From an uncultured Eubacteriales bacterium (GTDB taxonomy: Bacteria; Bacillota; Clostridia; Peptostreptococcales; Anaerovoracaceae): a stretch of DNA of 64,000 nt. The DNA is taken from positions 310,001 to 374,000 of the forward strand of contig CADAEH010000001.1 of NCBI GenBank assembly GCA_902786855.1. Reading direction: 5' to 3'. A program made the translations under genes and the position numbers. Shown here piece by piece: positions 1 to 64,000 of the stretch. A model generated the notes under the pieces. The model saw only the letters and a list, made by a program, of their open reading frames with translations. It was not told the origin of the DNA and searched no databases. Position 1 is the stretch's first letter, and every line of letters starts with the position of its first letter.

Positions 1-298
1 GATAGCTTATGACGCTTTCTACAGAGGCGCCAATGTCATATTCTGCTGGGATGAGAAGGATGAGTGCATGGAGCACTACGGCGAGGGCACATACCTGATG
101 CTGAATGAAGACAATGTATTCGGCGATGTGTGCATGAGCCCTGAGGAGATCACCGAGGCGGTGAAGAGGAATTACAGGCAGCCACAGTCAGAGCGGAATA
201 CAGCCAGATACAGCAGGATAGTGGAATTCCGCGACGGAAGGAATTCCGAGCGTATAATAGAGCATCTGATAAAAGACGGTCTGCTGGATAAAAGATAG
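1..298 (+). CDS. C-terminal end of a CDP-glycerol/teichoic acid phosphotransferase (partial)
   Basis: The reading frame is open from base 2 and is cut by the window edge, so only about 98 C-terminal residues are visible. The sequence runs ..AYDAFYRGANVIF.. and later contains GTYLMLNEDNVFGDVC and a tail ending HLIKDGLLDKR. From memory of the family this resembles the extreme C-terminus of CDP-glycerol:poly(glycerophosphate) glycerophosphotransferases (TagF/TarF/TarL type), which add glycerol- or ribitol-phosphate units to the teichoic acid chain at the inner face of the membrane. The next genes, tarI- and tarJ-like, support a teichoic acid role. The active-site part lies outside the window, so the substrate cannot be judged. 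Confidence 0.7.
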   Translation, partial: IAYDAFYRGANVIFCWDEKDECMEHYGEGTYLMLNEDNVFGDVCMSPEEITEAVKRNYRQPQSERNTARYSRIVEFRDGRNSERIIEHLIKDGLLDKR

Positions 299-395
299 AA
301 GTTATATACAGTCCGGTGGAATAGCGGCCTTCAGCATGGAATATCAGACATGCAGAATGGCTCAGTACCGGATCCAAACTGAAAGGAGACACTAA

Positions 396-1103
396 ATGAT
401 ATACGGAGCAGTGCTTGCAGGCGGAGTCGGAAAGAGAATGGGAAATGCCGAGAAGCCAAAACAGTTTCTCACTATAGGCGGTAAGCCGATCATAGTGCAC
501 ACAGTAGAGAAATTCGCGCTTTGTACAGAGTTTGAGAAGATCATAGTTCTCACGCCGGCAAAGTGGATAGCACATACCAGAAACATTCTCTCTAAGAACA
601 TCCCTGACATGTCCCGCATCGAGGTCATAGCCGGAGGCGATACCAGAAATGAGACCCTGATGAATGCGATCAACTTCATCGATGAAGAGGGCAATCTCGA
701 CGATGATACTATCATCGTTACCCATGACGCCGTGAGGCCTTTTGTCACATACAGAATACTCAGGGACAATATCGAAGCAGCCGGGAGAGTCGGCGCATGC
801 GATACTGCTTTCCCTGCGACAGATACCATCGTAAGATCTGAAGACGGAAAGATCGTCACGGAGATCCCTGACAGATCACAGCTGTGGCAGGGCCAGACTC
901 CGCAGAGCTTTAAAGCGAAGAAACTCAGAGCCCTGTATCAGAGCCTCACCGACGAGGAGAAGGACATACTCACCGATGCAGCCAAGATATTCGTAATGAA
1001 GGGCGAGGATGTTGAGATCGTCAGAGGAGAGAGCTTCAACCTCAAGATCACTTATCCGTATGACATCAAGGTCGCTGAGACGATCCTCAAAGGAGACGAA
1101 TAA
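396..1103 (+). CDS. tarI: D-ribitol-5-phosphate cytidylyltransferase (TarI-like; IspD/TarI family)
   Basis: A 235-residue nucleotidyltransferase of the IspD/TarI family. The N-terminal signature GGVGKRMGN (residues 9-17) followed by PKQF is the CTP-binding loop. HDAVRPF (from residue 110) and WQGQTPQSF (164-172) are further family motifs. TarI makes CDP-ribitol from ribitol-5-phosphate and CTP for wall teichoic acid; IspD uses methylerythritol phosphate in isoprenoid synthesis. Sequence alone does not fully separate the two. TarI is chosen because the stop codon overlaps the start of a TarJ-like reductase (TAATG) and polymer transferases follow. An AAAGGAGAC ribosome binding site lies just before the ATG. 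Confidence 0.85.
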   Translation: MIYGAVLAGGVGKRMGNAEKPKQFLTIGGKPIIVHTVEKFALCTEFEKIIVLTPAKWIAHTRNILSKNIPDMSRIEVIAGGDTRNETLMNAINFIDEEGNLDDDTIIVTHDAVRPFVTYRILRDNIEAAGRVGACDTAFPATDTIVRSEDGKIVTEIPDRSQLWQGQTPQSFKAKKLRALYQSLTDEEKDILTDAAKIFVMKGEDVEIVRGESFNLKITYPYDIKVAETILKGDE

Positions 1104-2128
1104 TGCTTAATGCGGTTTACAGGCTTGTTGAGCCAAGGCGCTTTGAGGTCGAATGGAACGACATAGACCTCACTGCAGACCAGGTCATTGTCAGGCCGAC
1201 TCACCTGTCCATATGCAATGCAGATCAGAGGTATTATCAGGGCAGAAGACCTGCGGCCGTCCTTGCGAAAAAACTGCCGATGGCGCTCATCCACGAGGGC
1301 ATCGGCCGCGTCGTGATGGACAGATCGGGAGAGTTTATGCCTGGCCAGGCGGTGGTCATGATCCCTAACACACCGTATGAAGAGGATGAGATCATCGCTG
1401 AGAATTATCTGAGATCGAGCAAGTTCAGGGCCAGCGGGTTCGACGGATTCATGCAGGACAATGTCGCTCTGAGAAGAGACAGAGTCGTGCCTCTGCCGGA
1501 CGGGATCAACCCTGAGGTAGCGGCTTTTACCGAATTCACTTCGGTCTGTTATCATGCGATCAGCAGATTCCGGAACTTCTCTCACAGCAGGAGAAACAGG
1601 ATCGCCATATGGGGAGACGGCAATCTCGCATTCATCATCGCGCTCATACTCAGCTACAGAGAACCGGAAGCAGAGCTGCACATTTTCGGTAAGCACGAGG
1701 ACAAGCTCGCCAATTTCTCATTCGCTGAAGCGACGTATTTTATCAATGAGATCCCTGATGATATCACCTTTGATCACGCATTCGAATGCGTAGGCAGCTC
1801 GGGCGCTCCGTCTGCCATCAACCAGATCATCGATCATATAGCTCCCGAGGGAACGATCTCCATTCTCGGTGTGACAGAAGAGCTTGCTCCGATCAACACC
1901 AGGATGGTGCTCGAGAAGGGCCTCAGGATATTCGGCAGCAGCCGGAGCGGCAGACAGGACTTCCTCGACACGGTCAACATGTACACAGAACACCCGGAAA
2001 TGGTGACATATCTCGAGTGCCTGGTCGACAGTGTGATCGAAGTTAACGACATGACAGACTTTACAACTGCATTTGAGGCAGACATCAGAAAGGCCGGCGG
2101 CAAGACGGTCATGCTGTGGAACAAGTAG
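1103..2128 (+). CDS. tarJ: Ribulose-5-phosphate reductase, zinc-dependent alcohol dehydrogenase family (TarJ-like)
   Basis: A 341-residue medium-chain dehydrogenase. C38 in LSICNADQ and the H64-E65 pair in LIHEGIG match the catalytic zinc ligands of the family. A Rossmann-type segment with IAIWGDGNLAFI lies near the middle. TarJ reduces D-ribulose-5-phosphate to ribitol-5-phosphate with NADPH, giving TarI its substrate. The one-base overlap with the preceding cytidylyltransferase gene indicates translational coupling, the usual tarI-tarJ arrangement. The alternative, another polyol dehydrogenase, is less likely given the neighbours. Confidence 0.85.
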   Translation: MLNAVYRLVEPRRFEVEWNDIDLTADQVIVRPTHLSICNADQRYYQGRRPAAVLAKKLPMALIHEGIGRVVMDRSGEFMPGQAVVMIPNTPYEEDEIIAENYLRSSKFRASGFDGFMQDNVALRRDRVVPLPDGINPEVAAFTEFTSVCYHAISRFRNFSHSRRNRIAIWGDGNLAFIIALILSYREPEAELHIFGKHEDKLANFSFAEATYFINEIPDDITFDHAFECVGSSGAPSAINQIIDHIAPEGTISILGVTEELAPINTRMVLEKGLRIFGSSRSGRQDFLDTVNMYTEHPEMVTYLECLVDSVIEVNDMTDFTTAFEADIRKAGGKTVMLWNK

Positions 2129-2193
2129 TTCCCGGCGGCATACGGAGTTTTAGCGTGTTATAACGGTACAACAGACAGCGTACAACAGATAAT

Positions 2194-3528
2194 ATGGAAG
2201 AAAACAAAAGAACATCAGAACAGAATACAGCAGCAGAGCAGAATGCCGGTAGCAGCAGCACATCTGCTAATGTTGCGGCAAGGATCTCGGAAGAAGAGAG
2301 ACAGCGCGAGCCTTGGCGTGCAGAAAAAGAAGATCTTACAGTCGGCGAGAGGCTGCGCAAGTGGAAGAGCAGATCGGAAAAGAACCTGTTCCGATTCCTT
2401 ACGGTCAAGCTCATCTATCCTTTCTTCTATACAATATACAGAGTCAGGAAGATCGATGATAAGAAGGTCGTCTTTGTCGAACCTTCCCAGCTCAAGCCGA
2501 CCAACAGCATGAAGGGAATGCTGAGGGCAGTGAAAGCCAGAGATGACTACAATGTCGTCCAGATGTCACTTGGGCATAACAAGGTCAGGAAGAGATATCA
2601 GCTGATGAGGGAGATCAACTTCATCAAGGAATATGCGACAGCCAGATATGTGTTCACCACCGAGGCCCTTGCTACGGTCGGAGGATTCGAAAAGAGAAAA
2701 GGGACCACAGTTGTGCAGCTGTGGCACGGATGCGGTGCTTTCAAGAGATTCGGACTCAGCACTGCCGACTACAGATTCGGAAGCAATCTGGCTACCAAGA
2801 AGAAATATCCTGACTACAGGAATGAAGACCTGATCACGGTCAGTTCGCCTGAAGTTGTATGGGCTTATGAAGAAGCCATGGATTACAAGGGCAAGGGCGT
2901 TGTGCAGCCGACAGGCATCAGCAGGACGGATATATTCTTCGACGAAGATTACGTCAGGGAAGCCAGAGAGAGAGTCTTTGCCGCAGTGCCCGGTCTGAAC
3001 GGACGCAAAGTCATCCTCTATGCGCCTACATTCAGAGGCAGGGTCAAGACGGCATATGCGCCTGAATCTCTCGACCTCGAGATGCTGCGCCGTGAGATCG
3101 GCGATGAATACGTCCTTCTCATCAAGCAGCATCCTCACGTCAAGGAAAGACCGCAGCCGCCGGAAAGCTGCAGTGATTTTGCATGGGATGTCACCGGCGA
3201 GCTCACCATAGATGATCTGATCTGCGCAGCTGACATATGCATCTCCGACTACTCATCGCTGGTCTTTGAGTATTCACTGTTCGGCAGACCGATGATCTTC
3301 TACGCTGATGACCTTGAGGACTACAACGACTGGAGAGGTTTCTACTATCACTACGATGAGCTCACTCCGGGCCCGGTCGTAGACAGGACAGAAGACGTAG
3401 TTGATTACATAAAAAATCTCGATACGAAATTTGACAGAGAAGAGGTCGACGCGTTCAGAGACCGTTTCATGAGATCATGTGACGGTCATGCGACAGAGAG
3501 GATCCTCGATTTTATAGGACTCAAATGA
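2194..3528 (+). CDS. CDP-glycerol/CDP-ribitol polymer phosphotransferase (TagF/TarL family)
   Basis: 444 residues. A charged N-terminal extension of about 60 residues precedes a Glyphos_transf-type domain. Family landmarks are VQLWHGCGAFKRFG (L176-W177-H178-G179) and the C-terminal CISDYSSLVFEY stretch with D352-Y353-S354-S355, followed by GRPMIFY. Enzymes of this family transfer glycerol-phosphate or ribitol-phosphate from the CDP-activated donor to the growing teichoic acid on the cytoplasmic membrane face. Neighbouring CDP-ribitol genes suggest a ribitol-phosphate primase or polymerase, but donor specificity cannot be read from the sequence. No strong ribosome binding site is visible before the ATG. 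The last bases overlap the next gene (ATGA). Confidence 0.85.
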   Translation: MEENKRTSEQNTAAEQNAGSSSTSANVAARISEEERQREPWRAEKEDLTVGERLRKWKSRSEKNLFRFLTVKLIYPFFYTIYRVRKIDDKKVVFVEPSQLKPTNSMKGMLRAVKARDDYNVVQMSLGHNKVRKRYQLMREINFIKEYATARYVFTTEALATVGGFEKRKGTTVVQLWHGCGAFKRFGLSTADYRFGSNLATKKKYPDYRNEDLITVSSPEVVWAYEEAMDYKGKGVVQPTGISRTDIFFDEDYVREARERVFAAVPGLNGRKVILYAPTFRGRVKTAYAPESLDLEMLRREIGDEYVLLIKQHPHVKERPQPPESCSDFAWDVTGELTIDDLICAADICISDYSSLVFEYSLFGRPMIFYADDLEDYNDWRGFYYHYDELTPGPVVDRTEDVVDYIKNLDTKFDREEVDAFRDRFMRSCDGHATERILDFIGLK

Positions 3529-4730
3529 ACAGCATAGAGAAAAAGATCAACAGAATACTGAACTATCCTGAGCGTCAGAAGGTAAAAAAGCTCATAGCCG
3601 ATCCGCCGCCTGTAAAGAAAAACAGCATCGTGTTCACTTCAACAGAGGACTTTTCGGACAACCCGAGAGCACTCTATGAGTATATGATCGACCACGGATA
3701 CAACAGCAAGTATGAGATCACATGGCTTTTTGAATTTGAAGAGAACTACCGTGATCTCCATACTCCTAACGTGAAGTCGGTCAGGATGTACAACTCGAGA
3801 CATCAGAGGACGGCGGAATCTTACGAGGCAGCACTCAGCGCGGAATTCGTGTTTTTCTCACACAACGTGAACTGGGTGAAGAATTTCCGGCCTGAGCAGA
3901 CTTTTGTAGAGCTGTGGCATGGCTGCGGCTACAAGGGCAGGCAGCCCGGCGAGCAAAGGGTCATACAGTTCGACTGGTGCACGACGACAGGTCCGAAATA
4001 CGCAAAGGAACTGACGACACATTATCTGTGCGGCCCTGAAAAGCTGCTGCCTCTCGGATACGCGCGTAATGACTGGTTCTTTACTGAAAAGACGAGAGCC
4101 GGAGAATACGCGGCGGAGATCAAAGAGAAATGCGGCGCAGACAGGCTGATCATATGGATGCCTACTTTCAGAAAGAGCAGGGTAGACAGGATATCCACAG
4201 CGACCAGCGTTTCGGATACGGGTCTGCCGCTGGCAGATAACATGGAAGAGCTGACAGCGCTTGACAGGGTGTGCAGCGAGAACAGGACAGCTCTGCTGAT
4301 CAAGACACATGTGCTCCAGGCAGAGTCGGACATCCAATGGGACAAGCTGACCAACATATTCCATACAGATAATCAGGTCCTGAGAAAAGAGGACGTCAAT
4401 CTATATGAACTGCTCGCGAAGACAGATGCTCTTCTGACTGACTATTCATCAGTAGCTATAGACTATCTGCTGCTCGACAGGCCGATGGGATTCATCCTTA
4501 CTGATTTCGATGAATATGAAAAGGCGCGCAGCTGGTGTTATGACAATGTCAAGGATTACATGCCTGGACATCATATATATAAGAAGGAAGATCTGAATCA
4601 GTTTATTTCAGATGTAGCTGAAGGAAAGGACCCATACCGGGATGCAAGAGCCAAGGTGCGGCCTGAACTGCAGACCGAATCAGAGAGTTACTGCAAAGAT
4701 ATACTGGACCACTTTGGCATCACACTTTAA
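3525..4730 (+). CDS. Second CDP-glycerol/CDP-ribitol phosphotransferase family protein
   Basis: 401 residues, starting in a 4-base overlap with the preceding transferase gene, so the two are almost certainly co-translated. It keeps the family landmarks VELWHGCGYKG (W131-H132-G133) and LLTDYSSVAIDY (D306-Y307-S308-S309). It is paralogous to, but clearly different from, the upstream protein, as in a primase/polymerase pair. Which of the two primes and which elongates the polymer is not decidable here. Confidence 0.85.
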   Translation: MNSIEKKINRILNYPERQKVKKLIADPPPVKKNSIVFTSTEDFSDNPRALYEYMIDHGYNSKYEITWLFEFEENYRDLHTPNVKSVRMYNSRHQRTAESYEAALSAEFVFFSHNVNWVKNFRPEQTFVELWHGCGYKGRQPGEQRVIQFDWCTTTGPKYAKELTTHYLCGPEKLLPLGYARNDWFFTEKTRAGEYAAEIKEKCGADRLIIWMPTFRKSRVDRISTATSVSDTGLPLADNMEELTALDRVCSENRTALLIKTHVLQAESDIQWDKLTNIFHTDNQVLRKEDVNLYELLAKTDALLTDYSSVAIDYLLLDRPMGFILTDFDEYEKARSWCYDNVKDYMPGHHIYKKEDLNQFISDVAEGKDPYRDARAKVRPELQTESESYCKDILDHFGITL

Positions 4731-4742
4731 CAGGAGAATATA

Positions 4743-6365
4743 ATGCAACAGATACAGGAAATGCTGCTCGACATGCTTAAGGAGATCGATGAGATCTGCG
4801 AAGCTAACGGCATCAGATACTTCATAGACGGCGGCACATGTCTCGGGGCTGTAAGGCACGAGGGCTTTATCCCGTGGGACAATGATGCGGATATCGTCAT
4901 GACAGAAGACAACTACAACAAGTTCGTCAAAGCAGTCAACAGCCAGACGGAAAAGACGCACCGCATTGTCGTAGACAACAGGATCAACCGCGAGTACGGT
5001 ACTGCTTTTGGCCGCTATGTCAATCTCGATACGACCAAGATCACCAAGAACACCCCGTTCTGGGATGACGAGACAGCCTATGCCGGACTCATCATAGATA
5101 TCTTCATCCTCTTCCCGCTCCCTAAGAATGAGCCTGCGAGGACTGACTATATGGAGCTGCTTGCCCTTTACGATGAGTTCCAGAACAATACGTTCAGACA
5201 CACTGGCCGCAGGACTGACCGATTCGTTGAGGCATATAAGAAGGCCCGCGAAGAGAGCAAGAAGAAAGGCCAGGTCGCTGTTCTTGAGGAGATGGAGGCA
5301 AAGCTCTTCAATCAGGGCCTCAAAGACGATGAATACGATGATTACGTCTATCTCTCATCGCCGAGGATGTTCCTCAGAACGTTCCCTAAGTGGATGTTCG
5401 ACGCTGAGCCTGTGAAGATACCGTTTGAGGGGACACCGCTGCCGGTTTCGAAATACTACCTTGAGGAGATGCGTCACTTCTACGGCGAAGATTACTATAT
5501 CATTCCTGGCGGAAGCGGACAGAAGGTCCATGTCGACCTGCACAGCGCGACCATACCGTACACGTATTTTGTCAGAGACTACATGCAGTTCCTCGATGCG
5601 GCAGATGTCAAGGAAAAGAGGAGAGTGTACAAGGAATCCTTCGTCGACGAAGGATTCAAGAGGAAGATCTGGGATGAGGACATGATCAGATTCGTGTCTG
5701 ATCGTGTGAGGACCAACCTGCTCGAGAGGATCGAAGAGGAAAAGATCGATGTCATGGCTGAGACAGAGGCTGAAAACTGGCCGCTCCTGAATGATCTCTT
5801 CGCGGAATTCTATCAGTACCAGTATGCTGCAGCTTATAAGTACTGGTACAGATTCATTGATCTGCCGGATGACTGCAGATATGCAGCAATGATGAATCTC
5901 GCCTGCGGCAGGGGAGACTACGGTAAGGTCTCAGGATATATCCAGAGATTTACCGAGAGAAACGGTGCATCTACACCTGCCCTTGATAAGGTGCAGAAGA
6001 TGATGGATGATATTTTCGCAATATCTTCTGCGAGGATCTACGGCAGGACTGAAGACGAGCGAAAGGCTCTCGAATACGCTGAGTCACAGTATCCGACGAA
6101 CAGGGAAGTCAGGCTCGAGAGACTAAAATACGATATCATCACTTCTGACGGCAGCGATGCTGCTGAACTGATGAAAAAGGCCGAGAGCCTGCTGGAAGAG
6201 TATCCGGGCAACGTCGACATCATCAAGGCGACCGGAGATATCCGCTGGCTCGAAGGAGACAAGGCAGCTGCAACTAAGATATATGATTCCATCTATGACG
6301 GCACCAATAACGGCCTCATCAGACTGGATATTGAAAGGAAAAGGAGAATATTCGCCAATGCTTAA
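4743..6365 (+). CDS. LicD-family phosphotransferase with C-terminal helical repeat region
   Basis: 540 residues. The N-terminal domain has the LicD/FKTN nucleotidyltransferase signature: D29-GG-T-C-L-G-A-V-R-H-E-G-F-I-P-W followed by the acidic triad D46-N-D48-A-D50 expected to bind metal. LicD proteins transfer phosphocholine, or other phospho-substituents from nucleotide donors, onto teichoic acids and polysaccharides. The last 170 or so residues are helical, TPR-like in spacing, and may mediate protein contact. The gene follows the two polymer transferases by 12 bases with an AGGAGA ribosome binding site. No choline kinase or CDP-choline gene is visible, so the transferred group is unknown. 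Confidence 0.8.
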   Translation: MQQIQEMLLDMLKEIDEICEANGIRYFIDGGTCLGAVRHEGFIPWDNDADIVMTEDNYNKFVKAVNSQTEKTHRIVVDNRINREYGTAFGRYVNLDTTKITKNTPFWDDETAYAGLIIDIFILFPLPKNEPARTDYMELLALYDEFQNNTFRHTGRRTDRFVEAYKKAREESKKKGQVAVLEEMEAKLFNQGLKDDEYDDYVYLSSPRMFLRTFPKWMFDAEPVKIPFEGTPLPVSKYYLEEMRHFYGEDYYIIPGGSGQKVHVDLHSATIPYTYFVRDYMQFLDAADVKEKRRVYKESFVDEGFKRKIWDEDMIRFVSDRVRTNLLERIEEEKIDVMAETEAENWPLLNDLFAEFYQYQYAAAYKYWYRFIDLPDDCRYAAMMNLACGRGDYGKVSGYIQRFTERNGASTPALDKVQKMMDDIFAISSARIYGRTEDERKALEYAESQYPTNREVRLERLKYDIITSDGSDAAELMKKAESLLEEYPGNVDIIKATGDIRWLEGDKAAATKIYDSIYDGTNNGLIRLDIERKRRIFANA

Positions 6366-7584
6366 AGTACAGAGCAGAGTTATGGAGCTGCTTAAAGAGA
6401 TAGAAGAGATCTCCGAAGCAGAGGGCATCCGCTATTCTCTTGCCGGCAGGACTGCAGCCATGCAGGTCCTTTCCGGAGGCTTCAAGTGCAGTGATTACAC
6501 TGCAGAGATCATGATGATGCCTGAAGACTACAGGAAATTCTGTAAAGCAGTTGCAGGCAGGGCAGACAGGAAGATCGAGTCGCTTGAGAACAACCCGCTG
6601 ATGGATGGAGTCTACGCAAGATACACAGACACTTCCACTACGCTTATAGATATCAAAAGGGCCCCGTGGGCGAAGGCAAAAGGTGTCTTTGTCAAGATCT
6701 GGGTGCTGAGAAGCACTGCGCCAAAGGGCAGATATCAGAAGGCGCTTGAAACGCTCGTAAAGACCAACGATATCCTGAGCACCAAGGTCAGAAAAGAATA
6801 CTGCAACAGCAAGGAACGCTCAAAAGTGACCGCGCTCAGCGCTGCAAGGACATTCCTGAGAAGACCGGGCACTATGGCTAAATATTTCAGCACCTGCACA
6901 GCCGATAACGGTAAGAGCAAAAAAGTCTTCTTCTATGACGGAAAGGAAAGGTTCAACGTCCCAAGAAAGGCGATGGACAAGATCGGTAAGGCAGAGTTCG
7001 AAGGAGTCACTGTCTCAGTAGCAGACAAAATAGCGGATGTAGTGAAAGCTGCATACAAAGATCCGGCCAAGGTGGCATCCGAAGCGGCTTATCCGGCAGG
7101 TGAATGGGGAGTCTACATAGATCTCAGGCATCCGTATGAGCAGGTCATCAGAGAGGCCGAGCAGAAGGGAACGGATTTTGACCGGCTGGCGCTTGAAAAG
7201 GCTGACTACGATGAATTCGGTACAAGAGTCTACAGAAGAAAGCTCTCAGAAGCTGATAAACAGTATAAGTACGTGTGGCGCACGATCAACAGATTCCGTC
7301 TGCTTGAAGAATACGAGGGCAGAAAAGATGAGATCAAAGAAAAATACGCCGCTGGAAAGTACGACGAGGTCAGAGCCGATCTTGCCGACTATATCGAGAT
7401 GATAGAAGCATATGCGGATATCAAAATGGGCTTTGGACTTGATAAAGAGCTCGAAGAGATCGCGTATAAGATCATGGAGATGGATGGCAAGGGAGGTATT
7501 GTCGCTAAGGCGAAAAAGTATCAGCCGAAAGAGTATAAAGAGGATCTTGCAGATTTTCTCAGAAACAACGGCTGGTCAGAGTGA
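6358..7584 (+). CDS. Degenerate LicD paralogue, probably catalytically altered
   Basis: The 408-residue frame from ATG 6358 overlaps the preceding gene by eight bases; an upstream in-frame start would lie deep inside it and is rejected. The first 50 residues align position by position with the upstream LicD, for example EGIRY and GGF at 40-42. The metal-binding D46-x-D48-x-D50 is replaced by D46-Y-T48-A-E50, and the G-T-C-L-G-A-V-R-H stretch is replaced by R-T-A-A-M-Q-V. This suggests a duplicated copy that lost or changed activity, possibly a regulatory partner of the intact LicD. The C-terminal half is charged and helical. Confidence 0.7.
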   Translation: MLKVQSRVMELLKEIEEISEAEGIRYSLAGRTAAMQVLSGGFKCSDYTAEIMMMPEDYRKFCKAVAGRADRKIESLENNPLMDGVYARYTDTSTTLIDIKRAPWAKAKGVFVKIWVLRSTAPKGRYQKALETLVKTNDILSTKVRKEYCNSKERSKVTALSAARTFLRRPGTMAKYFSTCTADNGKSKKVFFYDGKERFNVPRKAMDKIGKAEFEGVTVSVADKIADVVKAAYKDPAKVASEAAYPAGEWGVYIDLRHPYEQVIREAEQKGTDFDRLALEKADYDEFGTRVYRRKLSEADKQYKYVWRTINRFRLLEEYEGRKDEIKEKYAAGKYDEVRADLADYIEMIEAYADIKMGFGLDKELEEIAYKIMEMDGKGGIVAKAKKYQPKEYKEDLADFLRNNGWSE

Positions 7585-7714
7585 CAATAAAGCTGTCCTG
7601 ACAAGAATGATCTGAAAGCCGGGCAAAAGAGCTGGGTGTTTATTTAATGTTAGTTATAGGGGTAAAGAGACTATATACGTTAACACTTATGGATGGAGGA
7701 AGAAGGAAGAGGAT

Positions 7715-8626
7715 ATGAAAAGAACAGCAAAGTTATTATCAGTTTTCCTGGCGCTGATCATGGTCATCGGCACTATGACGACTTTCGTTTTTGCTGACAG
7801 TGAGACTCCGGCAACAGACGGACAGACACAGACCCAGACCCAGGATCAGGCTCAGACAACTGACCAGGCACAGGATCAGACTCAGCCGGCTGAAGATCCG
7901 GACAAAGAGGCTATAGAGAAGTATGGATATTATCACGGCAAGGATGCAACCAAGATCCCTGTCCTGACATATCATATGGTAGTATCAAACGGCAAGAAGG
8001 CAAGCGGCAAGTACAGAAACAGCAGCCTTGCAGTCTCAAGAAGCACTTTTGACAAGCAGATGAGATGGCTCAAGAAAAGAGGCTACAGATCGATCAACTG
8101 CGAAGAGTTTTATCTCTGGTACATGGGAAAGATCAAGCTGCCTCCTAAGTCAGTTCTGATCACTTTTGACGACGGTGCTATCGGAGTAGTGACACAGGCA
8201 CTTCCTGTTCTGAAGAAGTACAACATGAAGGGAACTACATTCATCGTAGGTACCAGAACCAAAAAGAACAAGAGGGGAACTATAAAGTTCAAGCAGTATC
8301 AGAAACTGAAAGATTCACAGGACAACCTCGATTTCCAGAGCCATACATACGCTCTGCACAAACATTTCAGCAAGAAGGGCGACTATCAGAAGGTCCTTAA
8401 GGATGCTGCTAAGCAGAAAGAGATCTATGGATTTGAGTATCTTGCATACCCATACGGAAGAAATACTCCTGGCATGAGAAAGGCATATGCTGAAAGCGGT
8501 ATCAAGGTAGCATTCACCTACGGCAAGAACGGCTATGCTACCAAGAAGCAGAACATCCTGCAGATCAGGAGAATCAAGGTCAATGCAAGAGAAGGTTTCG
8601 GAAAGTTCACAAGGTGGTTCAAGTAA
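7715..8626 (+). CDS. Secreted polysaccharide deacetylase (NodB fold, PgaB/IcaB-like)
   Basis: 303 residues with a signal peptide (about residues 1-27, cleaved near VFADS), a Q/T-rich linker and a NodB-type deacetylase domain. Visible motifs are PVLTYHMV at the start of the domain, TFDDG (T150-G154) with the catalytic and metal-binding aspartates, SHTYALH (209-215) carrying the metal histidines, and AYPYG (244-248). The H-T-Y-x-L-H spacing recalls PgaB/IcaB enzymes that de-N-acetylate poly-N-acetylglucosamine, rather than the H-[ST]-x-x-H of peptidoglycan deacetylases. Substrate assignment is inference. A purine-rich GGAGGAAGAAGG leader serves as ribosome binding site. Confidence 0.85.
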   Translation: MKRTAKLLSVFLALIMVIGTMTTFVFADSETPATDGQTQTQTQDQAQTTDQAQDQTQPAEDPDKEAIEKYGYYHGKDATKIPVLTYHMVVSNGKKASGKYRNSSLAVSRSTFDKQMRWLKKRGYRSINCEEFYLWYMGKIKLPPKSVLITFDDGAIGVVTQALPVLKKYNMKGTTFIVGTRTKKNKRGTIKFKQYQKLKDSQDNLDFQSHTYALHKHFSKKGDYQKVLKDAAKQKEIYGFEYLAYPYGRNTPGMRKAYAESGIKVAFTYGKNGYATKKQNILQIRRIKVNAREGFGKFTRWFK

Positions 8627-8691
8627 TCTTAAAGTTTATAAAAGTTCGGCGATTTTACGTTTAAATTAAGATACAATTCTGGTGATAGATT

Positions 8692-8735
8692 CCCGTGTTA
8701 TGTACACGGGGTCTGTCATCGGACCGATTTCAGAC
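8692..8735 (+). other. Structured leader before the 741-residue exoprotein gene
   Basis: CCCGTGT (8692-8698) and ACACGGG (8704-8710) form a perfect 7-bp hairpin with a 5-base loop. GTCTG (8711-8715) and CAGAC (8731-8735) can pair just downstream. There is no T run, so this is not a terminator. It lies between a possible -10 (TACAAT, 8672-8677) and the start codon. It may affect mRNA stability or translation; no known riboswitch core is recognisable. Confidence 0.4.
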
Positions 8736-8761
8736 GTAATTGAAGAACAGAAGGAACTGAG

Positions 8762-10987
8762 ATGAACACTAACGTTCTCCTGAAAAGAATAGCAGCATTG
8801 ATACTGACAGCAGTGATGACACTGTCCATGTCAGGCTTTGCCTTTGAGGAAGTTTTCGCCGACAGTGCTGCCGGTACTGATGAAGCGCTTACATCGGAGT
8901 ATGCAGATGCAGCACTTGACGCAGCCGGACCTGATGCTTTATCAGATATTACGGACTCTGCTGAAGACAGCGCTTCTGAAGAAGCAGGTGATGAAAGCGC
9001 AGCGCCGGCAGGCAATGAAGCTGCTCAGGAAGCAGAGACTCCGAAAGAACAGGAACCGGAGGCAGCAGAAGAGCAGGCTGAAGACAACAGTACTGACAGT
9101 GATGCCGACGGTGAAATCGAGTCGATCAGCTCAGACAGTCTGAATGCGGGTGGAAATCTCAGTACCAAAGGAGTCCTGGATCCTTCCGATCTGGATCCGA
9201 TCACAGGGTTTGAGGTCATAAAATTCACTGCAGGTGCAGATGGTAAAATCAATGCAGCTGTTAAGTGGGATGCATATCGAAATGCAGCCGGATATAAAAT
9301 CGGCATATCAGGCTCCGATGAGGCAAGTGCGGATTCGACTGAATACACTCTTACCGGTCTCAGTAAGGGGCAGAGATATATCGTTATTGTTAAAGCTGTA
9401 GATAAGGTGGGAGCGCCGATTGCCTCCGGAAACTTCGAGCTATACACTTATGTTACCGGGTTTACTTATGCGGGCAGTCAGGAAGAATTCGGTTACATTG
9501 CAGGTCAGGTAAAATACAATAACAAGATAAAACTCAGCTGGACAGCGTTCCCGGGAGCTGACTCATATACAGTTACGAAGACGATGACCGCTTCGGACGG
9601 GTCAGAGATCAAGGATGTCCAGAGAAAAGAAGGACAGCTGACTATTGATGTCAAAACGTCGGACGCATTATCAGATAACGGCACATGTGAGGCTACTTTC
9701 GAAAACCTGCATCCGGGCAGGAAGTATACTTTTACCGTCACGGCAAAAGCAGGCGATACAGCTCTCGCTGAGACACTGCCTAATACTGTAAAAAATGTCC
9801 AGCCAAGACTCGGAAAGCTCACCCCGAGAGCACGCGGCGGAAAAACGGTTTCACCAAGCAAGATCAAATTCGCCAACGGAAGTACTGACCTGAGAGCATA
9901 TGCAGGTCAGAAGAGAAATGGCTGGGGTGTAGCGCAGGGCGGTACATCGGACGGTGTTAATGCTTATGTTCTGCTCGCGAACAGTTATAAGCAGACCGGC
10001 AGGATAGCCAAGTACAGGATGTCTGACAACTCGATCGTTAAGGTGTCCGAAACTCTTCAGACAACTCACGGCAACGGCATGGCTTATGATGCCAGGAGAC
10101 ATCAGCTTGCTGTCATAGGCAGAAATGATTCAGTCAGAGGAAATCATAAGCAGGAGATCACGATCATTGATGCAGACGATCTTAAGATTGTTCGTCAGCA
10201 GAATCTGAAATATACATATTACGCGAACGATACTGAATATTTTGATGCGGATCAGCGCAGCAGAGGACTTGCAGCAATTGCATACAGCCCTAAATATGAC
10301 GTATATGTTGCTAAACAGAGGGATCTGAACAATCTGATCATTATCGATCCGGACACTCTCAAGGCAATAGGACTCATCAAGACACTGGTAAATCAGTACG
10401 GCGGTGCGGGTCAGGCTATGGACGGAGACGACCAGTTCGTCTACATGCTCAAGAGCGATATAAGCAAGGATACCCATATACTCCTGACGCTTGACTGGAA
10501 CAGCGGTCAGCTGATCGATACCACCACAGGATACCGCAGAGAGTACGTACCGGAATACTGGGGCTGCACCAACAACCTCTATCCAGTTGCAACCTATACG
10601 ATAAAATCTCCGCATGAAGCAGAGAACGTATTCCACTTTTACGACAACATGGGTCGCGAGATCTTCTATATGACAGAGTACGATCCTGATCAGCAGTACA
10701 ACATCACCAAGACCCAGAAGGCCTACAAGGCGAAGTGGAAGAAGGTCAAAAAGAAGGTCAAAGTCAAAAAGACTAAAAAAGTAAAGAAAAAAGTAAAGTG
10801 GAAGAAAGTCAAAACGAAAAAAGGCAAGTATAAGTGGAAATATAAAAAGAAAAAAGTTAAGGTAACGTATTACAAGTGGAAAAAGAAAAAGGTCTGGCTG
10901 TATAAGACCAAGTATAAAACGGTAACTACCAAGACCCCGACATACAAAGACAGAAAAGACTATGTCTACTATCTGGGGATCCTGTAG
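8762..10987 (+). CDS. Secreted protein with fibronectin-III-like domains, propeller-like region and lysine-rich tail
   Basis: 741 residues. A signal peptide (ending near VFADS) is followed by an acidic low-complexity region (about 35-125). Two fibronectin-III-like domains (about 140-235 and 245-345) carry the usual Y-T-L-T-G-L-x-x-G-x-x-Y pattern. A region with repeated short beta-strand patterns such as IAKYRMSDNSIV and ITIIDADDLKIV (about 380-640) looks like an NHL/YVTN-type propeller. The last 90 residues are dominated by lysine, tryptophan and tyrosine (runs such as WKKVKKKVKVKK). No LPxTG motif is present, so the basic tail is the likely means of wall retention. The function is unknown. 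Confidence 0.7.
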   Translation: MNTNVLLKRIAALILTAVMTLSMSGFAFEEVFADSAAGTDEALTSEYADAALDAAGPDALSDITDSAEDSASEEAGDESAAPAGNEAAQEAETPKEQEPEAAEEQAEDNSTDSDADGEIESISSDSLNAGGNLSTKGVLDPSDLDPITGFEVIKFTAGADGKINAAVKWDAYRNAAGYKIGISGSDEASADSTEYTLTGLSKGQRYIVIVKAVDKVGAPIASGNFELYTYVTGFTYAGSQEEFGYIAGQVKYNNKIKLSWTAFPGADSYTVTKTMTASDGSEIKDVQRKEGQLTIDVKTSDALSDNGTCEATFENLHPGRKYTFTVTAKAGDTALAETLPNTVKNVQPRLGKLTPRARGGKTVSPSKIKFANGSTDLRAYAGQKRNGWGVAQGGTSDGVNAYVLLANSYKQTGRIAKYRMSDNSIVKVSETLQTTHGNGMAYDARRHQLAVIGRNDSVRGNHKQEITIIDADDLKIVRQQNLKYTYYANDTEYFDADQRSRGLAAIAYSPKYDVYVAKQRDLNNLIIIDPDTLKAIGLIKTLVNQYGGAGQAMDGDDQFVYMLKSDISKDTHILLTLDWNSGQLIDTTTGYRREYVPEYWGCTNNLYPVATYTIKSPHEAENVFHFYDNMGREIFYMTEYDPDQQYNITKTQKAYKAKWKKVKKKVKVKKTKKVKKKVKWKKVKTKKGKYKWKYKKKKVKVTYYKWKKKKVWLYKTKYKTVTTKTPTYKDRKDYVYYLGIL

Positions 10988-11052
10988 AGAATATTCAAGC
11001 AGCGCATTGGTTTCTGAAAAAAGCCTTAAACGCCCTAATTCTTAAAAAAACA

Positions 11053-11080
11053 TTGACAACCCGACCGATTTTAATAGAAT
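11053..11080 (+). promoter_or_regulatory. Consensus sigma-A promoter of the LCP-tagO operon
   Basis: TTGACA (11053-11058), a 16-base spacer and TAGAAT (11075-11080). The -35 is a perfect consensus match. Transcription would start near 11087, directly before the hairpin at 11091. Confidence 0.75.
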
Positions 11081-11090
11081 AGAGTTCTTG

Positions 11091-11121
11091 GAATATTCCG
11101 CCCCTGAAGGGGCGGATATTC
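11091..11121 (+). other. Strong hairpin at the 5' end of the LCP operon transcript
   Basis: GAATATTCCGCCCC, loop TGAA, GGGGCGGATATTC: a 13-bp stem with one bulged T, starting a few bases after the predicted transcription start. It is followed by CGGGCGTTTAAAAG, so the U run is too short for a good terminator. It is best read as a stabilising 5' hairpin or a regulatory leader. A second, shorter GC-rich pairing (GCCGGC with GCCGGC) is possible between 11143 and 11177. Confidence 0.5.
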
Positions 11122-11209
11122 GGGCGTTTAAAAGAGATGCTGCCGGCATGCAGATGAGCACACGCAGGCAGCCGGCATTGGAAAAAAGACAGGAAACTAT
11201 AATACAATA

Positions 11210-12472
11210 ATGGCTAAGAACAACAAAAACAAAAGAATCACAGGCATTTTTCCTAAGAAGGGCTATGCTGTAGTATTCCTTCTTATGGCACTTGTCGCGG
11301 TCGGATTCATGGCAATGATGACTGTGGTAGACGCTATTCCGGCTAATATGACGATGACGATCATCGCTGTGCTTTTTGCACTGCTCGTTGTCGGATTCAT
11401 CCTGCTCGGACGCAGGAGCAAGGTCGCCAGGATCGTCGGACTGGTCGTAGCGTTTTTCTGCATCGCCCTGTATGGCATGGGCACATATTATCTGGCTAAC
11501 ACATACGCTACATTTGCCAAGCTGAGCGACAGCTCGGAGTCAGCACTTCCTGCAGGAGAGATGGACCTTGCGAATGAGCCTTTCAACATCTATATCACCG
11601 GAATCGACCAGTGGGAGAGTGAAAAGGGCAAGGACCTTGAGCGGAGCGACGTCAATATGATCGTCACTGTCAATCCTGTTACCCGCAGGATACTGCTCAC
11701 ATCCATTCCAAGGGATGCGTATATCAAGCTGCATACAGCCCAGCAGATGGATAAACTGACCCACACCGGCGTATACGGTGTAGATGAGACGATCAATACC
11801 GTACAGGACTGGCTGGGAGTAGATCTCAATTACTATGTCAAGATGAACTTCACCGCAGTCGTTGACGTGATCAATGCTATCGGCGGCGTTGATGTTTATT
11901 CACCTAAGGAATTCGTACCGACGAAGCGTGACTGGTGGACTGTCAAGAAGGGCTGGAACCACATGAACGGCAAGCAGGCACTTGCTTTTGCCCGCGAGAG
12001 AAAAGCGTTCAAGGGTGAGGATTCCAAGAGAGTCGAGAACCAGCAGCGTGTCGTCGATGCTATTCTTAAAAAGCTCATGACTTCGCCGGCTCTGCTCACC
12101 AGTTATCCGGATATACTTAAGGCGGCCAGTGATAACATGTCGACCAACATGACAAGCGATGAGATGCAGCAGGTCGTAAAGATGCAGCTCGCTGATCTCG
12201 GTATATGGGACATCCAGAACCAGAAGATCACCGGCGAGTATGACATGGACTACGTTGCATCGCTGACGCAGTCGCAGAAGTTCCTCGTTTACAAGACCAA
12301 GAAGTCTTCTGTTGACGAGTGCCTTGCGGCCATAGATGCTGTAATGAATCCTACGGAAGAAGAGATCAGGCAGGTCGAAGAAGAGAGAAAGAAGAACACT
12401 CTGATAAAATTTATCAAGGGTCTTACCGGGAAGTCCGGTGAAGAGGCAGCTGAAGAAACTGCAGAGGAATAA
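11210..12472 (+). CDS. LytR-CpsA-Psr (LCP) family cell wall polymer ligase
   Basis: 420 residues with three predicted membrane helices in the first 105 residues and an extracellular LCP domain. Signature residues are GID (131-133), R145-S-D-V, S165-I-P-R-D, A261-R-E-R-K and RVENQQR. These arginines and aspartates bind the lipid pyrophosphate in the family. LCP enzymes move teichoic acids or capsular polymers from undecaprenyl-pyrophosphate to peptidoglycan outside the cell. The gene directly precedes a TagO-type initiating transferase, so start and end points of polymer assembly are encoded together. The C-terminal 50 residues are charged and probably disordered. Confidence 0.92.
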   Translation: MAKNNKNKRITGIFPKKGYAVVFLLMALVAVGFMAMMTVVDAIPANMTMTIIAVLFALLVVGFILLGRRSKVARIVGLVVAFFCIALYGMGTYYLANTYATFAKLSDSSESALPAGEMDLANEPFNIYITGIDQWESEKGKDLERSDVNMIVTVNPVTRRILLTSIPRDAYIKLHTAQQMDKLTHTGVYGVDETINTVQDWLGVDLNYYVKMNFTAVVDVINAIGGVDVYSPKEFVPTKRDWWTVKKGWNHMNGKQALAFARERKAFKGEDSKRVENQQRVVDAILKKLMTSPALLTSYPDILKAASDNMSTNMTSDEMQQVVKMQLADLGIWDIQNQKITGEYDMDYVASLTQSQKFLVYKTKKSSVDECLAAIDAVMNPTEEEIRQVEEERKKNTLIKFIKGLTGKSGEEAAEETAEE

Positions 12473-12478
12473 TAAGCA

Positions 12479-13897
12479 ATGCATTTAACCTTCTACCTGA
12501 CAAGAATAGTGGAGGTGCTGGTCATCGGAATCGTGGTGGCCTATCTTACTACGCCTTTGAGCATCAAGCTTGCGTATAAGCTTGACATCATCGACAAGCC
12601 TCGTGATGACCGAAGGATGCACAACAGACCGATACCGAGATTCGGCGGCATGGGCATTTTCCTCGGATCGATGGTGGCGATGATCATACCGGCCAGCATG
12701 AACTCCATGATACGCGTAGCTATGCTGGGCGGGGTCCTAATGTATGCTCTCGGTGTTGCGGACGATATCAAGGACCTCAAGCCGATGGTCAAGTTCTCAG
12801 GCCAGGTGGTCATTGCGACTCTGATGTACGCTCTGGGGATCAGGATCAAATTCATCAACCTGATACTTGCCCCGGCAACACATGATTCCAAGGTATTGCT
12901 GTACTTCGGAGCAGGCATTGCATATCTGATCACAGTGCTGTGGATCGTCGGCATCACCAATGCGGTCAATCTGATGGACGGTCTTGACGGACTGGCAGCA
13001 GGTACAACAGCTATAATGGCTTTGTCACTTGCTTATGTAGCATATATACACGGCATAAGACTGGGAATGATGCCTGTCTGTATAGCATTCTGTGCAGTTG
13101 CAGCCGGCTGTATAGGATTCCTGCCATATAACTTTTCGCCTGCGAAGACATTTATGGGAGACGGAGGCGCTCTGTACCTGGGATACATGATAGCCATTTT
13201 GTCTGTCATCTCCCCGCTCAAGAGAGCGACGATGGTCGGAGCTGTCATCCCTATGCTGGTACTTGCAGTGCCTATATTCGACACAGTCTTCGCCATGGTA
13301 CGGAGACTCTTCAGACATGAATCCATCATGAAGGCAGACCGCGGACACCTGCATCACCACCTGATGGCTGCGGGGTTCGGACAGAGGCGGTCGGTCCTGA
13401 TCATATATGGGATCGTCGGTATCATGGGTATCGTTGCAGTCCTGATCAGTCGTGCTCTGTACAAGGATGCATTTTTCCTGTTCACGATAGCTCTGCTGTA
13501 CCTCGGCATCATCATAGTGCCGCGGCAGCCTAAAAAGAGCCTCAGAAAGATCATTACGCAGGATCCTCGTGAGGCTGCACGTCAGGCAGAGCGCGAAAAC
13601 CTCGTATGGATGCTCAATACCGAGCGTGAGAGACGCCGGGCAGCAAGAGAAGCGGCAGGAGAGGATCCTAATACGCATGACGATAAGATCCTTGAAGAAC
13701 TGGCAAAAGACGCTGCCAGAAGGAGATATACAGTCAGGCTGAAAAAGACTGATATCGACAAGGCAGTGCAGGAATCCGCAGCTGACAAAGAAAAGGCAGA
13801 ACAGGATACTGCATCGGATACAGCGAAAGAAGCAGCAGCTAAAGCTGAAAAGCCGGGAGTTACAGCTGATGATAAAGAGCCCGGCAGCAGGAAATAG
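12479..13897 (+). CDS. tagO: Undecaprenyl-phosphate N-acetylglucosaminyl-1-phosphate transferase (TagO/WecA family)
   Basis: 472 residues, polytopic membrane protein of the MraY/WecA/TagO family. Catalytic landmarks are VADDIKD (D95-D96), NLMDGLDG (164-171), the FMGDGG loop and the cytoplasmic HLHHHL motif (290-295) typical of GlcNAc-1-P transferases rather than MraY. It attaches GlcNAc-1-phosphate to undecaprenyl phosphate, the first step of wall teichoic acid synthesis. About 120 residues after the last membrane helix form a charged, alanine-rich cytoplasmic tail longer than usual for TagO. It begins six bases after the LCP stop codon, in the same operon. Confidence 0.9.
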   Translation: MHLTFYLTRIVEVLVIGIVVAYLTTPLSIKLAYKLDIIDKPRDDRRMHNRPIPRFGGMGIFLGSMVAMIIPASMNSMIRVAMLGGVLMYALGVADDIKDLKPMVKFSGQVVIATLMYALGIRIKFINLILAPATHDSKVLLYFGAGIAYLITVLWIVGITNAVNLMDGLDGLAAGTTAIMALSLAYVAYIHGIRLGMMPVCIAFCAVAAGCIGFLPYNFSPAKTFMGDGGALYLGYMIAILSVISPLKRATMVGAVIPMLVLAVPIFDTVFAMVRRLFRHESIMKADRGHLHHHLMAAGFGQRRSVLIIYGIVGIMGIVAVLISRALYKDAFFLFTIALLYLGIIIVPRQPKKSLRKIITQDPREAARQAERENLVWMLNTERERRRAAREAAGEDPNTHDDKILEELAKDAARRRYTVRLKKTDIDKAVQESAADKEKAEQDTASDTAKEAAAKAEKPGVTADDKEPGSRK

Positions 13898-13908
13898 CAG
13901 CGATATAT

Positions 13909-15129
13909 ATGGAAAAGAAAAGAATCTACAAATACGACAACGTAAAAGCGTTTCTGATATTTCTTGTAGTTATCGGACACATGACCACTGATTATGTGTC
14001 CGATTCTCATATGGTGAGATGGATCACCCTGTGGATATATTCCTTCCACATGCCGGCATTCATCTTCATATCCGGTCTTGTGCACAAGCACTATATCACA
14101 GAAGAGAGGGCTTCTCTTGGCATCAAAGGCGAGACACGCCTCAGATGGGACAAGGTCCTCGGATTCTTCCTGTGCGCATACGGTCTCAAGATATTCCTGC
14201 AGTTCACAAGGACACTGATGGGGCAGCACCCATTATGGCACTGGATCGAAGAGCCGGGCATCCCATGGTATCTCTTTGTAATGGCGGAATACGAACTGCT
14301 ATTCTATGTGATGAGATATATTGACGGCGGGGCGTCAACCAAAGAGAAAACATATCGGCCGGTCATCATGATACTCGGAGCCTTTGCTCTCAGTGCAGTG
14401 ATCGGATACTTCCCGGCTGTAGGAGACACCTTCTGCCTGTCGAGAATGATCAACTTCCTGCCTATCTATATGATAGGGTACTATCTCGATATGAAAGCTT
14501 TCCTGCCATTACTGCAGGGAGAGAAATACGGTGCTGCAGGGAGCGGATCAGATGCAGTCAGCAAGAGCCCTAAACGCATCGCGATCGTTGCCTTCAGCTG
14601 GATCACCATCGCAGTGACGATGGCTGTCTGCTATTCCGGCAACTGGGGTATGTACAGCTGGAGAAAGTGGTTTACCGGCAGACGCTCATATGAATTCCTG
14701 CAGGGCTTCTTCAGCTATGCGATGAAAGACGGCTGGTGGATCAGGATAGTGGTGTGGCTCATTGCGCTTGCGATCACTTTTGCGATAGTAGCTCTTATAC
14801 CGGATAAAAACCTCGGATACATCACTACGATCGGTTCAAGGACTCTTTCAGTCTACTTCTGGCACAGACCGCTCTGCTATCTTTTCAGGAACTGGAAAGT
14901 ACTGCCGAGACTCTGCGTTCTCTTCGGCGGCACATATAACGATGCGGCTGCCGGGCAGGCCAAGGGGCTTGCTTTTGGCGGGAGCACATTGTCGATGGCA
15001 GCAGCCATGCTGACCTACTTGCTGATCGGGGCAGCCATGACAGCGTTCTTCAGCCTGAAGCCATTCGAGCATCCGACATCAGACCTTATGAAGCTTGGTG
15101 CAAAGATCGCCGGTGCCGGAAAAAAATAA
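13909..15129 (+). CDS. Acyltransferase 3 family membrane protein
   Basis: 406 residues with about ten membrane helices. The N-terminus RIYKYDNVKAFLIFLVVIGH (D10, H24) is the Acyl_transf_3 signature with its proposed catalytic histidine. Such proteins O-acetylate or succinylate sugars of surface polymers. The gene is 11 bases downstream of tagO and is followed by a strong terminator, so it likely ends the LCP-tagO-acyltransferase operon and may modify the same polymer. The acceptor sugar cannot be inferred. Confidence 0.85.
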   Translation: MEKKRIYKYDNVKAFLIFLVVIGHMTTDYVSDSHMVRWITLWIYSFHMPAFIFISGLVHKHYITEERASLGIKGETRLRWDKVLGFFLCAYGLKIFLQFTRTLMGQHPLWHWIEEPGIPWYLFVMAEYELLFYVMRYIDGGASTKEKTYRPVIMILGAFALSAVIGYFPAVGDTFCLSRMINFLPIYMIGYYLDMKAFLPLLQGEKYGAAGSGSDAVSKSPKRIAIVAFSWITIAVTMAVCYSGNWGMYSWRKWFTGRRSYEFLQGFFSYAMKDGWWIRIVVWLIALAITFAIVALIPDKNLGYITTIGSRTLSVYFWHRPLCYLFRNWKVLPRLCVLFGGTYNDAAAGQAKGLAFGGSTLSMAAAMLTYLLIGAAMTAFFSLKPFEHPTSDLMKLGAKIAGAGKK

Positions 15130-15157
15130 AAACAGATTGATATCCAGAGATTACGAA

Positions 15158-15201
15158 AACGACTCCTGCAGGAGGCTAAGATCTGCAAGAGTCGTTTTTT
15201 T
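15158..15201 (+). terminator. Intrinsic terminator of the LCP-tagO-acyltransferase operon
   Basis: AACGACTCCTGCA pairs with TGCAAGAGTCGTT (13 bp with one G-T pair, loop 13 bases) and is followed directly by seven T residues. Confidence 0.9.
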
Positions 15202-15500
15202 GCTATTAAATACTATCTGGGGAATTAGTACACCTTGCGATGGGGACCGTGTTTGCTAAAATTTATGAAAGAAATGCAGTAACTGTCATTCGAACATACG
15301 GATATGCTTTTTGTCACGATATTTGTGCATCGTGTCATGAAAGCGAAGGATTACAGGAAGGATTCGCATATACTTAAATAAAAGAATAGAGATCCTGTAT
15401 CGGCAGTAGATGCCTCCGGGATGCGCTTCAAACAGTAACATGATTAGCAGTATATCCGATGCTGAGAAAAGAAGTATTGCAGAAAGAAGGTAAAAGAAAA
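15202..15500 (+). other. Intergenic region before the CAP exoprotein gene
   Basis: About 300 bases with no convincing gene, promoter pair or riboswitch core. An alternative in-frame ATG at 15459 lies within it, but the ATG at 15501 has the better ribosome binding site (AGAAGG, 15485-15490) and begins directly with a signal peptide. Confidence 0.4.
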
Positions 15501-18362
15501 ATGAAACATAGGAGAAGCTTTTTAACATTGATACTATCAGCGGCTCTTTTCCTGATCCCATTTTCGCTCGGGCAGGAAGTCTATGCTGCCGGGAGTGGGA
15601 TCGACTCGCTGACAGATGCTCAGAAGAACAGCTCCTACGGCTTTTTCGTATGGCTTTCAGAGAATGCCGATACGAGCAGCGAGAGAGCAGATGCAGAGGC
15701 AGCTGTACAGATCCTCACCAACACAGTCACTAGCGCAAATCATAATCTGGTATTCAATAATGGGAATATTTTCGGAGGTCATGGCACATACGATTATCAG
15801 GACCTACTGGATGCGACAAATTTCGGCGCTCAGAATGACGCAACCAATCTGGACAACCTGCGTCAGGCGATCAACTTTGTAACGCTTGGCAATACATATC
15901 GTGCAAAGGAGTCACTTGCACCGCTTAAGATATCCAGCGGAATGATGGCGATGGGAGAGCTCAGTGCAAATGTTCAGGATAAAAGCATAGATCTTGACCA
16001 TCCGGATGCGTTCAATGCACTGGAAAACCTTGCATACAGACAGATAGGCGGCACATGGCAGTATGGCGAAGTGGGTGGAGGCAAGTCCGACGATCCTTAT
16101 GAAGGATGGTATACCCTGGAGAAGAGCTACTATGATAATGGCAATACTGGTTCAGCCGGTCATTATAAGGTGTTGACTGATAAGATGGGTGTCATGCTTA
16201 TCACGGGATTCGGCGTAAGGGACCGTTTTGTGGATGAGACAATATCTGGCTATCCATGTGTTATGCATGACAGATATTACAGTCAATTTTATTCAACGCG
16301 TTCAGGAGATATTCCACAGTATAACATCGGCACGGGCGTGACGCCGGAGAAGTATCTCAGTTATCTCGACAGATATACCTGCGCAGTCATCGGCCATACA
16401 TGGAATAACGGGACTGTTACCAGGCAGCCGACCTGCAAGGTCAAGGGCGTGAAGGAATTCACATGCACTGTCTGCGGCGCGAAGAAAACCGAAGATATCG
16501 ATTATGCACCGCATACTCTTACCAAAACACCTAAGGTCAATGCGACCTGCACACAAAACGGCAATATTGAGTACTATACATGCAGCGTATGCAGCAAGCT
16601 TTTCTCAGATGCTAATGGTACTCATGAGATATCGATAGGAGATACTGTGATCAGCGCGCAGGGACACAGACCTGAAGTGGTCCCGGGAACACCGGCTACC
16701 TGCACCCAAAGCGGCAAGACCGACGGCAGCAGATGCTCAGTCTGCCATACAGTTTTGCAGGAGCAGCAGACCATCAACAAGCTGGGGCATGATTATGTCA
16801 CAGACCCATCGACCGCAATTGCTGCGTCATGCACTGCTCCCGGTAAAGATGCTGACCAGAAGTGCTCGAGATGCAACGATATCATCACAGGAGCTGCTGT
16901 AAATGCGCTTGGTCACAGGTACAAGGACGTGCCGAACTCCGCAGTTGCTGCGTCATGCACCAGTGAGGGAAAAGCAGCTGACCAGAAATGTGAGAGATGC
17001 GGCGATGAAGTTACCGGTGCAGCGATCCCTAAGACACCGCACCACTGGATGGACGATTTTACAGAAGATGTACCTGCGACACACAGCTCACCGGGATCGA
17101 GATCGATCCATTGCGCAGACTGTGGAGCGATCAACGAGGAAACGATCCAGGAGATCCCTGTCATCGAGCACACTTACGGTGACTGGACGATCGATACAGA
17201 AGCTAAGTGCGAGGAGCCGGGCTCAAAGCACAGAGAGTGTACAGAATGCCACTATGTGGACACAGTAGTCATTCCGGCTACTGATCACTCCTGGGAAGGG
17301 GCAGTTACTACCGATATCGAAGCGACATGCACCGAGGGTGGCCGCACGTCGGTACACTGCACAAAATGTGACAAGGTGAAAGACGTGACCAACACTCCTC
17401 CGCTGGGACATCTTCTGGCTAAGCAGGAGGGAACTGCACCAACATATGAAGAAGAGGGAGTAGAGGACTACTGGATATGCACACGCTGCAGCCACATGTT
17501 TGCAGATGTGAACGGGTCGAAAGAAATCGACGCGCCTGTAGTCATAGCATGCCTTAAAGACAGCATTGAGACAGCCGGCGCTGAGACAGAAGCCGTCTTT
17601 GATGAACTGGCTGCGATCGAGGATGACATAGAAGCAGTTAATCAGGATATCGAGGCAGCAGGCAAGCTGACCGGAGATGAGGCTGTCAAAGCATCCAGAG
17701 CGGCTCTGGCAAAAGCACAGGCTGCTAAGCAGGCTGCAGAGGCTGCCAAGGCAAAGGCAGATGCAGCAGTAGAAGCAGCACAGGCTATCGTTGATGCTGC
17801 AGGCGGAGATCCGACTGCTTTGAAAAAGGCAAAAGCGGCTCTGGCCCAGGCACAGACAGCACAGACACAGGCAGACTCAGTACTCGGTGAAGCAAATGAC
17901 AGCCTTACAGCTGCAGAGACTCAGGTGACTGATGCAGAAGAAAAAGCGGCAGCCGAACCAGCGCAGCAAGCCGCAGCAGGTGATAGGGCCAAGGCAGAAG
18001 CTGCTGCAAAAGCCGCAGAGGCTGCAGAGTTCGCGGCCAACGGAAATGCTTATATCGATCCGACTCTGCCTAAGGTCAAGTTCCAGAAGCCAAAAGCAGC
18101 AAAAAAGAGCTTCACCGCGAAGTGGAAAAAGCTGAAAAAGAAACAGCAGAAAGCCATCAAGGGGATTGAGATCGAATACAGCCTTACGCCTGACTTCCAG
18201 AACCCTGTCTTCAAGTCAACAGGCAAGAAGAAGGCCAATGTCAAAGTCAAGAAACTTGCTCCTAAGAAAACCTATTACGTAAGAGCACATACATATGTAA
18301 TTAGAGACGGAGTCAAGTACGTTTCCAACTGGTCCGGGACCAGGAAAGTCAAGGTCAAATAA
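15501..18362 (+). CDS. Secreted mosaic protein: CAP domain, Cys-x-x-Cys repeats, alanine-rich coiled coil, basic Fn3-like end module
   Basis: 953 residues. A signal peptide (about 1-28) is followed by a CAP/SCP-like domain (about 80-260, with LENLAY and GHYKVL segments). Next come about eight repeats of 40-55 residues, each with a C-x-x-x-G and a C-x-x-C pair around H-x-[WY] (about 295-695). An Ala/Lys/Glu coiled-coil region (about 700-850) leads to a 102-residue module with the sequence KPKAAKKSF and YYVRAHTYV. The Cys pairs may bind zinc or form disulfides. The end module also occurs in three other proteins of this window. No LPxTG motif. The function is probably adhesion or envelope interaction, an inference from architecture. 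Confidence 0.75.
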   Translation: MKHRRSFLTLILSAALFLIPFSLGQEVYAAGSGIDSLTDAQKNSSYGFFVWLSENADTSSERADAEAAVQILTNTVTSANHNLVFNNGNIFGGHGTYDYQDLLDATNFGAQNDATNLDNLRQAINFVTLGNTYRAKESLAPLKISSGMMAMGELSANVQDKSIDLDHPDAFNALENLAYRQIGGTWQYGEVGGGKSDDPYEGWYTLEKSYYDNGNTGSAGHYKVLTDKMGVMLITGFGVRDRFVDETISGYPCVMHDRYYSQFYSTRSGDIPQYNIGTGVTPEKYLSYLDRYTCAVIGHTWNNGTVTRQPTCKVKGVKEFTCTVCGAKKTEDIDYAPHTLTKTPKVNATCTQNGNIEYYTCSVCSKLFSDANGTHEISIGDTVISAQGHRPEVVPGTPATCTQSGKTDGSRCSVCHTVLQEQQTINKLGHDYVTDPSTAIAASCTAPGKDADQKCSRCNDIITGAAVNALGHRYKDVPNSAVAASCTSEGKAADQKCERCGDEVTGAAIPKTPHHWMDDFTEDVPATHSSPGSRSIHCADCGAINEETIQEIPVIEHTYGDWTIDTEAKCEEPGSKHRECTECHYVDTVVIPATDHSWEGAVTTDIEATCTEGGRTSVHCTKCDKVKDVTNTPPLGHLLAKQEGTAPTYEEEGVEDYWICTRCSHMFADVNGSKEIDAPVVIACLKDSIETAGAETEAVFDELAAIEDDIEAVNQDIEAAGKLTGDEAVKASRAALAKAQAAKQAAEAAKAKADAAVEAAQAIVDAAGGDPTALKKAKAALAQAQTAQTQADSVLGEANDSLTAAETQVTDAEEKAAAEPAQQAAAGDRAKAEAAAKAAEAAEFAANGNAYIDPTLPKVKFQKPKAAKKSFTAKWKKLKKKQQKAIKGIEIEYSLTPDFQNPVFKSTGKKKANVKVKKLAPKKTYYVRAHTYVIRDGVKYVSNWSGTRKVKVK
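18054..18362 (+). repeat. 309-nt end-module repeat, copy 1 of 3
   Basis: Begins ATCGATCCGACTCTGCC and runs to the stop codon. The same length with no gaps recurs at 44044-44352 and 49801-50109, with high similarity at DNA level. It encodes the basic fibronectin-III-like terminal module. This copy is the most diverged of the three (for example GGCAAG where the others have AGCAAG). Confidence 0.85.
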
Positions 18363-18425
18363 AGATAAGAATATTTCTGGTATTTTCAATTTGAAGGATC
18401 ATAAAAATGCGGAGGCACAGTGCAA

Positions 18426-19985
18426 ATGAATAACGTTAAATGCTTAAAAGCGGCAAGGATGATCATGACCATAATTATAGCCGGCATTGTTTTGATCGGA
18501 TTGGGTGGAACATACTGTGCGAATGCTGAGTCTCCCGGCGTAGCGAAACATTCAAAACAGGAGATCATAGAACACATCCGCAATTCAGGCGTCAGTATTT
18601 CTGATCCTGTAGAGTTTACTGTAAACCCGGTAGCGAACAGTGCGCGAGGAGAGCTCAGCCGGAAGACACAGGAGGGTGCTGTTACTATGCTCAACAACCT
18701 CAGATATGTCGCGGGACTGGATCCGGTTTCTTTTGATGAGAATTATGGCAGGTACGCTCAGGCAGGTGCGTTTGTCAACATGTCTATAGGCCAGATGACT
18801 CACTATCCCGAGTCTGTCACCTCAAAACCATCGGCCATGTCGCAGGCGGACTGGGAGCTTGGATGCAGAGGAGCAGGGAGCTGCAACCTGTATAGGGGAC
18901 CAAGTACTCTGACAAGCGCTGTGATCGGTTGGGTAGAGGATCCCGGAACATCAAATACATCTGTATTGGGACACCGCAGATGGTGCCTTAATCCGGAGAT
19001 GGGTAAAACGGGGTTTGGCTTTGCTGGTGGTTTCTGTGCCATGTACTGTTTTGACTCCTCGGGAACAGGAACCCAGAAAAATATTGCATGGCCTGCCGAA
19101 AACATGCCGATCGAGTACTTCCGCGGCGGGAGCAGTGTATGGAGCATTACCACGGGTCATGAAGTTGACAGATCCAAAGTAACGGTAAAACTCGTCAGAC
19201 AGAAGGACGGGAAAACATGGACCTTTAATGCCGGGAGCAGCAATTTTTTTCAGGTCAATAACGGAGCATATGGGCAGACCGGCTGCATAATTTTCCGCCC
19301 GGGCGGAATTGACCAGTATGAAGACGGAGACAGTTTTAAAGTTACCATCTCGGAGACCGGATATGAAGATGTTTCCTATAATGTGAACTTTTTCCGTGCC
19401 ATACCTATGACCGGAATAGCATTCGAGGAATCATACGTCAATTTAGATGCCGGCGATATATGTTACCCGTATATCTATGCATACCCGGAGGATTCAAGAG
19501 AATTTGTAGATGAGAATCTGGTAACATACAGCTCCTCCAATAAAGCGGTAGCTTCTGTTGATACTGAAGGAAGAATAAAGGCTGTTTCCGCAGGAAGAGC
19601 CATAATCACTGCTTACTATAAAGGGTTTAAGGCTACAATGACAGTTGATGTCAAATCAGGGAATGGCGGTGATTTTGATACGATAAAAGATCTGCCTGCC
19701 GTCAAAATGTCAAAGCCTAAGGCATCTAAGAAAGCCATCACTGTAAAGTGGAAGAAGATAAGTAAGAAGAACAAAAAGAAGATAAAGGGCATTGAGATAC
19801 AGTACAGTCTCGACGGATTCAAAACTATAGCCGGGACTAAATACGCTAAGAAGACCAAGACCTCATATAAAATAAAAGGACTCAAGTCCAGAAGAAAGTA
19901 TTGGGTACGTATACGGACCTACAAGAATACATCAGAAGGCAAACATGTATCAGACTGGAAGACCAAGACAGTCACAGTCAAATAG
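18426..19985 (+). CDS. Secreted CAP-domain protein with BIG2-like and basic Fn3-like domains
   Basis: 519 residues. ATG 18426 is preferred over an in-frame GTG at 18420 because GGAGG at 18411-18415 is better spaced from it. A hydrophobic N-terminal segment serves as signal peptide or anchor. A CAP domain (about 70-270) contains LNNLRYVAGLDPV, MTHYP and GHRRWCLNP. A bacterial Ig-like group 2 domain (about 320-415) has VASVDTEGRIKAVSAG. A basic Fn3-like module (about 425-519) is related to, but diverged from, the end module of the upstream gene. It lies 63 bases downstream of another CAP gene, so the two are probably co-expressed. Biochemical function of bacterial CAP domains remains mostly unknown. 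Confidence 0.8.
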   Translation: MNNVKCLKAARMIMTIIIAGIVLIGLGGTYCANAESPGVAKHSKQEIIEHIRNSGVSISDPVEFTVNPVANSARGELSRKTQEGAVTMLNNLRYVAGLDPVSFDENYGRYAQAGAFVNMSIGQMTHYPESVTSKPSAMSQADWELGCRGAGSCNLYRGPSTLTSAVIGWVEDPGTSNTSVLGHRRWCLNPEMGKTGFGFAGGFCAMYCFDSSGTGTQKNIAWPAENMPIEYFRGGSSVWSITTGHEVDRSKVTVKLVRQKDGKTWTFNAGSSNFFQVNNGAYGQTGCIIFRPGGIDQYEDGDSFKVTISETGYEDVSYNVNFFRAIPMTGIAFEESYVNLDAGDICYPYIYAYPEDSREFVDENLVTYSSSNKAVASVDTEGRIKAVSAGRAIITAYYKGFKATMTVDVKSGNGGDFDTIKDLPAVKMSKPKASKKAITVKWKKISKKNKKKIKGIEIQYSLDGFKTIAGTKYAKKTKTSYKIKGLKSRRKYWVRIRTYKNTSEGKHVSDWKTKTVTVK

Positions 19986-20024
19986 ACAAAAGAAGGCTGC
20001 ATGCTGATACGCCGCTGAAATCAA

Positions 20025-20072
20025 AAACTAAACTGGCGGTTAATTGCGTATATATGTAGCGAATGCTAGAAT
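20025..20072 (+). promoter_or_regulatory. Island promoter 1 with upstream AAACTAAACT element
   Basis: AAACTAAACT (20025-20034), 9 bases, TTGCGT (20044-20049), 17 bases, TAGAAT (20067-20072). The same decamer lies 10 bases before the -35 box at 21403 and 29262. A start near 20079 would transcribe straight into the terminator-like hairpin at 20088. Confidence 0.5.
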
Positions 20073-20087
20073 AATGACACAACAGAA

Positions 20088-20125
20088 AACGCTTAGAGAC
20101 AAGTTGATACTCTGGGCGTTTTTTT
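20088..20125 (+). terminator. Intrinsic terminator or attenuator before the island
   Basis: AACGCTTAGAG pairs with CTCTGGGCGTT (11 bp, two G-T pairs), followed by T5. It can end transcription of the upstream CAP genes. Because promoter 1 lies only about 10 bases upstream of it, it could also act as an attenuator for the downstream genes. Confidence 0.75.
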
Positions 20126-20141
20126 GCTTGAAAACTGAATA

Positions 20142-20302
20142 ACAGACGCCGATGTCCCCCGCCTCTATAGGTGGCGGGTTCCATCTTCGACCGTCGGTAG
20201 CGGGTAACGATCCCCAATCGACGATCTCAGGAGCTGAAGCTCTCGGCGTCTGTTGACGGCGTCGCTCGCTCCAATCAAGCGAGCTTGTTGGAGCTTTGCT
20301 CC
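20142..20302 (+). ncRNA. Structured leader RNA of unknown class
   Basis: ACAGACGCCGA (20142-20152) pairs perfectly with TCGGCGTCTGT (20243-20253), closing a domain of about 110 bases. Inside are a CCCGCC...GGCGGG hairpin (about 20157-20178) and further possible pairings (CGTCG with CGACG; AGGAGCT with AGCTCT). Downstream follow GCTCGCT...AGCGAGC (20264-20284) and GGAGC-ttt-GCTCC (20290-20302). The compact multi-stem layout resembles a structured leader or small RNA. I recognise no known riboswitch family. The 105-residue gene starts 43 bases later. Confidence 0.5.
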
Positions 20303-20345
20303 TGGTTGAACACGCCCTTGCTCAAAGGAAAGGAGACTCCGTCTT

Positions 20346-20663
20346 ATGGAAAACAACTACAAGGAAGCCAGAACTAAATGGGCACACAGACAGGGAGAGC
20401 TGTTTCTGAACGCTTTGCAAAAGGTCGGTGAAGATGCGGGGGTCAGGATCACTCCGATGCAGTATGTCAGAGCTTACAAGCTTTGCATCGAGGAGTACAG
20501 ATTCTGTTACCCTGTTGAATTCAAACTCGCAGAACTCATCGCCACCGACGAGAGCTACGACCGTATTCTGGACACTCTTACATCTTTGATGAAGTGGTTC
20601 AGGATAGAATTCAATAAAACCAGAAAGGCACAGACTCGCCGCGGGAAGCGGCGGGCAGCCTAG
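20346..20663 (+). CDS. Small unknown protein, first gene of the island
   Basis: 105 residues with normal codon use, so probably a real gene. The ribosome binding site is AAGGAAAGGAG about 11 bases before the ATG. The product is mainly helical, with no signal peptide and a very basic C-terminus (RKAQTRRGKRRAA), which suggests nucleic acid binding. I do not recognise a family. It follows the structured leader RNA and is separated from the next gene by a hairpin-containing gap of about 110 bases. Confidence 0.6.
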   Translation: MENNYKEARTKWAHRQGELFLNALQKVGEDAGVRITPMQYVRAYKLCIEEYRFCYPVEFKLAELIATDESYDRILDTLTSLMKWFRIEFNKTRKAQTRRGKRRAA

Positions 20664-20707
20664 GCTGACAGTTCGTGTGATCAGCCTTTGCAGCAACTTA
20701 GACCCAC

Positions 20708-20730
20708 GCTGCAGGCACAATGCCTGCAGC
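20708..20730 (+). other. Perfect 9-bp hairpin in the gap before the 160-residue gene
   Basis: GCTGCAGGC, loop ACAAT, GCCTGCAGC. No T run follows, so it is more likely a leader element or processing site than a terminator. Confidence 0.5.
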
Positions 20731-20772
20731 CGGGCAAAGCAACGCGAATTGAGAAAAGGAAAGGATACGATC

Positions 20773-21255
20773 ATGGCTGAAAAAACTTTAAAAATGAAAG
20801 TGAAATATCCTAAAAGAATCGCAAACAAGATGTTCGGATTCCACATCTTTACTGCTGCGTACCTTGGATACGGAGCGAAGATGGTGCTGACGGGGCGATC
20901 TGCACTGTCGATAATTATGTGGTTTTCATTTTGCATAGTGCCGGAACTCCTGTGCCTGCGTTTCAAACGCAGAGTAGACAGAAGAGGCTTTGCGATCTGG
21001 AGATTCAAGGTGCTGGCCAGTACATACAACGTATACAAGAACAAAAAGTATGACTGCATCCTTGCGATGCCGGATGACGATTCATACACAGGAAAGAAGA
21101 TGGAGATCTATCTGCAAAAGGGCGATAAGCTGCCTGAGAACGGGAGCATCATATATGTCTGTACGCCCGGAGATGTAAAAATCTACGAGATTGAAAACAG
21201 GTACATCATGTCCTTCTATTATGAAATCAACGCTATACCTTCAGAGCAAAGCTGA
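20773..21255 (+). CDS. Small membrane-associated unknown protein
   Basis: 160 residues from ATG 20773, preceded by AAAGGAAAGGA. An upstream in-frame start at 20677 would run through the 20708 hairpin and lacks a ribosome binding site. Two hydrophobic segments (about 23-40 and 43-60) are separated by a short turn and followed by basic residues (RFKRRVDRR). A soluble C-terminal domain of about 90 residues contains KGDKLPENGSIIYVCTPGDV. No family is recognised. It is followed by a strong terminator, so it ends the first transcription unit of the island. Confidence 0.6.
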   Translation: MAEKTLKMKVKYPKRIANKMFGFHIFTAAYLGYGAKMVLTGRSALSIIMWFSFCIVPELLCLRFKRRVDRRGFAIWRFKVLASTYNVYKNKKYDCILAMPDDDSYTGKKMEIYLQKGDKLPENGSIIYVCTPGDVKIYEIENRYIMSFYYEINAIPSEQS

Positions 21256-21325
21256 TTCTATATCAATGTCTATTGGGGTATTGATACGCATTGGCTCTGG
21301 GGAAGCGCTATCTGAAAAAGCATTT

Positions 21326-21351
21326 CGGCCTGCTTCAGCAGGCCGTTTTTT
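21326..21351 (+). terminator. Intrinsic terminator
   Basis: CGGCCTGC, loop TTCA, GCAGGCCG, followed by T6. It isolates the helicase operon from the upstream small genes. Confidence 0.92.
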
Positions 21352-21402
21352 GTACCTGAGAAGCACAAAATTCTTGTGCAAAAAAAGAACAAACATTTAC
21401 AA

Positions 21403-21451
21403 AAACTAAACTACCAGAACAGTTGTTTGCGAACAGAAGTTCTGCTATAAT
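21403..21451 (+). promoter_or_regulatory. SOS-type promoter of the helicase-MoxR-VWA operon with AAACTAAACT element
   Basis: AAACTAAACT (21403-21412), 10 bases, TTGTTT (21423-21428), exactly 17 bases, TATAAT (21446-21451). The spacer holds GAACAGAAGTTC (21431-21442), which fits the Gram-positive LexA/DinR operator GAAC-N4-GTTC with a flanking C (CGAAC). A repressor bound here would block RNA polymerase. Start is expected near 21458, with ATG at 21507. Confidence 0.7.
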
Positions 21452-21506
21452 GCTAATCCCCAAAGCTTACGCTGATTTTGAATTCTATGAAAGGAAAGAA
21501 GCCTAT

Positions 21507-24500
21507 ATGGACATCTATAACAGGACCAGTCTGGCATTTAAAGCTGATATTCCGGACCGTACTCAGGACGGTGCTGCCGACAGAGTATCGGTCAGACCTG
21601 CTGTCATTGACCTGCCGCTTGATGATGCGTTCTTAGCCGGACCGCTCGGGGTCGCTGAGGAAGCGGCACCGGATGATACTGTGGGAACAGAAGCCGACCG
21701 GGATGCTTTGTGTGTCGCTGCCGGAAGTGTTGCTGATGAACTGGTTAAGTGCATCAGGGATACAGGTCATGTCGATATCCACCGGATATCCAAAGCAGCC
21801 CGCGTTACTGTGTCTGAGGCGATCGACTCGCTGAAAGGTGCCATATACTGCAACCCGGACATCTGGGGAGGCGACAGAACGCAGGGGTGGGAGACTGCCG
21901 ACGAGTATCTTTCCGGCAATCTCAGATACAAGCTCGCCAAAGCCAGGATCGCCAGCAAACTGTACAAGGGCACTACGTTCAGGGACAATGTCAAGGCGCT
22001 CGAGGCCATCATGCCTCCTGAACTTGCGGAAGAGGATGTCTATGTTACTCTCGGGTCGCCATGGCTTCCTGAAGATATCATAGATGACTTTGTCAACTAT
22101 CTGGTGCAGCCGCATACCTTTGACAGGTGCAGAGATACCAAGCACGATACCGAGACCGGCAGCTGGGAGATCCCTGACAAGGGCAGGTACGGCAGATACG
22201 TGCGCAATGTGAGTACTTTTGGCACTAAGAGGATCGATGCAGTACATATCATCGAGCGTTCTCTCAACATGAAGACCATCCGTATTACGGATGAGGTGTC
22301 ATCCACTACGACCAAGTCAGGCAAAGCCAGGGTCATCAACCGCGAAGAGACGGCTGCTGCTCAGGAGAAGCAGCGCCTTATTATCGCAGAATTCCGCCGC
22401 TGGATCTGGCAGGATGCTGAGCGTAAGCGCAGAATAATGAAGATCTTCGAGACCAGATACGCTTGCATAGCTGCGCGCAGGTTCGACGGCAGGTTCCTTG
22501 AGTTCCCGGGAATGGCTGACGATGCAGAGCTCTTTCCTTACCAGAAGGATGCGGTCGCAAGGATACTCTTCACCCCGAATACTCTGCTCGCCCATGATGT
22601 AGGTGCGGGCAAAACATACATCATGATAGCCGCAGCTATGGAACTGAAGCGCCTCGAAATGGCGGAGAGGAGCATGTTCGTAGTACCGAACAACCTCGTC
22701 GGACAGTGGTTCTCCATTTTCATGTCGCTCTATCCTGACGCGAAAGTGCTCTGTATCGAGCCTAAGGACTTTACAGAGGATAAGAGAAACAAGACCCTCG
22801 GACGTATCATCAGCGAGAACTGGGATGGCATCATCATTGCCTGCAGCTGTTTTGACAGGATACCGCTTTCCAGAAAGTTCTACATAGACGAGCTCATGGC
22901 TGAGAAGGAGGCCCTTCTCAAGATAAAGAGCAAGAAGAAAAAAGTCACGCCGAAATTCAACAGGAGACTCGAGAAGATCACCGGGGAGCTTGGCGATCTT
23001 GCCGTCTCGGACGATCCGGCGCGCAGATTCATCTGCTTTGACGACCTTGGCATAGACAGACTGTTTGTCGATGAGGCACACAACTATAAGAACATATCCA
23101 TCGACACTTCGATTTTTGGCATATTCGGTATCAACAGCAAGGGATCTGCCAAGTGCGACAGCATGCTGAGCAAGGTCCATCACGTGCAGAAGACCCATTG
23201 CGGCGGAGGTGTGGTCATGGCAACGGGTACGCCTATCACCAACTCCGTTTCGGACATTTTCGTTTTTCAGCAGTACCTGCAGAGCGGAGAGCTCGAGCTG
23301 CTCGGACTGCAGACCTTCGACAGCTGGGTAGGCATGTTTGCTGAGAAGACGACCGAGTTCGAGATCGCTGTGGACACCAACAGCTACAGGCTGGCGACAA
23401 GGTTCTCGAGGTTCCACAACATCCCTGAGCTGACTAACATCCTCGCTTCCATAGCGGACTTTCACAGCATCGACTCAGGAGAGGGCATTCCTGTGTTCAA
23501 GGGTTACACAGATGTCGTTGTGCCGAGGAGCTATGAACTCAAGGCATATCTTGAGGAGATCTCCAGGCGTGCCGATAAGGTCCACAACCGCAAGGTGAAG
23601 CGTGAAGAGGACAATATGCTCAAGATCACCGGAGACGGACGGCGCGCAGCGCTTGATATCCGGCTGGTCGCAGATGCAGGGAAGGATGGTTCCCGGCAGA
23701 GTAATGTGTTCGACTCATGGAGCATCGGCAGGTGCAAAGCATCAGAGTGTTCGGAGATCGTCGCGCGCATCTGGCATGCAACCAGAGATGACAGGCTCGC
23801 TCAGCTGATATTCTGCGATACTTCAACGCCTAAAGCAGGATTCAACATGTACGATGAGATCCGGCGGCGCCTTGTTGAGTTCGGCGTCACCGATGCTGAG
23901 ATAGCCTATATCCATGATGCGACGACCGATGCCAGGCGTGAGAAGCTTTTCAGAAACGTGCGGGAGGGACGTATCAGAGTCCTTATCGGCTCGACATTCA
24001 AGCTTGGGCTCGGGGTCAACGTCCAGGACAGGCTTATCGCCATCCATCATCTCGACCTGCCGTGGAGACCTGCGGATATGGTGCAGCGTGAGGGCCGTAT
24101 ACTCAGAGCGGGCAATATGAATGAAGAGGTCAGGATATACCGCTACATCACCGAGGGCAGCTTTGATGCTTACTCATGGCAGCTGCTTGAGACCAAGCAG
24201 AGGTTCATCACAGACATACTTTCCGGCACCGTCTCCGGCAGGAGCGGAAGCGAGGTGGATGACACTGTGCTGAACTATGCAGAGGTCAAGGCTTTAGCTC
24301 TCGGCAATCCGCTTCTGAAGAGCCGTGTCGAGACCCGAAATGAGATCACACGCCTTGCTGCACTTAAGCGAAAAGGCATAGAGGCCAGATTGAGACTGGA
24401 ACGGAGATACCGTGAGCTGCCTGACGAGATAGCGGCAAAAGAACTTGAACTCCGTACATGCATAGCAGACGCCGCTTATGTCCGTTCGCAGGGCAGCAAC

Positions 24501-24953
24501 CTTTACCGCGGTCGCACTGCGGCAGACAAAAGGCGCATTGCTGCATGGCGTAAATACCTGCGTGATAAGCTGGCTGTCGTTCTCCAGGATAATGTGATGA
24601 AGCCTGTCGAACGAGCCAATTTTGACTACAGAGGCTTCATGGTAGTGGCTCCTGCCGGCATGGAGGCTGAGTATCCTTACCTCTGGCTTGTCAGGGAAGG
24701 CCGTTACAGAGTCGACCTGGGTGACAAGGACGCAGGCATCATGATCAGGATAGACAATTTCCTCGATAAGCTTGCTGACAGAGCTAAAGTGGTAGGACGG
24801 CAGCTCGACATCCTCAGGCAGGAACTTGCCGAGACCGAGCAGGAGCTTTTGAAAGAAGTCGACTACACTGAGCAGATGGATGCTCTCGGCAGAAAGCTCG
24901 ATGAGATAGATGCAAGAATAGCATCAGGCGAAGTAAAACGCCGTAACAGTTAG
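21507..24953 (+). CDS. Large DEAH/SNF2-like superfamily 2 helicase
   Basis: 1148 residues from ATG 21507 (AAAGGAAAG upstream). An earlier TTG at 21423 is the -35 box and is rejected. An unknown N-terminal region (1-345) is followed by helicase motifs: the PYQKDAV Q-like motif, motif I G366-A-G-K-T, motif II D522-E-A-H, motif III A572-T-G-T-P, and motif VI QREGRILRAG (860-869). A charged helical C-terminus (about 920-1148) is coiled-coil-like. The layout recalls the helicase half of helicase/DNA-methylase proteins of plasmids, phages and integrative elements, but no methylase motif (NPPY) was seen. It is the first gene of a tight operon with a MoxR ATPase and a VWA protein. Probable role: ATP-driven remodelling of DNA or protein-DNA complexes. 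Confidence 0.85.
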   Translation: MDIYNRTSLAFKADIPDRTQDGAADRVSVRPAVIDLPLDDAFLAGPLGVAEEAAPDDTVGTEADRDALCVAAGSVADELVKCIRDTGHVDIHRISKAARVTVSEAIDSLKGAIYCNPDIWGGDRTQGWETADEYLSGNLRYKLAKARIASKLYKGTTFRDNVKALEAIMPPELAEEDVYVTLGSPWLPEDIIDDFVNYLVQPHTFDRCRDTKHDTETGSWEIPDKGRYGRYVRNVSTFGTKRIDAVHIIERSLNMKTIRITDEVSSTTTKSGKARVINREETAAAQEKQRLIIAEFRRWIWQDAERKRRIMKIFETRYACIAARRFDGRFLEFPGMADDAELFPYQKDAVARILFTPNTLLAHDVGAGKTYIMIAAAMELKRLEMAERSMFVVPNNLVGQWFSIFMSLYPDAKVLCIEPKDFTEDKRNKTLGRIISENWDGIIIACSCFDRIPLSRKFYIDELMAEKEALLKIKSKKKKVTPKFNRRLEKITGELGDLAVSDDPARRFICFDDLGIDRLFVDEAHNYKNISIDTSIFGIFGINSKGSAKCDSMLSKVHHVQKTHCGGGVVMATGTPITNSVSDIFVFQQYLQSGELELLGLQTFDSWVGMFAEKTTEFEIAVDTNSYRLATRFSRFHNIPELTNILASIADFHSIDSGEGIPVFKGYTDVVVPRSYELKAYLEEISRRADKVHNRKVKREEDNMLKITGDGRRAALDIRLVADAGKDGSRQSNVFDSWSIGRCKASECSEIVARIWHATRDDRLAQLIFCDTSTPKAGFNMYDEIRRRLVEFGVTDAEIAYIHDATTDARREKLFRNVREGRIRVLIGSTFKLGLGVNVQDRLIAIHHLDLPWRPADMVQREGRILRAGNMNEEVRIYRYITEGSFDAYSWQLLETKQRFITDILSGTVSGRSGSEVDDTVLNYAEVKALALGNPLLKSRVETRNEITRLAALKRKGIEARLRLERRYRELPDEIAAKELELRTCIADAAYVRSQGSNLYRGRTAADKRRIAAWRKYLRDKLAVVLQDNVMKPVERANFDYRGFMVVAPAGMEAEYPYLWLVREGRYRVDLGDKDAGIMIRIDNFLDKLADRAKVVGRQLDILRQELAETEQELLKEVDYTEQMDALGRKLDEIDARIASGEVKRRNS

Positions 24954-24964
24954 GAGGACCGCAT

Positions 24965-26095
24965 ATGAGCAAGAATACTACAGATAATAATCCGAGCCTC
25001 AGCAATGTGCCGGCAGTGAATGTCGGCGAGGCTGTAAGCAGACTGTCAGACATGTACTGCAGGGTCATCACTGCAGGTCTGCCGCTCAGCACGGTCCCGT
25101 CTGTCATGATGTGGGGCCCTCCCGGCGTCGGCAAGTCACAGGCAGTCAGGCAGATAGCGGACAGGATAGGGTCAGGCACGGGCAAAACAGTCCGTGTAAC
25201 CGATGTCAGGCTGCTTCTCTTCAATCCGATCGACCTCAGAGGAATACCGACTGCCAACGAGGACAAGACACTGGCTGTCTGGCTCAGACCTAAGATCTTC
25301 GATATGGATGCTTCTGCAGATGTTATCAACATCCTCTTTCTCGATGAGATCTCTGCAGCACCACAGTCAGTACAGGCTGCTGCCTACCAGATAACGCTCG
25401 ACAGAACGGTCGGCGAGCACAGGCTGCCTGCCAACTGTATCGTCATCGCTGCGGGCAACCGGGTCACCGACAAGTCAGTCGCGTATAAAATGCCTAAAGC
25501 ACTTGCCAACAGGATGATGCACCTTGAGATCGCGGGATCTTATGAGGCATGGAGAGCCTGGGCGGTTTCGCACGGCATAAATGAGAAAATCATTGGTTTT
25601 CTCGCGTTCAGGCCAGACCGTCTCATGGGATTCAGCCCGGGCAATGACGATCTTGCATTTGCCACCCCGAGAGCCTGGGAGATGGTCAGCAACCTGATGA
25701 ACAATGTCAGTGATGACATTGATGAGATGTTCACACTCATGGCAGGGATCGTCGGAAGCGGTGTCGCTGTCGAGTTCAGGACCTGGGCTTCTGTTTACAA
25801 TACCCTGCCTGACGTGGAGGCTATCTTCGACGGTACTGAGCATAAAGTACCCCGGAGGACGGACACTTTATATGCGCTGATATCCGCCATGACAAAATAC
25901 GCATCTGAGCATCGTGATGAGATAGACAGGATCGCCAATTCCATAGCATATGCAGACATGATGCCGGCTGACTTTTCGACTGTACTGATGCAGGACTATC
26001 TGAATATAGAAGAAGGCTACCGCATCAGACTCATGGGTATACCTGAATTCACCAGATGGCTCCGCACAAAGGGTGCGCTGCTCAACGGGATCTAG
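24965..26095 (+). CDS. MoxR-family AAA+ ATPase
   Basis: 376 residues. Walker A is GPPGVGKS (51-58), Walker B ILFLDEIS (123-130), sensor 1 AAGNR (162-166), and R183 in ANRMMHLEI is a candidate arginine finger. MoxR ATPases usually act with VWA-domain partners as chaperones that insert cofactors or remodel protein complexes. The AGGAGG ribosome binding site overlaps the end of the helicase gene, and the VWA partner gene starts 11 bases after the stop. This strongly supports a MoxR-VWA pair working with the helicase. Confidence 0.9.
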   Translation: MSKNTTDNNPSLSNVPAVNVGEAVSRLSDMYCRVITAGLPLSTVPSVMMWGPPGVGKSQAVRQIADRIGSGTGKTVRVTDVRLLLFNPIDLRGIPTANEDKTLAVWLRPKIFDMDASADVINILFLDEISAAPQSVQAAAYQITLDRTVGEHRLPANCIVIAAGNRVTDKSVAYKMPKALANRMMHLEIAGSYEAWRAWAVSHGINEKIIGFLAFRPDRLMGFSPGNDDLAFATPRAWEMVSNLMNNVSDDIDEMFTLMAGIVGSGVAVEFRTWASVYNTLPDVEAIFDGTEHKVPRRTDTLYALISAMTKYASEHRDEIDRIANSIAYADMMPADFSTVLMQDYLNIEEGYRIRLMGIPEFTRWLRTKGALLNGI

Positions 26096-26106
26096 CGAGG
26101 TGCAGA

Positions 26107-27360
26107 ATGGAACTGACACAGGCTAAGCAACGGGAATACATACGCAGGATCATGATCGCCCGCATGACTATACTATCCAGAAACGGATTCTTCGGACTGC
26201 TTCTGATGCACATGAGGTTCGCTCTTGATGAGTCTGTGGGAACGGCAGCGACGGATGGTGAGCGCATATATTTTGCACCGGCCTTTCTCGACGAGATCTC
26301 TGATCCTGAGCTGGTCTTCATACTGATGCATGAGATCATGCATGTTATTCTGAAACACACATTCAGAACAGGGGAAAGAGAACATCTGCTGTTCAATGTC
26401 GCCTGCGATATCGTAGTTAACTCGAACATTATGGATGCAGCCGGCGGCGATGCCAAAAGTATCACTCTGGCCAGGTACGGACCGTCAATGCATACGGCAC
26501 CTGACGGGACGGCCGGCAGCCTCCACACAGCAGAAGAAGTCTACGAGATGCTTCTGTCAGCTGCAGGGAGGCAGCCACAAGGGGCATCAGGTGCCAATGC
26601 GCAGCTTTCAGTCTCCGGCTCTGGTTCCGGCGGCATGAACCGGGGTTCCGGTTTCTCTGATGATCACTCTAAATGGGGTACAGCAGAGGACAAGCATATC
26701 GATGAAATGTGGAAGCAGCGCATCAGAGAGGCCTATGAAGCCGCATCGGGTCGTATAATCGGCACAGGAAAGGGCATCGGAGATCTGCCTGCAGGAGTCG
26801 ATCGTATGCTTCGCGAACTCATGGAACCTAAGACAGACTGGCGGATCCTCCTCAATGATTTTGTCCAGGAGGAAGTGGTAGACTATTCCTTCTCACCGTC
26901 CGACAGGAGATTTTCAGACAGTCCTTTCTTCCTGCCTGACTATAATGAGACCGACATCACAGTTAAGAATATCCTGTTCTGGATAGACACTTCGGGGTCT
27001 ATGACCGATCAGGAGATAACTGAGGCATATTCTGAGATCAAGGGCGCGATCGATCAGTTCGGCGGCAGGCTTGAAGGATGGCTCGGCTTCTTTGATGCTG
27101 CAGTCGTACCGCCGGTCCCTTTTGCTGATGAGAATGAATTCAGCGTAATAAAGCCAAAAGGCGGCGGCGGCACCAGCTTCAAAGTCATCTTCGAATATGT
27201 GCAGGAAGAGATGGCAGATATGGAGATAGCCAGCATCATCATTCTTACCGACGGTTACGCTTCTTTTCCTGACAAGAGCGCCGCCATGGGCATCCCGGTC
27301 CTGTGGATGATAAATAATGATCAGGTAGACCCACCGTGGGGAAAAGTCGCACGGATCTGA
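26107..27360 (+). CDS. VWA-like protein with N-terminal HExxH metallopeptidase-like domain (DUF2201 type)
   Basis: 417 residues from ATG 26107 (GAGGTG just upstream). The N-terminal domain has LMHEIMHVILKH, i.e. H75-E76-x-x-H79 plus H84, a zinc-peptidase-like motif. A Gly/Ser-rich linker (about 160-185) follows. The C-terminal VWA-like domain has the MIDAS residues D294-T-S-G-S298, T356 and D382 (ILTDGYA). Proteins of this layout are regularly encoded next to MoxR ATPases. Whether the HExxH domain is proteolytic is unknown. It is the last gene of the helicase-MoxR-VWA operon. Confidence 0.85.
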   Translation: MELTQAKQREYIRRIMIARMTILSRNGFFGLLLMHMRFALDESVGTAATDGERIYFAPAFLDEISDPELVFILMHEIMHVILKHTFRTGEREHLLFNVACDIVVNSNIMDAAGGDAKSITLARYGPSMHTAPDGTAGSLHTAEEVYEMLLSAAGRQPQGASGANAQLSVSGSGSGGMNRGSGFSDDHSKWGTAEDKHIDEMWKQRIREAYEAASGRIIGTGKGIGDLPAGVDRMLRELMEPKTDWRILLNDFVQEEVVDYSFSPSDRRFSDSPFFLPDYNETDITVKNILFWIDTSGSMTDQEITEAYSEIKGAIDQFGGRLEGWLGFFDAAVVPPVPFADENEFSVIKPKGGGGTSFKVIFEYVQEEMADMEIASIIILTDGYASFPDKSAAMGIPVLWMINNDQVDPPWGKVARI

Positions 27361-27390
27361 AGACGTGACGATCTCTTAACTGCGAGTTCA

Positions 27391-27419
27391 ATGACACAGC
27401 AGATCCTCCATACTATAAT
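27391..27419 (+). promoter_or_regulatory. Promoter of the 170-residue gene
   Basis: ATGACA (27391-27396), 17 bases, TATAAT (27414-27419). Upstream, CTTAACT ending at 27381 is only a weak 6-of-10 match to the island AAACTAAACT element. Confidence 0.6.
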
Positions 27420-27425
27420 CTGTGA

Positions 27426-27554
27426 CTGTAAGGACAGAGATGATCCTCACAGGCGAAAGCCGCAAGCACGGTTGTGACACGATATATATGTAATATACTA
27501 CCCCGAATTCTGCAAAAGGCTGACCGGACCACACATCCGGGAGACCATTTGCAG
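27426..27554 (+). other. Structured 5' leader of the 170-residue gene
   Basis: TCACA...TGTGA encloses GGC-gaaa-GCC (about 27450-27477). A second element has CTGCAAA (27510-27516) pairing with TTTGCAG (27548-27554) around an inner CCGGA (27524-27528) / TCCGG (27536-27540) hairpin. The leader is about 155 bases long, unusual for a small gene. I checked by eye for a cyclic-di-GMP riboswitch core and did not find it. Confidence 0.45.
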
Positions 27555-27581
27555 GACATCAAGTCATATGGAGGACTTAAA

Positions 27582-28094
27582 ATGAGATACACTTCAGCTC
27601 AGGCAAACAAACTTCTCAGAAAAATCACAAGCAGAAAGGCGGACCTCGAGTCCAAAGAGCGCAAGAGCTCAACTTTCCGCGTTGCCTCGGGAGAGGACAC
27701 GGAGTCTCTCAGACCAAAATACGACTTCGCCTCTGTGCAGGCAGAACTCGATGAGCTCGAAGACATGGCGCGCAAGGTCAAGCACGCCATCAACGTCTTC
27801 AACACCACCCACACGCTGGATGGCTTCGATGGCCTGACCATCGACCAGGCTCTGGTGTACATCCCGCAGCTGAACTGCCGCGTCAGCAAGCTGAGGGACA
27901 TGGCGGGAGCCATACCAAAGCATCGCATTGACGACTACAGAAACAACTTCGTTGACTACTCCGTGGTCAACTACGACATCGAAGAGGCTGAAAAGGCCTA
28001 CCAGGCAGCTCAGGAGAAGCTGGCTGCCATGCAGCTCGCACTCGATGTCGCCAACGCATCGGAGACGATGGAAATCGACGTAGAACTCGATTAG
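27582..28094 (+). CDS. Conserved-looking unknown helical protein (DIP1984-like by eye)
   Basis: 170 residues from ATG 27582 with GGAGG upstream. Upstream in-frame codons are part of the structured leader. The protein is helical and charged: an N-terminal coiled-coil-like segment (LLRKITSRKADLESKE), a central HAINVFNTTHTLDGFDGLTIDQALVYIPQL, and an acidic end. The N-x-T-N/T-T plus L-T-I-D-x-A-L pattern recalls the DIP1984 family of unknown function; this is from memory only. No signal peptide or membrane helix. It has its own promoter and leader. Confidence 0.65.
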   Translation: MRYTSAQANKLLRKITSRKADLESKERKSSTFRVASGEDTESLRPKYDFASVQAELDELEDMARKVKHAINVFNTTHTLDGFDGLTIDQALVYIPQLNCRVSKLRDMAGAIPKHRIDDYRNNFVDYSVVNYDIEEAEKAYQAAQEKLAAMQLALDVANASETMEIDVELD

Positions 28095-28101
28095 AAATCG
28101 C

Positions 28102-28131
28102 GGGGTGCAGATCGGAAACGATGTGCACCCC
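28102..28131 (+). other. Hairpin after the 170-residue gene
   Basis: GGGGTGCA (28102-28109) pairs with TGCACCCC (28124-28131), with inner ATCG-gaaa-CGAT pairing. There is no T run directly after it. GCAGAT (28107-28112) could alternatively pair with ATCTGC (28153-28158), which is followed by GGGCTTTTT; this alternative could terminate transcription. Confidence 0.5.
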
Positions 28132-28254
28132 TATCCGAATGACTTTTGCATCTGCGGGCTTTTTCTTTCAATTATGGGATCAGCGCAGGTACAGGTCCTG
28201 GTCCAAGGTAAAAGTCAGCTGTTATTTGGGCGTTATGTGTTATAAGTCAACGTT

Positions 28255-28340
28255 TATTTATTACGATAGTAATAACAGCACGCAAGGATGCAAAAGTTCA
28301 TTGAAAACCTTCCCGCGGCCGAGGTACGGTTACAGGCCGC
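28255..28340 (+). repeat. 86-bp direct repeat, left copy, flanking an AT-rich cassette
   Basis: 84 of 86 bases are identical to 29128-29213, offset 873 bases. It starts with the inverted repeat TTATTAC-GATA-GTAATAA (28258-28275) and ends with a GC-rich hairpin CGCGGCC...GGCCGCG (28314-28341). The two differences are A28280/G29153 and G28335/A29208. Confidence 0.92.
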
Positions 28341-28407
28341 GTCATTATCAGATTACAAAGAACAGGCAATTGGAGTTTTGCCTTAAGAACAGCAGGACCT
28401 GACCTAG

Positions 28408-28533
28408 ATGCACCAGAAACCTTTGTATATCAATCTCAAGATAAAAAGTTTCAGCAAACTGAATGAAAACATTCAAAACAAATACACAAATATAAAATTA
28501 AACGACCTTGATGAAAACGAGTTATCTCTATAA
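28408..28533 (+). CDS. Possible 41-residue small protein in the cassette
   Basis: An ORF directly after an in-frame TAG encodes MHQKPLYINLKIKSFSKL... and ends ..DLDENELSL. Its AT-rich codon use (AAA, AAT, TTA) matches the following 184-residue gene, which starts 17 bases downstream with a GGGG-type ribosome binding site. No clear ribosome binding site precedes this ORF. It could be a small partner of the cassette gene, or the remnant of a longer gene. Confidence 0.35.
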   Translation: MHQKPLYINLKIKSFSKLNENIQNKYTNIKLNDLDENELSL

Positions 28534-28550
28534 ATGAAGGGGAAAATATA

Positions 28551-29105
28551 ATGGAATATCACTACATAGGATTAACAGGAAGTATAAATGGAATAATTAA
28601 ACAACTTGAAGAAGAAAATATTCCATGGGAATACGCAGAAAAAAGCAATGAAATGCTTATCAACGCAATAACCTGCGATATTACTCCAGAAAAAATGACT
28701 GAATACCTAGATAATGTTTTAATTCGTTATTCAAAAATATTACCAATTCCTAAAAAAGTAATTAGAAATAATATCGTAGACGACACAATAATAGCACATC
28801 TTTGTGATTTAGCTTATGTAAGACAAAATGAAAATGATGTTAATATCATTGATTCAGAAAAATTACATCCTGGAAAATTCACAAATGAATTTTATGAGAA
28901 TTATTTCTCAAAAATAGAAGAAGAACGAATTAAAAATGTAACTGATGAAGATTTAATCGAAGGACTTAACGACGCATTAACTAACTTAAAAGAATTAATT
29001 AATGCAAAAAACGATGAAGACAAAGATTTTCATCATGGTATGATAGAAACTTGCATTAAATCTACAATCACAGCATTAAATAATCGCATACAAAATAACA
29101 ACTAA
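28551..29105 (+). CDS. AT-rich cassette gene, unknown function
   Basis: 184 residues with AGGGGAAAAT before the ATG. Codon use is strikingly AT-rich (AAA, AAT, ATT, TTA) against the CTG/AAG/ATC-rich neighbours, a sign of foreign origin. The product is acidic, helical and soluble (EEENIPWEYAEKSNEM, then NDEDKDFHHGMIETCIKS). No known domain is recognised. Its size, acidity and placement between direct repeats are like many immunity or antitoxin proteins, but no toxin gene is visible. That reading is speculative. Confidence 0.6.
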   Translation: MEYHYIGLTGSINGIIKQLEEENIPWEYAEKSNEMLINAITCDITPEKMTEYLDNVLIRYSKILPIPKKVIRNNIVDDTIIAHLCDLAYVRQNENDVNIIDSEKLHPGKFTNEFYENYFSKIEEERIKNVTDEDLIEGLNDALTNLKELINAKNDEDKDFHHGMIETCIKSTITALNNRIQNNN

Positions 29106-29127
29106 ACATATCAGTTTATAAAACTGG

Positions 29128-29213
29128 TATTTATTACGATAGTAATAACAGCGCGCAAGGATGCAAAAGTTCATTGAAAACCTTCCCGCGGCCGAGGTAC
29201 GGTTACAAGCCGC
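29128..29213 (+). repeat. 86-bp direct repeat, right copy
   Basis: The match to 28255-28340 with two substitutions. It begins with the TTATTAC-GATA-GTAATAA inverted repeat (29131-29148). Similarity fades right after the GC hairpin, in which the right arm is slightly weakened (AAGCCGCA instead of AGGCCGCG). Confidence 0.92.
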
Positions 29214-29261
29214 AACATTACTCAAATGGAGACGAATCGCCTGAAAGCGCAAAAAAGCGAC

Positions 29262-29310
29262 AAACTAAACTGACAGTTCAGTTCACAAGCTGTCAGTTTT
29301 GTTGTATACT
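29262..29310 (+). promoter_or_regulatory. Promoter and operator of the XRE regulator with AAACTAAACT element
   Basis: AAACTAAACT (29262-29271), 10 bases, TTCACA (29282-29287), 17 bases, TATACT (29305-29310). A 10-bp inverted repeat AAACTGACAG (29267-29276) / CTGTCAGTTT (29290-29299) straddles the -35 box, a plausible binding site for the regulator encoded downstream (autoregulation). Confidence 0.6.
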
Positions 29311-29381
29311 ATGATTCCGTGGCTATAACTTGTCCGTGCAGTATGCCGGATCTGATGAACAGAGAAGAGGTGATGCCTGAT

Positions 29382-29690
29382 ATGGAAAAACTGAATATGT
29401 ATCGTCGACCTGTACACAGAGTAGACCTCTCCATCAACATGGAGAAGACAGGAGCCAACATCAAGCGCCTTATCAAGGCGAGTGGCTACACCGTGAGAGA
29501 CATAATGGAAATCACGGGTCTGTCAACCGAACAGGCAGTCTACAAATGGTTCAGAGGCGACTCGATACCATCGACTGAAACACAACTGATTCTCTGCAAG
29601 GTCCTGGACCTTGATATAACTGAACTCCTCGTCATTGACGGGGAGTTTGATTTTTTTTGCTCCCCGGATCCGGAGTGCGATGCAGCCTGA
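29382..29690 (+). CDS. XRE-family helix-turn-helix regulator
   Basis: 102 residues from ATG 29382; GAGGTG about 10 bases upstream favours this over earlier in-frame starts at 29319, 29340 and 29373. A helix-turn-helix domain covers about residues 20-80 (GANIKRLIKASGYTVRDIM.. then QAVYKWFRGDSIPS), typical of Cro/CI-type regulators. The C-terminus is short and acidic with two cysteines. It sits at the end of the island behind its own promoter with an inverted repeat. It may control the island promoters, an inference from position. Confidence 0.8.
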   Translation: MEKLNMYRRPVHRVDLSINMEKTGANIKRLIKASGYTVRDIMEITGLSTEQAVYKWFRGDSIPSTETQLILCKVLDLDITELLVIDGEFDFFCSPDPECDAA

Positions 29691-29721
29691 GCCATAGCAT
29701 ACTTGCTCTGATCTGAAGGGC

Positions 29722-29759
29722 AATAAAAAACGGCTGCTGCATCTGCATGCAGCAGCCGT
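29722..29759 (-). terminator. Terminator of pgi, possibly bidirectional
   Basis: ACGGCTGCTGCA, loop TCTGCA, TGCAGCAGCCGT is a perfect 12-bp stem. On the minus strand it is followed by T6, so it ends pgi transcription. It may also stop transcripts from the XRE gene. Confidence 0.85.
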
Positions 29760-29826
29760 CTGATATCTGATTTATACAACTATACAGTAACCCATAGATC
29801 AAGTTTATTCACTGAGAAAGCAGGCA

Positions 29827-31410
29827 TCAGATCCCGAGCATGTCTGCATACTCTGCGAGGGCACCGTCGGTCTCATGCGCGAGGACGCGTTTTGCCAGGA
29901 CCTTTCCGAGCTGTACGCCTTCCTGATCGAAGCTGTTCAGATTCCAGAGGAAGCCCTGGAACATGATCTTGTTCTCGAAGTGTGCGAGCAGGGCACCGAG
30001 CGAAGCCGGAGTCAGCTGGCTGCCGACGATGATGCTTGATGGGCGGCCACCATCGAAGTTCTTATTAGGATTCTCGTCATCCTTGCCGCATGCGAAGGCA
30101 ACGATCTGCGCAACGACATTAGCGCCGAGCTTTTTCTGGCTGGTGCTGCCCTGGATATCGACATCAACTCCGGACTGGTTTTCTTTGAATCCTATGAACT
30201 GAAGAGGCACGATGTCCTTGCCCTGATGCAGGAGCTGGTAGAATGAATGCTGACCGTTGGTGCCAGGCTCACCGAAGAGGACCGGACCGGTCTTATAGTT
30301 AACAGGCTCGCCAAAGCGGTTTACTGACTTTCCGTTGGACTCCATGTCTGCCTGCTGCAGATGGGCAGGGAACCTGGCCAGAGCCTGTGCGTATGGCAGT
30401 ACTGCTGTGCTCTCATATCCAAGGATGTTGCGCTCATATACTCCGATAAGAGCATCGAGCATAGCAGCATTCTTCATTGGGTCAGCCTGTGCGGCGAGCT
30501 TGTCTGCCTCAGCAGCGCCTTCAAGGAATTCAGCGAAAACATCAGAGCCGAAAGCAAGTGAGAGAACAGCTCCGCCTACTGCAGAAGTCGATGAATATCT
30601 GCCGCCGATATAGTCATCCATGAAGAATGCAGCAAGGTAATCGCTGCTGGAAGCGAGCGGTGAAGTTTCGCTTGTAACTGCTATCATGTGCCTGGATGGA
30701 TCGAGGCCGGCCTGAATAAGAGCATTCTTGACGAAAGCTTCGTTGGTCAGGGTCTCAAGCGTAGTACCTGACTTAGATACAAGAATAAATAGAGTATGAG
30801 CAACGTCAATGGTGTTAAGGACGCTTACAGCATCATCCGGGTCAACATTACTGATGAATCTTGCGTCCATCAGAAGTTTGCCGTTGGCGCGTGCCCAGTT
30901 CTCAAGTGCGATGTACATAGCACGAGGACCGAGGTCACTTCCGCCGATACCGATCTGTACTACAGTAGTAAACTTCTCGCCGGCAGCATTGCAGATCTCA
31001 CCTGAGTGGACCTTTACGGCGAACTCTGTGATCTTGGCCTGCTCTCCGGTATAGAAAGCTCTCTTGTCGACACCGTCGCTTACCACAGGATCGCCGAGCT
31101 GACCGCGGGTCAGATGGTGGAGTACGAGTCTCTTTTCGCCGGTGTTGATCATGGCTCCATTATAGAGTTCTTCGAATTTACCTGCGAGATCAGACTCAGC
31201 GGCAAGAGCAGCGAGGTTTCCGAGAACTTCTTCGTCGACCTGCTTTGCCGCATAGTTATATGTAAGACCGCATGCCATCGGTACAGAGTATCCACGTACT
31301 CTTGCGGCGCCGGCTTCACCGGCAAGAACTTCTCTAAGATCAACACGGTGCTCTGATGCAGTTAAAGTTTTGTATGCATCAAGCGTATCAAGATTTTTCC
31401 ATTCAGCCAT
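29827..31410 (-). CDS. pgi: Glucose-6-phosphate isomerase
   Basis: 527 residues, the length of the long PGI form. Recognisable motifs are GIGGSDLGPRAMY, the phosphate-binding SKSGTTLETLTNEAF, and GEPGTNGQHSFYQLLHQG with the catalytic histidine region. The enzyme interconverts glucose-6-phosphate and fructose-6-phosphate in glycolysis and supplies sugar precursors for the wall. The minus-strand ribosome binding site is AAAGGAAAG. It is a single-gene unit, convergent to the XRE gene and divergent from rpsF. Confidence 0.97.
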   Translation of the reverse strand: MAEWKNLDTLDAYKTLTASEHRVDLREVLAGEAGAARVRGYSVPMACGLTYNYAAKQVDEEVLGNLAALAAESDLAGKFEELYNGAMINTGEKRLVLHHLTRGQLGDPVVSDGVDKRAFYTGEQAKITEFAVKVHSGEICNAAGEKFTTVVQIGIGGSDLGPRAMYIALENWARANGKLLMDARFISNVDPDDAVSVLNTIDVAHTLFILVSKSGTTLETLTNEAFVKNALIQAGLDPSRHMIAVTSETSPLASSSDYLAAFFMDDYIGGRYSSTSAVGGAVLSLAFGSDVFAEFLEGAAEADKLAAQADPMKNAAMLDALIGVYERNILGYESTAVLPYAQALARFPAHLQQADMESNGKSVNRFGEPVNYKTGPVLFGEPGTNGQHSFYQLLHQGKDIVPLQFIGFKENQSGVDVDIQGSTSQKKLGANVVAQIVAFACGKDDENPNKNFDGGRPSSIIVGSQLTPASLGALLAHFENKIMFQGFLWNLNSFDQEGVQLGKVLAKRVLAHETDGALAEYADMLGI

Positions 31411-31670
31411 TTTTTCTTTCCTTTCTCGATTCTATTATTACTAGTCCCGGCTATTATTATCTGATTTTTTGCTCTGATCCGTTTTAATTATGACCCGGCT
31501 TGATTCCGTGCGGCAGGACATAAGAAACATGGTTCAGAAAGTGTCTCAATGTGTACATATAATTTACTACATATCCCTTAAAATTTCCACGGAAAAACTC
31601 TTGCGAAGCGGGATGATTTGCAAGAGTTGATCAGCGCAAAAAAAACGATGTAAAACTGCGCAAAAAGTGC
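31411..31670. other. Divergent intergenic region pgi / rpsF
   Basis: No gene is visible. AACTCTTGC (31596-31604) and GCAAGAGTT (31620-31628) form a perfect 9-bp hairpin; on the minus strand a T run follows, so it may be a weak terminator or an operator-like element. The pgi promoter could not be assigned with confidence. Confidence 0.4.
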
Positions 31671-31699
31671 TTGCTTTTGACGGCGCTATTGAGTATTAT
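31671..31699 (+). promoter_or_regulatory. Promoter of the rpsF-ssb-rpsR operon
   Basis: TTGCTT (31671-31676), 17 bases, TATTAT (31694-31699). The leader from about 31706 to 31788 carries the hairpin at 31745. Confidence 0.6.
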
Positions 31700-31744
31700 A
31701 TATGGGCGCGTCGTATGTGGCGCGCGATCAAACAATTACTTTCT

Positions 31745-31763
31745 GCACCGGGCGAACCGGTGC
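31745..31763 (+). promoter_or_regulatory. Leader hairpin, candidate S6:S18 autoregulatory site
   Basis: GCACCGG, loop GCGAA, CCGGTGC, 7 bp. rpsF leaders in many bacteria hold a CCG-bearing hairpin bound by the S6:S18 complex. The position and the ACCG content fit, but the exact consensus was not verified. Confidence 0.4.
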
Positions 31764-31788
31764 CAGTATGACCACAGGAGGTGTCAAC

Positions 31789-32076
31789 ATGAGAGATTAT
31801 GAACTTCTATTCGTGCTTGATCCGACTCTGGACGAGGAGACTAAGGCTAACCTGATCGAGACTGTCAAGTCAGTTATCAATGCAGGTGGCGAAGCCGGCG
31901 AAGCTGATGTTTGGGGCGAGAGAAGACTTGCTTACACCATCAACAAGAAGAACACTGGTTACTATGTAGTACTTCCGTTCAAGGCTGATGCAGAACTGCC
32001 GAAGGAACTCGACAGAAGACTCAGGATCAACGAGAACGTAATGAGACATATCATCGTTTGTCAGGACGAAGAGTAG
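31789..32076 (+). CDS. rpsF: 30S ribosomal protein S6
   Basis: 95 residues from ATG 31789, with AGGAGGTG as ribosome binding site; upstream in-frame codons belong to the leader. The start MRDYELLFVLDPTLDEE and the WGERRLAYTI segment are typical of S6, which binds 16S rRNA together with S18 in the 30S platform. It heads the classic rpsF-ssb-rpsR operon. Confidence 0.97.
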   Translation: MRDYELLFVLDPTLDEETKANLIETVKSVINAGGEAGEADVWGERRLAYTINKKNTGYYVVLPFKADAELPKELDRRLRINENVMRHIIVCQDEE

Positions 32077-32092
32077 CGAAAGGCGGTCGAAT

Positions 32093-32671
32093 ATGAACAG
32101 CGTAGTACTTATCGGAAGACTTACAAGAGATCCGGAACTTAGTTACACGCCTAACACACAGACTGCTGTATGCCATTTTACCCTTGCAGTCGATAGACCG
32201 AGAAGACAGGGGGAGGAGAGAGGCGCTGATTTTCTGCGCATCACTGTGTTCGGCAGACAAGCTGAAAACTGTGATCGTTTCCTCGCAAAGGGCAGACAGG
32301 CGGCTGTTCATGGAAGAATTGAGACCGGAAGCTACAAGAACAGAGAAGGCGTCACTGTCAATACAGTAGATATCGTCGCTGATAATGTGGAATTCCTCGG
32401 CGGCGGCCAGGGCGGCCAGAACAACGGCGGTCAGGGCTATGGCCAGGGCGGTTACAATCAGGGCAACCAGGGTGGTTATAACCAGGGCGGCTCATACGGC
32501 GGCGGATATCAGGGCAGAGACAACAGCGCTCCGCAGCAGGGCGGAAACTTCGGCGGGCCTGACAGTGGTTTTGCACAGGAGACGACATCCGGCAACGGCG
32601 GTTCGATTTTTGGCGGATTCGATGATCTCCCGGATACATTCCAGGCAGCTGAGGATGATATTCCATTCTAG
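32093..32671 (+). CDS. ssb: Single-stranded DNA-binding protein
   Basis: 192 residues. An OB-fold domain (1-105; MNSVVLIGRLTRDPELSYT, TLAVDRP) is followed by a long Gly/Gln/Asn-rich linker and an acidic tip ending DDIPF that recruits repair and replication proteins. It coats single-stranded DNA in replication, recombination and repair. It lies between rpsF and rpsR in the same operon. Confidence 0.97.
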   Translation: MNSVVLIGRLTRDPELSYTPNTQTAVCHFTLAVDRPRRQGEERGADFLRITVFGRQAENCDRFLAKGRQAAVHGRIETGSYKNREGVTVNTVDIVADNVEFLGGGQGGQNNGGQGYGQGGYNQGNQGGYNQGGSYGGGYQGRDNSAPQQGGNFGGPDSGFAQETTSGNGGSIFGGFDDLPDTFQAAEDDIPF

Positions 32672-32692
32672 AGAAAGGGGAAAGCACGAATT

Positions 32693-32944
32693 ATGGAAAG
32701 AACAAGCAGACCTAAGCGCATGAACACAGGCATGAGAAGAAGAAAAGTGTGCCAGTTCTGTGCTGACAAGGACAAGAAGATCGACTATAAAGATGCTGAG
32801 ACTCTGAAGAAATACATCACCGAGAGAGGCAAGATCCTCCCTAGGAGAGTCACAGGCACATGCGCAATGCACCAGAGAGCAGTTGCTAAGGCAATCAAGA
32901 GAGCAAGAGTAGTTGCGATCCTTCCATTCGACGCAGAGCAGTAA
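32693..32944 (+). CDS. rpsR: 30S ribosomal protein S18, zinc-binding form
   Basis: 83 residues. It contains K-V-C-Q-F-C and a downstream G-T-C-A-M-H, a complete set of zinc ligands (C+ form of S18), so no zinc-independent replacement is suggested by this copy. RNA-binding basic residues are spread over the C-terminal half. It is the last gene of the operon and is followed by a terminator. Confidence 0.97.
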
Positions 32945-32982
32945 GATCTTACGGGGCATATGCCCCTGAAAAACGAAAACAT

Positions 32983-33030
32983 GCAGACCGAAACAAGTGC
33001 TGATGAGCAACACTTTGAGGTCTGCTTTTT
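32983..33030 (+). terminator. Terminator of the rpsF operon
   Basis: GCAGACC (32983-32989) and GGTCTGC (33019-33025) with inner AAGTG/CACTT pairing, then T5. A palindrome GGGGCATATGCCCC (32953-32966) lies just upstream. Confidence 0.88.
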
Positions 33031-33058
33031 CATTTCAGCAAATAGAAGGATATTCAGT

Positions 33059-33156
33059 TTTTGAACTATATATGACAAGTATCGTACTGGTAATATCAAG
33101 ATATAGTTCAAAAGGGGATTTTCTCCATAGTTCGGCATGAATAAATGTGCTATAAT
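33059..33156 (+). promoter_or_regulatory. Upstream region of the first wall-binding paralogue: inverted repeat and extended -10
   Basis: TTTTGAACTATAT (33059-33071) and ATATAGTTCAAAA (33101-33113) form a perfect 13-bp inverted repeat 29 bases apart, an operator-like or terminator-like element. Downstream, TGCTATAAT (33148-33156) is an extended -10 without a clear -35. Confidence 0.5.
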
Positions 33157-33221
33157 TAAGCAGTATGATGCATTAGTGGGCTTTGCTCACAGGAGGGAAC
33201 AAGGAAAAGGAGATATATAGT

Positions 33222-34772
33222 ATGAAGAAAAAACTGATTATCTATCTGCTGGCGGCAGTCATGGTACTCAGTCCTGCAGCAGTATTTGCAGATGCGGCTG
33301 ACACAGCCGGAACTGACGCAGGTGAGCTTGACATCGTCCAGTCAGAAGCAATGCTCTTTAACGGGAACAGCTCCTGCGAATGGGTAGATGCTAACAGGAC
33401 TCAGGCAAAAGATGCTAAAGGCAACATAGCAACCGGTCTGTTCAAAGCTCCGAGGATCGGGGGCGGCACCAGCCTCTACTATGCCGATGCAAGTGGGATC
33501 GTTGTAAAGAGAGAAACACTTATAACCGTTTCCACGGGAGAGAAGTATGTTCATATAAACACTACTGAAGGCGAACACTGGGATGTAACCGGCGGCGGAG
33601 CGCTTTCGTATGCGATCACCAATCACGATGGGGACTACTTCGTTCACTGGCAGCAGGGAATCATAACGATCAACGGCGTGAAATACTATGTCCTGCCAAA
33701 TGGAACGGTCCAGACCACACCTGGTCTAATCACTGTCAGCGGCAAACTCTATTATGTCACTGAAGGCGGTCCGGTCAGATCGCAGGCAGGCTTCTTCAAA
33801 GCCATTAACGGCAAGACATATCTGTCCGACGCTACGGGTGCGATCATAACAACAGCGGGCATCAGACAGTACGGCGGCTCGTATTATGTTATCCAGTCAG
33901 ACGGATCGGTCGGTACAACAGTAGGATTCGTAAGAGCCGGAGGCAAGCTCTGCTATGTCACCAATTCAAGCGGCGTACTTGCAGTGAATAAAGAGTTCAA
34001 GGTAAGCGGCAAGAAATACCATGCACTGAACGATGCTTCGATCGCTATCGGAGGACACAAATGGGGCAAGAAGTACTACTATGCTGATGACTCCGGAGCG
34101 ATCCGCACCAAGAAGGGCATCATGAAGGCAGGCGGCAAGTACTTTTTCGTCCAGAAAGGCGGAGCAGTCGCAACCAATAAAAAGGTAAAATGGAAGGGCA
34201 AGAGCTACATCGCAAGCAAGAACGGCGCGATCTACACAGGTCTCTTCACATGGAAGAAGAACATGTACTATGCCAACAGCAAAGGCGTACTGAGGAAAAA
34301 AGCAGGTGTCATCACATACGATGCTTACAAGTACTATGTGCAGAAGGGCGGCAAGGTCAAGAAAAACACGCTGTTTACAGCCAAAGGCAAGAAATATTGT
34401 GCGGGTAAAGACGGTAAGCTTCTGGAAGGATACTTCAACTGGAAGGGCGGCTACTATCTGACCAATGCAAAGAGCGTGATCATCACCAAGCAGGGCCTGT
34501 ACTCATACAGGAACAACTATTACTTTGTAGGCAAAGGCGGCAAGCTTGCTGCTGAGAAGTTTGTTGAGTGGAAAGATAAGTTCTACTACGCAAACAGCAA
34601 AGGTGTTATAGTCAGAAGCAAGTTCACCTACAGGAGAAACGGCACAAAGTATACTTTGCATCCAAGCTCCAAGACAGGAGAGATCTCAAGTGATGAATAC
34701 TACAAGGTCTTCCCTGAAAAAGCCCCGAAACCGGCAAATACCGATACACAGGACGCCAGCAGTGCACAGTGA
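33222..34772 (+). CDS. Secreted cell-wall-binding-repeat protein, paralogue A
   Basis: 516 residues from ATG 33222 (AAGGAG upstream). A signal peptide ends near VFADA. An N-terminal region of about 110 residues (with GLFKAPRIGGG and EGEHWDVTGGG) is followed by roughly fifteen repeats of about 20-22 residues of the pattern [GK]-K-x-Y-Y-x-x-x-x-G-x-[IVL]. These resemble choline- or glucan-binding wall repeats (CW_binding_1-like) rich in Tyr, Gly and Lys. The tail is proline-rich. It probably binds teichoic acid or wall polysaccharide; no catalytic domain is seen. It is very similar to the next gene, a tandem duplication. Confidence 0.8.
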   Translation: MKKKLIIYLLAAVMVLSPAAVFADAADTAGTDAGELDIVQSEAMLFNGNSSCEWVDANRTQAKDAKGNIATGLFKAPRIGGGTSLYYADASGIVVKRETLITVSTGEKYVHINTTEGEHWDVTGGGALSYAITNHDGDYFVHWQQGIITINGVKYYVLPNGTVQTTPGLITVSGKLYYVTEGGPVRSQAGFFKAINGKTYLSDATGAIITTAGIRQYGGSYYVIQSDGSVGTTVGFVRAGGKLCYVTNSSGVLAVNKEFKVSGKKYHALNDASIAIGGHKWGKKYYYADDSGAIRTKKGIMKAGGKYFFVQKGGAVATNKKVKWKGKSYIASKNGAIYTGLFTWKKNMYYANSKGVLRKKAGVITYDAYKYYVQKGGKVKKNTLFTAKGKKYCAGKDGKLLEGYFNWKGGYYLTNAKSVIITKQGLYSYRNNYYFVGKGGKLAAEKFVEWKDKFYYANSKGVIVRSKFTYRRNGTKYTLHPSSKTGEISSDEYYKVFPEKAPKPANTDTQDASSAQ

Positions 34773-34826
34773 TCAGAAGTATTGCAGGTAAGATCTGAAG
34801 AGGCTTTTGAATAACAGCAAGCGATA

Positions 34827-34864
34827 GAATTGCCGGAATGAGTGATCATTCCGGTAATTCTTTT
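34827..34864 (+). terminator. Terminator of paralogue A
   Basis: GAATTGCCGGAATGA pairs with TCATTCCGGTAATTC around a GTGA loop, followed by TTTT. Confidence 0.8.
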
Positions 34865-34969
34865 GCTGAGACCTGTGCTAATCAGGATGAAGAATGACTA
34901 TCGCTCTCAGGACGAAGGGCAAAACGTTTAAATTTTGAAAGACAATTCATAGTGTTAAAAATTTGAGTA

Positions 34970-34978
34970 TGATATAAT
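34970..34978 (+). promoter_or_regulatory. Extended -10 promoter of paralogue B
   Basis: TGATATAAT with no convincing -35. The downstream leader GGACAAGGAAAAGGAGATA is nearly the same as in front of paralogue A, so the duplicated unit includes the leader. Confidence 0.45.
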
Positions 34979-35046
34979 ATGTTCAGAATTTTGCGTAGCA
35001 AGAAAGAACCCGGCAGGAGGGGACAAGGAAAAGGAGATAACAGATC

Positions 35047-36579
35047 ATGAAAAAGAAGTATCTTATCTATCTGCTGGCAGCAGTCATGATGCTCAGTCCT
35101 GCGGCGGTATTTGCAGATGCAGCCGATGCAGCAGGAGCCGGCTCAGGAGATCTTGAGGTCGTCCAGTCAGACGCGATGCTTTTTAACGGGAATAATAGCT
35201 GTGAATGGGTGGATTCTGCCAGAACACAGGCCAAAGATGCTAAAGGCAACATAGCAACCGGTCTGTTCAAAGCTCCGAGGATCGGCGGCGGTGTCAGCCT
35301 TTACTATGCAGATGCAAGCGGACTGGTTGTAAAAAGAGAAAGCTTCATAACTGTATCATCAGGAGAGAAGTATGTACACATCAATACTTCCGAGGGCGAG
35401 CACTGGGATATAACCGGCGGCGGAGCACTTTCCTATGCGATCACCAATCACAATGGAGAATTTTTCGTTCACTGGCAGCAGGGATTTGTGACAGTCAACG
35501 GCGTAAGATATTACGTCATGTCAAACGGAACAGTCCAGACCTCGCCTGGTCTGGTCACGGTCAGCGGCAAGCTCTATTACGTCAATTCAGGCGGTCCTGT
35601 CAGAGCACAGGCAGGCTTATTCAAAGCTAATAACGGCAAGACATATCTGTCCGATGCTACAGGTGCGATCATAACGAAAGCCGGTATCAGACAGTACGGC
35701 GGCTCATATTACGTTATCCAGTCAGACGGATCGGTCGGTACAACAGTAGGATTCGTGAAAGCCGGAGGCAAGCTCTGTTATGTCACCAATTCAAGCGGCG
35801 CTCTTGCAGTGAATAAAGAGTTCAAAGTAAACGGCAAGAAATACCATGCGCTGAACGATGCTACGATCGCTATCGGAGGCCACAAATGGGGCAAGAAGTA
35901 CTATTATGCTGATGACTCCGGAGCGATCCGCACTAAGAAGGGCATCATGAAGGCCGGCGGTAATTATTATTTCGTCCAGAAAGGTGGGGCCGTCGCGACC
36001 AATAAGAAAGTAAAGTGGAAAGGCAAAAGCTACATCGCAAGCAAGAACGGTGTGATCTACAGAGGTCTCTTCACTTGGAAGAAGAATCTGTACTATGCTA
36101 ACCAAAAGGGCGTCCTGAGGACAAAAGCCGGTGTTATCACATACGATGCTCACAAGTACTATGTACAGAAGGGCGGCAAGATCAAGAGAAATGTACTCTT
36201 TACGGCATACGGAAGAAAGTATTGTGCTGACAGGTACGGCAGACTTATGAGCGGATACTTCTACTGGAAGGGCAGCTACTATCTGACCAATGCTAAATGT
36301 GTCATCATCACCAAGCAGGGCCTGTACTCATACAACGGCAAAACATTCTTCGTTAAGGCCGGCGGTGCACTCGGCTGCAATGAGTTCGTCACTAATTATG
36401 AAAAGCATTATTATGTAAACGGCAAGGGTGTCGTGCTCAAGAGCAAGTTCACTTACAGGAGAAACGGTGTAAGATACACGGTCCACCCTAACTCCAGGAC
36501 CGGCGAGATCTCAAGTGAAGAATATTACAAGATCTTCCCTGAAGAGGCACCACAGCCAGAACCAACAGCAACAACCTAG
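35047..36579 (+). CDS. Secreted cell-wall-binding-repeat protein, paralogue B
   Basis: 510 residues with the same architecture as the upstream paralogue: signal peptide, an almost identical N-terminal region, wall-binding-type repeats of about 20-22 residues and a C-terminal TGEISSEEYYKIFPE segment. The first 330 residues are the most alike; repeats near the C-terminus differ more (for example VKAGGALGCNEFVTNYEKHYYV). It has its own promoter and terminator. Repeated, closely related sequence in tandem makes recombination between the two genes likely. Confidence 0.8.
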   Translation: MKKKYLIYLLAAVMMLSPAAVFADAADAAGAGSGDLEVVQSDAMLFNGNNSCEWVDSARTQAKDAKGNIATGLFKAPRIGGGVSLYYADASGLVVKRESFITVSSGEKYVHINTSEGEHWDITGGGALSYAITNHNGEFFVHWQQGFVTVNGVRYYVMSNGTVQTSPGLVTVSGKLYYVNSGGPVRAQAGLFKANNGKTYLSDATGAIITKAGIRQYGGSYYVIQSDGSVGTTVGFVKAGGKLCYVTNSSGALAVNKEFKVNGKKYHALNDATIAIGGHKWGKKYYYADDSGAIRTKKGIMKAGGNYYFVQKGGAVATNKKVKWKGKSYIASKNGVIYRGLFTWKKNLYYANQKGVLRTKAGVITYDAHKYYVQKGGKIKRNVLFTAYGRKYCADRYGRLMSGYFYWKGSYYLTNAKCVIITKQGLYSYNGKTFFVKAGGALGCNEFVTNYEKHYYVNGKGVVLKSKFTYRRNGVRYTVHPNSRTGEISSEEYYKIFPEEAPQPEPTATT

Positions 36580-36615
36580 GATTTTTACAGAAGCTCACAT
36601 ATAGTTAACGCACAA

Positions 36616-36650
36616 TCAGCCGGAACGAATAGCGTTCCGGCTGACTTTTT
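36616..36650 (+). terminator. Terminator of paralogue B
   Basis: TCAGCCGGAACG, loop AATAG, CGTTCCGGCTGA, followed by CTTTTT: a perfect 12-bp stem. Confidence 0.9.
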
Positions 36651-36756
36651 CAATACCGCGGTTTACTATCGATCCGATAGTTTTTATTGCCGCTGATATG
36701 CTTCGATGCTAAACTTTTAAAAAGGCTTGGAACAAAGACGTTTGGTTGGGCAGATC

Positions 36757-38136
36757 ATGGGTAAAGGCCAAAAGGGAAAAACGAAAAAAAAGAAAAAGCA
36801 TAATAATGTTTCCGGAAGAAAAGCGAAGACTTCCGTCGACTGTAAACAGAGCGAAACCATTGGAAAGATTGATTATCTGGCGGTTTTGCCTGGTCTTCTG
36901 ATGTGCCTTGTTATTGCGGTGGTGCTGATTCTGGATATATCTATGCCGGAAATGTCGGATAAGCAGTACCAGACGTTTCAGGGTCTGTTCAGATGGCTCA
37001 ATTTAATTGCGGTCATTTCCGGTCTTATCGTCCTTGCGAGCAGGTCAACCTTGTTTTTTAAAGAGAAAAAACAGGCTCCGGGACATGACCGAAAGCTGCT
37101 TTTACATCCATATACAGCTTTTGCGGCATTTGCTGTATGCATCCTGATCTCAACCTGCATAAATGGCTTTACAGATGAAGCTCTGAAAGGCATTCCGTAT
37201 CGAAACATAGGAATCATTCTCATGATGACCATGCTTCTGGTATATATGGGGGTAACAAGTTCGATAGAAAGTGATCCTCTCAGAAAGATCATCCTTGTTG
37301 CATATCTTGCCATATCTGTTGCTGTTGCTCTCGCGGCTTTATGTGACAGATACATCAAAAGAATACCGGCTTTTCATGCAAAAAAAGAACTGAGTGCGAT
37401 CTTTTTCAACGGAAACCATTACGCATACTTCCTTGCAATGGCGATTCTTATTGGAATAGGATACTACATTTTCGGCAATAGCCGGCAAGCGGCAGCAGGT
37501 GCATCAGCGGCGGCTGTCAATATGTTAGTACTTGTGCTGAATCACACTCTCGGCTGTATCCTGGCAGTTGGGGTCGTGATGGTAATAGTGAGCTTTGCAG
37601 CAGTAAAAAAAGACCGCAGATACAGCAGAAAGATCATTATGCTGTGGGCTTTTTCTGCGGCCACAGCCGCTGCAGTACTTGTTATCAGCCCGGATATACG
37701 CAGAGAGTTTGCTGTTTTCGGCAGAGATATTGCAGGGATCCTCAGCAACACAGCAAAAGGCTCTGCAGGTCATAACAGACTGAAGATGTGGCGTCTGACT
37801 TCGAAGTATATTGCGGAGAGACCTTGGTTCGGCTTCGGCTGTGAAGGGATCTCTATGGAAATGTACGCGAAAACGGCAATATCTAATCCTCACAACGAGA
37901 TCCTTACCTATGCAGCTTATTACGGAATACCTGCAGCTGCTTTTTATACATTTGGAGTTCTTGCAGTTTTAGTAAGACGCCTGTTAAGCTATGACTCTGA
38001 TATGACAGGAAAGATAGCGTGTATGGCTGCAGCCGGCTATTTTATCGCATCGATCACCGGCGTTGCCATGTTCTATACGACCCCGTTCTTCTTTGTTTTC
38101 CTGGGAATCTCTATAAGATCGTTAAATATTAAATAA
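36757..38136 (+). CDS. O-antigen ligase / Wzy-like polymerase membrane protein
   Basis: 459 residues from ATG 36757; an in-frame TTG at 36727 is possible but poorly spaced from AAAGG. A lysine-rich cytoplasmic N-terminus is followed by about eleven membrane helices. The segment GHNRLKMWRLTSKYIAERPWFGFGCEG and the later NPHNEILTYAAYYG are typical of the Wzy_C/O-antigen ligase family, which polymerises or transfers lipid-linked glycans outside the membrane. No glycan gene cluster surrounds it. It may act on the polymer made by the cluster at 0-15 kb or on protein glycans. Confidence 0.75.
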   Translation: MGKGQKGKTKKKKKHNNVSGRKAKTSVDCKQSETIGKIDYLAVLPGLLMCLVIAVVLILDISMPEMSDKQYQTFQGLFRWLNLIAVISGLIVLASRSTLFFKEKKQAPGHDRKLLLHPYTAFAAFAVCILISTCINGFTDEALKGIPYRNIGIILMMTMLLVYMGVTSSIESDPLRKIILVAYLAISVAVALAALCDRYIKRIPAFHAKKELSAIFFNGNHYAYFLAMAILIGIGYYIFGNSRQAAAGASAAAVNMLVLVLNHTLGCILAVGVVMVIVSFAAVKKDRRYSRKIIMLWAFSAATAAAVLVISPDIRREFAVFGRDIAGILSNTAKGSAGHNRLKMWRLTSKYIAERPWFGFGCEGISMEMYAKTAISNPHNEILTYAAYYGIPAAAFYTFGVLAVLVRRLLSYDSDMTGKIACMAAAGYFIASITGVAMFYTTPFFFVFLGISIRSLNIK

Positions 38137-38188
38137 AGAAGCAATTGTCCAGAAAAATCCATTGGCTATTTTGCGATTACATAGTAAA

Positions 38189-38228
38189 CTCTTAACAAAC
38201 GTTAAGGTTGTTAAGAGCATTTTTTTTG
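38189..38228 (+). terminator. Terminator of the Wzy-like gene
   Basis: CTCTTAACAA pairs with TTGTTAAGAG (10 bp), then CA and T8. Confidence 0.88.
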
Positions 38229-38280
38229 TGACGAAACAACCTGCATCTATCTAAGTAATTTGTGAGTGAAAGGAAGAGCG

Positions 38281-41200
38281 ATGAAAGAGCGCAAAAGAAT
38301 ATTCGCAATGCTTCTTTCTCTGATACTGGTGTTCACCTTTATGCCGGCTATGGCATTTGCCGACGAAGGTGTTCCGGAAGAAGCCCCGGTATCAGGTGAG
38401 GTTGCAGAAGCTTCTGAGGGAGCGGCATCGAATGCATCTGAAAAAGCAGATGTATCGGCACCGGATGCAACTGAAGATGCAGAAGCTGAAGCAAACGGTA
38501 CTGATGAGACAGTACCTGCCGAGGAAGATGAAGAGGTCGCTGAGCCGGAAGAAAGCGGTGAGGCGGGCAGCAATACCGTATCTTCACCAACCCAGGTAGT
38601 TTCAAAGGATGCCATGGACGCAGTCCTACCGTTTGACGGCGGCGAAAGTGATACTGAGATCACATTCCTGAATGATGATGGCATCGAGCAGACTGCTTTC
38701 CGCACACCGGAAGGACTGGCTTATACGTTAGTCAATTCAGATGGTCTGGATTCAGTCAGAGTCATAGGATATAACGGCGGAGGGAATACGATCAATGTTC
38801 CGGCTGAACTCGGCGGACATGTTGTGTCCGGCTTTTCCATTGATCCGGAAAAACCTATAGATGACAGTGAATCATACGATGGCATAAAACACATCAACCT
38901 TCCGGACAGCGTGATCTATTTCAGAACAAGCAATCTGGAAAAATTCACCGCACTTGAGTCCATCGGCGGACTGGACGGTCAGGAAATGAACGGTGAAAAG
39001 TATAAAACTGCCGATGGTGTTCTTTATAGATATAACAGCTATGGCGATCTCAGATTGCAGTATTATCCACCTGAAAAAAAGAGCACCAGCTGGGTCATTG
39101 AGCCTGATGTTGTAAACTGGTATAGCTTTGACAGAGTAAATCCATACCTTGAGTCAATTACACTGCCGGCGAATGGAGGCGTGTATGACTTTTATAATCT
39201 GACGAATCTTAAGGAAATACTCGTTTCAGAAGACAGCGAGAACTACACTTCTGTTGATGGTGTTTTATATTCAGATAGTATGAGATACCTTGTAGCGTAT
39301 CCGGCGGCAAAAGAAGGAAAAACCTTCCAGATCCCGGACAGCGTAGAAGAAGTAAATTATGATGCTTTCATGGTAGAAAGCGGATCTACAGAGATCGAGG
39401 AATTGTATCTCCCGACCGGGATAGATCTGAATGAGTTCGGTTGGTGGGGATTGCTTGAGAACTGCCGGGAATATTTAAAGAATCTCAGGAAGATCGTATT
39501 TACCGATCCTGTTGCTCCGGCACTTGATGAACAAAACATGTGGAACTTCACTGAGTTCTACAAAACCGCAGTATCAGAAGGAATTGAATTTTCCGGGCCT
39601 GAAGACGGGACCGGATATGATGAGTTTTTCTATGATCTGAATAACCATGGACTTGCACCGATCCCGGATGAACCGGTCAATCTTCAGGTAGATACACCAG
39701 AAGATATACAGATCCAGCCGGAACAGGTAGTCACCTTTGCTTTCAAGCCAAGCGAGACGGCCAACTACAGCTTTGAAATCAAATCTGATAATGAATTCAA
39801 TTATGACAGTTGCATCCTTGAGGATGGTCAGGAATATGATAGTTTTGTTGTCAGTGGCTCAGAGCTTTATCAGCAGTATGAGAATGAGCAGAACTATTAT
39901 GCTAATACCACCGGTCAGAATTGTCTTGCCAATAAGACCTATTACCTGCAGATAAAATCTAACAACAGTGATACAGCATCGATTACTGTGACTCCTTCCA
40001 GATGCGGATCAGCTTATCTTGCAGATATCCCTGATGACTGCGAGGAGCTTGAAAATGGTGTAGCAAAAACAGGCGAGATCACAGACCAGAACGAAGTCGT
40101 AACATACAAATTCACAATTCCGGAAAGAGATCCGGATTATAGCAGCCAATGGTATGATGCCAATGTAACTATAACGAGAAGCAGTGAACATGACGAGCAG
40201 CTGTACTTCAATCATGCGCTGATCGACCCGGATCAGTCTGGGTATTTCGGTATTGCGTACCCAGATTACAGTGCTGACGAACTCTCAGGACAATGGTCTT
40301 CTTCTCTGGAGTGTGGGAAAACATATTATATCCAGATCCAACCGGGGGTATCAGGACCCTACAGCGTTCAGATAGATTATACGTGGCATGGCTATAATGA
40401 GGACGATGATGATGAACCGGGCGAAGAGGACTACGGTTTTGAGGAAGTCCCGGCAGACCCTGAAGCCGTCGATCCTATAGCTGTAAATGAAGAGAAAACG
40501 CTTGAAGTTACTGAGAATGAGACATTTACGTTTGCATTCAGACCTGACAGGGACGGTGATTATACATTCGAGTCACTTGGACAAAGTGATACTGTATGCA
40601 GGGTCATAGTAGATGATCAGGTAATAGTGCAGAACGATGACTCATCGGCCGGCGGAGACGGCTATAATTTCGGCGCTTCGTTCCATGCAGTTGCAGGAAA
40701 GACATACTACCTGCAGGCCAAATTGCTCAACGCAATTGAAGAAGAAGGAGCAACTGAGACATTCAGAGTAAGGCTCATCGAGTATATCGCTGAACATCAG
40801 CATACTCCGGAAAAAGTAGATGCAGTTCCGGGCAAATCCGAAGATGAACCGGGAACAATCGAACATTGGGTCTGCACAACTTGCGGTATCAAATTCAAGG
40901 ATGAAGCGTGCAGGCACAGGGCATACGATGAGGATCTCATAGTTCCTTACGGAGACCTTATTGTCGGATTTGAGTTTATTCACCAAAGCGACCTCACAGG
41001 GTATATCGGGGAAGATTATATAAATGGTAATGAATTCTATGAACCAGGCAATGAGATCGTCGTAACCTATGACGATGGGAATGAGCAGCGGTTCAGATGC
41101 ATCGATATTGAAAACGGTGACGAAGTTTATGTCGGGTATTTCCTCAATGGAGATCCGGAAGCAGAAGAACTGTATCCTGATCAGCGCGTGCTGAATGAAG

Positions 41201-44200
41201 ATGGTGTGCTCGTGGAAGGAGAAAACGAGGTTTCCATCATCGCAACCATCAATGGGCAGAAAGTAAGCACTGTTGTCACAGTCACAGCAACAGAAGAAGC
41301 TCCGGTAGAACCTGAAGTCAACTATGGTACTCCGGTATCTGCCGAGTTCACGCTGGGGGATGGCAACAAGCCGCTCTGGGGATATACCGGAAACAACTAT
41401 TTAGAGAATCTTTATGAGGACGGAAATAAGTTCACTGTAACATTTGAAGACGGTGACGAAGCAACGCGTGAATTTGTCTGTGTAGTGACTCCGGATCCTG
41501 AAGGAGGCAATAGTGTCGGATTCTTTGAAAACGGCGATGTTGACAACAGGCAGGTCTATCCTGCGGAGGAAGTTGCTGACGGAGTATACTTCGTAACAGG
41601 CGAAAACAATGTGAGGATGCAGCTGTCAATGGCTCAGGATGAGGAAGAGGCTGCTGCTGAGACTCCGTTCTATGCTGACCTGGTCGTCAACGGCGTTGAT
41701 CCTGAGCATGAACATGAGGCCGGTGAGCCGGTGATCGAAAATGAGATCGCCGGAACCTGCAGCACGGAGGGCAGCTATGAAAGTGTCGTATACTGTACGA
41801 TCTGCGGAGAAGAACTGAGCTGTGAAACCGTGGTAACAGGCTATGATGATAACAATCATAACCTCGCTGAGCCAGTCGAAGAGAACAGAACTGAGGCGAC
41901 ATGTTCTAAAGAAGGCAGCTACGACATGGTCGTATACTGCAATGACTGCGGAGACGAGATCAGCAGACGCAATTACACAATTGAAAAGAAACCACACAGC
42001 TGGAGCGAACCGGTTTATGAGTGGGCTGCAGACAATTCTACAGTGACAGCAAGGAGAAGCTGTTCTGATCCGAACCATGAGGGCGGAGATGAAACAGAAA
42101 CTGTTTCTGTCAGTTCAACAGTGACCAAGCCGGCAACATGTGAAGAACCGGGCGAGACAACTTATACATCTGCAGAATTTGAGAATCCTGCATTCAGTGC
42201 TCAGAGCAAGACGCTCGAGGACCTGACGCCGCAAGGCCATACCCTGAATCACATAGCAGCAGTTGCGGCTAAGTGCGAGACTGCCGGTAACAAGGAATAC
42301 TGGGAGTGTGAGGTATGCCATAAGCTGTTCAGCGATGAAGCATGCACTGCAGAGACTTCACTTGAAGCAGTAACTGAGGCACCGCTTGAACACCAGTGGG
42401 GCGAAGTAACATACTCACCAAGTGAGGAGGCATTTGATCCTGAGACAGACGGCGAGACGGTCACTGCAAGCAGAGCGTGCACAAGAGAAGGCTGCGATGC
42501 AACTGAGTCAGAGACAAAGGCATTCACCAAGACAACCGATGCTGCGTCCTGCACAGCACCGGGAACGGTCACGTACACAGCGGTATTCGACAATGAGATA
42601 TTCGGTACCTGGACGACAACACGAAATGTTGGATCTGTTGATCACAGCTGGAGTGAGGTAACTTATACCTGGAATGCTGATCACAGCAAAGTCACCGCTT
42701 CCAGGAGCTGCACGAATCCAAATCATAATGAATCAGTTGACGGTCCTAAGACACAGACTGAGACGGTTAACGCCACAGGCGAGATAACAACACAGCCTAC
42801 ATGCACCAAGAAGGGTAAAACAACTTATACTTCTGCAGCGTTCAGTAATCCGGCATTCACGGTCCAGTCCGTTGAAGTCGAGGACGTTGCAAAGAAGGGC
42901 CATGACTGGGGCGAACCTGCATATGAATGGTCTGCAGACAACACATCAGTAACAGCAAGCAGGACCTGCAACTGTGAATATCATGATGCAGCCGTTGACG
43001 GTCCTAAGACAGAGACTGAAACAGTCGGAGTAACGGCAACAACGACTAAAGAGCCGACATGTACTGAAAAAGGCGAGAAAACTTATACATCTGCATCGTT
43101 CACTAACTCTGCATTCAGCGTACAGACCAAGACTGAGGAAGATGAAGAAGCTACCGGTCACGTCTGGGATGATGGAACGATCACTAAGAGAGCTACCGTT
43201 GATGAAGAAGGTGAATTGACTTATACGTGCACTTTATGCGGTGCTGTGAATCCTGAAAAGGGCGTCATTCCGAAACTCGAGCCGGAACACGAGGCAGTAA
43301 ACCATGACGCAGAAGCTGCAGTGCAGCATGCTGAGGATCTGCTTGAGGGCAATGACGCGGCAGCAGCATCAGCAGCTGCTGATGAAGCAGTTACGGAAGC
43401 TGACAGTGCATTCGAGGAAGCTGTGACTGCAGTGGCGAATGCAAATAAAGACCTGGCCAGAGCTGAGGTAGCACTTGAAAATGCGACATCGGAAGCTGAC
43501 AGAGAAGCAGCACAGGCCGCAGTCGATGCAGCACAGGCCGCAGTCAATGCTGCAACTCAGGAACTCGCAGATGCAAATGCGACACAGAAGAGAGCTGTAG
43601 CAGCACAGACAAGGGCAAAATCCAAGATCTCATCAAGCAGCGCGGCAGCCGCAGTAAGTGCAGCAGCAAGCAGGGCTTCTGAAGGAACAGATGCATCAGT
43701 TGCAGCAGCACAGGCCGCAAAGGATGCAGCAGCACAGGCCCTGAAGGATGCAGAAAGTGCTAAGAGTGCAGCTGAAGAGGCTCTCGCAGCAGCAGAGGCG
43801 ACAAAAGACAGTACAGCTATTGCGGCAGCACAGTCGGCACTTACAGCTGCAGAAAGTGATCTCTCAGCTGCAAGGACCAATGCTACAGCAGCAGACGCAA
43901 CACTTGGAACTGCAATAACCAAGAGAGATGCAGCAGTCGCAGCAGCAAACGCTGCAGACAAAGCTGCTGCCGATAAGGCCGCGGCTGAAAAGGCGGAGGC
44001 AGACAGAAAAGCGGCAGAATTCGCTGCAAACGGTTATGGCTACATCGATCCGACACTGCCTAAGGTCAAGATCCAGAAACCTAAGGCGGCCAAGAAGAGC
44101 TTTACCGCGAAGTGGAAGAAACTGAAAAAGAAACAGCTGAAGGTCGTCAAGGGCATAGAGGTAGAATACAGCCTCACGCCTGACTTCCAGAACCCTGTCT

Positions 44201-44352
44201 TCAAGTCAACAAGCAAGAAGAAGGCTAATCTCAAGATCAAGAAGCTGACTTCCAAGAAGACCTACTACGTAAGGGCACATACATACGTAATAAGAAACGG
44301 AGTCAAGTATGTTTCCTACTGGTCAGCAGGCAAGAAGGTCAAAGTAAAATAG
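38281..44352 (+). CDS. Giant mosaic exoprotein: BspA-type LRR, PPC-like, Cys-repeat, coiled-coil and basic end module
   Basis: 2023 residues from ATG 38281 (AAAGGAAG upstream, preferred over GTG 38266). A signal peptide ends near AMAFADE. An acidic segment follows, then BspA-type leucine-rich repeats (about 190-370: INLPDSV, LESITLP, LKEILVSEDSENY). Next come about three prepeptidase C-terminal-like beta domains (about 460-830), Ig-like segments with GxxYINGNEF/GNNYLENLYEDGN, and repeats with C-x-x-x-G plus C-x-x-C or P-N-H (about 1150-1670). An alanine-rich coiled coil (about 1680-1915) leads to the 102-residue basic module. No LPxTG. It is likely a surface adhesin or matrix protein; partner molecules are unknown. 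Confidence 0.75.
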   Translation: MKERKRIFAMLLSLILVFTFMPAMAFADEGVPEEAPVSGEVAEASEGAASNASEKADVSAPDATEDAEAEANGTDETVPAEEDEEVAEPEESGEAGSNTVSSPTQVVSKDAMDAVLPFDGGESDTEITFLNDDGIEQTAFRTPEGLAYTLVNSDGLDSVRVIGYNGGGNTINVPAELGGHVVSGFSIDPEKPIDDSESYDGIKHINLPDSVIYFRTSNLEKFTALESIGGLDGQEMNGEKYKTADGVLYRYNSYGDLRLQYYPPEKKSTSWVIEPDVVNWYSFDRVNPYLESITLPANGGVYDFYNLTNLKEILVSEDSENYTSVDGVLYSDSMRYLVAYPAAKEGKTFQIPDSVEEVNYDAFMVESGSTEIEELYLPTGIDLNEFGWWGLLENCREYLKNLRKIVFTDPVAPALDEQNMWNFTEFYKTAVSEGIEFSGPEDGTGYDEFFYDLNNHGLAPIPDEPVNLQVDTPEDIQIQPEQVVTFAFKPSETANYSFEIKSDNEFNYDSCILEDGQEYDSFVVSGSELYQQYENEQNYYANTTGQNCLANKTYYLQIKSNNSDTASITVTPSRCGSAYLADIPDDCEELENGVAKTGEITDQNEVVTYKFTIPERDPDYSSQWYDANVTITRSSEHDEQLYFNHALIDPDQSGYFGIAYPDYSADELSGQWSSSLECGKTYYIQIQPGVSGPYSVQIDYTWHGYNEDDDDEPGEEDYGFEEVPADPEAVDPIAVNEEKTLEVTENETFTFAFRPDRDGDYTFESLGQSDTVCRVIVDDQVIVQNDDSSAGGDGYNFGASFHAVAGKTYYLQAKLLNAIEEEGATETFRVRLIEYIAEHQHTPEKVDAVPGKSEDEPGTIEHWVCTTCGIKFKDEACRHRAYDEDLIVPYGDLIVGFEFIHQSDLTGYIGEDYINGNEFYEPGNEIVVTYDDGNEQRFRCIDIENGDEVYVGYFLNGDPEAEELYPDQRVLNEDGVLVEGENEVSIIATINGQKVSTVVTVTATEEAPVEPEVNYGTPVSAEFTLGDGNKPLWGYTGNNYLENLYEDGNKFTVTFEDGDEATREFVCVVTPDPEGGNSVGFFENGDVDNRQVYPAEEVADGVYFVTGENNVRMQLSMAQDEEEAAAETPFYADLVVNGVDPEHEHEAGEPVIENEIAGTCSTEGSYESVVYCTICGEELSCETVVTGYDDNNHNLAEPVEENRTEATCSKEGSYDMVVYCNDCGDEISRRNYTIEKKPHSWSEPVYEWAADNSTVTARRSCSDPNHEGGDETETVSVSSTVTKPATCEEPGETTYTSAEFENPAFSAQSKTLEDLTPQGHTLNHIAAVAAKCETAGNKEYWECEVCHKLFSDEACTAETSLEAVTEAPLEHQWGEVTYSPSEEAFDPETDGETVTASRACTREGCDATESETKAFTKTTDAASCTAPGTVTYTAVFDNEIFGTWTTTRNVGSVDHSWSEVTYTWNADHSKVTASRSCTNPNHNESVDGPKTQTETVNATGEITTQPTCTKKGKTTYTSAAFSNPAFTVQSVEVEDVAKKGHDWGEPAYEWSADNTSVTASRTCNCEYHDAAVDGPKTETETVGVTATTTKEPTCTEKGEKTYTSASFTNSAFSVQTKTEEDEEATGHVWDDGTITKRATVDEEGELTYTCTLCGAVNPEKGVIPKLEPEHEAVNHDAEAAVQHAEDLLEGNDAAAASAAADEAVTEADSAFEEAVTAVANANKDLARAEVALENATSEADREAAQAAVDAAQAAVNAATQELADANATQKRAVAAQTRAKSKISSSSAAAAVSAAASRASEGTDASVAAAQAAKDAAAQALKDAESAKSAAEEALAAAEATKDSTAIAAAQSALTAAESDLSAARTNATAADATLGTAITKRDAAVAAANAADKAAADKAAAEKAEADRKAAEFAANGYGYIDPTLPKVKIQKPKAAKKSFTAKWKKLKKKQLKVVKGIEVEYSLTPDFQNPVFKSTSKKKANLKIKKLTSKKTYYVRAHTYVIRNGVKYVSYWSAGKKVKVK
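44044..44352 (+). repeat. 309-nt end-module repeat, copy 2 of 3
   Basis: Ungapped counterpart of 18054-18362 and 49801-50109. It is nearly identical to the 49801 copy over long stretches, including synonymous positions (for example ACCTACTACGTAAGGGCACA in both). Confidence 0.88.
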
Positions 44353-44396
44353 CTGTATGAGCGGTTGAGCTGACAAGTTAAAAGTATGATACACCG

Positions 44397-44423
44397 GGAG
44401 AGAGCCTGAAAAAGGCTCTCTCC
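44397..44423 (+). terminator. Hairpin after the giant LRR gene, weak terminator
   Basis: GGAGAGAGCC (44397-44406) and GGCTCTCTCC (44414-44423), 10 bp, but followed by TGTGCTTC rather than a T run. Confidence 0.5.
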
Positions 44424-44544
44424 TGTGCTTCATAGGGAAAGACCATACCTTCCTGCACTGGGACAGCGCTGCTCATTGTGAGGTAACGGCGTTGTTTTTT
44501 TCTGATACAAGGACGGTTTTATACTGCATATGCGGAGATAAATC

Positions 44545-44574
44545 TTGAGAGTAGATGCTCTGCTTTGATACAAT
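44545..44574 (+). promoter_or_regulatory. Promoter of the transglutaminase-like exoprotein gene
   Basis: TTGAGA (44545-44550), 18 bases, TACAAT (44569-44574) with an extended TG (44566-44567). Confidence 0.6.
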
Positions 44575-44637
44575 TTTCTTGGTATATTAATTGGATATTA
44601 ACTGGCTGAGATGAGAATTGATGGGAAGGAAAAACGT

Positions 44638-47600
44638 ATGAAAGCTAAGAGGTTATTTGCGATACTGCTGACCCTTGCAATGGTGCTGACATATATGCCG
44701 GCACTTGCTTTTGCAGATGTGGAAACAGCAGGCGATCCGGGGACCCCTGCAGCAGAAGATCTGCAGACAGAAGTCCCGGAAGCAGAAACAGAGCCGCAGA
44801 CAGATGCGGTGACAGATTCCGGGGACATGAACCCGGAACAAGTGCTGGAGCAGGAAACAGCGGAAGCAGTCAATGGACAGGCTGATGATCCTGCAGTCAT
44901 TCCGGAAGATGACCCGGATGAAACGGAGCCGGCAGGAAATACAGGAACGGTTTCGGGGTCAGTGAATGTCGAATCAAGTGTTGACCTGGCAGACAGTGAT
45001 GAACTGCTGATGGAATACCTTGAAAAGGGTATGCCTCAGAAGGCCCCTGCAGCTACAAAACTGAGAAAAGCTGCATCTGCGACCAGGGGAGACAGGCTTG
45101 AGGGCAACAATAAGCTGATCTATGGTGCTCTGAAAGACATTATTATAGACCTGACAGAGGATGATGGTGTCGGAACTTCGACTGTATTCGGAATAGATGT
45201 AAATCAGCTGCCTCTTGACAAGACTACATACACTAAGGCTGACCTTGGAGTCGATACGCTTGTTGAAGGAGAAAGCCTCACTAATGCAGCGACCGATGCG
45301 CTCTTCGAACAAATGGGTGTTGATAAAACGGGAATCCTCGATGCTTTGCTCTGTGATATGCCGTATTATCTCTATTGGTTTGACAAGACCACAACAACAG
45401 GCGGGATGTATCTGGGTCTGGATAATATCAGTATCGAAACAGAAGGTGAAGAGGTTACAGCGCTTATTGTTAACGAGGCAGAGCTTACGTTCAGCTTTAC
45501 AGTTGCCGGTGAGTACCGTGACAGCAATGCTGAGCATCCTGAGTTTACAGTCAATATCTCTAAGATAGCAGCTGCCAATACCGCTAAAGCAACAGCAGGA
45601 GAAATCATCTCCCAGAATGCTGATAACAGTGATATTGAGAAACTGACGAATTACAGGGATGAGATATGCAGGCTCACTTCTTATGATGATGCTGCCGGAA
45701 AGAATCAGGTTCCTTACGGTGATCCATGGCAGATGATCAGTGTATTTGATAACAATGCAGCAACTGAGGTCGTCTGCGAGGGATACTCAAAAGCATTCCA
45801 GTTCCTCTGTGACAACAGTGATTTCGATTCAGATATCGAATGCGATTCTGTTACCGGTTCAATGCAGGGCGGGACCGGTGCAGGCCTTCATATGTGGAAC
45901 ATTCTCCACATGAATGATGGTAAAAACTATATCGCAGATATAACCAACTGTGATGAAGGCACGATCGGATCAGCTGATGAGAACGGAGGTCCATATCTCT
46001 TCCTGAACGGATGCAAACCTGAGGGAAGTGTCGCAAATGGATACCATTATTCCTGCCGGGATAATGAAGATCTGTTCTATACGTATGACGAAGATACCAT
46101 AAGAACATTTTCAACAGAAGAGCTGACAATGTCAGAGAATGACTATGAAGATGATCAGGGTGATAATTATTATCACTTTGAGTTCGCCGGTGAGGAGGGT
46201 ATGCCTGAACGCCTGTATTCAGACGGCACGATTCAGTTCAAATTGCCAGAAGAAGCAGTTATTCCGGCAGGCGCTGTGATGGACATCCGTATCGGCATCA
46301 ATACAGGAAATCCGGAGGAAGGCGAGCACGGATGGATCGTGGATTTCGCATACGGCGGCGAATATACTTTCAATGACAGAACTATGACGCTGACGCTTGA
46401 CGGCAGCGAGGTCTATAAGAAAATAGGCGATGACTATGGCTACATCTCTTTCTTCGCCGGTGTGCAGGAAGGAGATTACGACGATGGGCACTTCGACGGC
46501 TGGATCGCTGACGGAGGCTGCGAATACAGAGTGGCTCGTGCTGAATACGATATGGAAGATGACCGGGATATGCTTCCTGGATGGGATGAAGGCATAGGCG
46601 GTCACTACGGAGTCTGGTTAGATAATGCTGAATACCCTGAATATGATGGACATTACAAGGTGACCGATGTAGAAGTGACCGCCGGAGAAGAACTTCTGCA
46701 GGAATTTCATAGAGATCAGGACGAGAATGATCCGGAGGATTACTGGTGGTATTACAGGATCAAGGATTCCTATGAACTGGATGGCGCACGTGGAACTGTT
46801 ACGTTCAAGGTGACATACGAAGATCTGGATGAGCAGGAGCAGACATACACATTCAATGTCAATGTCTGTAATGACGTATATGAAGTGTGGCTGAACAGTG
46901 TATCTGGCAGTGACAGGGGTCTGCCTGGCAGTTCGCTTGAACTGAAAGCCGAGGGAATCCATAAGTATCTGGATGAAGACGATGAGTATCAGGAAACCTC
47001 GGAAGGCCTGAGTTATGATTGGGAGATCGTCAACGGCAATGAGTTTGCAACGATATCCCCTGATAATAATGATCCGGCTGAAGCTACACTCACATTCAAT
47101 GAACTGCCGGAAGGACAGGAAGGCATCTGGGAAGATATCGAGGTCAAAGTCTCTTTGAAGGCGGACAATGAAGTGGAGGCTCAGGACCAGAGAAACTTCT
47201 TTGTGAGCGATGACTACTGCCAAGTCTGGCCGCTTCTGCATAATGATGACCTTGACATGTACGGATCAGAAACTCTGAACTGTGAGCTCAGAAACTACAG
47301 ACTGGGAGAATCCGGCTACACAGTCATCGATGAAATAACTGACGTCACATATGAATTCGATGGTGATGATCATGTAACTGCTGTTCAGGATGCTGAGGAC
47401 GGCAGCAAGTTCACAATAACCAGAAACAGAGAAGATGATATAGAATTTGAGATAAGAGCGACCTGGGATGAAGGAAATGAGGAGACCGCTCACTATCATT
47501 ATAAAAACAAGAACTATGATCTCTGGTTTGAGCATGACGGCAATACTGTCTACACCGACAGCACAATGACATATACGCTGAATACAGACAATCTGGGTGA

Positions 47601-50109
47601 AGACTGGGCATCAAAATATGATATCGATTTCACTGCCGGACAGGGAGAATGGAACGATGATCAGATGGTATGGGACAAGAAATTCACCGTAGGCAAAGAG
47701 TATACCGTTAACGGCAATGCTGTAACGTTTAACGGCGCTGCGCTTACTGATTATCTGAATGACAGCTTCGTTGTTCTTGCCGAGTTAAAGCTCAAAGGAA
47801 CTGATAAAGTTCTGAGTACAGAGGATAACTGGTGTGAAGTCAGGGAAGCTTTTGAGGATAATAACTTCCCGATGGAGCATATGAACGTACTGCGTGGTGA
47901 TACATTCCCGGTAGATCCGTTCATCGACTATTTCCGGCAGAATGCAGATTATCCTTACGGTAAACCGGGTCAGTATAAGGTCCTTAACGTCACACATGCA
48001 GATGCAGCCAGTGAAGAATTCACGACCATTGAGAAAAAGACTGAAGGCGAGAATACATGGTGGGATATCCATGCAGAAAAAAACGGCACATCCAATATCA
48101 AAATCACATATAAGGATGCGCATGAGACCGATACGGAGCATACCTACACATTCTCAGTTGCTGTCACAAATGACGTTTATGATGTGCGTCTCGACAGTTT
48201 AAGCGGCGAGTTCTCCGCTTTACCTGGCGGATCTATCCCACTGAAGGCATATGCCGTTCACAGATCCGTATCAGACAGCGAGAACGGCGACTGGCTCGAC
48301 TATGATGAATCTGAAGAGGACTTCAGGGTCGCATGGGATATAGAAGATACTGACGGCGATGTAGTAAAGAGCCTTGAGGCCGATCCTGCTGATCAGTCCA
48401 AAGCGGTCCTGACATTCAAGACCAGAGAAGAGAATGGCGGAGAAGATCCGGTAGGCGGAGCGAGGGTCAGAGTCAGGGTCTTTGACAGCAATAATGACGA
48501 GGTCGCTTCTACATTCGACTTCTATGAAGTTAATACAGAATTCGGGCAGATCATGCCTAAGGTGCTTCCTGATCCGGATATGGATTATAAAGACACAGCA
48601 CATCTCTCAATGCAGACTGTATGGAAGGAAGCAGGAAAAGAAGACAGGGTGATCCCTAATGTAAGCTATGTCTGGAGTTTCAATGAAGGTGACTTCCAGA
48701 TCAAGGACGGCGAAGGCAATGAGATCCACAGTGATGAACCGACCCAGGCGACTGAGATCAACATCACAAGGAGAAGTACAGGATACTCCAGGATCGTCGT
48801 ACGTGCTGACTGGGGAATGAATCAGTCCAAGTGGCATGCATATTATGTAAATCCTAAGCATTACAGCATAGTCCTTGATGAGCCTGTGGAAACAGATCCT
48901 ACGATGTTTGCCGGGACTCCAAAGACTTTCAAATTCATAACTTCAGGATTTGACAACGGAGACTATGAGTTTATCCCTGGCATATCAACGATGGTCAATG
49001 ATGAACTGACAGATGTAACAGCGGCAGGTGATATAACAGATTATCATATGGAAGGAAATAATCTCCTGGTAACTGTTGATCCTGATAAATTGCTGGCAAG
49101 AAATATCAACAGATTCAACATCAGTATCCTTGTGAAGAAGGGTGAAAATTCGATCTGGGTAGAGGATGGCCGTCCTATACAGATTCTGACACAGGAAAAC
49201 ATAGAGGATGGCGCATCTGATGCGAAAGAAAAAGCAGAAAAAGCGGAAAAAGCAGCTCAGGAAGCGGCTGAAGCGGTTGAGGCGCTTAAGCAGGCAGCTG
49301 ATGCTGCAAAGGAGGCTGCCGATAAGGCGGCAAGCAGCCTGAGTGGTGAGGATATCGCTGCAGCTCAGCAGGCGGCAGCTGATGCTAAGAAGGCACAGAC
49401 TGCAGCAGAAACGGCAATAGAGGCAGCACAGGCTGCAAAGGATCTGGCTGACGAAGCTATTGCACAGGTCAGAGATGTACTGGCAGCTGCCGGAGAAGCC
49501 GGAATTGAGACCGGTAATGCTGCTGATCTCGTGAATGCAGCGGAAGGAAAAGCAGCTGACGCGGGTGCTGCAATAGATGCAGCGACAACTGCTAAGAGTG
49601 CAGCAGATTCAGTAGTGGCAGAAGCGTCAGAGAAAGCTGACAAAGCTGCAGCAGATAAGGAAGCAGCTGATAAAGCCGCAGCAGATAAGGAAGCAGCTGA
49701 CAAGGCCGCAGCTGACAAAGCCGCTGCCACGAAAGCGGCTGCTGAGAAAGCAGAAGCAGACAGAAAGGCGGCAGAGTTCGCTGCGAATGGCAATGCTTAC
49801 ATCGATCCGACACTGCCTAAGGTCAAGATCCAGAAACCTAAGGCAGCCAAAAAGAGCTTCACTGCGAAGTGGAAGAAGCTGAAAAAGAAACAGCTTAAGG
49901 CTGTCAAGGGCATAGAGATCGAATACAGCCTTACATCTGACTTCCAGAACCCAGTCTTCAAGTCAACAAGCAAGAAGAAGGCTAATCTCAAGATCAAGAA
50001 GCTTACTTCCAAGAAGACCTACTACGTAAGGGCACATACATACGTAATAAGAAACGGAGTCAAGTATGTATCCAACTGGTCGGCGGCCAAGAAGGTCAAA
50101 GTGAAATAG
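44638..50109 (+). CDS. Giant exoprotein with transglutaminase-like domain, beta-sandwich repeats, coiled coil and basic end module
   Basis: 1823 residues from ATG 44638 (GGAAGG upstream). A signal peptide ends near LAFADVE, followed by an acidic linker. The transglutaminase-like domain has a complete candidate triad: C380 in VVCEGYSKAF, H418 in GLHMWNIL and D434 in YIADITN. It is followed by two similar Ig/cadherin-like blocks (about 640-960 and 1075-1400, each with YKVTDV/YKVLNV, TYTFNVNV/TYTFSVAV and NDVY[ED]V). An Ala/Lys/Asp coiled coil (about 1530-1720) leads to the basic 102-residue module. The enzyme domain may cross-link or cleave surface proteins. No LPxTG. Confidence 0.78.
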   Translation: MKAKRLFAILLTLAMVLTYMPALAFADVETAGDPGTPAAEDLQTEVPEAETEPQTDAVTDSGDMNPEQVLEQETAEAVNGQADDPAVIPEDDPDETEPAGNTGTVSGSVNVESSVDLADSDELLMEYLEKGMPQKAPAATKLRKAASATRGDRLEGNNKLIYGALKDIIIDLTEDDGVGTSTVFGIDVNQLPLDKTTYTKADLGVDTLVEGESLTNAATDALFEQMGVDKTGILDALLCDMPYYLYWFDKTTTTGGMYLGLDNISIETEGEEVTALIVNEAELTFSFTVAGEYRDSNAEHPEFTVNISKIAAANTAKATAGEIISQNADNSDIEKLTNYRDEICRLTSYDDAAGKNQVPYGDPWQMISVFDNNAATEVVCEGYSKAFQFLCDNSDFDSDIECDSVTGSMQGGTGAGLHMWNILHMNDGKNYIADITNCDEGTIGSADENGGPYLFLNGCKPEGSVANGYHYSCRDNEDLFYTYDEDTIRTFSTEELTMSENDYEDDQGDNYYHFEFAGEEGMPERLYSDGTIQFKLPEEAVIPAGAVMDIRIGINTGNPEEGEHGWIVDFAYGGEYTFNDRTMTLTLDGSEVYKKIGDDYGYISFFAGVQEGDYDDGHFDGWIADGGCEYRVARAEYDMEDDRDMLPGWDEGIGGHYGVWLDNAEYPEYDGHYKVTDVEVTAGEELLQEFHRDQDENDPEDYWWYYRIKDSYELDGARGTVTFKVTYEDLDEQEQTYTFNVNVCNDVYEVWLNSVSGSDRGLPGSSLELKAEGIHKYLDEDDEYQETSEGLSYDWEIVNGNEFATISPDNNDPAEATLTFNELPEGQEGIWEDIEVKVSLKADNEVEAQDQRNFFVSDDYCQVWPLLHNDDLDMYGSETLNCELRNYRLGESGYTVIDEITDVTYEFDGDDHVTAVQDAEDGSKFTITRNREDDIEFEIRATWDEGNEETAHYHYKNKNYDLWFEHDGNTVYTDSTMTYTLNTDNLGEDWASKYDIDFTAGQGEWNDDQMVWDKKFTVGKEYTVNGNAVTFNGAALTDYLNDSFVVLAELKLKGTDKVLSTEDNWCEVREAFEDNNFPMEHMNVLRGDTFPVDPFIDYFRQNADYPYGKPGQYKVLNVTHADAASEEFTTIEKKTEGENTWWDIHAEKNGTSNIKITYKDAHETDTEHTYTFSVAVTNDVYDVRLDSLSGEFSALPGGSIPLKAYAVHRSVSDSENGDWLDYDESEEDFRVAWDIEDTDGDVVKSLEADPADQSKAVLTFKTREENGGEDPVGGARVRVRVFDSNNDEVASTFDFYEVNTEFGQIMPKVLPDPDMDYKDTAHLSMQTVWKEAGKEDRVIPNVSYVWSFNEGDFQIKDGEGNEIHSDEPTQATEINITRRSTGYSRIVVRADWGMNQSKWHAYYVNPKHYSIVLDEPVETDPTMFAGTPKTFKFITSGFDNGDYEFIPGISTMVNDELTDVTAAGDITDYHMEGNNLLVTVDPDKLLARNINRFNISILVKKGENSIWVEDGRPIQILTQENIEDGASDAKEKAEKAEKAAQEAAEAVEALKQAADAAKEAADKAASSLSGEDIAAAQQAAADAKKAQTAAETAIEAAQAAKDLADEAIAQVRDVLAAAGEAGIETGNAADLVNAAEGKAADAGAAIDAATTAKSAADSVVAEASEKADKAAADKEAADKAAADKEAADKAAADKAAATKAAAEKAEADRKAAEFAANGNAYIDPTLPKVKIQKPKAAKKSFTAKWKKLKKKQLKAVKGIEIEYSLTSDFQNPVFKSTSKKKANLKIKKLTSKKTYYVRAHTYVIRNGVKYVSNWSAAKKVKVK
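49648..49707 (+). repeat. Two tandem 30-bp units in the coiled-coil coding region
   Basis: GCAGCAGATAAGGAAGCAGC.. repeated at 49648-49677 and 49678-49707 with two mismatches, encoding A-A-D-K-E-A-A-D-K-A twice. A partial third unit follows. Slippage or recombination could change the length of the stalk. Confidence 0.85.
49801..50109 (+). repeat. 309-nt end-module repeat, copy 3 of 3
   Basis: Ungapped counterpart of 18054-18362 and 44044-44352, closest to the latter. It starts ATCGATCCGACACTGCC and ends at the stop codon. Confidence 0.88.
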
Positions 50110-50147
50110 GCTCCGTACAAAATGGAATAGCTTTTTACACGAAACGA

Positions 50148-50181
50148 CAGAGGAACCACATAATTGTGGCTCCTCTGTTTT
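50148..50181 (+). terminator. Terminator of the transglutaminase-like gene
   Basis: CAGAGG-aa-CCACA, loop TAAT, TGTGG-ct-CCTCTG, followed by TTTTC. An internal 2x2 loop interrupts the stem. Confidence 0.75.
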
Positions 50182-50211
50182 CAACTGATCGGATGTATTG
50201 GATAATCTATA

Positions 50212-51618
50212 TCAATGACTGCGTTCCGGACTGCGCGAGCTGTCATCATACAGAGCAAGCAGCTCTTTTCTTTTGCTGCAATCTGTTTTACGCAGCAGAT
50301 TGCGCATATGGAATTTAACGGTATTTTCAGAAATATAGAGCCGCTCTGCTATTTCCTTATTGGTACAGCCGCCGATCACCATTCTGAATATGTCCGCTTC
50401 ACGCTGAGACAGGTCATAACGTGCAGCAAAAGCCTGGATGTAGTCTACCTCGGGAGAAACAGGATGCATATACATCGTGTGATACAGATGAAAGAAGAGA
50501 AAGATGCAGATGACAAAAAGCAGTGCCATCACAGTAATGAGGACCATTGGTCTGCTGCTGAGCATAATTCCTGACGCAGCGCCTGCAGCATCACCGAGAC
50601 GGCCCCACATGAGACCAATACAGGCCAGATGTGAGAGATCTTTGCCTTTTGATATGTCTACGAAGAGCAACACTCTGTAGACTGAATAGAATCCGAAGAA
50701 AATATATCCAAGCACCCACATCAGATAGTTAATATCTGTATGGCTGCCTGCGATGCTGAAAAACGGGAACACAAGAGCCGCTATGCAGAGGACAGCGCCG
50801 GCAGAGCGCTTACGGTCATTGATAAGGCCCGCTGCAATGAGACCGGCAGCATAGAATGACCGGGAAAGTTCAAGACTTACATTATGATCACCAAGATCAG
50901 CAGCATTGAAGTAAAAGCCGCCGCTCTTTACACAGCTGAGGAGCAATATGGTTATTCCCGGCAGCCACAGATAATAGAATCTGCGGTCCAGGGATGCAGT
51001 GGATATGGTGCTGCGCGCTTCTGAAGCTGCATCCCTGATATTTTGCCTTATTATCTTCACAGATACCGGGATGGTCAGAGCATATACAGCAGTGTATATG
51101 AAAAATGCTCTCGGATCTTCCAGAAAACTGCCGCTTCCGATGAGGGATATAAAATATGAGAGGATACTTCCGATCCCATAGCCTGCACCGAAGATTATCC
51201 CATAAGCCGAAGCAGATGCGTGCCCGGCAAGTATAGTCAGGTAACTGCCGGCGATCATACCGAATACTATGTTCATACCATAGCCAAAAATAAGACTGAC
51301 GGGTGCCGAAGGTGACAGGACTGCGAGCAGATTGAGCACCAGACCGGATGCTGATATAAGTGTATAAGAATAAACACTGCGATACTGACCTGCATACCTC
51401 TTCCTATATAGGGCGAAGACGATAAGACCTGCAGCCTGAAACAGGTAGCCTATTACTTCTGTCAGCATGTCAACTTTGCTTGCACCATAAAACTCTGCAA
51501 GATGGTAAAACCACGACAGATAACCGCATCCTGTCCACAAAAATGAAAGACTGATCAGAATGCAGATGAGAATGTCATTGCTGTTAGTATTCAGTTTTCC
51601 CGCCCGATCACTATTCAC
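50212..51618 (-). CDS. Membrane-integrated LuxR-type transcriptional regulator
   Basis: 468 residues. About twelve hydrophobic helices (1-390) with MFS-like layout are followed by a C-terminal LuxR helix-turn-helix (about 400-460): LSQREADIFRMVIGGCTNKEIAERLYISENTVKFHMRNLLRK. Such one-piece membrane sensors probably bind a ligand in the membrane part and regulate nearby genes. It is divergent from the lysine-tailed exoprotein gene at 51880, a candidate target, and convergent to the transglutaminase-like gene. Confidence 0.85.
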   Translation of the reverse strand: MNSDRAGKLNTNSNDILICILISLSFLWTGCGYLSWFYHLAEFYGASKVDMLTEVIGYLFQAAGLIVFALYRKRYAGQYRSVYSYTLISASGLVLNLLAVLSPSAPVSLIFGYGMNIVFGMIAGSYLTILAGHASASAYGIIFGAGYGIGSILSYFISLIGSGSFLEDPRAFFIYTAVYALTIPVSVKIIRQNIRDAASEARSTISTASLDRRFYYLWLPGITILLLSCVKSGGFYFNAADLGDHNVSLELSRSFYAAGLIAAGLINDRKRSAGAVLCIAALVFPFFSIAGSHTDINYLMWVLGYIFFGFYSVYRVLLFVDISKGKDLSHLACIGLMWGRLGDAAGAASGIMLSSRPMVLITVMALLFVICIFLFFHLYHTMYMHPVSPEVDYIQAFAARYDLSQREADIFRMVIGGCTNKEIAERLYISENTVKFHMRNLLRKTDCSKRKELLALYDDSSRSPERSH

Positions 51619-51782
51619 TGCTGCGCCCTGATTTCTGTTTTGCCTGTCTTATTGCACAAAGCTCGTGATGATCTGAACTTTGCACCATGCTGTATCTTTT
51701 TGATAATTCTAAGCTACAGTGCCGCTGAATTCAAGAAAGAATAGGCACCTACCCCAAAACTACCCTATGTATTATTATGGTA

Positions 51783-51810
51783 TTCATTTACAATTAATTT
51801 GGGTTATAAT
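51783..51810 (+). promoter_or_regulatory. Possible promoter in the LuxR / exoprotein divergent region
   Basis: TTCATT (51783-51788), 16 bases, TATAAT (51805-51810). An alternative is the extended -10 TGATACAAA at 51811-51819. The divergent gap (51619-51879) is AT-rich and otherwise without recognisable elements. Confidence 0.35.
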
Positions 51811-51879
51811 TGATACAAATCACAAAAGAAAAACGTTGCAAAACAGATTTTTAAATATAAGAGAGAATAGAGGTGTTTT

Positions 51880-53133
51880 ATGGACAGGATTATAAGATCA
51901 AAGCTGATCAGAAAAGCACTGACTCTGGTGCTGACTCTGGTCGTTACCCTGACATTCATCCCTCTGCTTGGCAGCAGTGCCTATGCAGCTGATGAGGATC
52001 TGACCGGAGACATTGCTGATGCGATTCTGGATCAGGCAGAAGGGGCAAATGAAGAGGAAATTGATGTAGCTCTTGATGGACCGGCTGCGAAAAAAGCTCA
52101 TGTAATTGACATAACAGACCCAGGTGATCTGGAAGTTGTCACAGATGATGCCAAGAACACATTGACAGATGAAAGTGAATGGAATTTTACGGTTTCGAAA
52201 AGCGGCTCGACTCTGACAATCAATGCGAGCTTTAAAAAAGGTCTTGATAAGAGTCCGTACGGATGTACTTTCGGAGGAGTATATATTGATGACAGCTTAG
52301 TAGCATCCTTTGATGTATCCAAGCTTACTAATTACCGCATTGGGCTATCGGGTTCTCAGCTGAATCCCGGGTATCACAATGTAGAGCTGGCTGTGTACGC
52401 AAGATTCAATGGCGGCAGCAGACAGTATCTTGATGTTACAAAAGCCAGAACTTACAGAGCTGATATCACTGCAACACCTAATTACACCGGTGCGTTCGAG
52501 GTATATTCAAACTATCTGATCTATGCGCCTTACAGTAACATGTGGAGCAATTCAGATTATGATCTGTATCTGGAATATAGTCCGGATGGCGGAAAGAACT
52601 GGGCGCGCTCAGGCTATATGCGCTTCAATCTGATTCAGCTGGCCAGTCAGCAGCAATACCGGATCAGCGGACTTGCCCCTAATCACAACTATGTGACCAG
52701 AATACGCTACGGCAAGGTGATCGACGGACAGCTTTTCCTGGGTCCGGTTCGCTGGACGGGCACTTATAAGACAGGCGCTGCGAAAAAGCCTAAGATCAAG
52801 TCGGTAACATGCAAGGCTGTCAAGGTCAAACGCCACAAAGTAAAACACTACGGTTACTATACGGGTGTATATCTCTACACTGAAAAGTTCTATACATATA
52901 AGGTAAAGATAACGGTCAAGCTCAAAAAGAAACCGGGTACTGCCGGAATCTGGATCAACGGAAAGTTCTGCAAAGGCAACAAAAAGAAATACACAGCAAC
53001 TTTCACACCGTACCCGAACTACAGCGCTAAGAAACCTAAAGGTAGGAAATGGGGAGTGGTTATTGCCTCATATCAGAACAAGGCATACGGCGGATATTCA
53101 CCTCTTTACAGCAAGAAGAAAAAACTGAAATAG
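51880..53133 (+). CDS. Secreted protein with basic, lysine/tyrosine-rich C-terminal domain
   Basis: 417 residues with GAGGTG before the ATG. A signal peptide ends near SAYAAD. An acidic spacer and a beta-rich middle region (about 80-300) with Fn3-like features (EYSPDGGKNWARSGYMRF) follow. The last 120 residues are strongly basic (CKAVKVKRHKVKHYGYY, KLKKKPG, ending KKKKLK). No LPxTG motif. The basic end resembles in character, but not in sequence, the tails of the other exoproteins here. The function is unknown. Confidence 0.7.
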   Translation: MDRIIRSKLIRKALTLVLTLVVTLTFIPLLGSSAYAADEDLTGDIADAILDQAEGANEEEIDVALDGPAAKKAHVIDITDPGDLEVVTDDAKNTLTDESEWNFTVSKSGSTLTINASFKKGLDKSPYGCTFGGVYIDDSLVASFDVSKLTNYRIGLSGSQLNPGYHNVELAVYARFNGGSRQYLDVTKARTYRADITATPNYTGAFEVYSNYLIYAPYSNMWSNSDYDLYLEYSPDGGKNWARSGYMRFNLIQLASQQQYRISGLAPNHNYVTRIRYGKVIDGQLFLGPVRWTGTYKTGAAKKPKIKSVTCKAVKVKRHKVKHYGYYTGVYLYTEKFYTYKVKITVKLKKKPGTAGIWINGKFCKGNKKKYTATFTPYPNYSAKKPKGRKWGVVIASYQNKAYGGYSPLYSKKKKLK

Positions 53134-53167
53134 AACTGCAATACATCTAATAAGCACAGCAATGAAA

Positions 53168-53197
53168 AACAGGGAAGCCTTGACGGGTTTCCCTGTT
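53168..53197 (-). terminator. Terminator between the exoprotein and ketopantoate-reductase-like genes
   Basis: AACAGGGAA...TTCCCTGTT, 9 bp plus inner CC/GG. On the minus strand it is followed by a T run, so it best serves the gene at 53268; it may also work in the plus direction. Confidence 0.65.
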
Positions 53198-53267
53198 GTC
53201 GTCTGATGTCCTTTTGCTGTCAGAACAATGCCTGCGATGCGGCATCTGTTCTGTACATCGCTCAATG

Positions 53268-54197
53268 TCAGTTAAGTTTGCCGAGGTATACGTCTTCCTT
53301 GATGCGCATTATAGAATAGAGCATGTCGATGAACGGCGCGGACACTCCGTGCTTTATCGCAAGTCTCTTGATGTATCCTGCGATGTATTCATTTTCGGTA
53401 GGACGCTTGTTGATGACGTCCTCGAGCATCGATGTACGCTTGGACTCTGAATATGACGTGAAATAGTGCATTACGTCGGCAATATCTGCTTCTGTGATAA
53501 GTACGTCCTCAGTTGCTGCGACGAATTTATATTCCTGCATGATGGTGCGTGCGACTTTCTGTGCGTCAGGTGAATGCTTGAACATCACATAGTCAAGATC
53601 AGTGAGCGCCGTCAGGGCATTGCCCGCAACGTTCAGCATCAGCTTGCACCAGATAGCGTGCCTGATATCATCTTTGAGTATGCATGGGACACCGGCTTTT
53701 TTAAGCAGATCATAGAGATCAGCAGCATATTCCTTGTATGATTCATGATTCTTGCCCAGACAATAGGTTCCCGGGTTCTGATAAACGATATCATTTCCGT
53801 ATATTCTGGTGTTAGGACCCTGGGCAAACCCTTCGAGCACGATATTCTCAGGGAAGCGCGACCTCAGAAAGTCATATGAGTACAGACCGTTCTGAAGCGG
53901 CATCAGGAGAGTATCGTCTTTTATCATATTGCGTATCTCATCGAAAGTGCTTTCCAGACTGTAGTTCTTTACACATATGAACAGGACATCCAGCTTTTCG
54001 CCCTCATAGTCTGCCGGAGACAGCACCTTGGGAGCGAAAGGTGTTCCGTTTATGCGGATCCGCCCGCTTTTAAGCCATCCGGCATGCTTGTCATCGGATA
54101 CCAGCACGAATTTATCACCATATTCTTTATACAGCATTTCTGCCAGAGGAGCACCGATGGCTCCGAGTCCTATCAGCCCGATATATCCTTCACTCAT
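53268..54197 (-). CDS. 2-dehydropantoate 2-reductase family protein (ApbA/PanE)
   Basis: 309 residues from ATG 54197; an in-frame GTG at 54206 overlaps the AAAGGGTG ribosome binding site. The N-terminal NAD(P)-binding loop is IGLGAIGAP (residues 9-17). FICVKNY and PLQNGL follow, as in ketopantoate reductases, and the helical C-terminal domain has IWCKLMLNVAGNAL with the catalytic lysine region. The family reduces 2-dehydropantoate to pantoate for coenzyme A, but many paralogues have other substrates. No pan genes are nearby. Confidence 0.85.
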   Translation of the reverse strand: MSEGYIGLIGLGAIGAPLAEMLYKEYGDKFVLVSDDKHAGWLKSGRIRINGTPFAPKVLSPADYEGEKLDVLFICVKNYSLESTFDEIRNMIKDDTLLMPLQNGLYSYDFLRSRFPENIVLEGFAQGPNTRIYGNDIVYQNPGTYCLGKNHESYKEYAADLYDLLKKAGVPCILKDDIRHAIWCKLMLNVAGNALTALTDLDYVMFKHSPDAQKVARTIMQEYKFVAATEDVLITEADIADVMHYFTSYSESKRTSMLEDVINKRPTENEYIAGYIKRLAIKHGVSAPFIDMLYSIMRIKEDVYLGKLN

Positions 54198-54443
54198 AAA
54201 AAACACCCTTTACTTTCTGAATTATCAGTACTATACTCTCTAATCTGAAAGAGAGACCGGATCGCGAATAAAAATATATATAAATACTATCATGCATAAA
54301 GTTTTATCTCAACTGTATGCACAAAACCATAATGCAGCAGTAGATGGGGACTTTAGCAAAAAGACAGATAATCAACACATAACTGTCTGAGAATCATATA
54401 TAATAACGTAACTGCGCGTGCAGGTATTTTAAGCATTAACGAT

Positions 54444-54452
54444 TGATATAAT
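54444..54452 (+). promoter_or_regulatory. Extended -10 before the VanZ-like gene
   Basis: TGATATAAT without a clear -35. The rest of the 54198-54497 gap is AT-rich, with no gene or strong structure seen. Confidence 0.45.
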
Positions 54453-54497
54453 CAAGAATATATATAGTAAATATCCAACTGGAAGGGAATAAATATA

Positions 54498-55406
54498 ATG
54501 GTAGATTTGTTATATAGAGCTATTTATTGGGTCGCGGAAGTCCACGACCATTTGCTGAGCATAAATAATGCAGGGGGCTGGTATTTTGATGATAAGCAGA
54601 TGCACTTTATCGTGATCGGTGTTCTGGGCATGATGATGATCTTCGTGACATATCCGATATTCAAGCTGCTGGCCAGCACAGGGCATACCATGGTCATCTC
54701 CTGGCTGTATACATTCACCATGGTGCTTGTGGTCACATTTGCGATCGAGATAGGTCAGTGGTTCTCGGGAACAGGAAAGATGGATACAGAGGACATGGCT
54801 TCCGGTATTGCAGGTTTTCTGATCATGTTCCTTGTTTTTGCTGTCATCAGGGCGATCTTTCTGGGGATAATGCACCTTTTTCGGGGCGATGATCCCGACA
54901 AGTCAAAAAGAGAAGCGGAACGGGTAAAACTCAGAGCAGAGGCTGAGCTGAACAGACAGAAGAAAGTATATAAAAAGCCTGAAGAGAGAAGAAAGGTGAA
55001 TCTCGCAGAGCTCGCTCAGGAAGGAGGCTCGCTGCTGGGAAAGGCAGCTGCCGGAGGCAAAGCCGCGCTGGAGGGACTTGCTGAAGAATACGCAGAAGAG
55101 AAGACCAGGACAGCTGAAGTACCTGCACCGGAAGTAGGCGACAGGATGACATTCGTAATGCCGGCACCTGAAGAACTGCCGTGGACAGTTGCTGACCGGG
55201 GACCACAGGAGCAGGCAGCCAATGATGATGTAGAAGAATTGTTTGCTGAATTCGAGCGTGTTGCGGCTGACGAGATCCAGATATTCGGATCCGCTCCGCA
55301 GGATCAGGCACCTCAGCAGCGCACAAAAGAACATTATTCCGAACAGAATTCAAAAAAGAGTCAGTATTGGCCGGATATGTCCGAACGTCCTGTGTACAAA
55401 CAGTAA
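54498..55406 (+). CDS. VanZ-like membrane protein with long charged tail
   Basis: 302 residues. Four membrane helices lie in the first 135 residues, with the motif FAIEIGQWFSGTGKMDTEDMASG, which resembles the E-x-x-Q ... D-x-x-D core of VanZ-like proteins. A charged, coiled and then proline/alanine-rich cytoplasmic tail of about 165 residues follows. VanZ-like proteins are linked to lipopeptide or teicoplanin tolerance, but this is not evidence for resistance. The ribosome binding site is GGAAGGGA. It lies upstream of the purine operon with a terminator-like hairpin between. Confidence 0.6.
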   Translation: MVDLLYRAIYWVAEVHDHLLSINNAGGWYFDDKQMHFIVIGVLGMMMIFVTYPIFKLLASTGHTMVISWLYTFTMVLVVTFAIEIGQWFSGTGKMDTEDMASGIAGFLIMFLVFAVIRAIFLGIMHLFRGDDPDKSKREAERVKLRAEAELNRQKKVYKKPEERRKVNLAELAQEGGSLLGKAAAGGKAALEGLAEEYAEEKTRTAEVPAPEVGDRMTFVMPAPEELPWTVADRGPQEQAANDDVEELFAEFERVAADEIQIFGSAPQDQAPQQRTKEHYSEQNSKKSQYWPDMSERPVYKQ

Positions 55407-55460
55407 AACATAACGGAAAAGGGCTGTAAAATTTTGAATTAAAGGCCATAAAATGCGAAA

Positions 55461-55502
55461 ATCAGACTGTATTTTTCAATGCAGGATACAGTTTGATTTT
55501 TT
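55461..55502 (+). terminator. Terminator or attenuator directly before purE
   Basis: ATCAGACTGTAT (55461-55472) and ATACAGTTTGAT (55486-55497), 12 bp with one G-T pair, then T6. It ends 15 bases before the purE ATG, with the ribosome binding site AGGAGAG at 55507-55513. No purine riboswitch core is seen. There is no room for a promoter after it, so pur transcripts must read through it. Confidence 0.75.
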
Positions 55503-55517
55503 GTTTAGGAGAGAATC

Positions 55518-56012
55518 ATGAAGAAAGTCGGACTCATAATGGGAAGTGACAGCGATCTGCCTGTAGTAAAGAAGGCTGCTGCCGTACTTGAAGAGCTGGG
55601 CATCCCTTACGAAGCACACGTATACTCTGCTCACAGAACGCCGGCAGAGGCAAGGGCGTGGTCAGTAAGCGCCAGAGACGAAGGTTTTGGCGTGATCATT
55701 GCTTTTGCCGGAATGGCTGCTCATCTGGCCGGGGCTATCGCAGCGAATACTACGATCCCTGTCATAGGAGTCCCATGTAAGAGTGCTGCCCTCGACGGCA
55801 TGGATGCTTTGCTTTCTACAGTAATGATGCCAAGCGGTATCCCGGTCGCGACAGTCGCTATCGACGGGGGGAAGAACGCTGCACTGCTGGCAGCAGAGAT
55901 ACTTGCTGTTGCTGATCCCGATCTCGCAGAGACCCTCGATGCAAGGAGAAGCGCAGAGGCAGAGGCTGTACTGGCAAAAGACGAAGGTATCATGAAGAGG
56001 ATCCGCGACTAA
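55518..56012 (+). CDS. purE: N5-carboxyaminoimidazole ribonucleotide mutase (PurE class I)
   Basis: 164 residues. [14 protein letters not shown] at the N-terminus and SAHRTPAEA (37-45) with the active-site histidine are PurE signatures, as are [11 protein letters not shown] and [16 protein letters not shown]. It converts N5-CAIR to CAIR in purine synthesis. purK is not in the window; class I PurE normally needs PurK. It is the first gene of the pur operon. Confidence 0.95.
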
Positions 56013-56116
56013 GACCGCACAAACTAAAACCTGTTTTCCTGCCACATGAATGACAGGAAAGCTATTACTCAATAATAAGACAATAAATCTCATTCATACA
56101 TAAAAAGGAGACAGTT

Positions 56117-56800
56117 ATGAAACTTGTTTACACCGGAAAGACCAAGAACGTATTTGAGCTTGACAACGGCAACTATCTGCTGAAGTTCAAGGATGATGTC
56201 ACAGGTAAAGACGGAAAATTCGATCCGGGCGAGAACCAGATCGGACTCACCATCGAAGGCGTCGGCGACTTCAACCTTCGCATGACAGACTATTTCTTCA
56301 AGAAGATCAATGAAGCAGGTATCAGAACACACTTTGTCAAGGTCAACCTCGACGATACAACAATGGAAGTCAAGCCAGCCAAGGTTTTCGGGCACGGCCT
56401 TGAGGTGATCTGCAGACTCAGAGCAGTCGGAAGCTTTATCAGGAGATATGGTGAATACATTGAGCCAGGCACAAAGCTCCCTTCATACGTTGAGACAACT
56501 TTCAAGAACGACGCTCTCGGCGATCCGCTCGTAACCAAGGATGGACTGGTAGTTCTCGGCGTTATGACAGAAGAACAGTATGATGATCTCAAGGTCATGA
56601 CACAGCAGGTCACCAAGATCGTAGCTGATGACCTCGAGGAGAAGGGCCTCGAGCTCTACGACATCAAGTTCGAATTCGGATATGATGCAGAGGGCAAAGT
56701 CATGCTCATCGATGAGATCGCTTCGGGTAACATGAGAGTATACAAGGACGGAGAGTACATCGATCCGCTTAAGCTGAACGAACTCTTCTTCGCTGAATAG
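56117..56800 (+). CDS. purC: SAICAR synthetase
   Basis: 227 residues, usual PurC length. Motifs include [11 protein letters not shown] at the N-terminus, ECR-like [17 protein letters not shown] and [16 protein letters not shown]. It joins CAIR and aspartate with ATP. A good AAAGGAG site lies before the ATG. A short hairpin (TTTCCTG...CAGGAAA, 56034-56059) sits in the gap after purE. Confidence 0.96.
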
Positions 56801-56814
56801 ATCAAGGAGGCCTT

Positions 56815-58242
56815 ATGGGAGGCTTTTTCGGAATAACCTCTAGAGAAGACTGCATACTCGATGTCTATTTTGGCACGGACTATCATTCGCATCTGGGCAC
56901 AAGAAGGGGCGGCATCGCATGCTATGACGATGAAACCGGCTTCCAGAGAGAGATCCACAATATAGAAAATGCGCCGTTCAGGACCAAGTTCGAAGGTATC
57001 GCAGGCAAAATGACCGGCACAGCAGCCATAGGATGCATAAGTGATATGGATCCGCAGCCGCTGCTGTTCAGATCCGTCATGGGAACATATGCGATCACCA
57101 CAGTTGGTATGATCAATAATATGGAAGAAATCATAGATCTCGTCCTGAAGGGTTCGCACGGCCATCTTGAAGCCAAAACAGGCGGCAGGATCAACCAGAC
57201 TGAGCTGGTCGCAGCACTCATATCAGAGAAAGATGACCTGGTCGAAGGCATACGCTACGCTCAGGAAACCATCGACGGCACGACGACGATACTCGTCCTC
57301 AAGGAGGGCGGCAACATCGTAGCTGCCCGCGATCTGCTCGGGCGTTTGCCGGTCAGGATAGGAATCGGACAGAATTCGACTGCAGCGGCTTTCGAGTCAT
57401 ATACTCTGACCAAAATGGGATATGAGGAGCAGAGAGATCTGGGACCGGGCGAAATAGTCGAACTTTCACCTGATGGCGTCACCCAGCTTGTAGCGCCTGG
57501 TGAGAAGATGAAGATCTGTGCATTCCTGTGGAGCTACTATGGATATCCGACGACTAATTATGAGGGTGTCAATGTAGAGCTGATGCGCTATGAAAACGGC
57601 CGCATCCTGGCGAGAAATGATATAGCTTCGGGGTTTGATATCTCAGAGATCGACTATGTAGGCGGTATGCCGGACAGCGGCACGCCTCATGCGATCGGAT
57701 ACTCCAACGAAACGCATCTGCCTTTTGGCCGCGCATTCATCAAGTACACGCCGACCTGGGCAAGAAGCTTCATGCCTACGACTCAGGCAGAGCGCGCTAA
57801 AGTCGCCAAGATGAAGCAGATCCCGGTCGTGGAGCTGATCAAGGACAAGAACCTGCTCTTCGTTGACGACTCCATCGTCAGGGGCACACAGCTTCAGGAG
57901 ACAGTTGAGTTCCTGCAGGACAACGGAGCTAAGTCGGTCCACATGAGGTCGGCCTGCCCGCCGCTGATGTACGCATGCAAATATCTCAACTTCTCGCGCA
58001 ACAGAAGCGATATGGACCTGCTCTGCAGGCGCATAGTCACAGAGCTTGAAGGCCAGGAGGGACTTAAGCATCTGGATGAATATGCAGACGGCACCACCGA
58101 GAGGGGCAAAAAGATGCGCAAGGCCATTGCTGAGAAAATGGGATTCGATTCGCTGGAGTTCCAGACCCTCGAGGGCGTGGTCAGCGCGATAGGTATCGAT
58201 AAGTGCAAGCTCTGTACTTACTGCTGGACAGGTGAGGAGTAA
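56815..58242 (+). CDS. purF: Amidophosphoribosyltransferase-like protein (PurF family) without the N-terminal cysteine
   Basis: 475 residues. The C-terminal phosphoribosyltransferase domain has the PRPP motif VDDSIVRGT (350-358), and the end carries C464-K-L-C467-T-Y-C470 plus upstream cysteines, as in Fe-S containing PurF. The N-terminal glutaminase-like domain starts MGGFFGIT instead of the usual M-C-G-I: the Ntn nucleophile Cys at position 2 is Gly. GTDYHSHLGTRRGG and the N-Q-T-E segment of the fold remain. I recall similar MGG-type PurF proteins in other Clostridia and Bacteroidetes, so this is probably a lineage form, perhaps ammonia-dependent. AAGGAGG precedes the ATG. Confidence 0.9.
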   Translation: MGGFFGITSREDCILDVYFGTDYHSHLGTRRGGIACYDDETGFQREIHNIENAPFRTKFEGIAGKMTGTAAIGCISDMDPQPLLFRSVMGTYAITTVGMINNMEEIIDLVLKGSHGHLEAKTGGRINQTELVAALISEKDDLVEGIRYAQETIDGTTTILVLKEGGNIVAARDLLGRLPVRIGIGQNSTAAAFESYTLTKMGYEEQRDLGPGEIVELSPDGVTQLVAPGEKMKICAFLWSYYGYPTTNYEGVNVELMRYENGRILARNDIASGFDISEIDYVGGMPDSGTPHAIGYSNETHLPFGRAFIKYTPTWARSFMPTTQAERAKVAKMKQIPVVELIKDKNLLFVDDSIVRGTQLQETVEFLQDNGAKSVHMRSACPPLMYACKYLNFSRNRSDMDLLCRRIVTELEGQEGLKHLDEYADGTTERGKKMRKAIAEKMGFDSLEFQTLEGVVSAIGIDKCKLCTYCWTGEE

Positions 58243-58313
58243 TACATAAGTTGAAAGAATAATGCAGTACATACATAAACAAGAGAAATACTGCAAATTA
58301 TGGTAAAATAAAT

Positions 58314-58350
58314 GTGATCGGACCATGCAAACCGCGGTCCGGTCACGTTT
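58314..58350 (+). terminator. Hairpin between purF and purM
   Basis: GTGATCGGACC (58314-58324) pairs with GGTCCGGTCAC (58336-58346), 11 bp with one G-T pair, followed by GTTTTCGCG. It could be a partial terminator or an mRNA processing site that adjusts expression of purM and downstream genes. Confidence 0.55.
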
Positions 58351-58398
58351 TCGCGTTTATAGAAAAGAAATAGTCAAAGGCACAGAAGTGAGGTATAG

Positions 58399-59451
58399 AT
58401 GAACACTAAGTCAAGGTCCGACAGCTACGCTGCTGCCGGAGTGGATATAACTGCAGGTTACAGAGCTGTAGAGCTCATGAAGAGCCATATAGCGAAAACA
58501 GTGATACCGGGAGTCATGGGAGGTGTCGGAGGATTCGGCGGTCTGTTTGAACTCGACCTCACGGGCATTGATAAGCCTGTACTTGTAAGCGGCACTGACG
58601 GGGTCGGAACCAAGCTCAAACTCGCTTTCCTGCTCGACAAACATGACACCATAGGTATCGACTGCGTTGCGATGTGCGTCAACGATGTCATCTGCGCAGG
58701 GGCAAAGCCTCTTTTCTTTCTCGACTATATCGCATGCGGCAAGAATGTGCCGGAGAGGATAGAGCAGATCGTTGCAGGAGTTTGCGAGGGCTGCGTTCAG
58801 TCAGGTGCTGCCCTGATCGGCGGAGAGACAGCCGAGATGCCTGGATTTTATCCTGAAAACGAATACGACCTTGCAGGCTATGTCACCGGCATAGTGGACA
58901 AGAATAAGATAATAGATAATACAAAAATGGCAGCAGGTGATGTGGTCATCGCACTGCCTTCCAGCGGTGTACACTCCAATGGCTTTTCACTGGTACGCAA
59001 GGTGTTCAATCTTGCGAAGCCTGACATGAAGGCTCTTGTTGCGGGCAACACCCTGCTTGGCGGCAGGTCACTTGGAGAAGCGCTGCTTGAGCCTACCAAG
59101 ATATATGTAAAGCCTGTCCTTGCACTCCTTGAAGAAGTTCAGGTCAAGGGGATCTCGCATATAACAGGTGGCGGATTTTATGAGAACATCCCGCGCAGCA
59201 TCCCTGCCGGACTCGGCGCAAGGATCCGCAAGAGCGCAGTAAGGGTGCTTCCTATCTTCCGTATGATACAGGAAGTCGGCGCTATAAGTGAGCACGACAT
59301 GTTCAACACTTTCAACATGGGCGTCGGAATGTCGATCGTGGTCTCGCCTGAAGACGCAGACCGCGCGATCGATATCCTCAGGGCAAACGGAGAAGACGCG
59401 TATATCATCGGCGAGATCGTAGAATCTGCCGACAAGATAGAAATAGTATAG
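58399..59451 (+). CDS. purM: AIR synthetase (FGAM cyclo-ligase)
   Basis: 350 residues. Motifs [17 protein letters not shown] at the N-terminus, [13 protein letters not shown], the [11 protein letters not shown] loop, [16 protein letters not shown] and [13 protein letters not shown] are all typical of PurM. It closes the imidazole ring of FGAM to AIR using ATP. It lies 156 bases after purF with its own GAGGT ribosome binding site. Confidence 0.97.
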
Positions 59452-59495
59452 CTGCCGATCAGGTATTGCTCTTTTGACATATTCAGGAGTCGGGC

Positions 59496-60107
59496 ATGAG
59501 TGAAAAGATAAGGATCGCTGTGCTGGCGAGTGGAGGCGGGACCAACCTGCAGGCCCTCATCGATGCAGAGCATTCGGGAAAAATAAAAAACGGCGAGATC
59601 GTCCTCGTCATATGCAACAGGAAAAGCGCATATGCTGCCGAGCGTGCAAAAAGCGCCGGAATACGAGCTGAGATCGTTACGCGCAAAGCCTGCGGCGGAC
59701 AGGAAGGTTTCGAAAAAAGGATGATAGAACTGCTTGAGGAGGAGCGCGCTGATCTCATCGTGCTGGCAGGATTCCTCAACATACTGAGTAACGACTTCGT
59801 CCGCAGATATGACCATCGGATCGTCAATATCCATCCATCGCTCATACCTGCATTCTGCGGAGAAGGGTTCTACGGACTTGTTCCTCACGAAGCTGCACTG
59901 GAACGAGGCGTCAAGGTGACCGGAGCGACCGTGCACTTTGTCAATGAGGTGGCTGACGGAGGAGAGATCATAGCGCAGAAGGCAGTCGAGGTGCTGCCTG
60001 GTGACACGCCGGAAGTGCTGCAGCGGCGCGTGATGGAGCAGGCTGAGTGGATCCTGCTGCCGGCTGCAGTCAGTCAGCTGTGCGATGAAATGTCAGCAGA
60101 AAGATAG
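59496..60107 (+). CDS. purN: GAR transformylase (folate-dependent)
   Basis: 203 residues. N111 and H113 in NIHPSLIPAF, and D154 in NEVADGG, match the catalytic Asn-His-Asp set. The N-terminus is VLASGGGTNLQAL. It transfers the formyl group of 10-formyl-THF to GAR. Confidence 0.96.
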   Translation: MSEKIRIAVLASGGGTNLQALIDAEHSGKIKNGEIVLVICNRKSAYAAERAKSAGIRAEIVTRKACGGQEGFEKRMIELLEEERADLIVLAGFLNILSNDFVRRYDHRIVNIHPSLIPAFCGEGFYGLVPHEAALERGVKVTGATVHFVNEVADGGEIIAQKAVEVLPGDTPEVLQRRVMEQAEWILLPAAVSQLCDEMSAER

Positions 60108-60164
60108 GAAAGAGCCGGTCACAGATGCCGGTTGCAGATACAAAAAGAAAAGAGAAAAACAGTC

Positions 60165-60890
60165 ATGGATAATTATAAAATAATGAGCTTCACGGAAGCC
60201 GTAAAGGGCAATACATACCCGGGACGCGGGATAATCGCCGGACTGACTCCGGACGGATCAAAGGCGGTCGCAGCATACTTCATAATGGGCAGATCGGAGA
60301 ATTCCCGCAACAGGATCTTTACTGTAAGGGATGGAGCAGTTTTCACCGAGCCTTTTGATATCTCAAAGCTCAAGGATCCAAGCCTCATCATATATGCGGC
60401 TGTCAGGACGGTAGGCAATCACCTGATCGTGACCAACGGCGATCAGACTGATACTGTCGCTCTTGCTCTGCTTGATGGCGGCAGCTTCTACCGGGCGCTT
60501 GAGACCAGGTGCTTTGAACCTGACGCGCCTAATTTCACACCTAGGATAAGCGCAGACCTTGAATTCGGTGATAATGCCGGTTTCAGATACAGGATGAGCA
60601 TACTCAAGAGCGCAGATCCTGATGGAACTGCCTGCAACCGCTACGGCTATGACTATGAACCGGTAGCAGGACTCGGGCACTTTATCCATACCTATCAGTG
60701 CGACGGCAACCCGCTGCCGACCTTTGCAGGAGAGCCTGAGCGCATCGCGATCCCCGGCAGCATAGATGAGTTCGCTGAAGAGATATGGAATGCTCTTGAT
60801 GAAGACAACAAGATCTCTCTCTACGTAAGATATACAGATCTCAGCAGTGGAAGAGAAGAGAGCAGAATGTACAACAAACATCAGAAATAG
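60165..60890 (+). CDS. purO: IMP cyclohydrolase, PurO (archaeal-type) family
   Basis: 241 residues from ATG 60165; an upstream TTG is rejected. The start SFTEAVKGNTYPGRGIIAG and YFIMGRSENSRNRIF followed by YAAVRTVGNHLIVTNGDQTD are characteristic of the IMP_cyclohyd (PurO) family first described in archaea. It closes FAICAR to IMP. It sits directly before a stand-alone AICAR formyltransferase gene, together replacing the usual bifunctional PurH. Confidence 0.9.
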   Translation: MDNYKIMSFTEAVKGNTYPGRGIIAGLTPDGSKAVAAYFIMGRSENSRNRIFTVRDGAVFTEPFDISKLKDPSLIIYAAVRTVGNHLIVTNGDQTDTVALALLDGGSFYRALETRCFEPDAPNFTPRISADLEFGDNAGFRYRMSILKSADPDGTACNRYGYDYEPVAGLGHFIHTYQCDGNPLPTFAGEPERIAIPGSIDEFAEEIWNALDEDNKISLYVRYTDLSSGREESRMYNKHQK

Positions 60891-60909
60891 AGATACACAG
60901 GAGACCTAA

Positions 60910-62094
60910 ATGAAAGAGTTTGAACTGAAATACGGATGCAACCCTAATCAGAAACCGGCACGCATATTCATGGCTGACGGCAGTGACCTGCCGCTCGAAG
61001 TACTGAACGGAAGACCGGGATATATCAATTTCCTCGATGCGCTGAATTCATGGCAGCTGGTAAAAGAGCTGAAGGAAGCTCTCGGTATGCCTGCGGCTGC
61101 ATCGTTCAAGCACGTCAGCCCGACAAGCGCAGCTGTTGGGACTGTCCTGCCGGAAAAACTGAAAAAGGCGTGTTTTGTCGACGACATCAAGGACCTTGAC
61201 GACTCCCCACTCGCCTGCGCATATGCGAGAGCAAGGGGCACAGACAGGATGTGTTCTTTTGGCGACTGGATCGCTCTTTCGGATGTTTGCGATGCGACCA
61301 CAGCAAGGCTGATCAAAAGAGAGGTGTCTGACGGAGTCATCGCTCCGGGTTATACAGAAGAAGCTCTCGAGATGCTTCGCAAGAAGAAGAACGGAGGGTA
61401 TAATATAGTAAGGATCGATCCTGATTACATGCCTCCGGAAAAGGAGACCAAGCAGGTATTCGGTGTCACTTTCGAGCAGGGTCACAATTTCTTCAGGATC
61501 GACAGGGAACTCCTCACCAACGTAGTGACGGAGAAAAAAGATCTTCCTGAAGAGGCTGTCCGCGATCTCATCGTCGCACTCATCACGCTCAAGTACACGC
61601 AGTCCAATTCTGTATGCTATGCATACGATGGCCAGGCGATAGGCGTCGGAGCAGGGCAGCAGTCGAGAGTACACTGCACAAGGCTCGCAGGCGGCAAAGC
61701 GGACACATGGTTCCTGCGTCAGCACGACAAGGTCCTGAACCTGCCTTTCAAAAAGGAGATCAGACGTCCCGACAGAGACAATGTCATCGACGCATATATC
61801 AATAAGAATGAAGAAGACTGCTGTGCAGACGGCGTATGGCAGAAGTATTTCACGGAACAGCCGGAGAGGTTTACTGATGAAGAGCAGAGGGCTTATCTGG
61901 ATACGATCTCAGGAGTCAGCTGCGGCTCTGATGCGTTCTTCCCGTTCTATGACAACGTACAGAGAGCGGCAGCAAGCGGCGTCAGCTACATCGCTCAGCC
62001 GGGCGGTTCGATAAGAGACGATGATGTCATCGAATGCTGTAACAGACTCGGCATCGCAATGGCATTCACAGGAATGAGACTTTTCCACCACTAG
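60910..62094 (+). CDS. purH: AICAR formyltransferase (single-domain PurH-like)
   Basis: 394 residues corresponding only to the formyltransferase half of PurH; the N-terminal MGS-like cyclohydrolase domain is absent. The FKHVSPT segment carries the Lys67-His68 pair equivalent to the catalytic residues of AICARFT. LKYTQSNSVCYAYDGQAIGVGAGQQSR and the FFPFYDNV and QPGGSIRDDDV motifs are typical. It formylates AICAR to FAICAR with 10-formyl-THF, supplying PurO encoded just upstream. Confidence 0.93.
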   Translation: MKEFELKYGCNPNQKPARIFMADGSDLPLEVLNGRPGYINFLDALNSWQLVKELKEALGMPAAASFKHVSPTSAAVGTVLPEKLKKACFVDDIKDLDDSPLACAYARARGTDRMCSFGDWIALSDVCDATTARLIKREVSDGVIAPGYTEEALEMLRKKKNGGYNIVRIDPDYMPPEKETKQVFGVTFEQGHNFFRIDRELLTNVVTEKKDLPEEAVRDLIVALITLKYTQSNSVCYAYDGQAIGVGAGQQSRVHCTRLAGGKADTWFLRQHDKVLNLPFKKEIRRPDRDNVIDAYINKNEEDCCADGVWQKYFTEQPERFTDEEQRAYLDTISGVSCGSDAFFPFYDNVQRAAASGVSYIAQPGGSIRDDDVIECCNRLGIAMAFTGMRLFHH

Positions 62095-62143
62095 AGCAGT
62101 TACAGAACAGACTTTACCACGTACCCGGAAGAAGGAGGACCAC

Positions 62144-63409
62144 ATGGATATTCTGGTTGTCGGCGGAGGCGGCAGAGAGCACGCCATTATCAAAAAGCTC
62201 AGAGAGAATAAGGATGTAGAGAAAATCTACGCACTGCCGGGGAACGGAGGCATCGCCAGAGATGCGGAGTGTGTTCCGGTCAAGGCGACGGACATTGACG
62301 GCATTGTGGCTTTTGCAAAAAAGGTTCGCCCGGACTATGCAGTAGTCGCTCCTGATGATCCGCTGGTAATGGGATGTGTCGATGCTCTGACCAATATAGG
62401 GATACCGTGTTTCGGCCCTGATGCTAAGGCGGCCGTGATCGAGGGGAGCAAGGTGTTCTCCAAGAACCTCATGAAGAAATACGGCATACCGACAGCAAGA
62501 TATCATACTTTTGAGGATATAAGCGATGCCATGTATTATCTTGAGTCCTCGCCGATCCCTACTGTCGTCAAAGCAGACGGACTTGCGCTCGGAAAGGGTG
62601 TTATCATCGCCGGGACGAGGAGTGAGGCAAAGGAAGCGGTCAAGGGAATGATGCAGGATCATCGCTTCGGCAAGAGCGGCGAGCGTATAGTCATTGAAGA
62701 ATTCCTCCAGGGACCGGAGGTTTCTGTACTGTGCTTTACCGATGGAAAGACCGTTGTTCCGATGATCAGCTCTATGGATCATAAGCGCGCAGGCGATGGT
62801 GATACCGGACTCAATACCGGCGGCATGGGTACAGTTGCACCTAACCCTTACTATACGGATGAGGTGGCGGCAAGATGCATGGAAGAGATCTTTCTTCCGA
62901 CGATTCGCGCGATGAATGAAGAAGGCCGTACATTCAAAGGCTGTCTGTATTTCGGCCTGATGATCACTGCCGACGGACCTAAGGTCATAGAGTATAACTG
63001 CAGATTCGGCGACCCGGAGACGCAGGTAGTGCTGCCTCTTCTTGAGAGTGACCTTCTGACCATCATGAAGGCAGTCACAGAGGAGCGCCTCAGTGAAGTA
63101 GAAGTAAAGTGGTCAGACGGATATGCATGTTGTGTGGTAGCGGCTTCAGACGGATATCCGGTCAGCTATGAAAAAGGATATGAGATCACGATGCCTGATG
63201 AGATCTGGCCTTATGTATATATAGCAGGTGCAGCCGAAGAAGACGGCAAGCTCCTGACATCGGGAGGAAGGGTCCTCGGAGTAACGGCTGTCAGGCCGAC
63301 GCTGAAAGAGGCCATCGATGCTTCGTACGATATGCTCGATCAGATCGATTTTGCCAACAAGTACTACAGAGTCGATATAGGACAGAGAGCGCTGAGGGCA
63401 GTAAAATAG
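62144..63409 (+). CDS. purD: GAR synthetase
   Basis: 421 residues, full length. The N-terminus ILVVGGGGREHAI and the ATP-grasp motifs KADGLALGKGVI, EEFLQGPEVSVL, GGMGTVAPNP and EYNCRFGDPETQ are clear. It ligates glycine to phosphoribosylamine. GGAGGACC lies before the ATG. Confidence 0.97.
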   Translation: MDILVVGGGGREHAIIKKLRENKDVEKIYALPGNGGIARDAECVPVKATDIDGIVAFAKKVRPDYAVVAPDDPLVMGCVDALTNIGIPCFGPDAKAAVIEGSKVFSKNLMKKYGIPTARYHTFEDISDAMYYLESSPIPTVVKADGLALGKGVIIAGTRSEAKEAVKGMMQDHRFGKSGERIVIEEFLQGPEVSVLCFTDGKTVVPMISSMDHKRAGDGDTGLNTGGMGTVAPNPYYTDEVAARCMEEIFLPTIRAMNEEGRTFKGCLYFGLMITADGPKVIEYNCRFGDPETQVVLPLLESDLLTIMKAVTEERLSEVEVKWSDGYACCVVAASDGYPVSYEKGYEITMPDEIWPYVYIAGAAEEDGKLLTSGGRVLGVTAVRPTLKEAIDASYDMLDQIDFANKYYRVDIGQRALRAVK

Positions 63410-63511
63410 ATAATAATATTGCGAAAAATGTAATTTTATTATGAATTCGCAAATAATGGCATACACATTTTTATAAATCAGTCAAAGCATAAAGATAGCG
63501 GGAGAAAAATT

Positions 63512-64000
63512 ATGGTCTACAGAGTATATGTAGAGAAAAAGCCGGAGCTGGCCAATGAAGCGGCTGTTCTGAAAGCAGATGCGAAGTCTCTGCTTGGTAT
63601 AAGCAGTCTTGAAGATGTACGTGTCATCAACAGATATGATGCGGAGAATATCGATCCGGAGCTGTTTGATGACTGCAGGTATAAGGTGTTTGCTGAGCCG
63701 CAGCTGGACAGGACTGCAGACAGCCTGTATATGCTGACCGGTTTCGCGATCGACAGCAATGGTTTTGCCTGCGGAAGAGGAAACGAAGAGTCGGCGGTAC
63801 ATGCCTGCGTTTTCGCAGTGGAAGCTCTGCCGGGACAGTTCGACCAGAGAGCGGACTCTGCAGAGCAGTGCATACAGATCATCTCTCAGGGAGAGCGGCC
63901 ACTGGTAAAATTCGCAAGAGTATATGTGCTTTATGGTGATCTGAGTGATCAGGACATAGAAGCGATCAAAAGGCATGTGATCAACCCGGTTGAGTCAAGG
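63512..64000 (+). CDS. purL: FGAM synthetase, N-terminal part (partial)
   Basis: An open frame from ATG 63512 runs off the window end (163 codons visible). The start MVYRVYVEKKPELANEA with L-x-D-x-K-S-L-L-G-I and FDQRADSAEQC is typical of the N-terminal region of the large single-chain PurL found in Clostridia and many other bacteria. It makes FGAM from FGAR, glutamine and ATP. The catalytic domains lie beyond the window. Confidence 0.88.
   Translation, partial: MVYRVYVEKKPELANEAAVLKADAKSLLGISSLEDVRVINRYDAENIDPELFDDCRYKVFAEPQLDRTADSLYMLTGFAIDSNGFACGRGNEESAVHACVFAVEALPGQFDQRADSAEQCIQIISQGERPLVKFARVYVLYGDLSDQDIEAIKRHVINPVESR

Follow-up and report, generated by a model that had tools for sequence, protein, structure and literature searches.

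What would a bacterium gain from a large DNA motor, a MoxR ATPase and a putative metalloprotease encoded side by side behind a promoter with LexA-type boxes? We address this question in a window of 64,000 nucleotides from an uncultured Eubacteriales bacterium, the whole stretch of DNA that was analysed. Our reading, to which we give a probability of about one half, is that the three genes encode an accessory three-part NTP-driven machine, which LexA would keep silent through a double operator until DNA damage lifts the repression, and which is most likely directed against invaders.

The transcription unit and its putative double operator

As a sequence-only reading of this DNA had described, the three genes are closely packed, all on the forward strand: a SWI2/SNF2-type DNA translocase of 1148 aa (21507-24953; ATG at 21507, the frame being open from a TTG at 21423), a MoxR-type AAA+ ATPase of 376 aa (24965-26095) and an HExxH metallopeptidase-like domain fused to a VWA domain (26107-27360), the last starting at ATG 26107; an in-frame ATG at 26056 would overlap the MoxR gene. 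The gap to the upstream gene holds a terminator-like hairpin (21326-21345, forward strand, 8 pairs of which 7 are GC, with a T-rich tail) and a promoter-like site of the next gene follows the operon (27391-27419, forward strand, ATGACA-17-TATAAT, 11/12), both being consensus matches only. Together they suggest that the transcription unit would be limited to the translocase, MoxR and HExxH/VWA genes. Counts of such sites in the region, 7 terminator-like against 4.5 expected and 4 promoter-like against 5.5 expected, fall within about one standard deviation of shuffled sequences.

The promoter of the operon (21423-21451, forward strand) consists of TTGTTT (21423-21428), a 17-bp spacer and TATAAT (21446-21451) with an extended -10 (TG at 21443-21444). 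Both it and the dyad GAACAGAAGTTC in its spacer had been recognized before; a second dyad, GAACAGTTGTTT, had been missed. The consensus scan omits this promoter because its -35 is poor, matching at 3 of 6 positions. The two LexA-type boxes, both read on the forward strand, lie 14 bp apart: box 1, GAACAGTTGTTT (21417-21428), covers the -35 and scores about 16 bits with a LexA matrix derived from the recA boxes of 29 other genomes of the family, and box 2, GAACAGAAGTTC (21431-21442), inside the spacer, scores about 13 bits. Among 63,987 window positions they rank first and second. A lone GAAC-N4-GTTC match was rejected as evidence for LexA, given that the whole genome carries 24 such sites, 17 of the 22 inspected falling inside open frames by a crude frame call, which puts the genuine recA box in the wrong place as well; we relied instead on the tandem and on the recA-trained matrix. 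A genome-wide search for the 26-bp tandem pattern with one mismatch permitted gives a single match, the reversed control yields 0, and five simulated 2.9-Mb sequences (first-order model, one strand) contain no match.

Evidence from relatives is in accordance with a LexA operator in the window, yet sets its limits. A single RAACN4GTTY dyad stands in the examined stretch before recA at 30 of 30 loci, and the operon's promoter box resembles the recA boxes of the same family. The same operator geometry precedes a known LexA-controlled gene, lexA itself, in two family genomes of one genus (G038 and G113), and in another genome (G002) the tandem stands before a radical-SAM gene with a putative role in DNA modification/repair. 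In one genome (G531) the operon is split into a MoxR-VWA unit and a helicase unit, each with its own tandem, the two promoters being 78% alike across 129 bp. Upstream of the operon the tandem is found at 5 of the 24 loci with upstream sequence, all close kin, and TATAAT directly behind the boxes recurs in L027, L028, L030 and L031. The remaining 19 lack the tandem, including one locus in the same helicase clade as the window (L060), and distant copies are without LexA boxes. The sequence evidence thus speaks well for LexA control in the window and in its nearest relatives; as a general property of the trio it is rejected. The LexA control proposed earlier thus stands in part: homologous operons without a LexA box had been named as what would speak against it, and with 19 of 24 loci lacking the tandem this is partly the case.

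A DNA motor and a MoxR/HExxH-VWA pair

The "helicase" had been likened to the helicase/methylases of mobile elements minus the methylase. This was right and can be refined: on sequence grounds, the protein is the SWI2/SNF2 half of DarB-like methylase-helicases, the methylase part missing. Its match to phrog_10089 (764.8 bits, residues 100-1164) identifies it as DarB-type, and it is about 35% identical over some 1070 residues to three DarB-like giants of the window's taxonomic family. A Pfam scan finds no methylase domain in the translocase and an Eco57I-type domain in both giants scanned. In a tree that includes 13 giant and phage rows of the DarB-like kind, the helicases of the trio group by themselves in a single clade (support 100/99).

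The ATPase matches PF07726 above the cut-off, as well as phrog_1297, and in each of the 14 class genomes with a VWA gene the two lie next to each other, two of these genomes having one small ORF in between. The partner protein matches DUF2201_N (128.5 bits) and DUF2201, and all 25 aligned VWA rows keep its HExxH and MIDAS residues unchanged; the HExxH domain is described here as metallopeptidase-like, a peptidase fused to vWA with predicted catalysis. The structure model of this protein is moderate (mean pLDDT 76.7, pTM 0.56), so that only the modelled two-domain outline and the relatives in phages were taken from it. One genome (G343) carries the pair without the helicase, HQxxH replacing HExxH.

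The co-occurrence of the three genes, which the earlier reading had proposed as a check, is supported: they stand in the order translocase, MoxR, HExxH-VWA at 28 of 34 loci, the helicase and MoxR frames overlap at 15 of 22, and across the same 22 loci the protein distance matrices of the three genes correlate at 0.88-0.91. Order, overlap and correlation, together with the invariant HExxH and MIDAS residues, speak for products that would act as parts of one machine. Its accessory, conflict-like character is argued from rarity and context, since the VWA protein is present in 14 of 391 class genomes and, at a stricter cut-off, in 3 of 398 phylum genomes (the window's own included in both), flanking genes vary from locus to locus, and 8 of 35 loci have a WYL regulator within 3.5 kb, where 0.17 would be expected. 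WYL regulators have been tied to phage defence and DNA-damage responses (PMC9122601, PMC9122588).

Relation to described systems

Among the closest described parallels are the ternary counter-invader systems of the MoxR-vWA(peptidase)-iSTAND kind (PMC12839542; related systems in PMC7159879). Both they and the trio combine a MoxR AAA+ ATPase, a vWA-peptidase fusion and a third component. In the trio MoxR stands beside the vWA and a peptidase is fused to it. The third component of the described systems is proposed to sense the invader, whereas that of the trio is a DarB-class SWI2/SNF2 translocase; no iSTAND, VMAP or beta-propeller component was recognized, as judged by Pfam domains and the comparison of loci, and the bpMoxR model match stays below its cut-off. 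The peptidase differs as well, being of the HExxH type, which PMC7159879 gives as rare among effector domains, and LexA-type control further marks the trio off.

The MoxR/HExxH-VWA pair is already known from phages: the group 2.2 jumbo phages (PMC7824862) and phage N4 (gp24/gp25, adjacent genes) carry the same two protein kinds, for which a role in virion assembly is proposed. The VWA protein is 26% and 33% identical to those of phage N4 and phage G, in which HExxH and MIDAS are retained; unlike the trio, the N4 and phage G stretches inspected have no annotated translocase beside the pair. Polyvalent antirestriction proteins of the DarB type (phage P1 DarB; PMC5512222) share the SWI2/SNF2 half, but the trio translocase lacks the methylase half, has 1148 aa against 2399-2918, falls in a separate clade and is linked to a MoxR/VWA pair. 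With the helicases of DISARM (DrmD), Zorya (ZorD) and BREX (BrxH) it has superfamily-2 motifs in common, the matches being partial and, where a curated cut-off exists, well short of it (DrmD 55 bits against 610), and the trio operon carries no further gene. Against a role in defence, PADLOC 2.0.0 gives no full-length model match to the three proteins (none for VWA, weak or partial ones for the other two) and nothing in the two downstream neighbours scanned, and the gene at 29827-31410, a short way downstream, is a housekeeping one, taken to encode phosphoglucose isomerase (PF00342).

The earlier reading knew of no described system with exactly this set. In line with this, no description of the trio was found in literature listings or in passages of PMC7159879, PMC11109961, PMC5512222, PMC7824862, PMC12839542, PMC10910872, PMC9122588 and PMC9122601.

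A proposed machine against invaders and its alternatives

How might such a machine work? LexA would occupy the two adjacent boxes, which overlie the -35 and the spacer, and depart at the onset of SOS, a step well supported by sequence. The SWI2/SNF2 protein, to go by its family, would then travel along double-stranded DNA and locate foreign DNA or DNA in stalled complexes, and the MoxR ring, docked via the VWA MIDAS, would remodel a DNA-bound protein that the HExxH domain may cut, as family membership suggests. The DNA motor would fill the slot held by a sensor protein in described MoxR-vWA-peptidase systems. This damage-induced assembly of DNA translocase and AAA+/metalloprotease would probably counter invaders, be they phages, prophages or mobile DNA, and SOS is a natural trigger for such a defence. 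More tentatively, the trio may represent a new ternary class, in which the task of directing a MoxR-driven metalloprotease to proteins on invading or damaged DNA falls to a DNA translocase rather than to a sensor domain, its expression being wired to damage via LexA in one lineage and perhaps via WYL regulators in others. If true, two poorly understood protein sets, the DNA motors of the DarB type and the MoxR/HExxH-VWA pairs of the phage type, would be joined in a single machine whose trigger is likely known, and its role would also matter for the many phages in which the pair is found.

A DNA-repair machine would use the same parts, the translocase reaching covalent or stalled protein-DNA complexes, MoxR unfolding them and HExxH cutting by a Spartan-like logic. 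SOS control, through the kind of operator that recA and lexA have, would then be ordinary, and both split units in G531 have kept LexA-type tandems. The peptidase domain also resembles SprT-like and M48 proteins weakly (E ~0.0008, both below Pfam cut-offs) and the small protein MJ1213 (E 0.0028, likewise a weak match). Given that the SprT match is weak, that one would expect a repair pathway to be less rare and patchy than the trio, and that WYL-type neighbours and variable contexts suit conflict better, we consider repair rather unlikely.

It is improbable that the operon was captured from a phage or plasmid, its DarB-like translocase and phage pair still serving a mobile element as cargo, in anti-restriction or virion maturation. 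Phages are known to carry all three families, one plasmid has a VWA relative close to conjugation genes, and the pair is accompanied by a partial helicase in two short IMG/VR contigs that both also encode large serine recombinases. Nevertheless, the trio helicases cluster apart from the DarB-like giant and phage rows, and an element at L170 apparently inserted into the helicase gene instead of carrying it. Five window neighbours scanned with Pfam include no structural, phage or transfer protein, and Rfam at gathering scores has no match in the window; the operon as part of a prophage was rejected on these grounds. Contig breaks in helicase genes were considered as attachment sites and dropped, the break points varying in a loose look at the locus table.

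Ownership of the boxes by a repressor other than LexA with a GAAC/GTTC half-site, to which the central bases of box 2 (deviating from recA boxes), the low box scores at L027 (8.9 and 6.9) and the lack of a box by eye within 300 bases upstream of the genome's own lexA might point, is very improbable against the two top matrix scores in the window and the identical tandem type before lexA in G038 and G113.

Conservation of the three genes

A search of genome contigs with the HExxH/VWA protein (26107-27360) yielded 34 loci, and in 28 of them the SWI2/SNF2-type translocase ("helicase", 21507-24953), MoxR (24965-26095) and VWA genes are consecutive and in the same order, some helicases being cut by a contig end, which supports conservation of the trio as a set. 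Of the other six loci, five start too late to include the helicase, and L031 is rearranged. In L034 the VWA gene is set 1.4 kb farther along. The helicase frame runs into that of MoxR in 15 of 22 loci, and in 12 of these the overlap is 4 bases. Over the 22 loci, comparing the proteins' distance matrices gives correlations of 0.88-0.91 (0 of 2000 permutations as high), part of which could reflect shared species history. The three proteins probably act together as one machine.

The module is uncommon and patchily distributed. The VWA profile finds 14 of 391 genomes of the class and, when the cut-off is tightened, 3 of 398 of the phylum, the window's included in both counts; the 14 overlap the set of loci, at least two being the genomes of L036 and L057. 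MoxR is beside VWA in all 14, with one small ORF between them in G299 and G472, and the helicase is beside the pair in seven (in two frames in G378), absent from six and cut off by a contig end in one. A helicase search matches 18 of 148 genomes of the window's family and neither of two other genomes of its genus; within the short flanks examined, MoxR and VWA adjoin it only in G000 and G019, the others of the 18 being fragments or giants, that is, DarB-like proteins with a methylase half and a SWI2/SNF2 half.

LexA-type boxes in the promoter

Re-reading of the window bore out the description of the sequence given by the sequence-only reading, except that its single dyad in the promoter spacer is one of two, the second having been overlooked. 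Box 1 (GAACAGTTGTTT, 21417-21428) lies over the -35 and box 2 (GAACAGAAGTTC, 21431-21442) in the spacer, 14 bp from box 1, within a promoter whose extended -10 is perfect and whose -35 is poor. GAACN4GTTC occurs at 24 sites genome-wide, and 17 of the 22 inspected are in open frames (a crude call, the real recA box being among the 17), so that a site on its own carries little weight. The window genome has one occurrence of the tandem pattern and none of its reversed control.

A recA search of 41 family genomes matched 37 and returned 30 loci, and in every one of these the stretch examined, 420 bases ahead of the recA P-loop, contains a single RAACN4GTTY dyad. A symmetrised LexA matrix built from 29 of these 30 boxes, the window genome excluded, gives its two highest scores among 63,987 window positions at 21416 (16.0 bits) and 21430 (13.4), the third (12.5) falling in an unrelated place. 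The operon boxes are somewhat off consensus; the window genome's recA box scores 19.5 and its uvrB box 14.3, and no box was seen by eye within 300 bases upstream of its lexA. Seven of the 148 family genomes carry the tandem (the window's, G038, G113, G002, G081, G014 and G106), and a control pattern had no match among the rows listed for the 148. In G038 and G113, of one genus, it lies 52-54 bases upstream of lexA, in G002 it precedes a putative DNA modification/repair radical-SAM gene, and in G106 it is inside an open frame. LexA control of the operon is likely in the window lineage.

That control does not extend to the relatives at large: of the 24 loci (the window among them) whose sequence extends upstream of the helicase, five have the tandem, namely the window, L027, L028, L030 and L031, and 19 are without it. 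L027 and L028 are near-copies whose boxes score low. At L030:3260-3300 three LexA-like boxes stand in a row before the helicase, spaced 13 and 14 bp. The window, L027, L028, L030 and L060 form one clade (support 100/100), yet L060 lacks the tandem; coordinates place it with L031 in the same genome, G531, whose search gives two MoxR copies, one from each locus. On contig 4 of G531, MoxR-VWA without a helicase in front has a tandem at L031:6715/6729, and about 5 kb beyond it a complete helicase, followed by an unrelated gene, has its own at 14608/14622. Over 129 bp, which take in the helicase start region, the promoters of the two units share 78% identity. The simplest inference is that the operon was duplicated and each copy then lost different genes, LexA-type control being retained on both, and this points to a role for all three proteins in the lineage's SOS response.

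Relatives of the proteins and a possible function

By Pfam the translocase has generic helicase domains. The view that it is akin to mobile-element helicase/methylases is supported by PHROG 10089 (DarB-like antirestriction), matching residues 100-1164 at 764.8 bits, and by three window-family giants (2399-2918 codons) whose last half aligns to it; an Eco57I-type methylase domain precedes the helicase half in both giants scanned. In a tree with nine giants and four phage rows, 26 trio helicases group together as a single clade (support 100/99). According to an excerpt of PMC5512222, SWI2/SNF2 proteins of DarB type are believed to move along duplex DNA without strand separation, and DarB protects P1 DNA in cis; a passage of PMC11109961, published later, cautions that restriction alleviation confounds tests made with plasmid-borne darB. 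At L170:4216-6902 a trio helicase is abutted, just ahead of its QREGRIL motif, by a large serine recombinase that is preceded by Mob_Pre, ParB and AAA_25 genes; the arrangement resembles insertion of an element into the helicase gene.

MoxR matches phrog_1297, and the VWA protein phrog_1314, DUF2201_N and DUF2201. H92, E93 and H96 and the MIDAS residues D311, S313, S315, T373 and D399 (numbering from ATG 26056) show no variation across 25 rows; nine far wider rows keep all but E93, which is Q in one (G343). That protein (L144:7071-8435), of a MoxR/VWA pair without helicase, has HQxxH and is perhaps a dead peptidase. The predicted VWA structure has two halves, both rather confident, and matches 83 viral models with E no higher than 0.001; those of the best that carry a name are metallopeptidase, VWA or uncharacterised proteins of phages. 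Phage records matching at E 1e-5 number 547 for the VWA protein and 810 for MoxR, the latter perhaps including other AAA ATPases. In N4 the two genes are neighbours (gp24, gp25); in phage G their gene numbers differ by ten. N4 gp25 (L137:6028-7170) is recorded as an HNH endonuclease, a label shared by PHROG 1314, yet keeps the HExxH and VWA MIDAS residues.

In the available text of a jumbo-phage survey such a pair is a chaperone and cochaperone, with virion assembly proposed (PMC7824862). In the MoxR-vWA systems described in the consulted portion of PMC12839542, vWA is fused to a peptidase, and iSTAND, the third component, is thought to sense invaders. The trio is a variant of this kind whose third part is new, a SWI2/SNF2-type translocase in place of iSTAND. 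Counter-invader defence is our best single guess at its function (probability about 0.5); repair ranks next, as a rather doubtful alternative.

Neighbouring genes

With five loci set aside, the neighbours comprised 139 proteins, of which 138 were scanned, the one left out overlapping the VWA gene of L046. A generic AAA domain came first (8 members), then WYL (7 by Pfam, 8 by PADLOC); AAA/M41 proteases and AAA proteins with AAA_lid_6 also recur, and a retron-type RT and a TIR are single neighbours. A WYL relative lies within 3.5 kb in 8 of 35 loci, some divergent or directly adjacent, against 0.17 expected from 21 WYL genes in 22.4 Mb of ten genomes (eight chosen for having such a neighbour), a statistic that ignores the relatedness of the loci. 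The eight loci with a WYL neighbour include none of the five that carry the LexA tandem. WYL regulators are found with phage defence systems and DNA-damage responses, as stated in extracts of PMC9122588 and PMC9122601.

Downstream in the window, a 93-nt direct repeat (28255-28347 and 29128-29220, 96%) flanks an ORF of 184 aa (28551-29105) with no family match above the curated cut-off. The small gene after the operon (27558-28094) has weak DUF6847 similarity, below cut-off, and two other loci (L028:159; L058:386) have relatives located 2-3 kb upstream of the trio.
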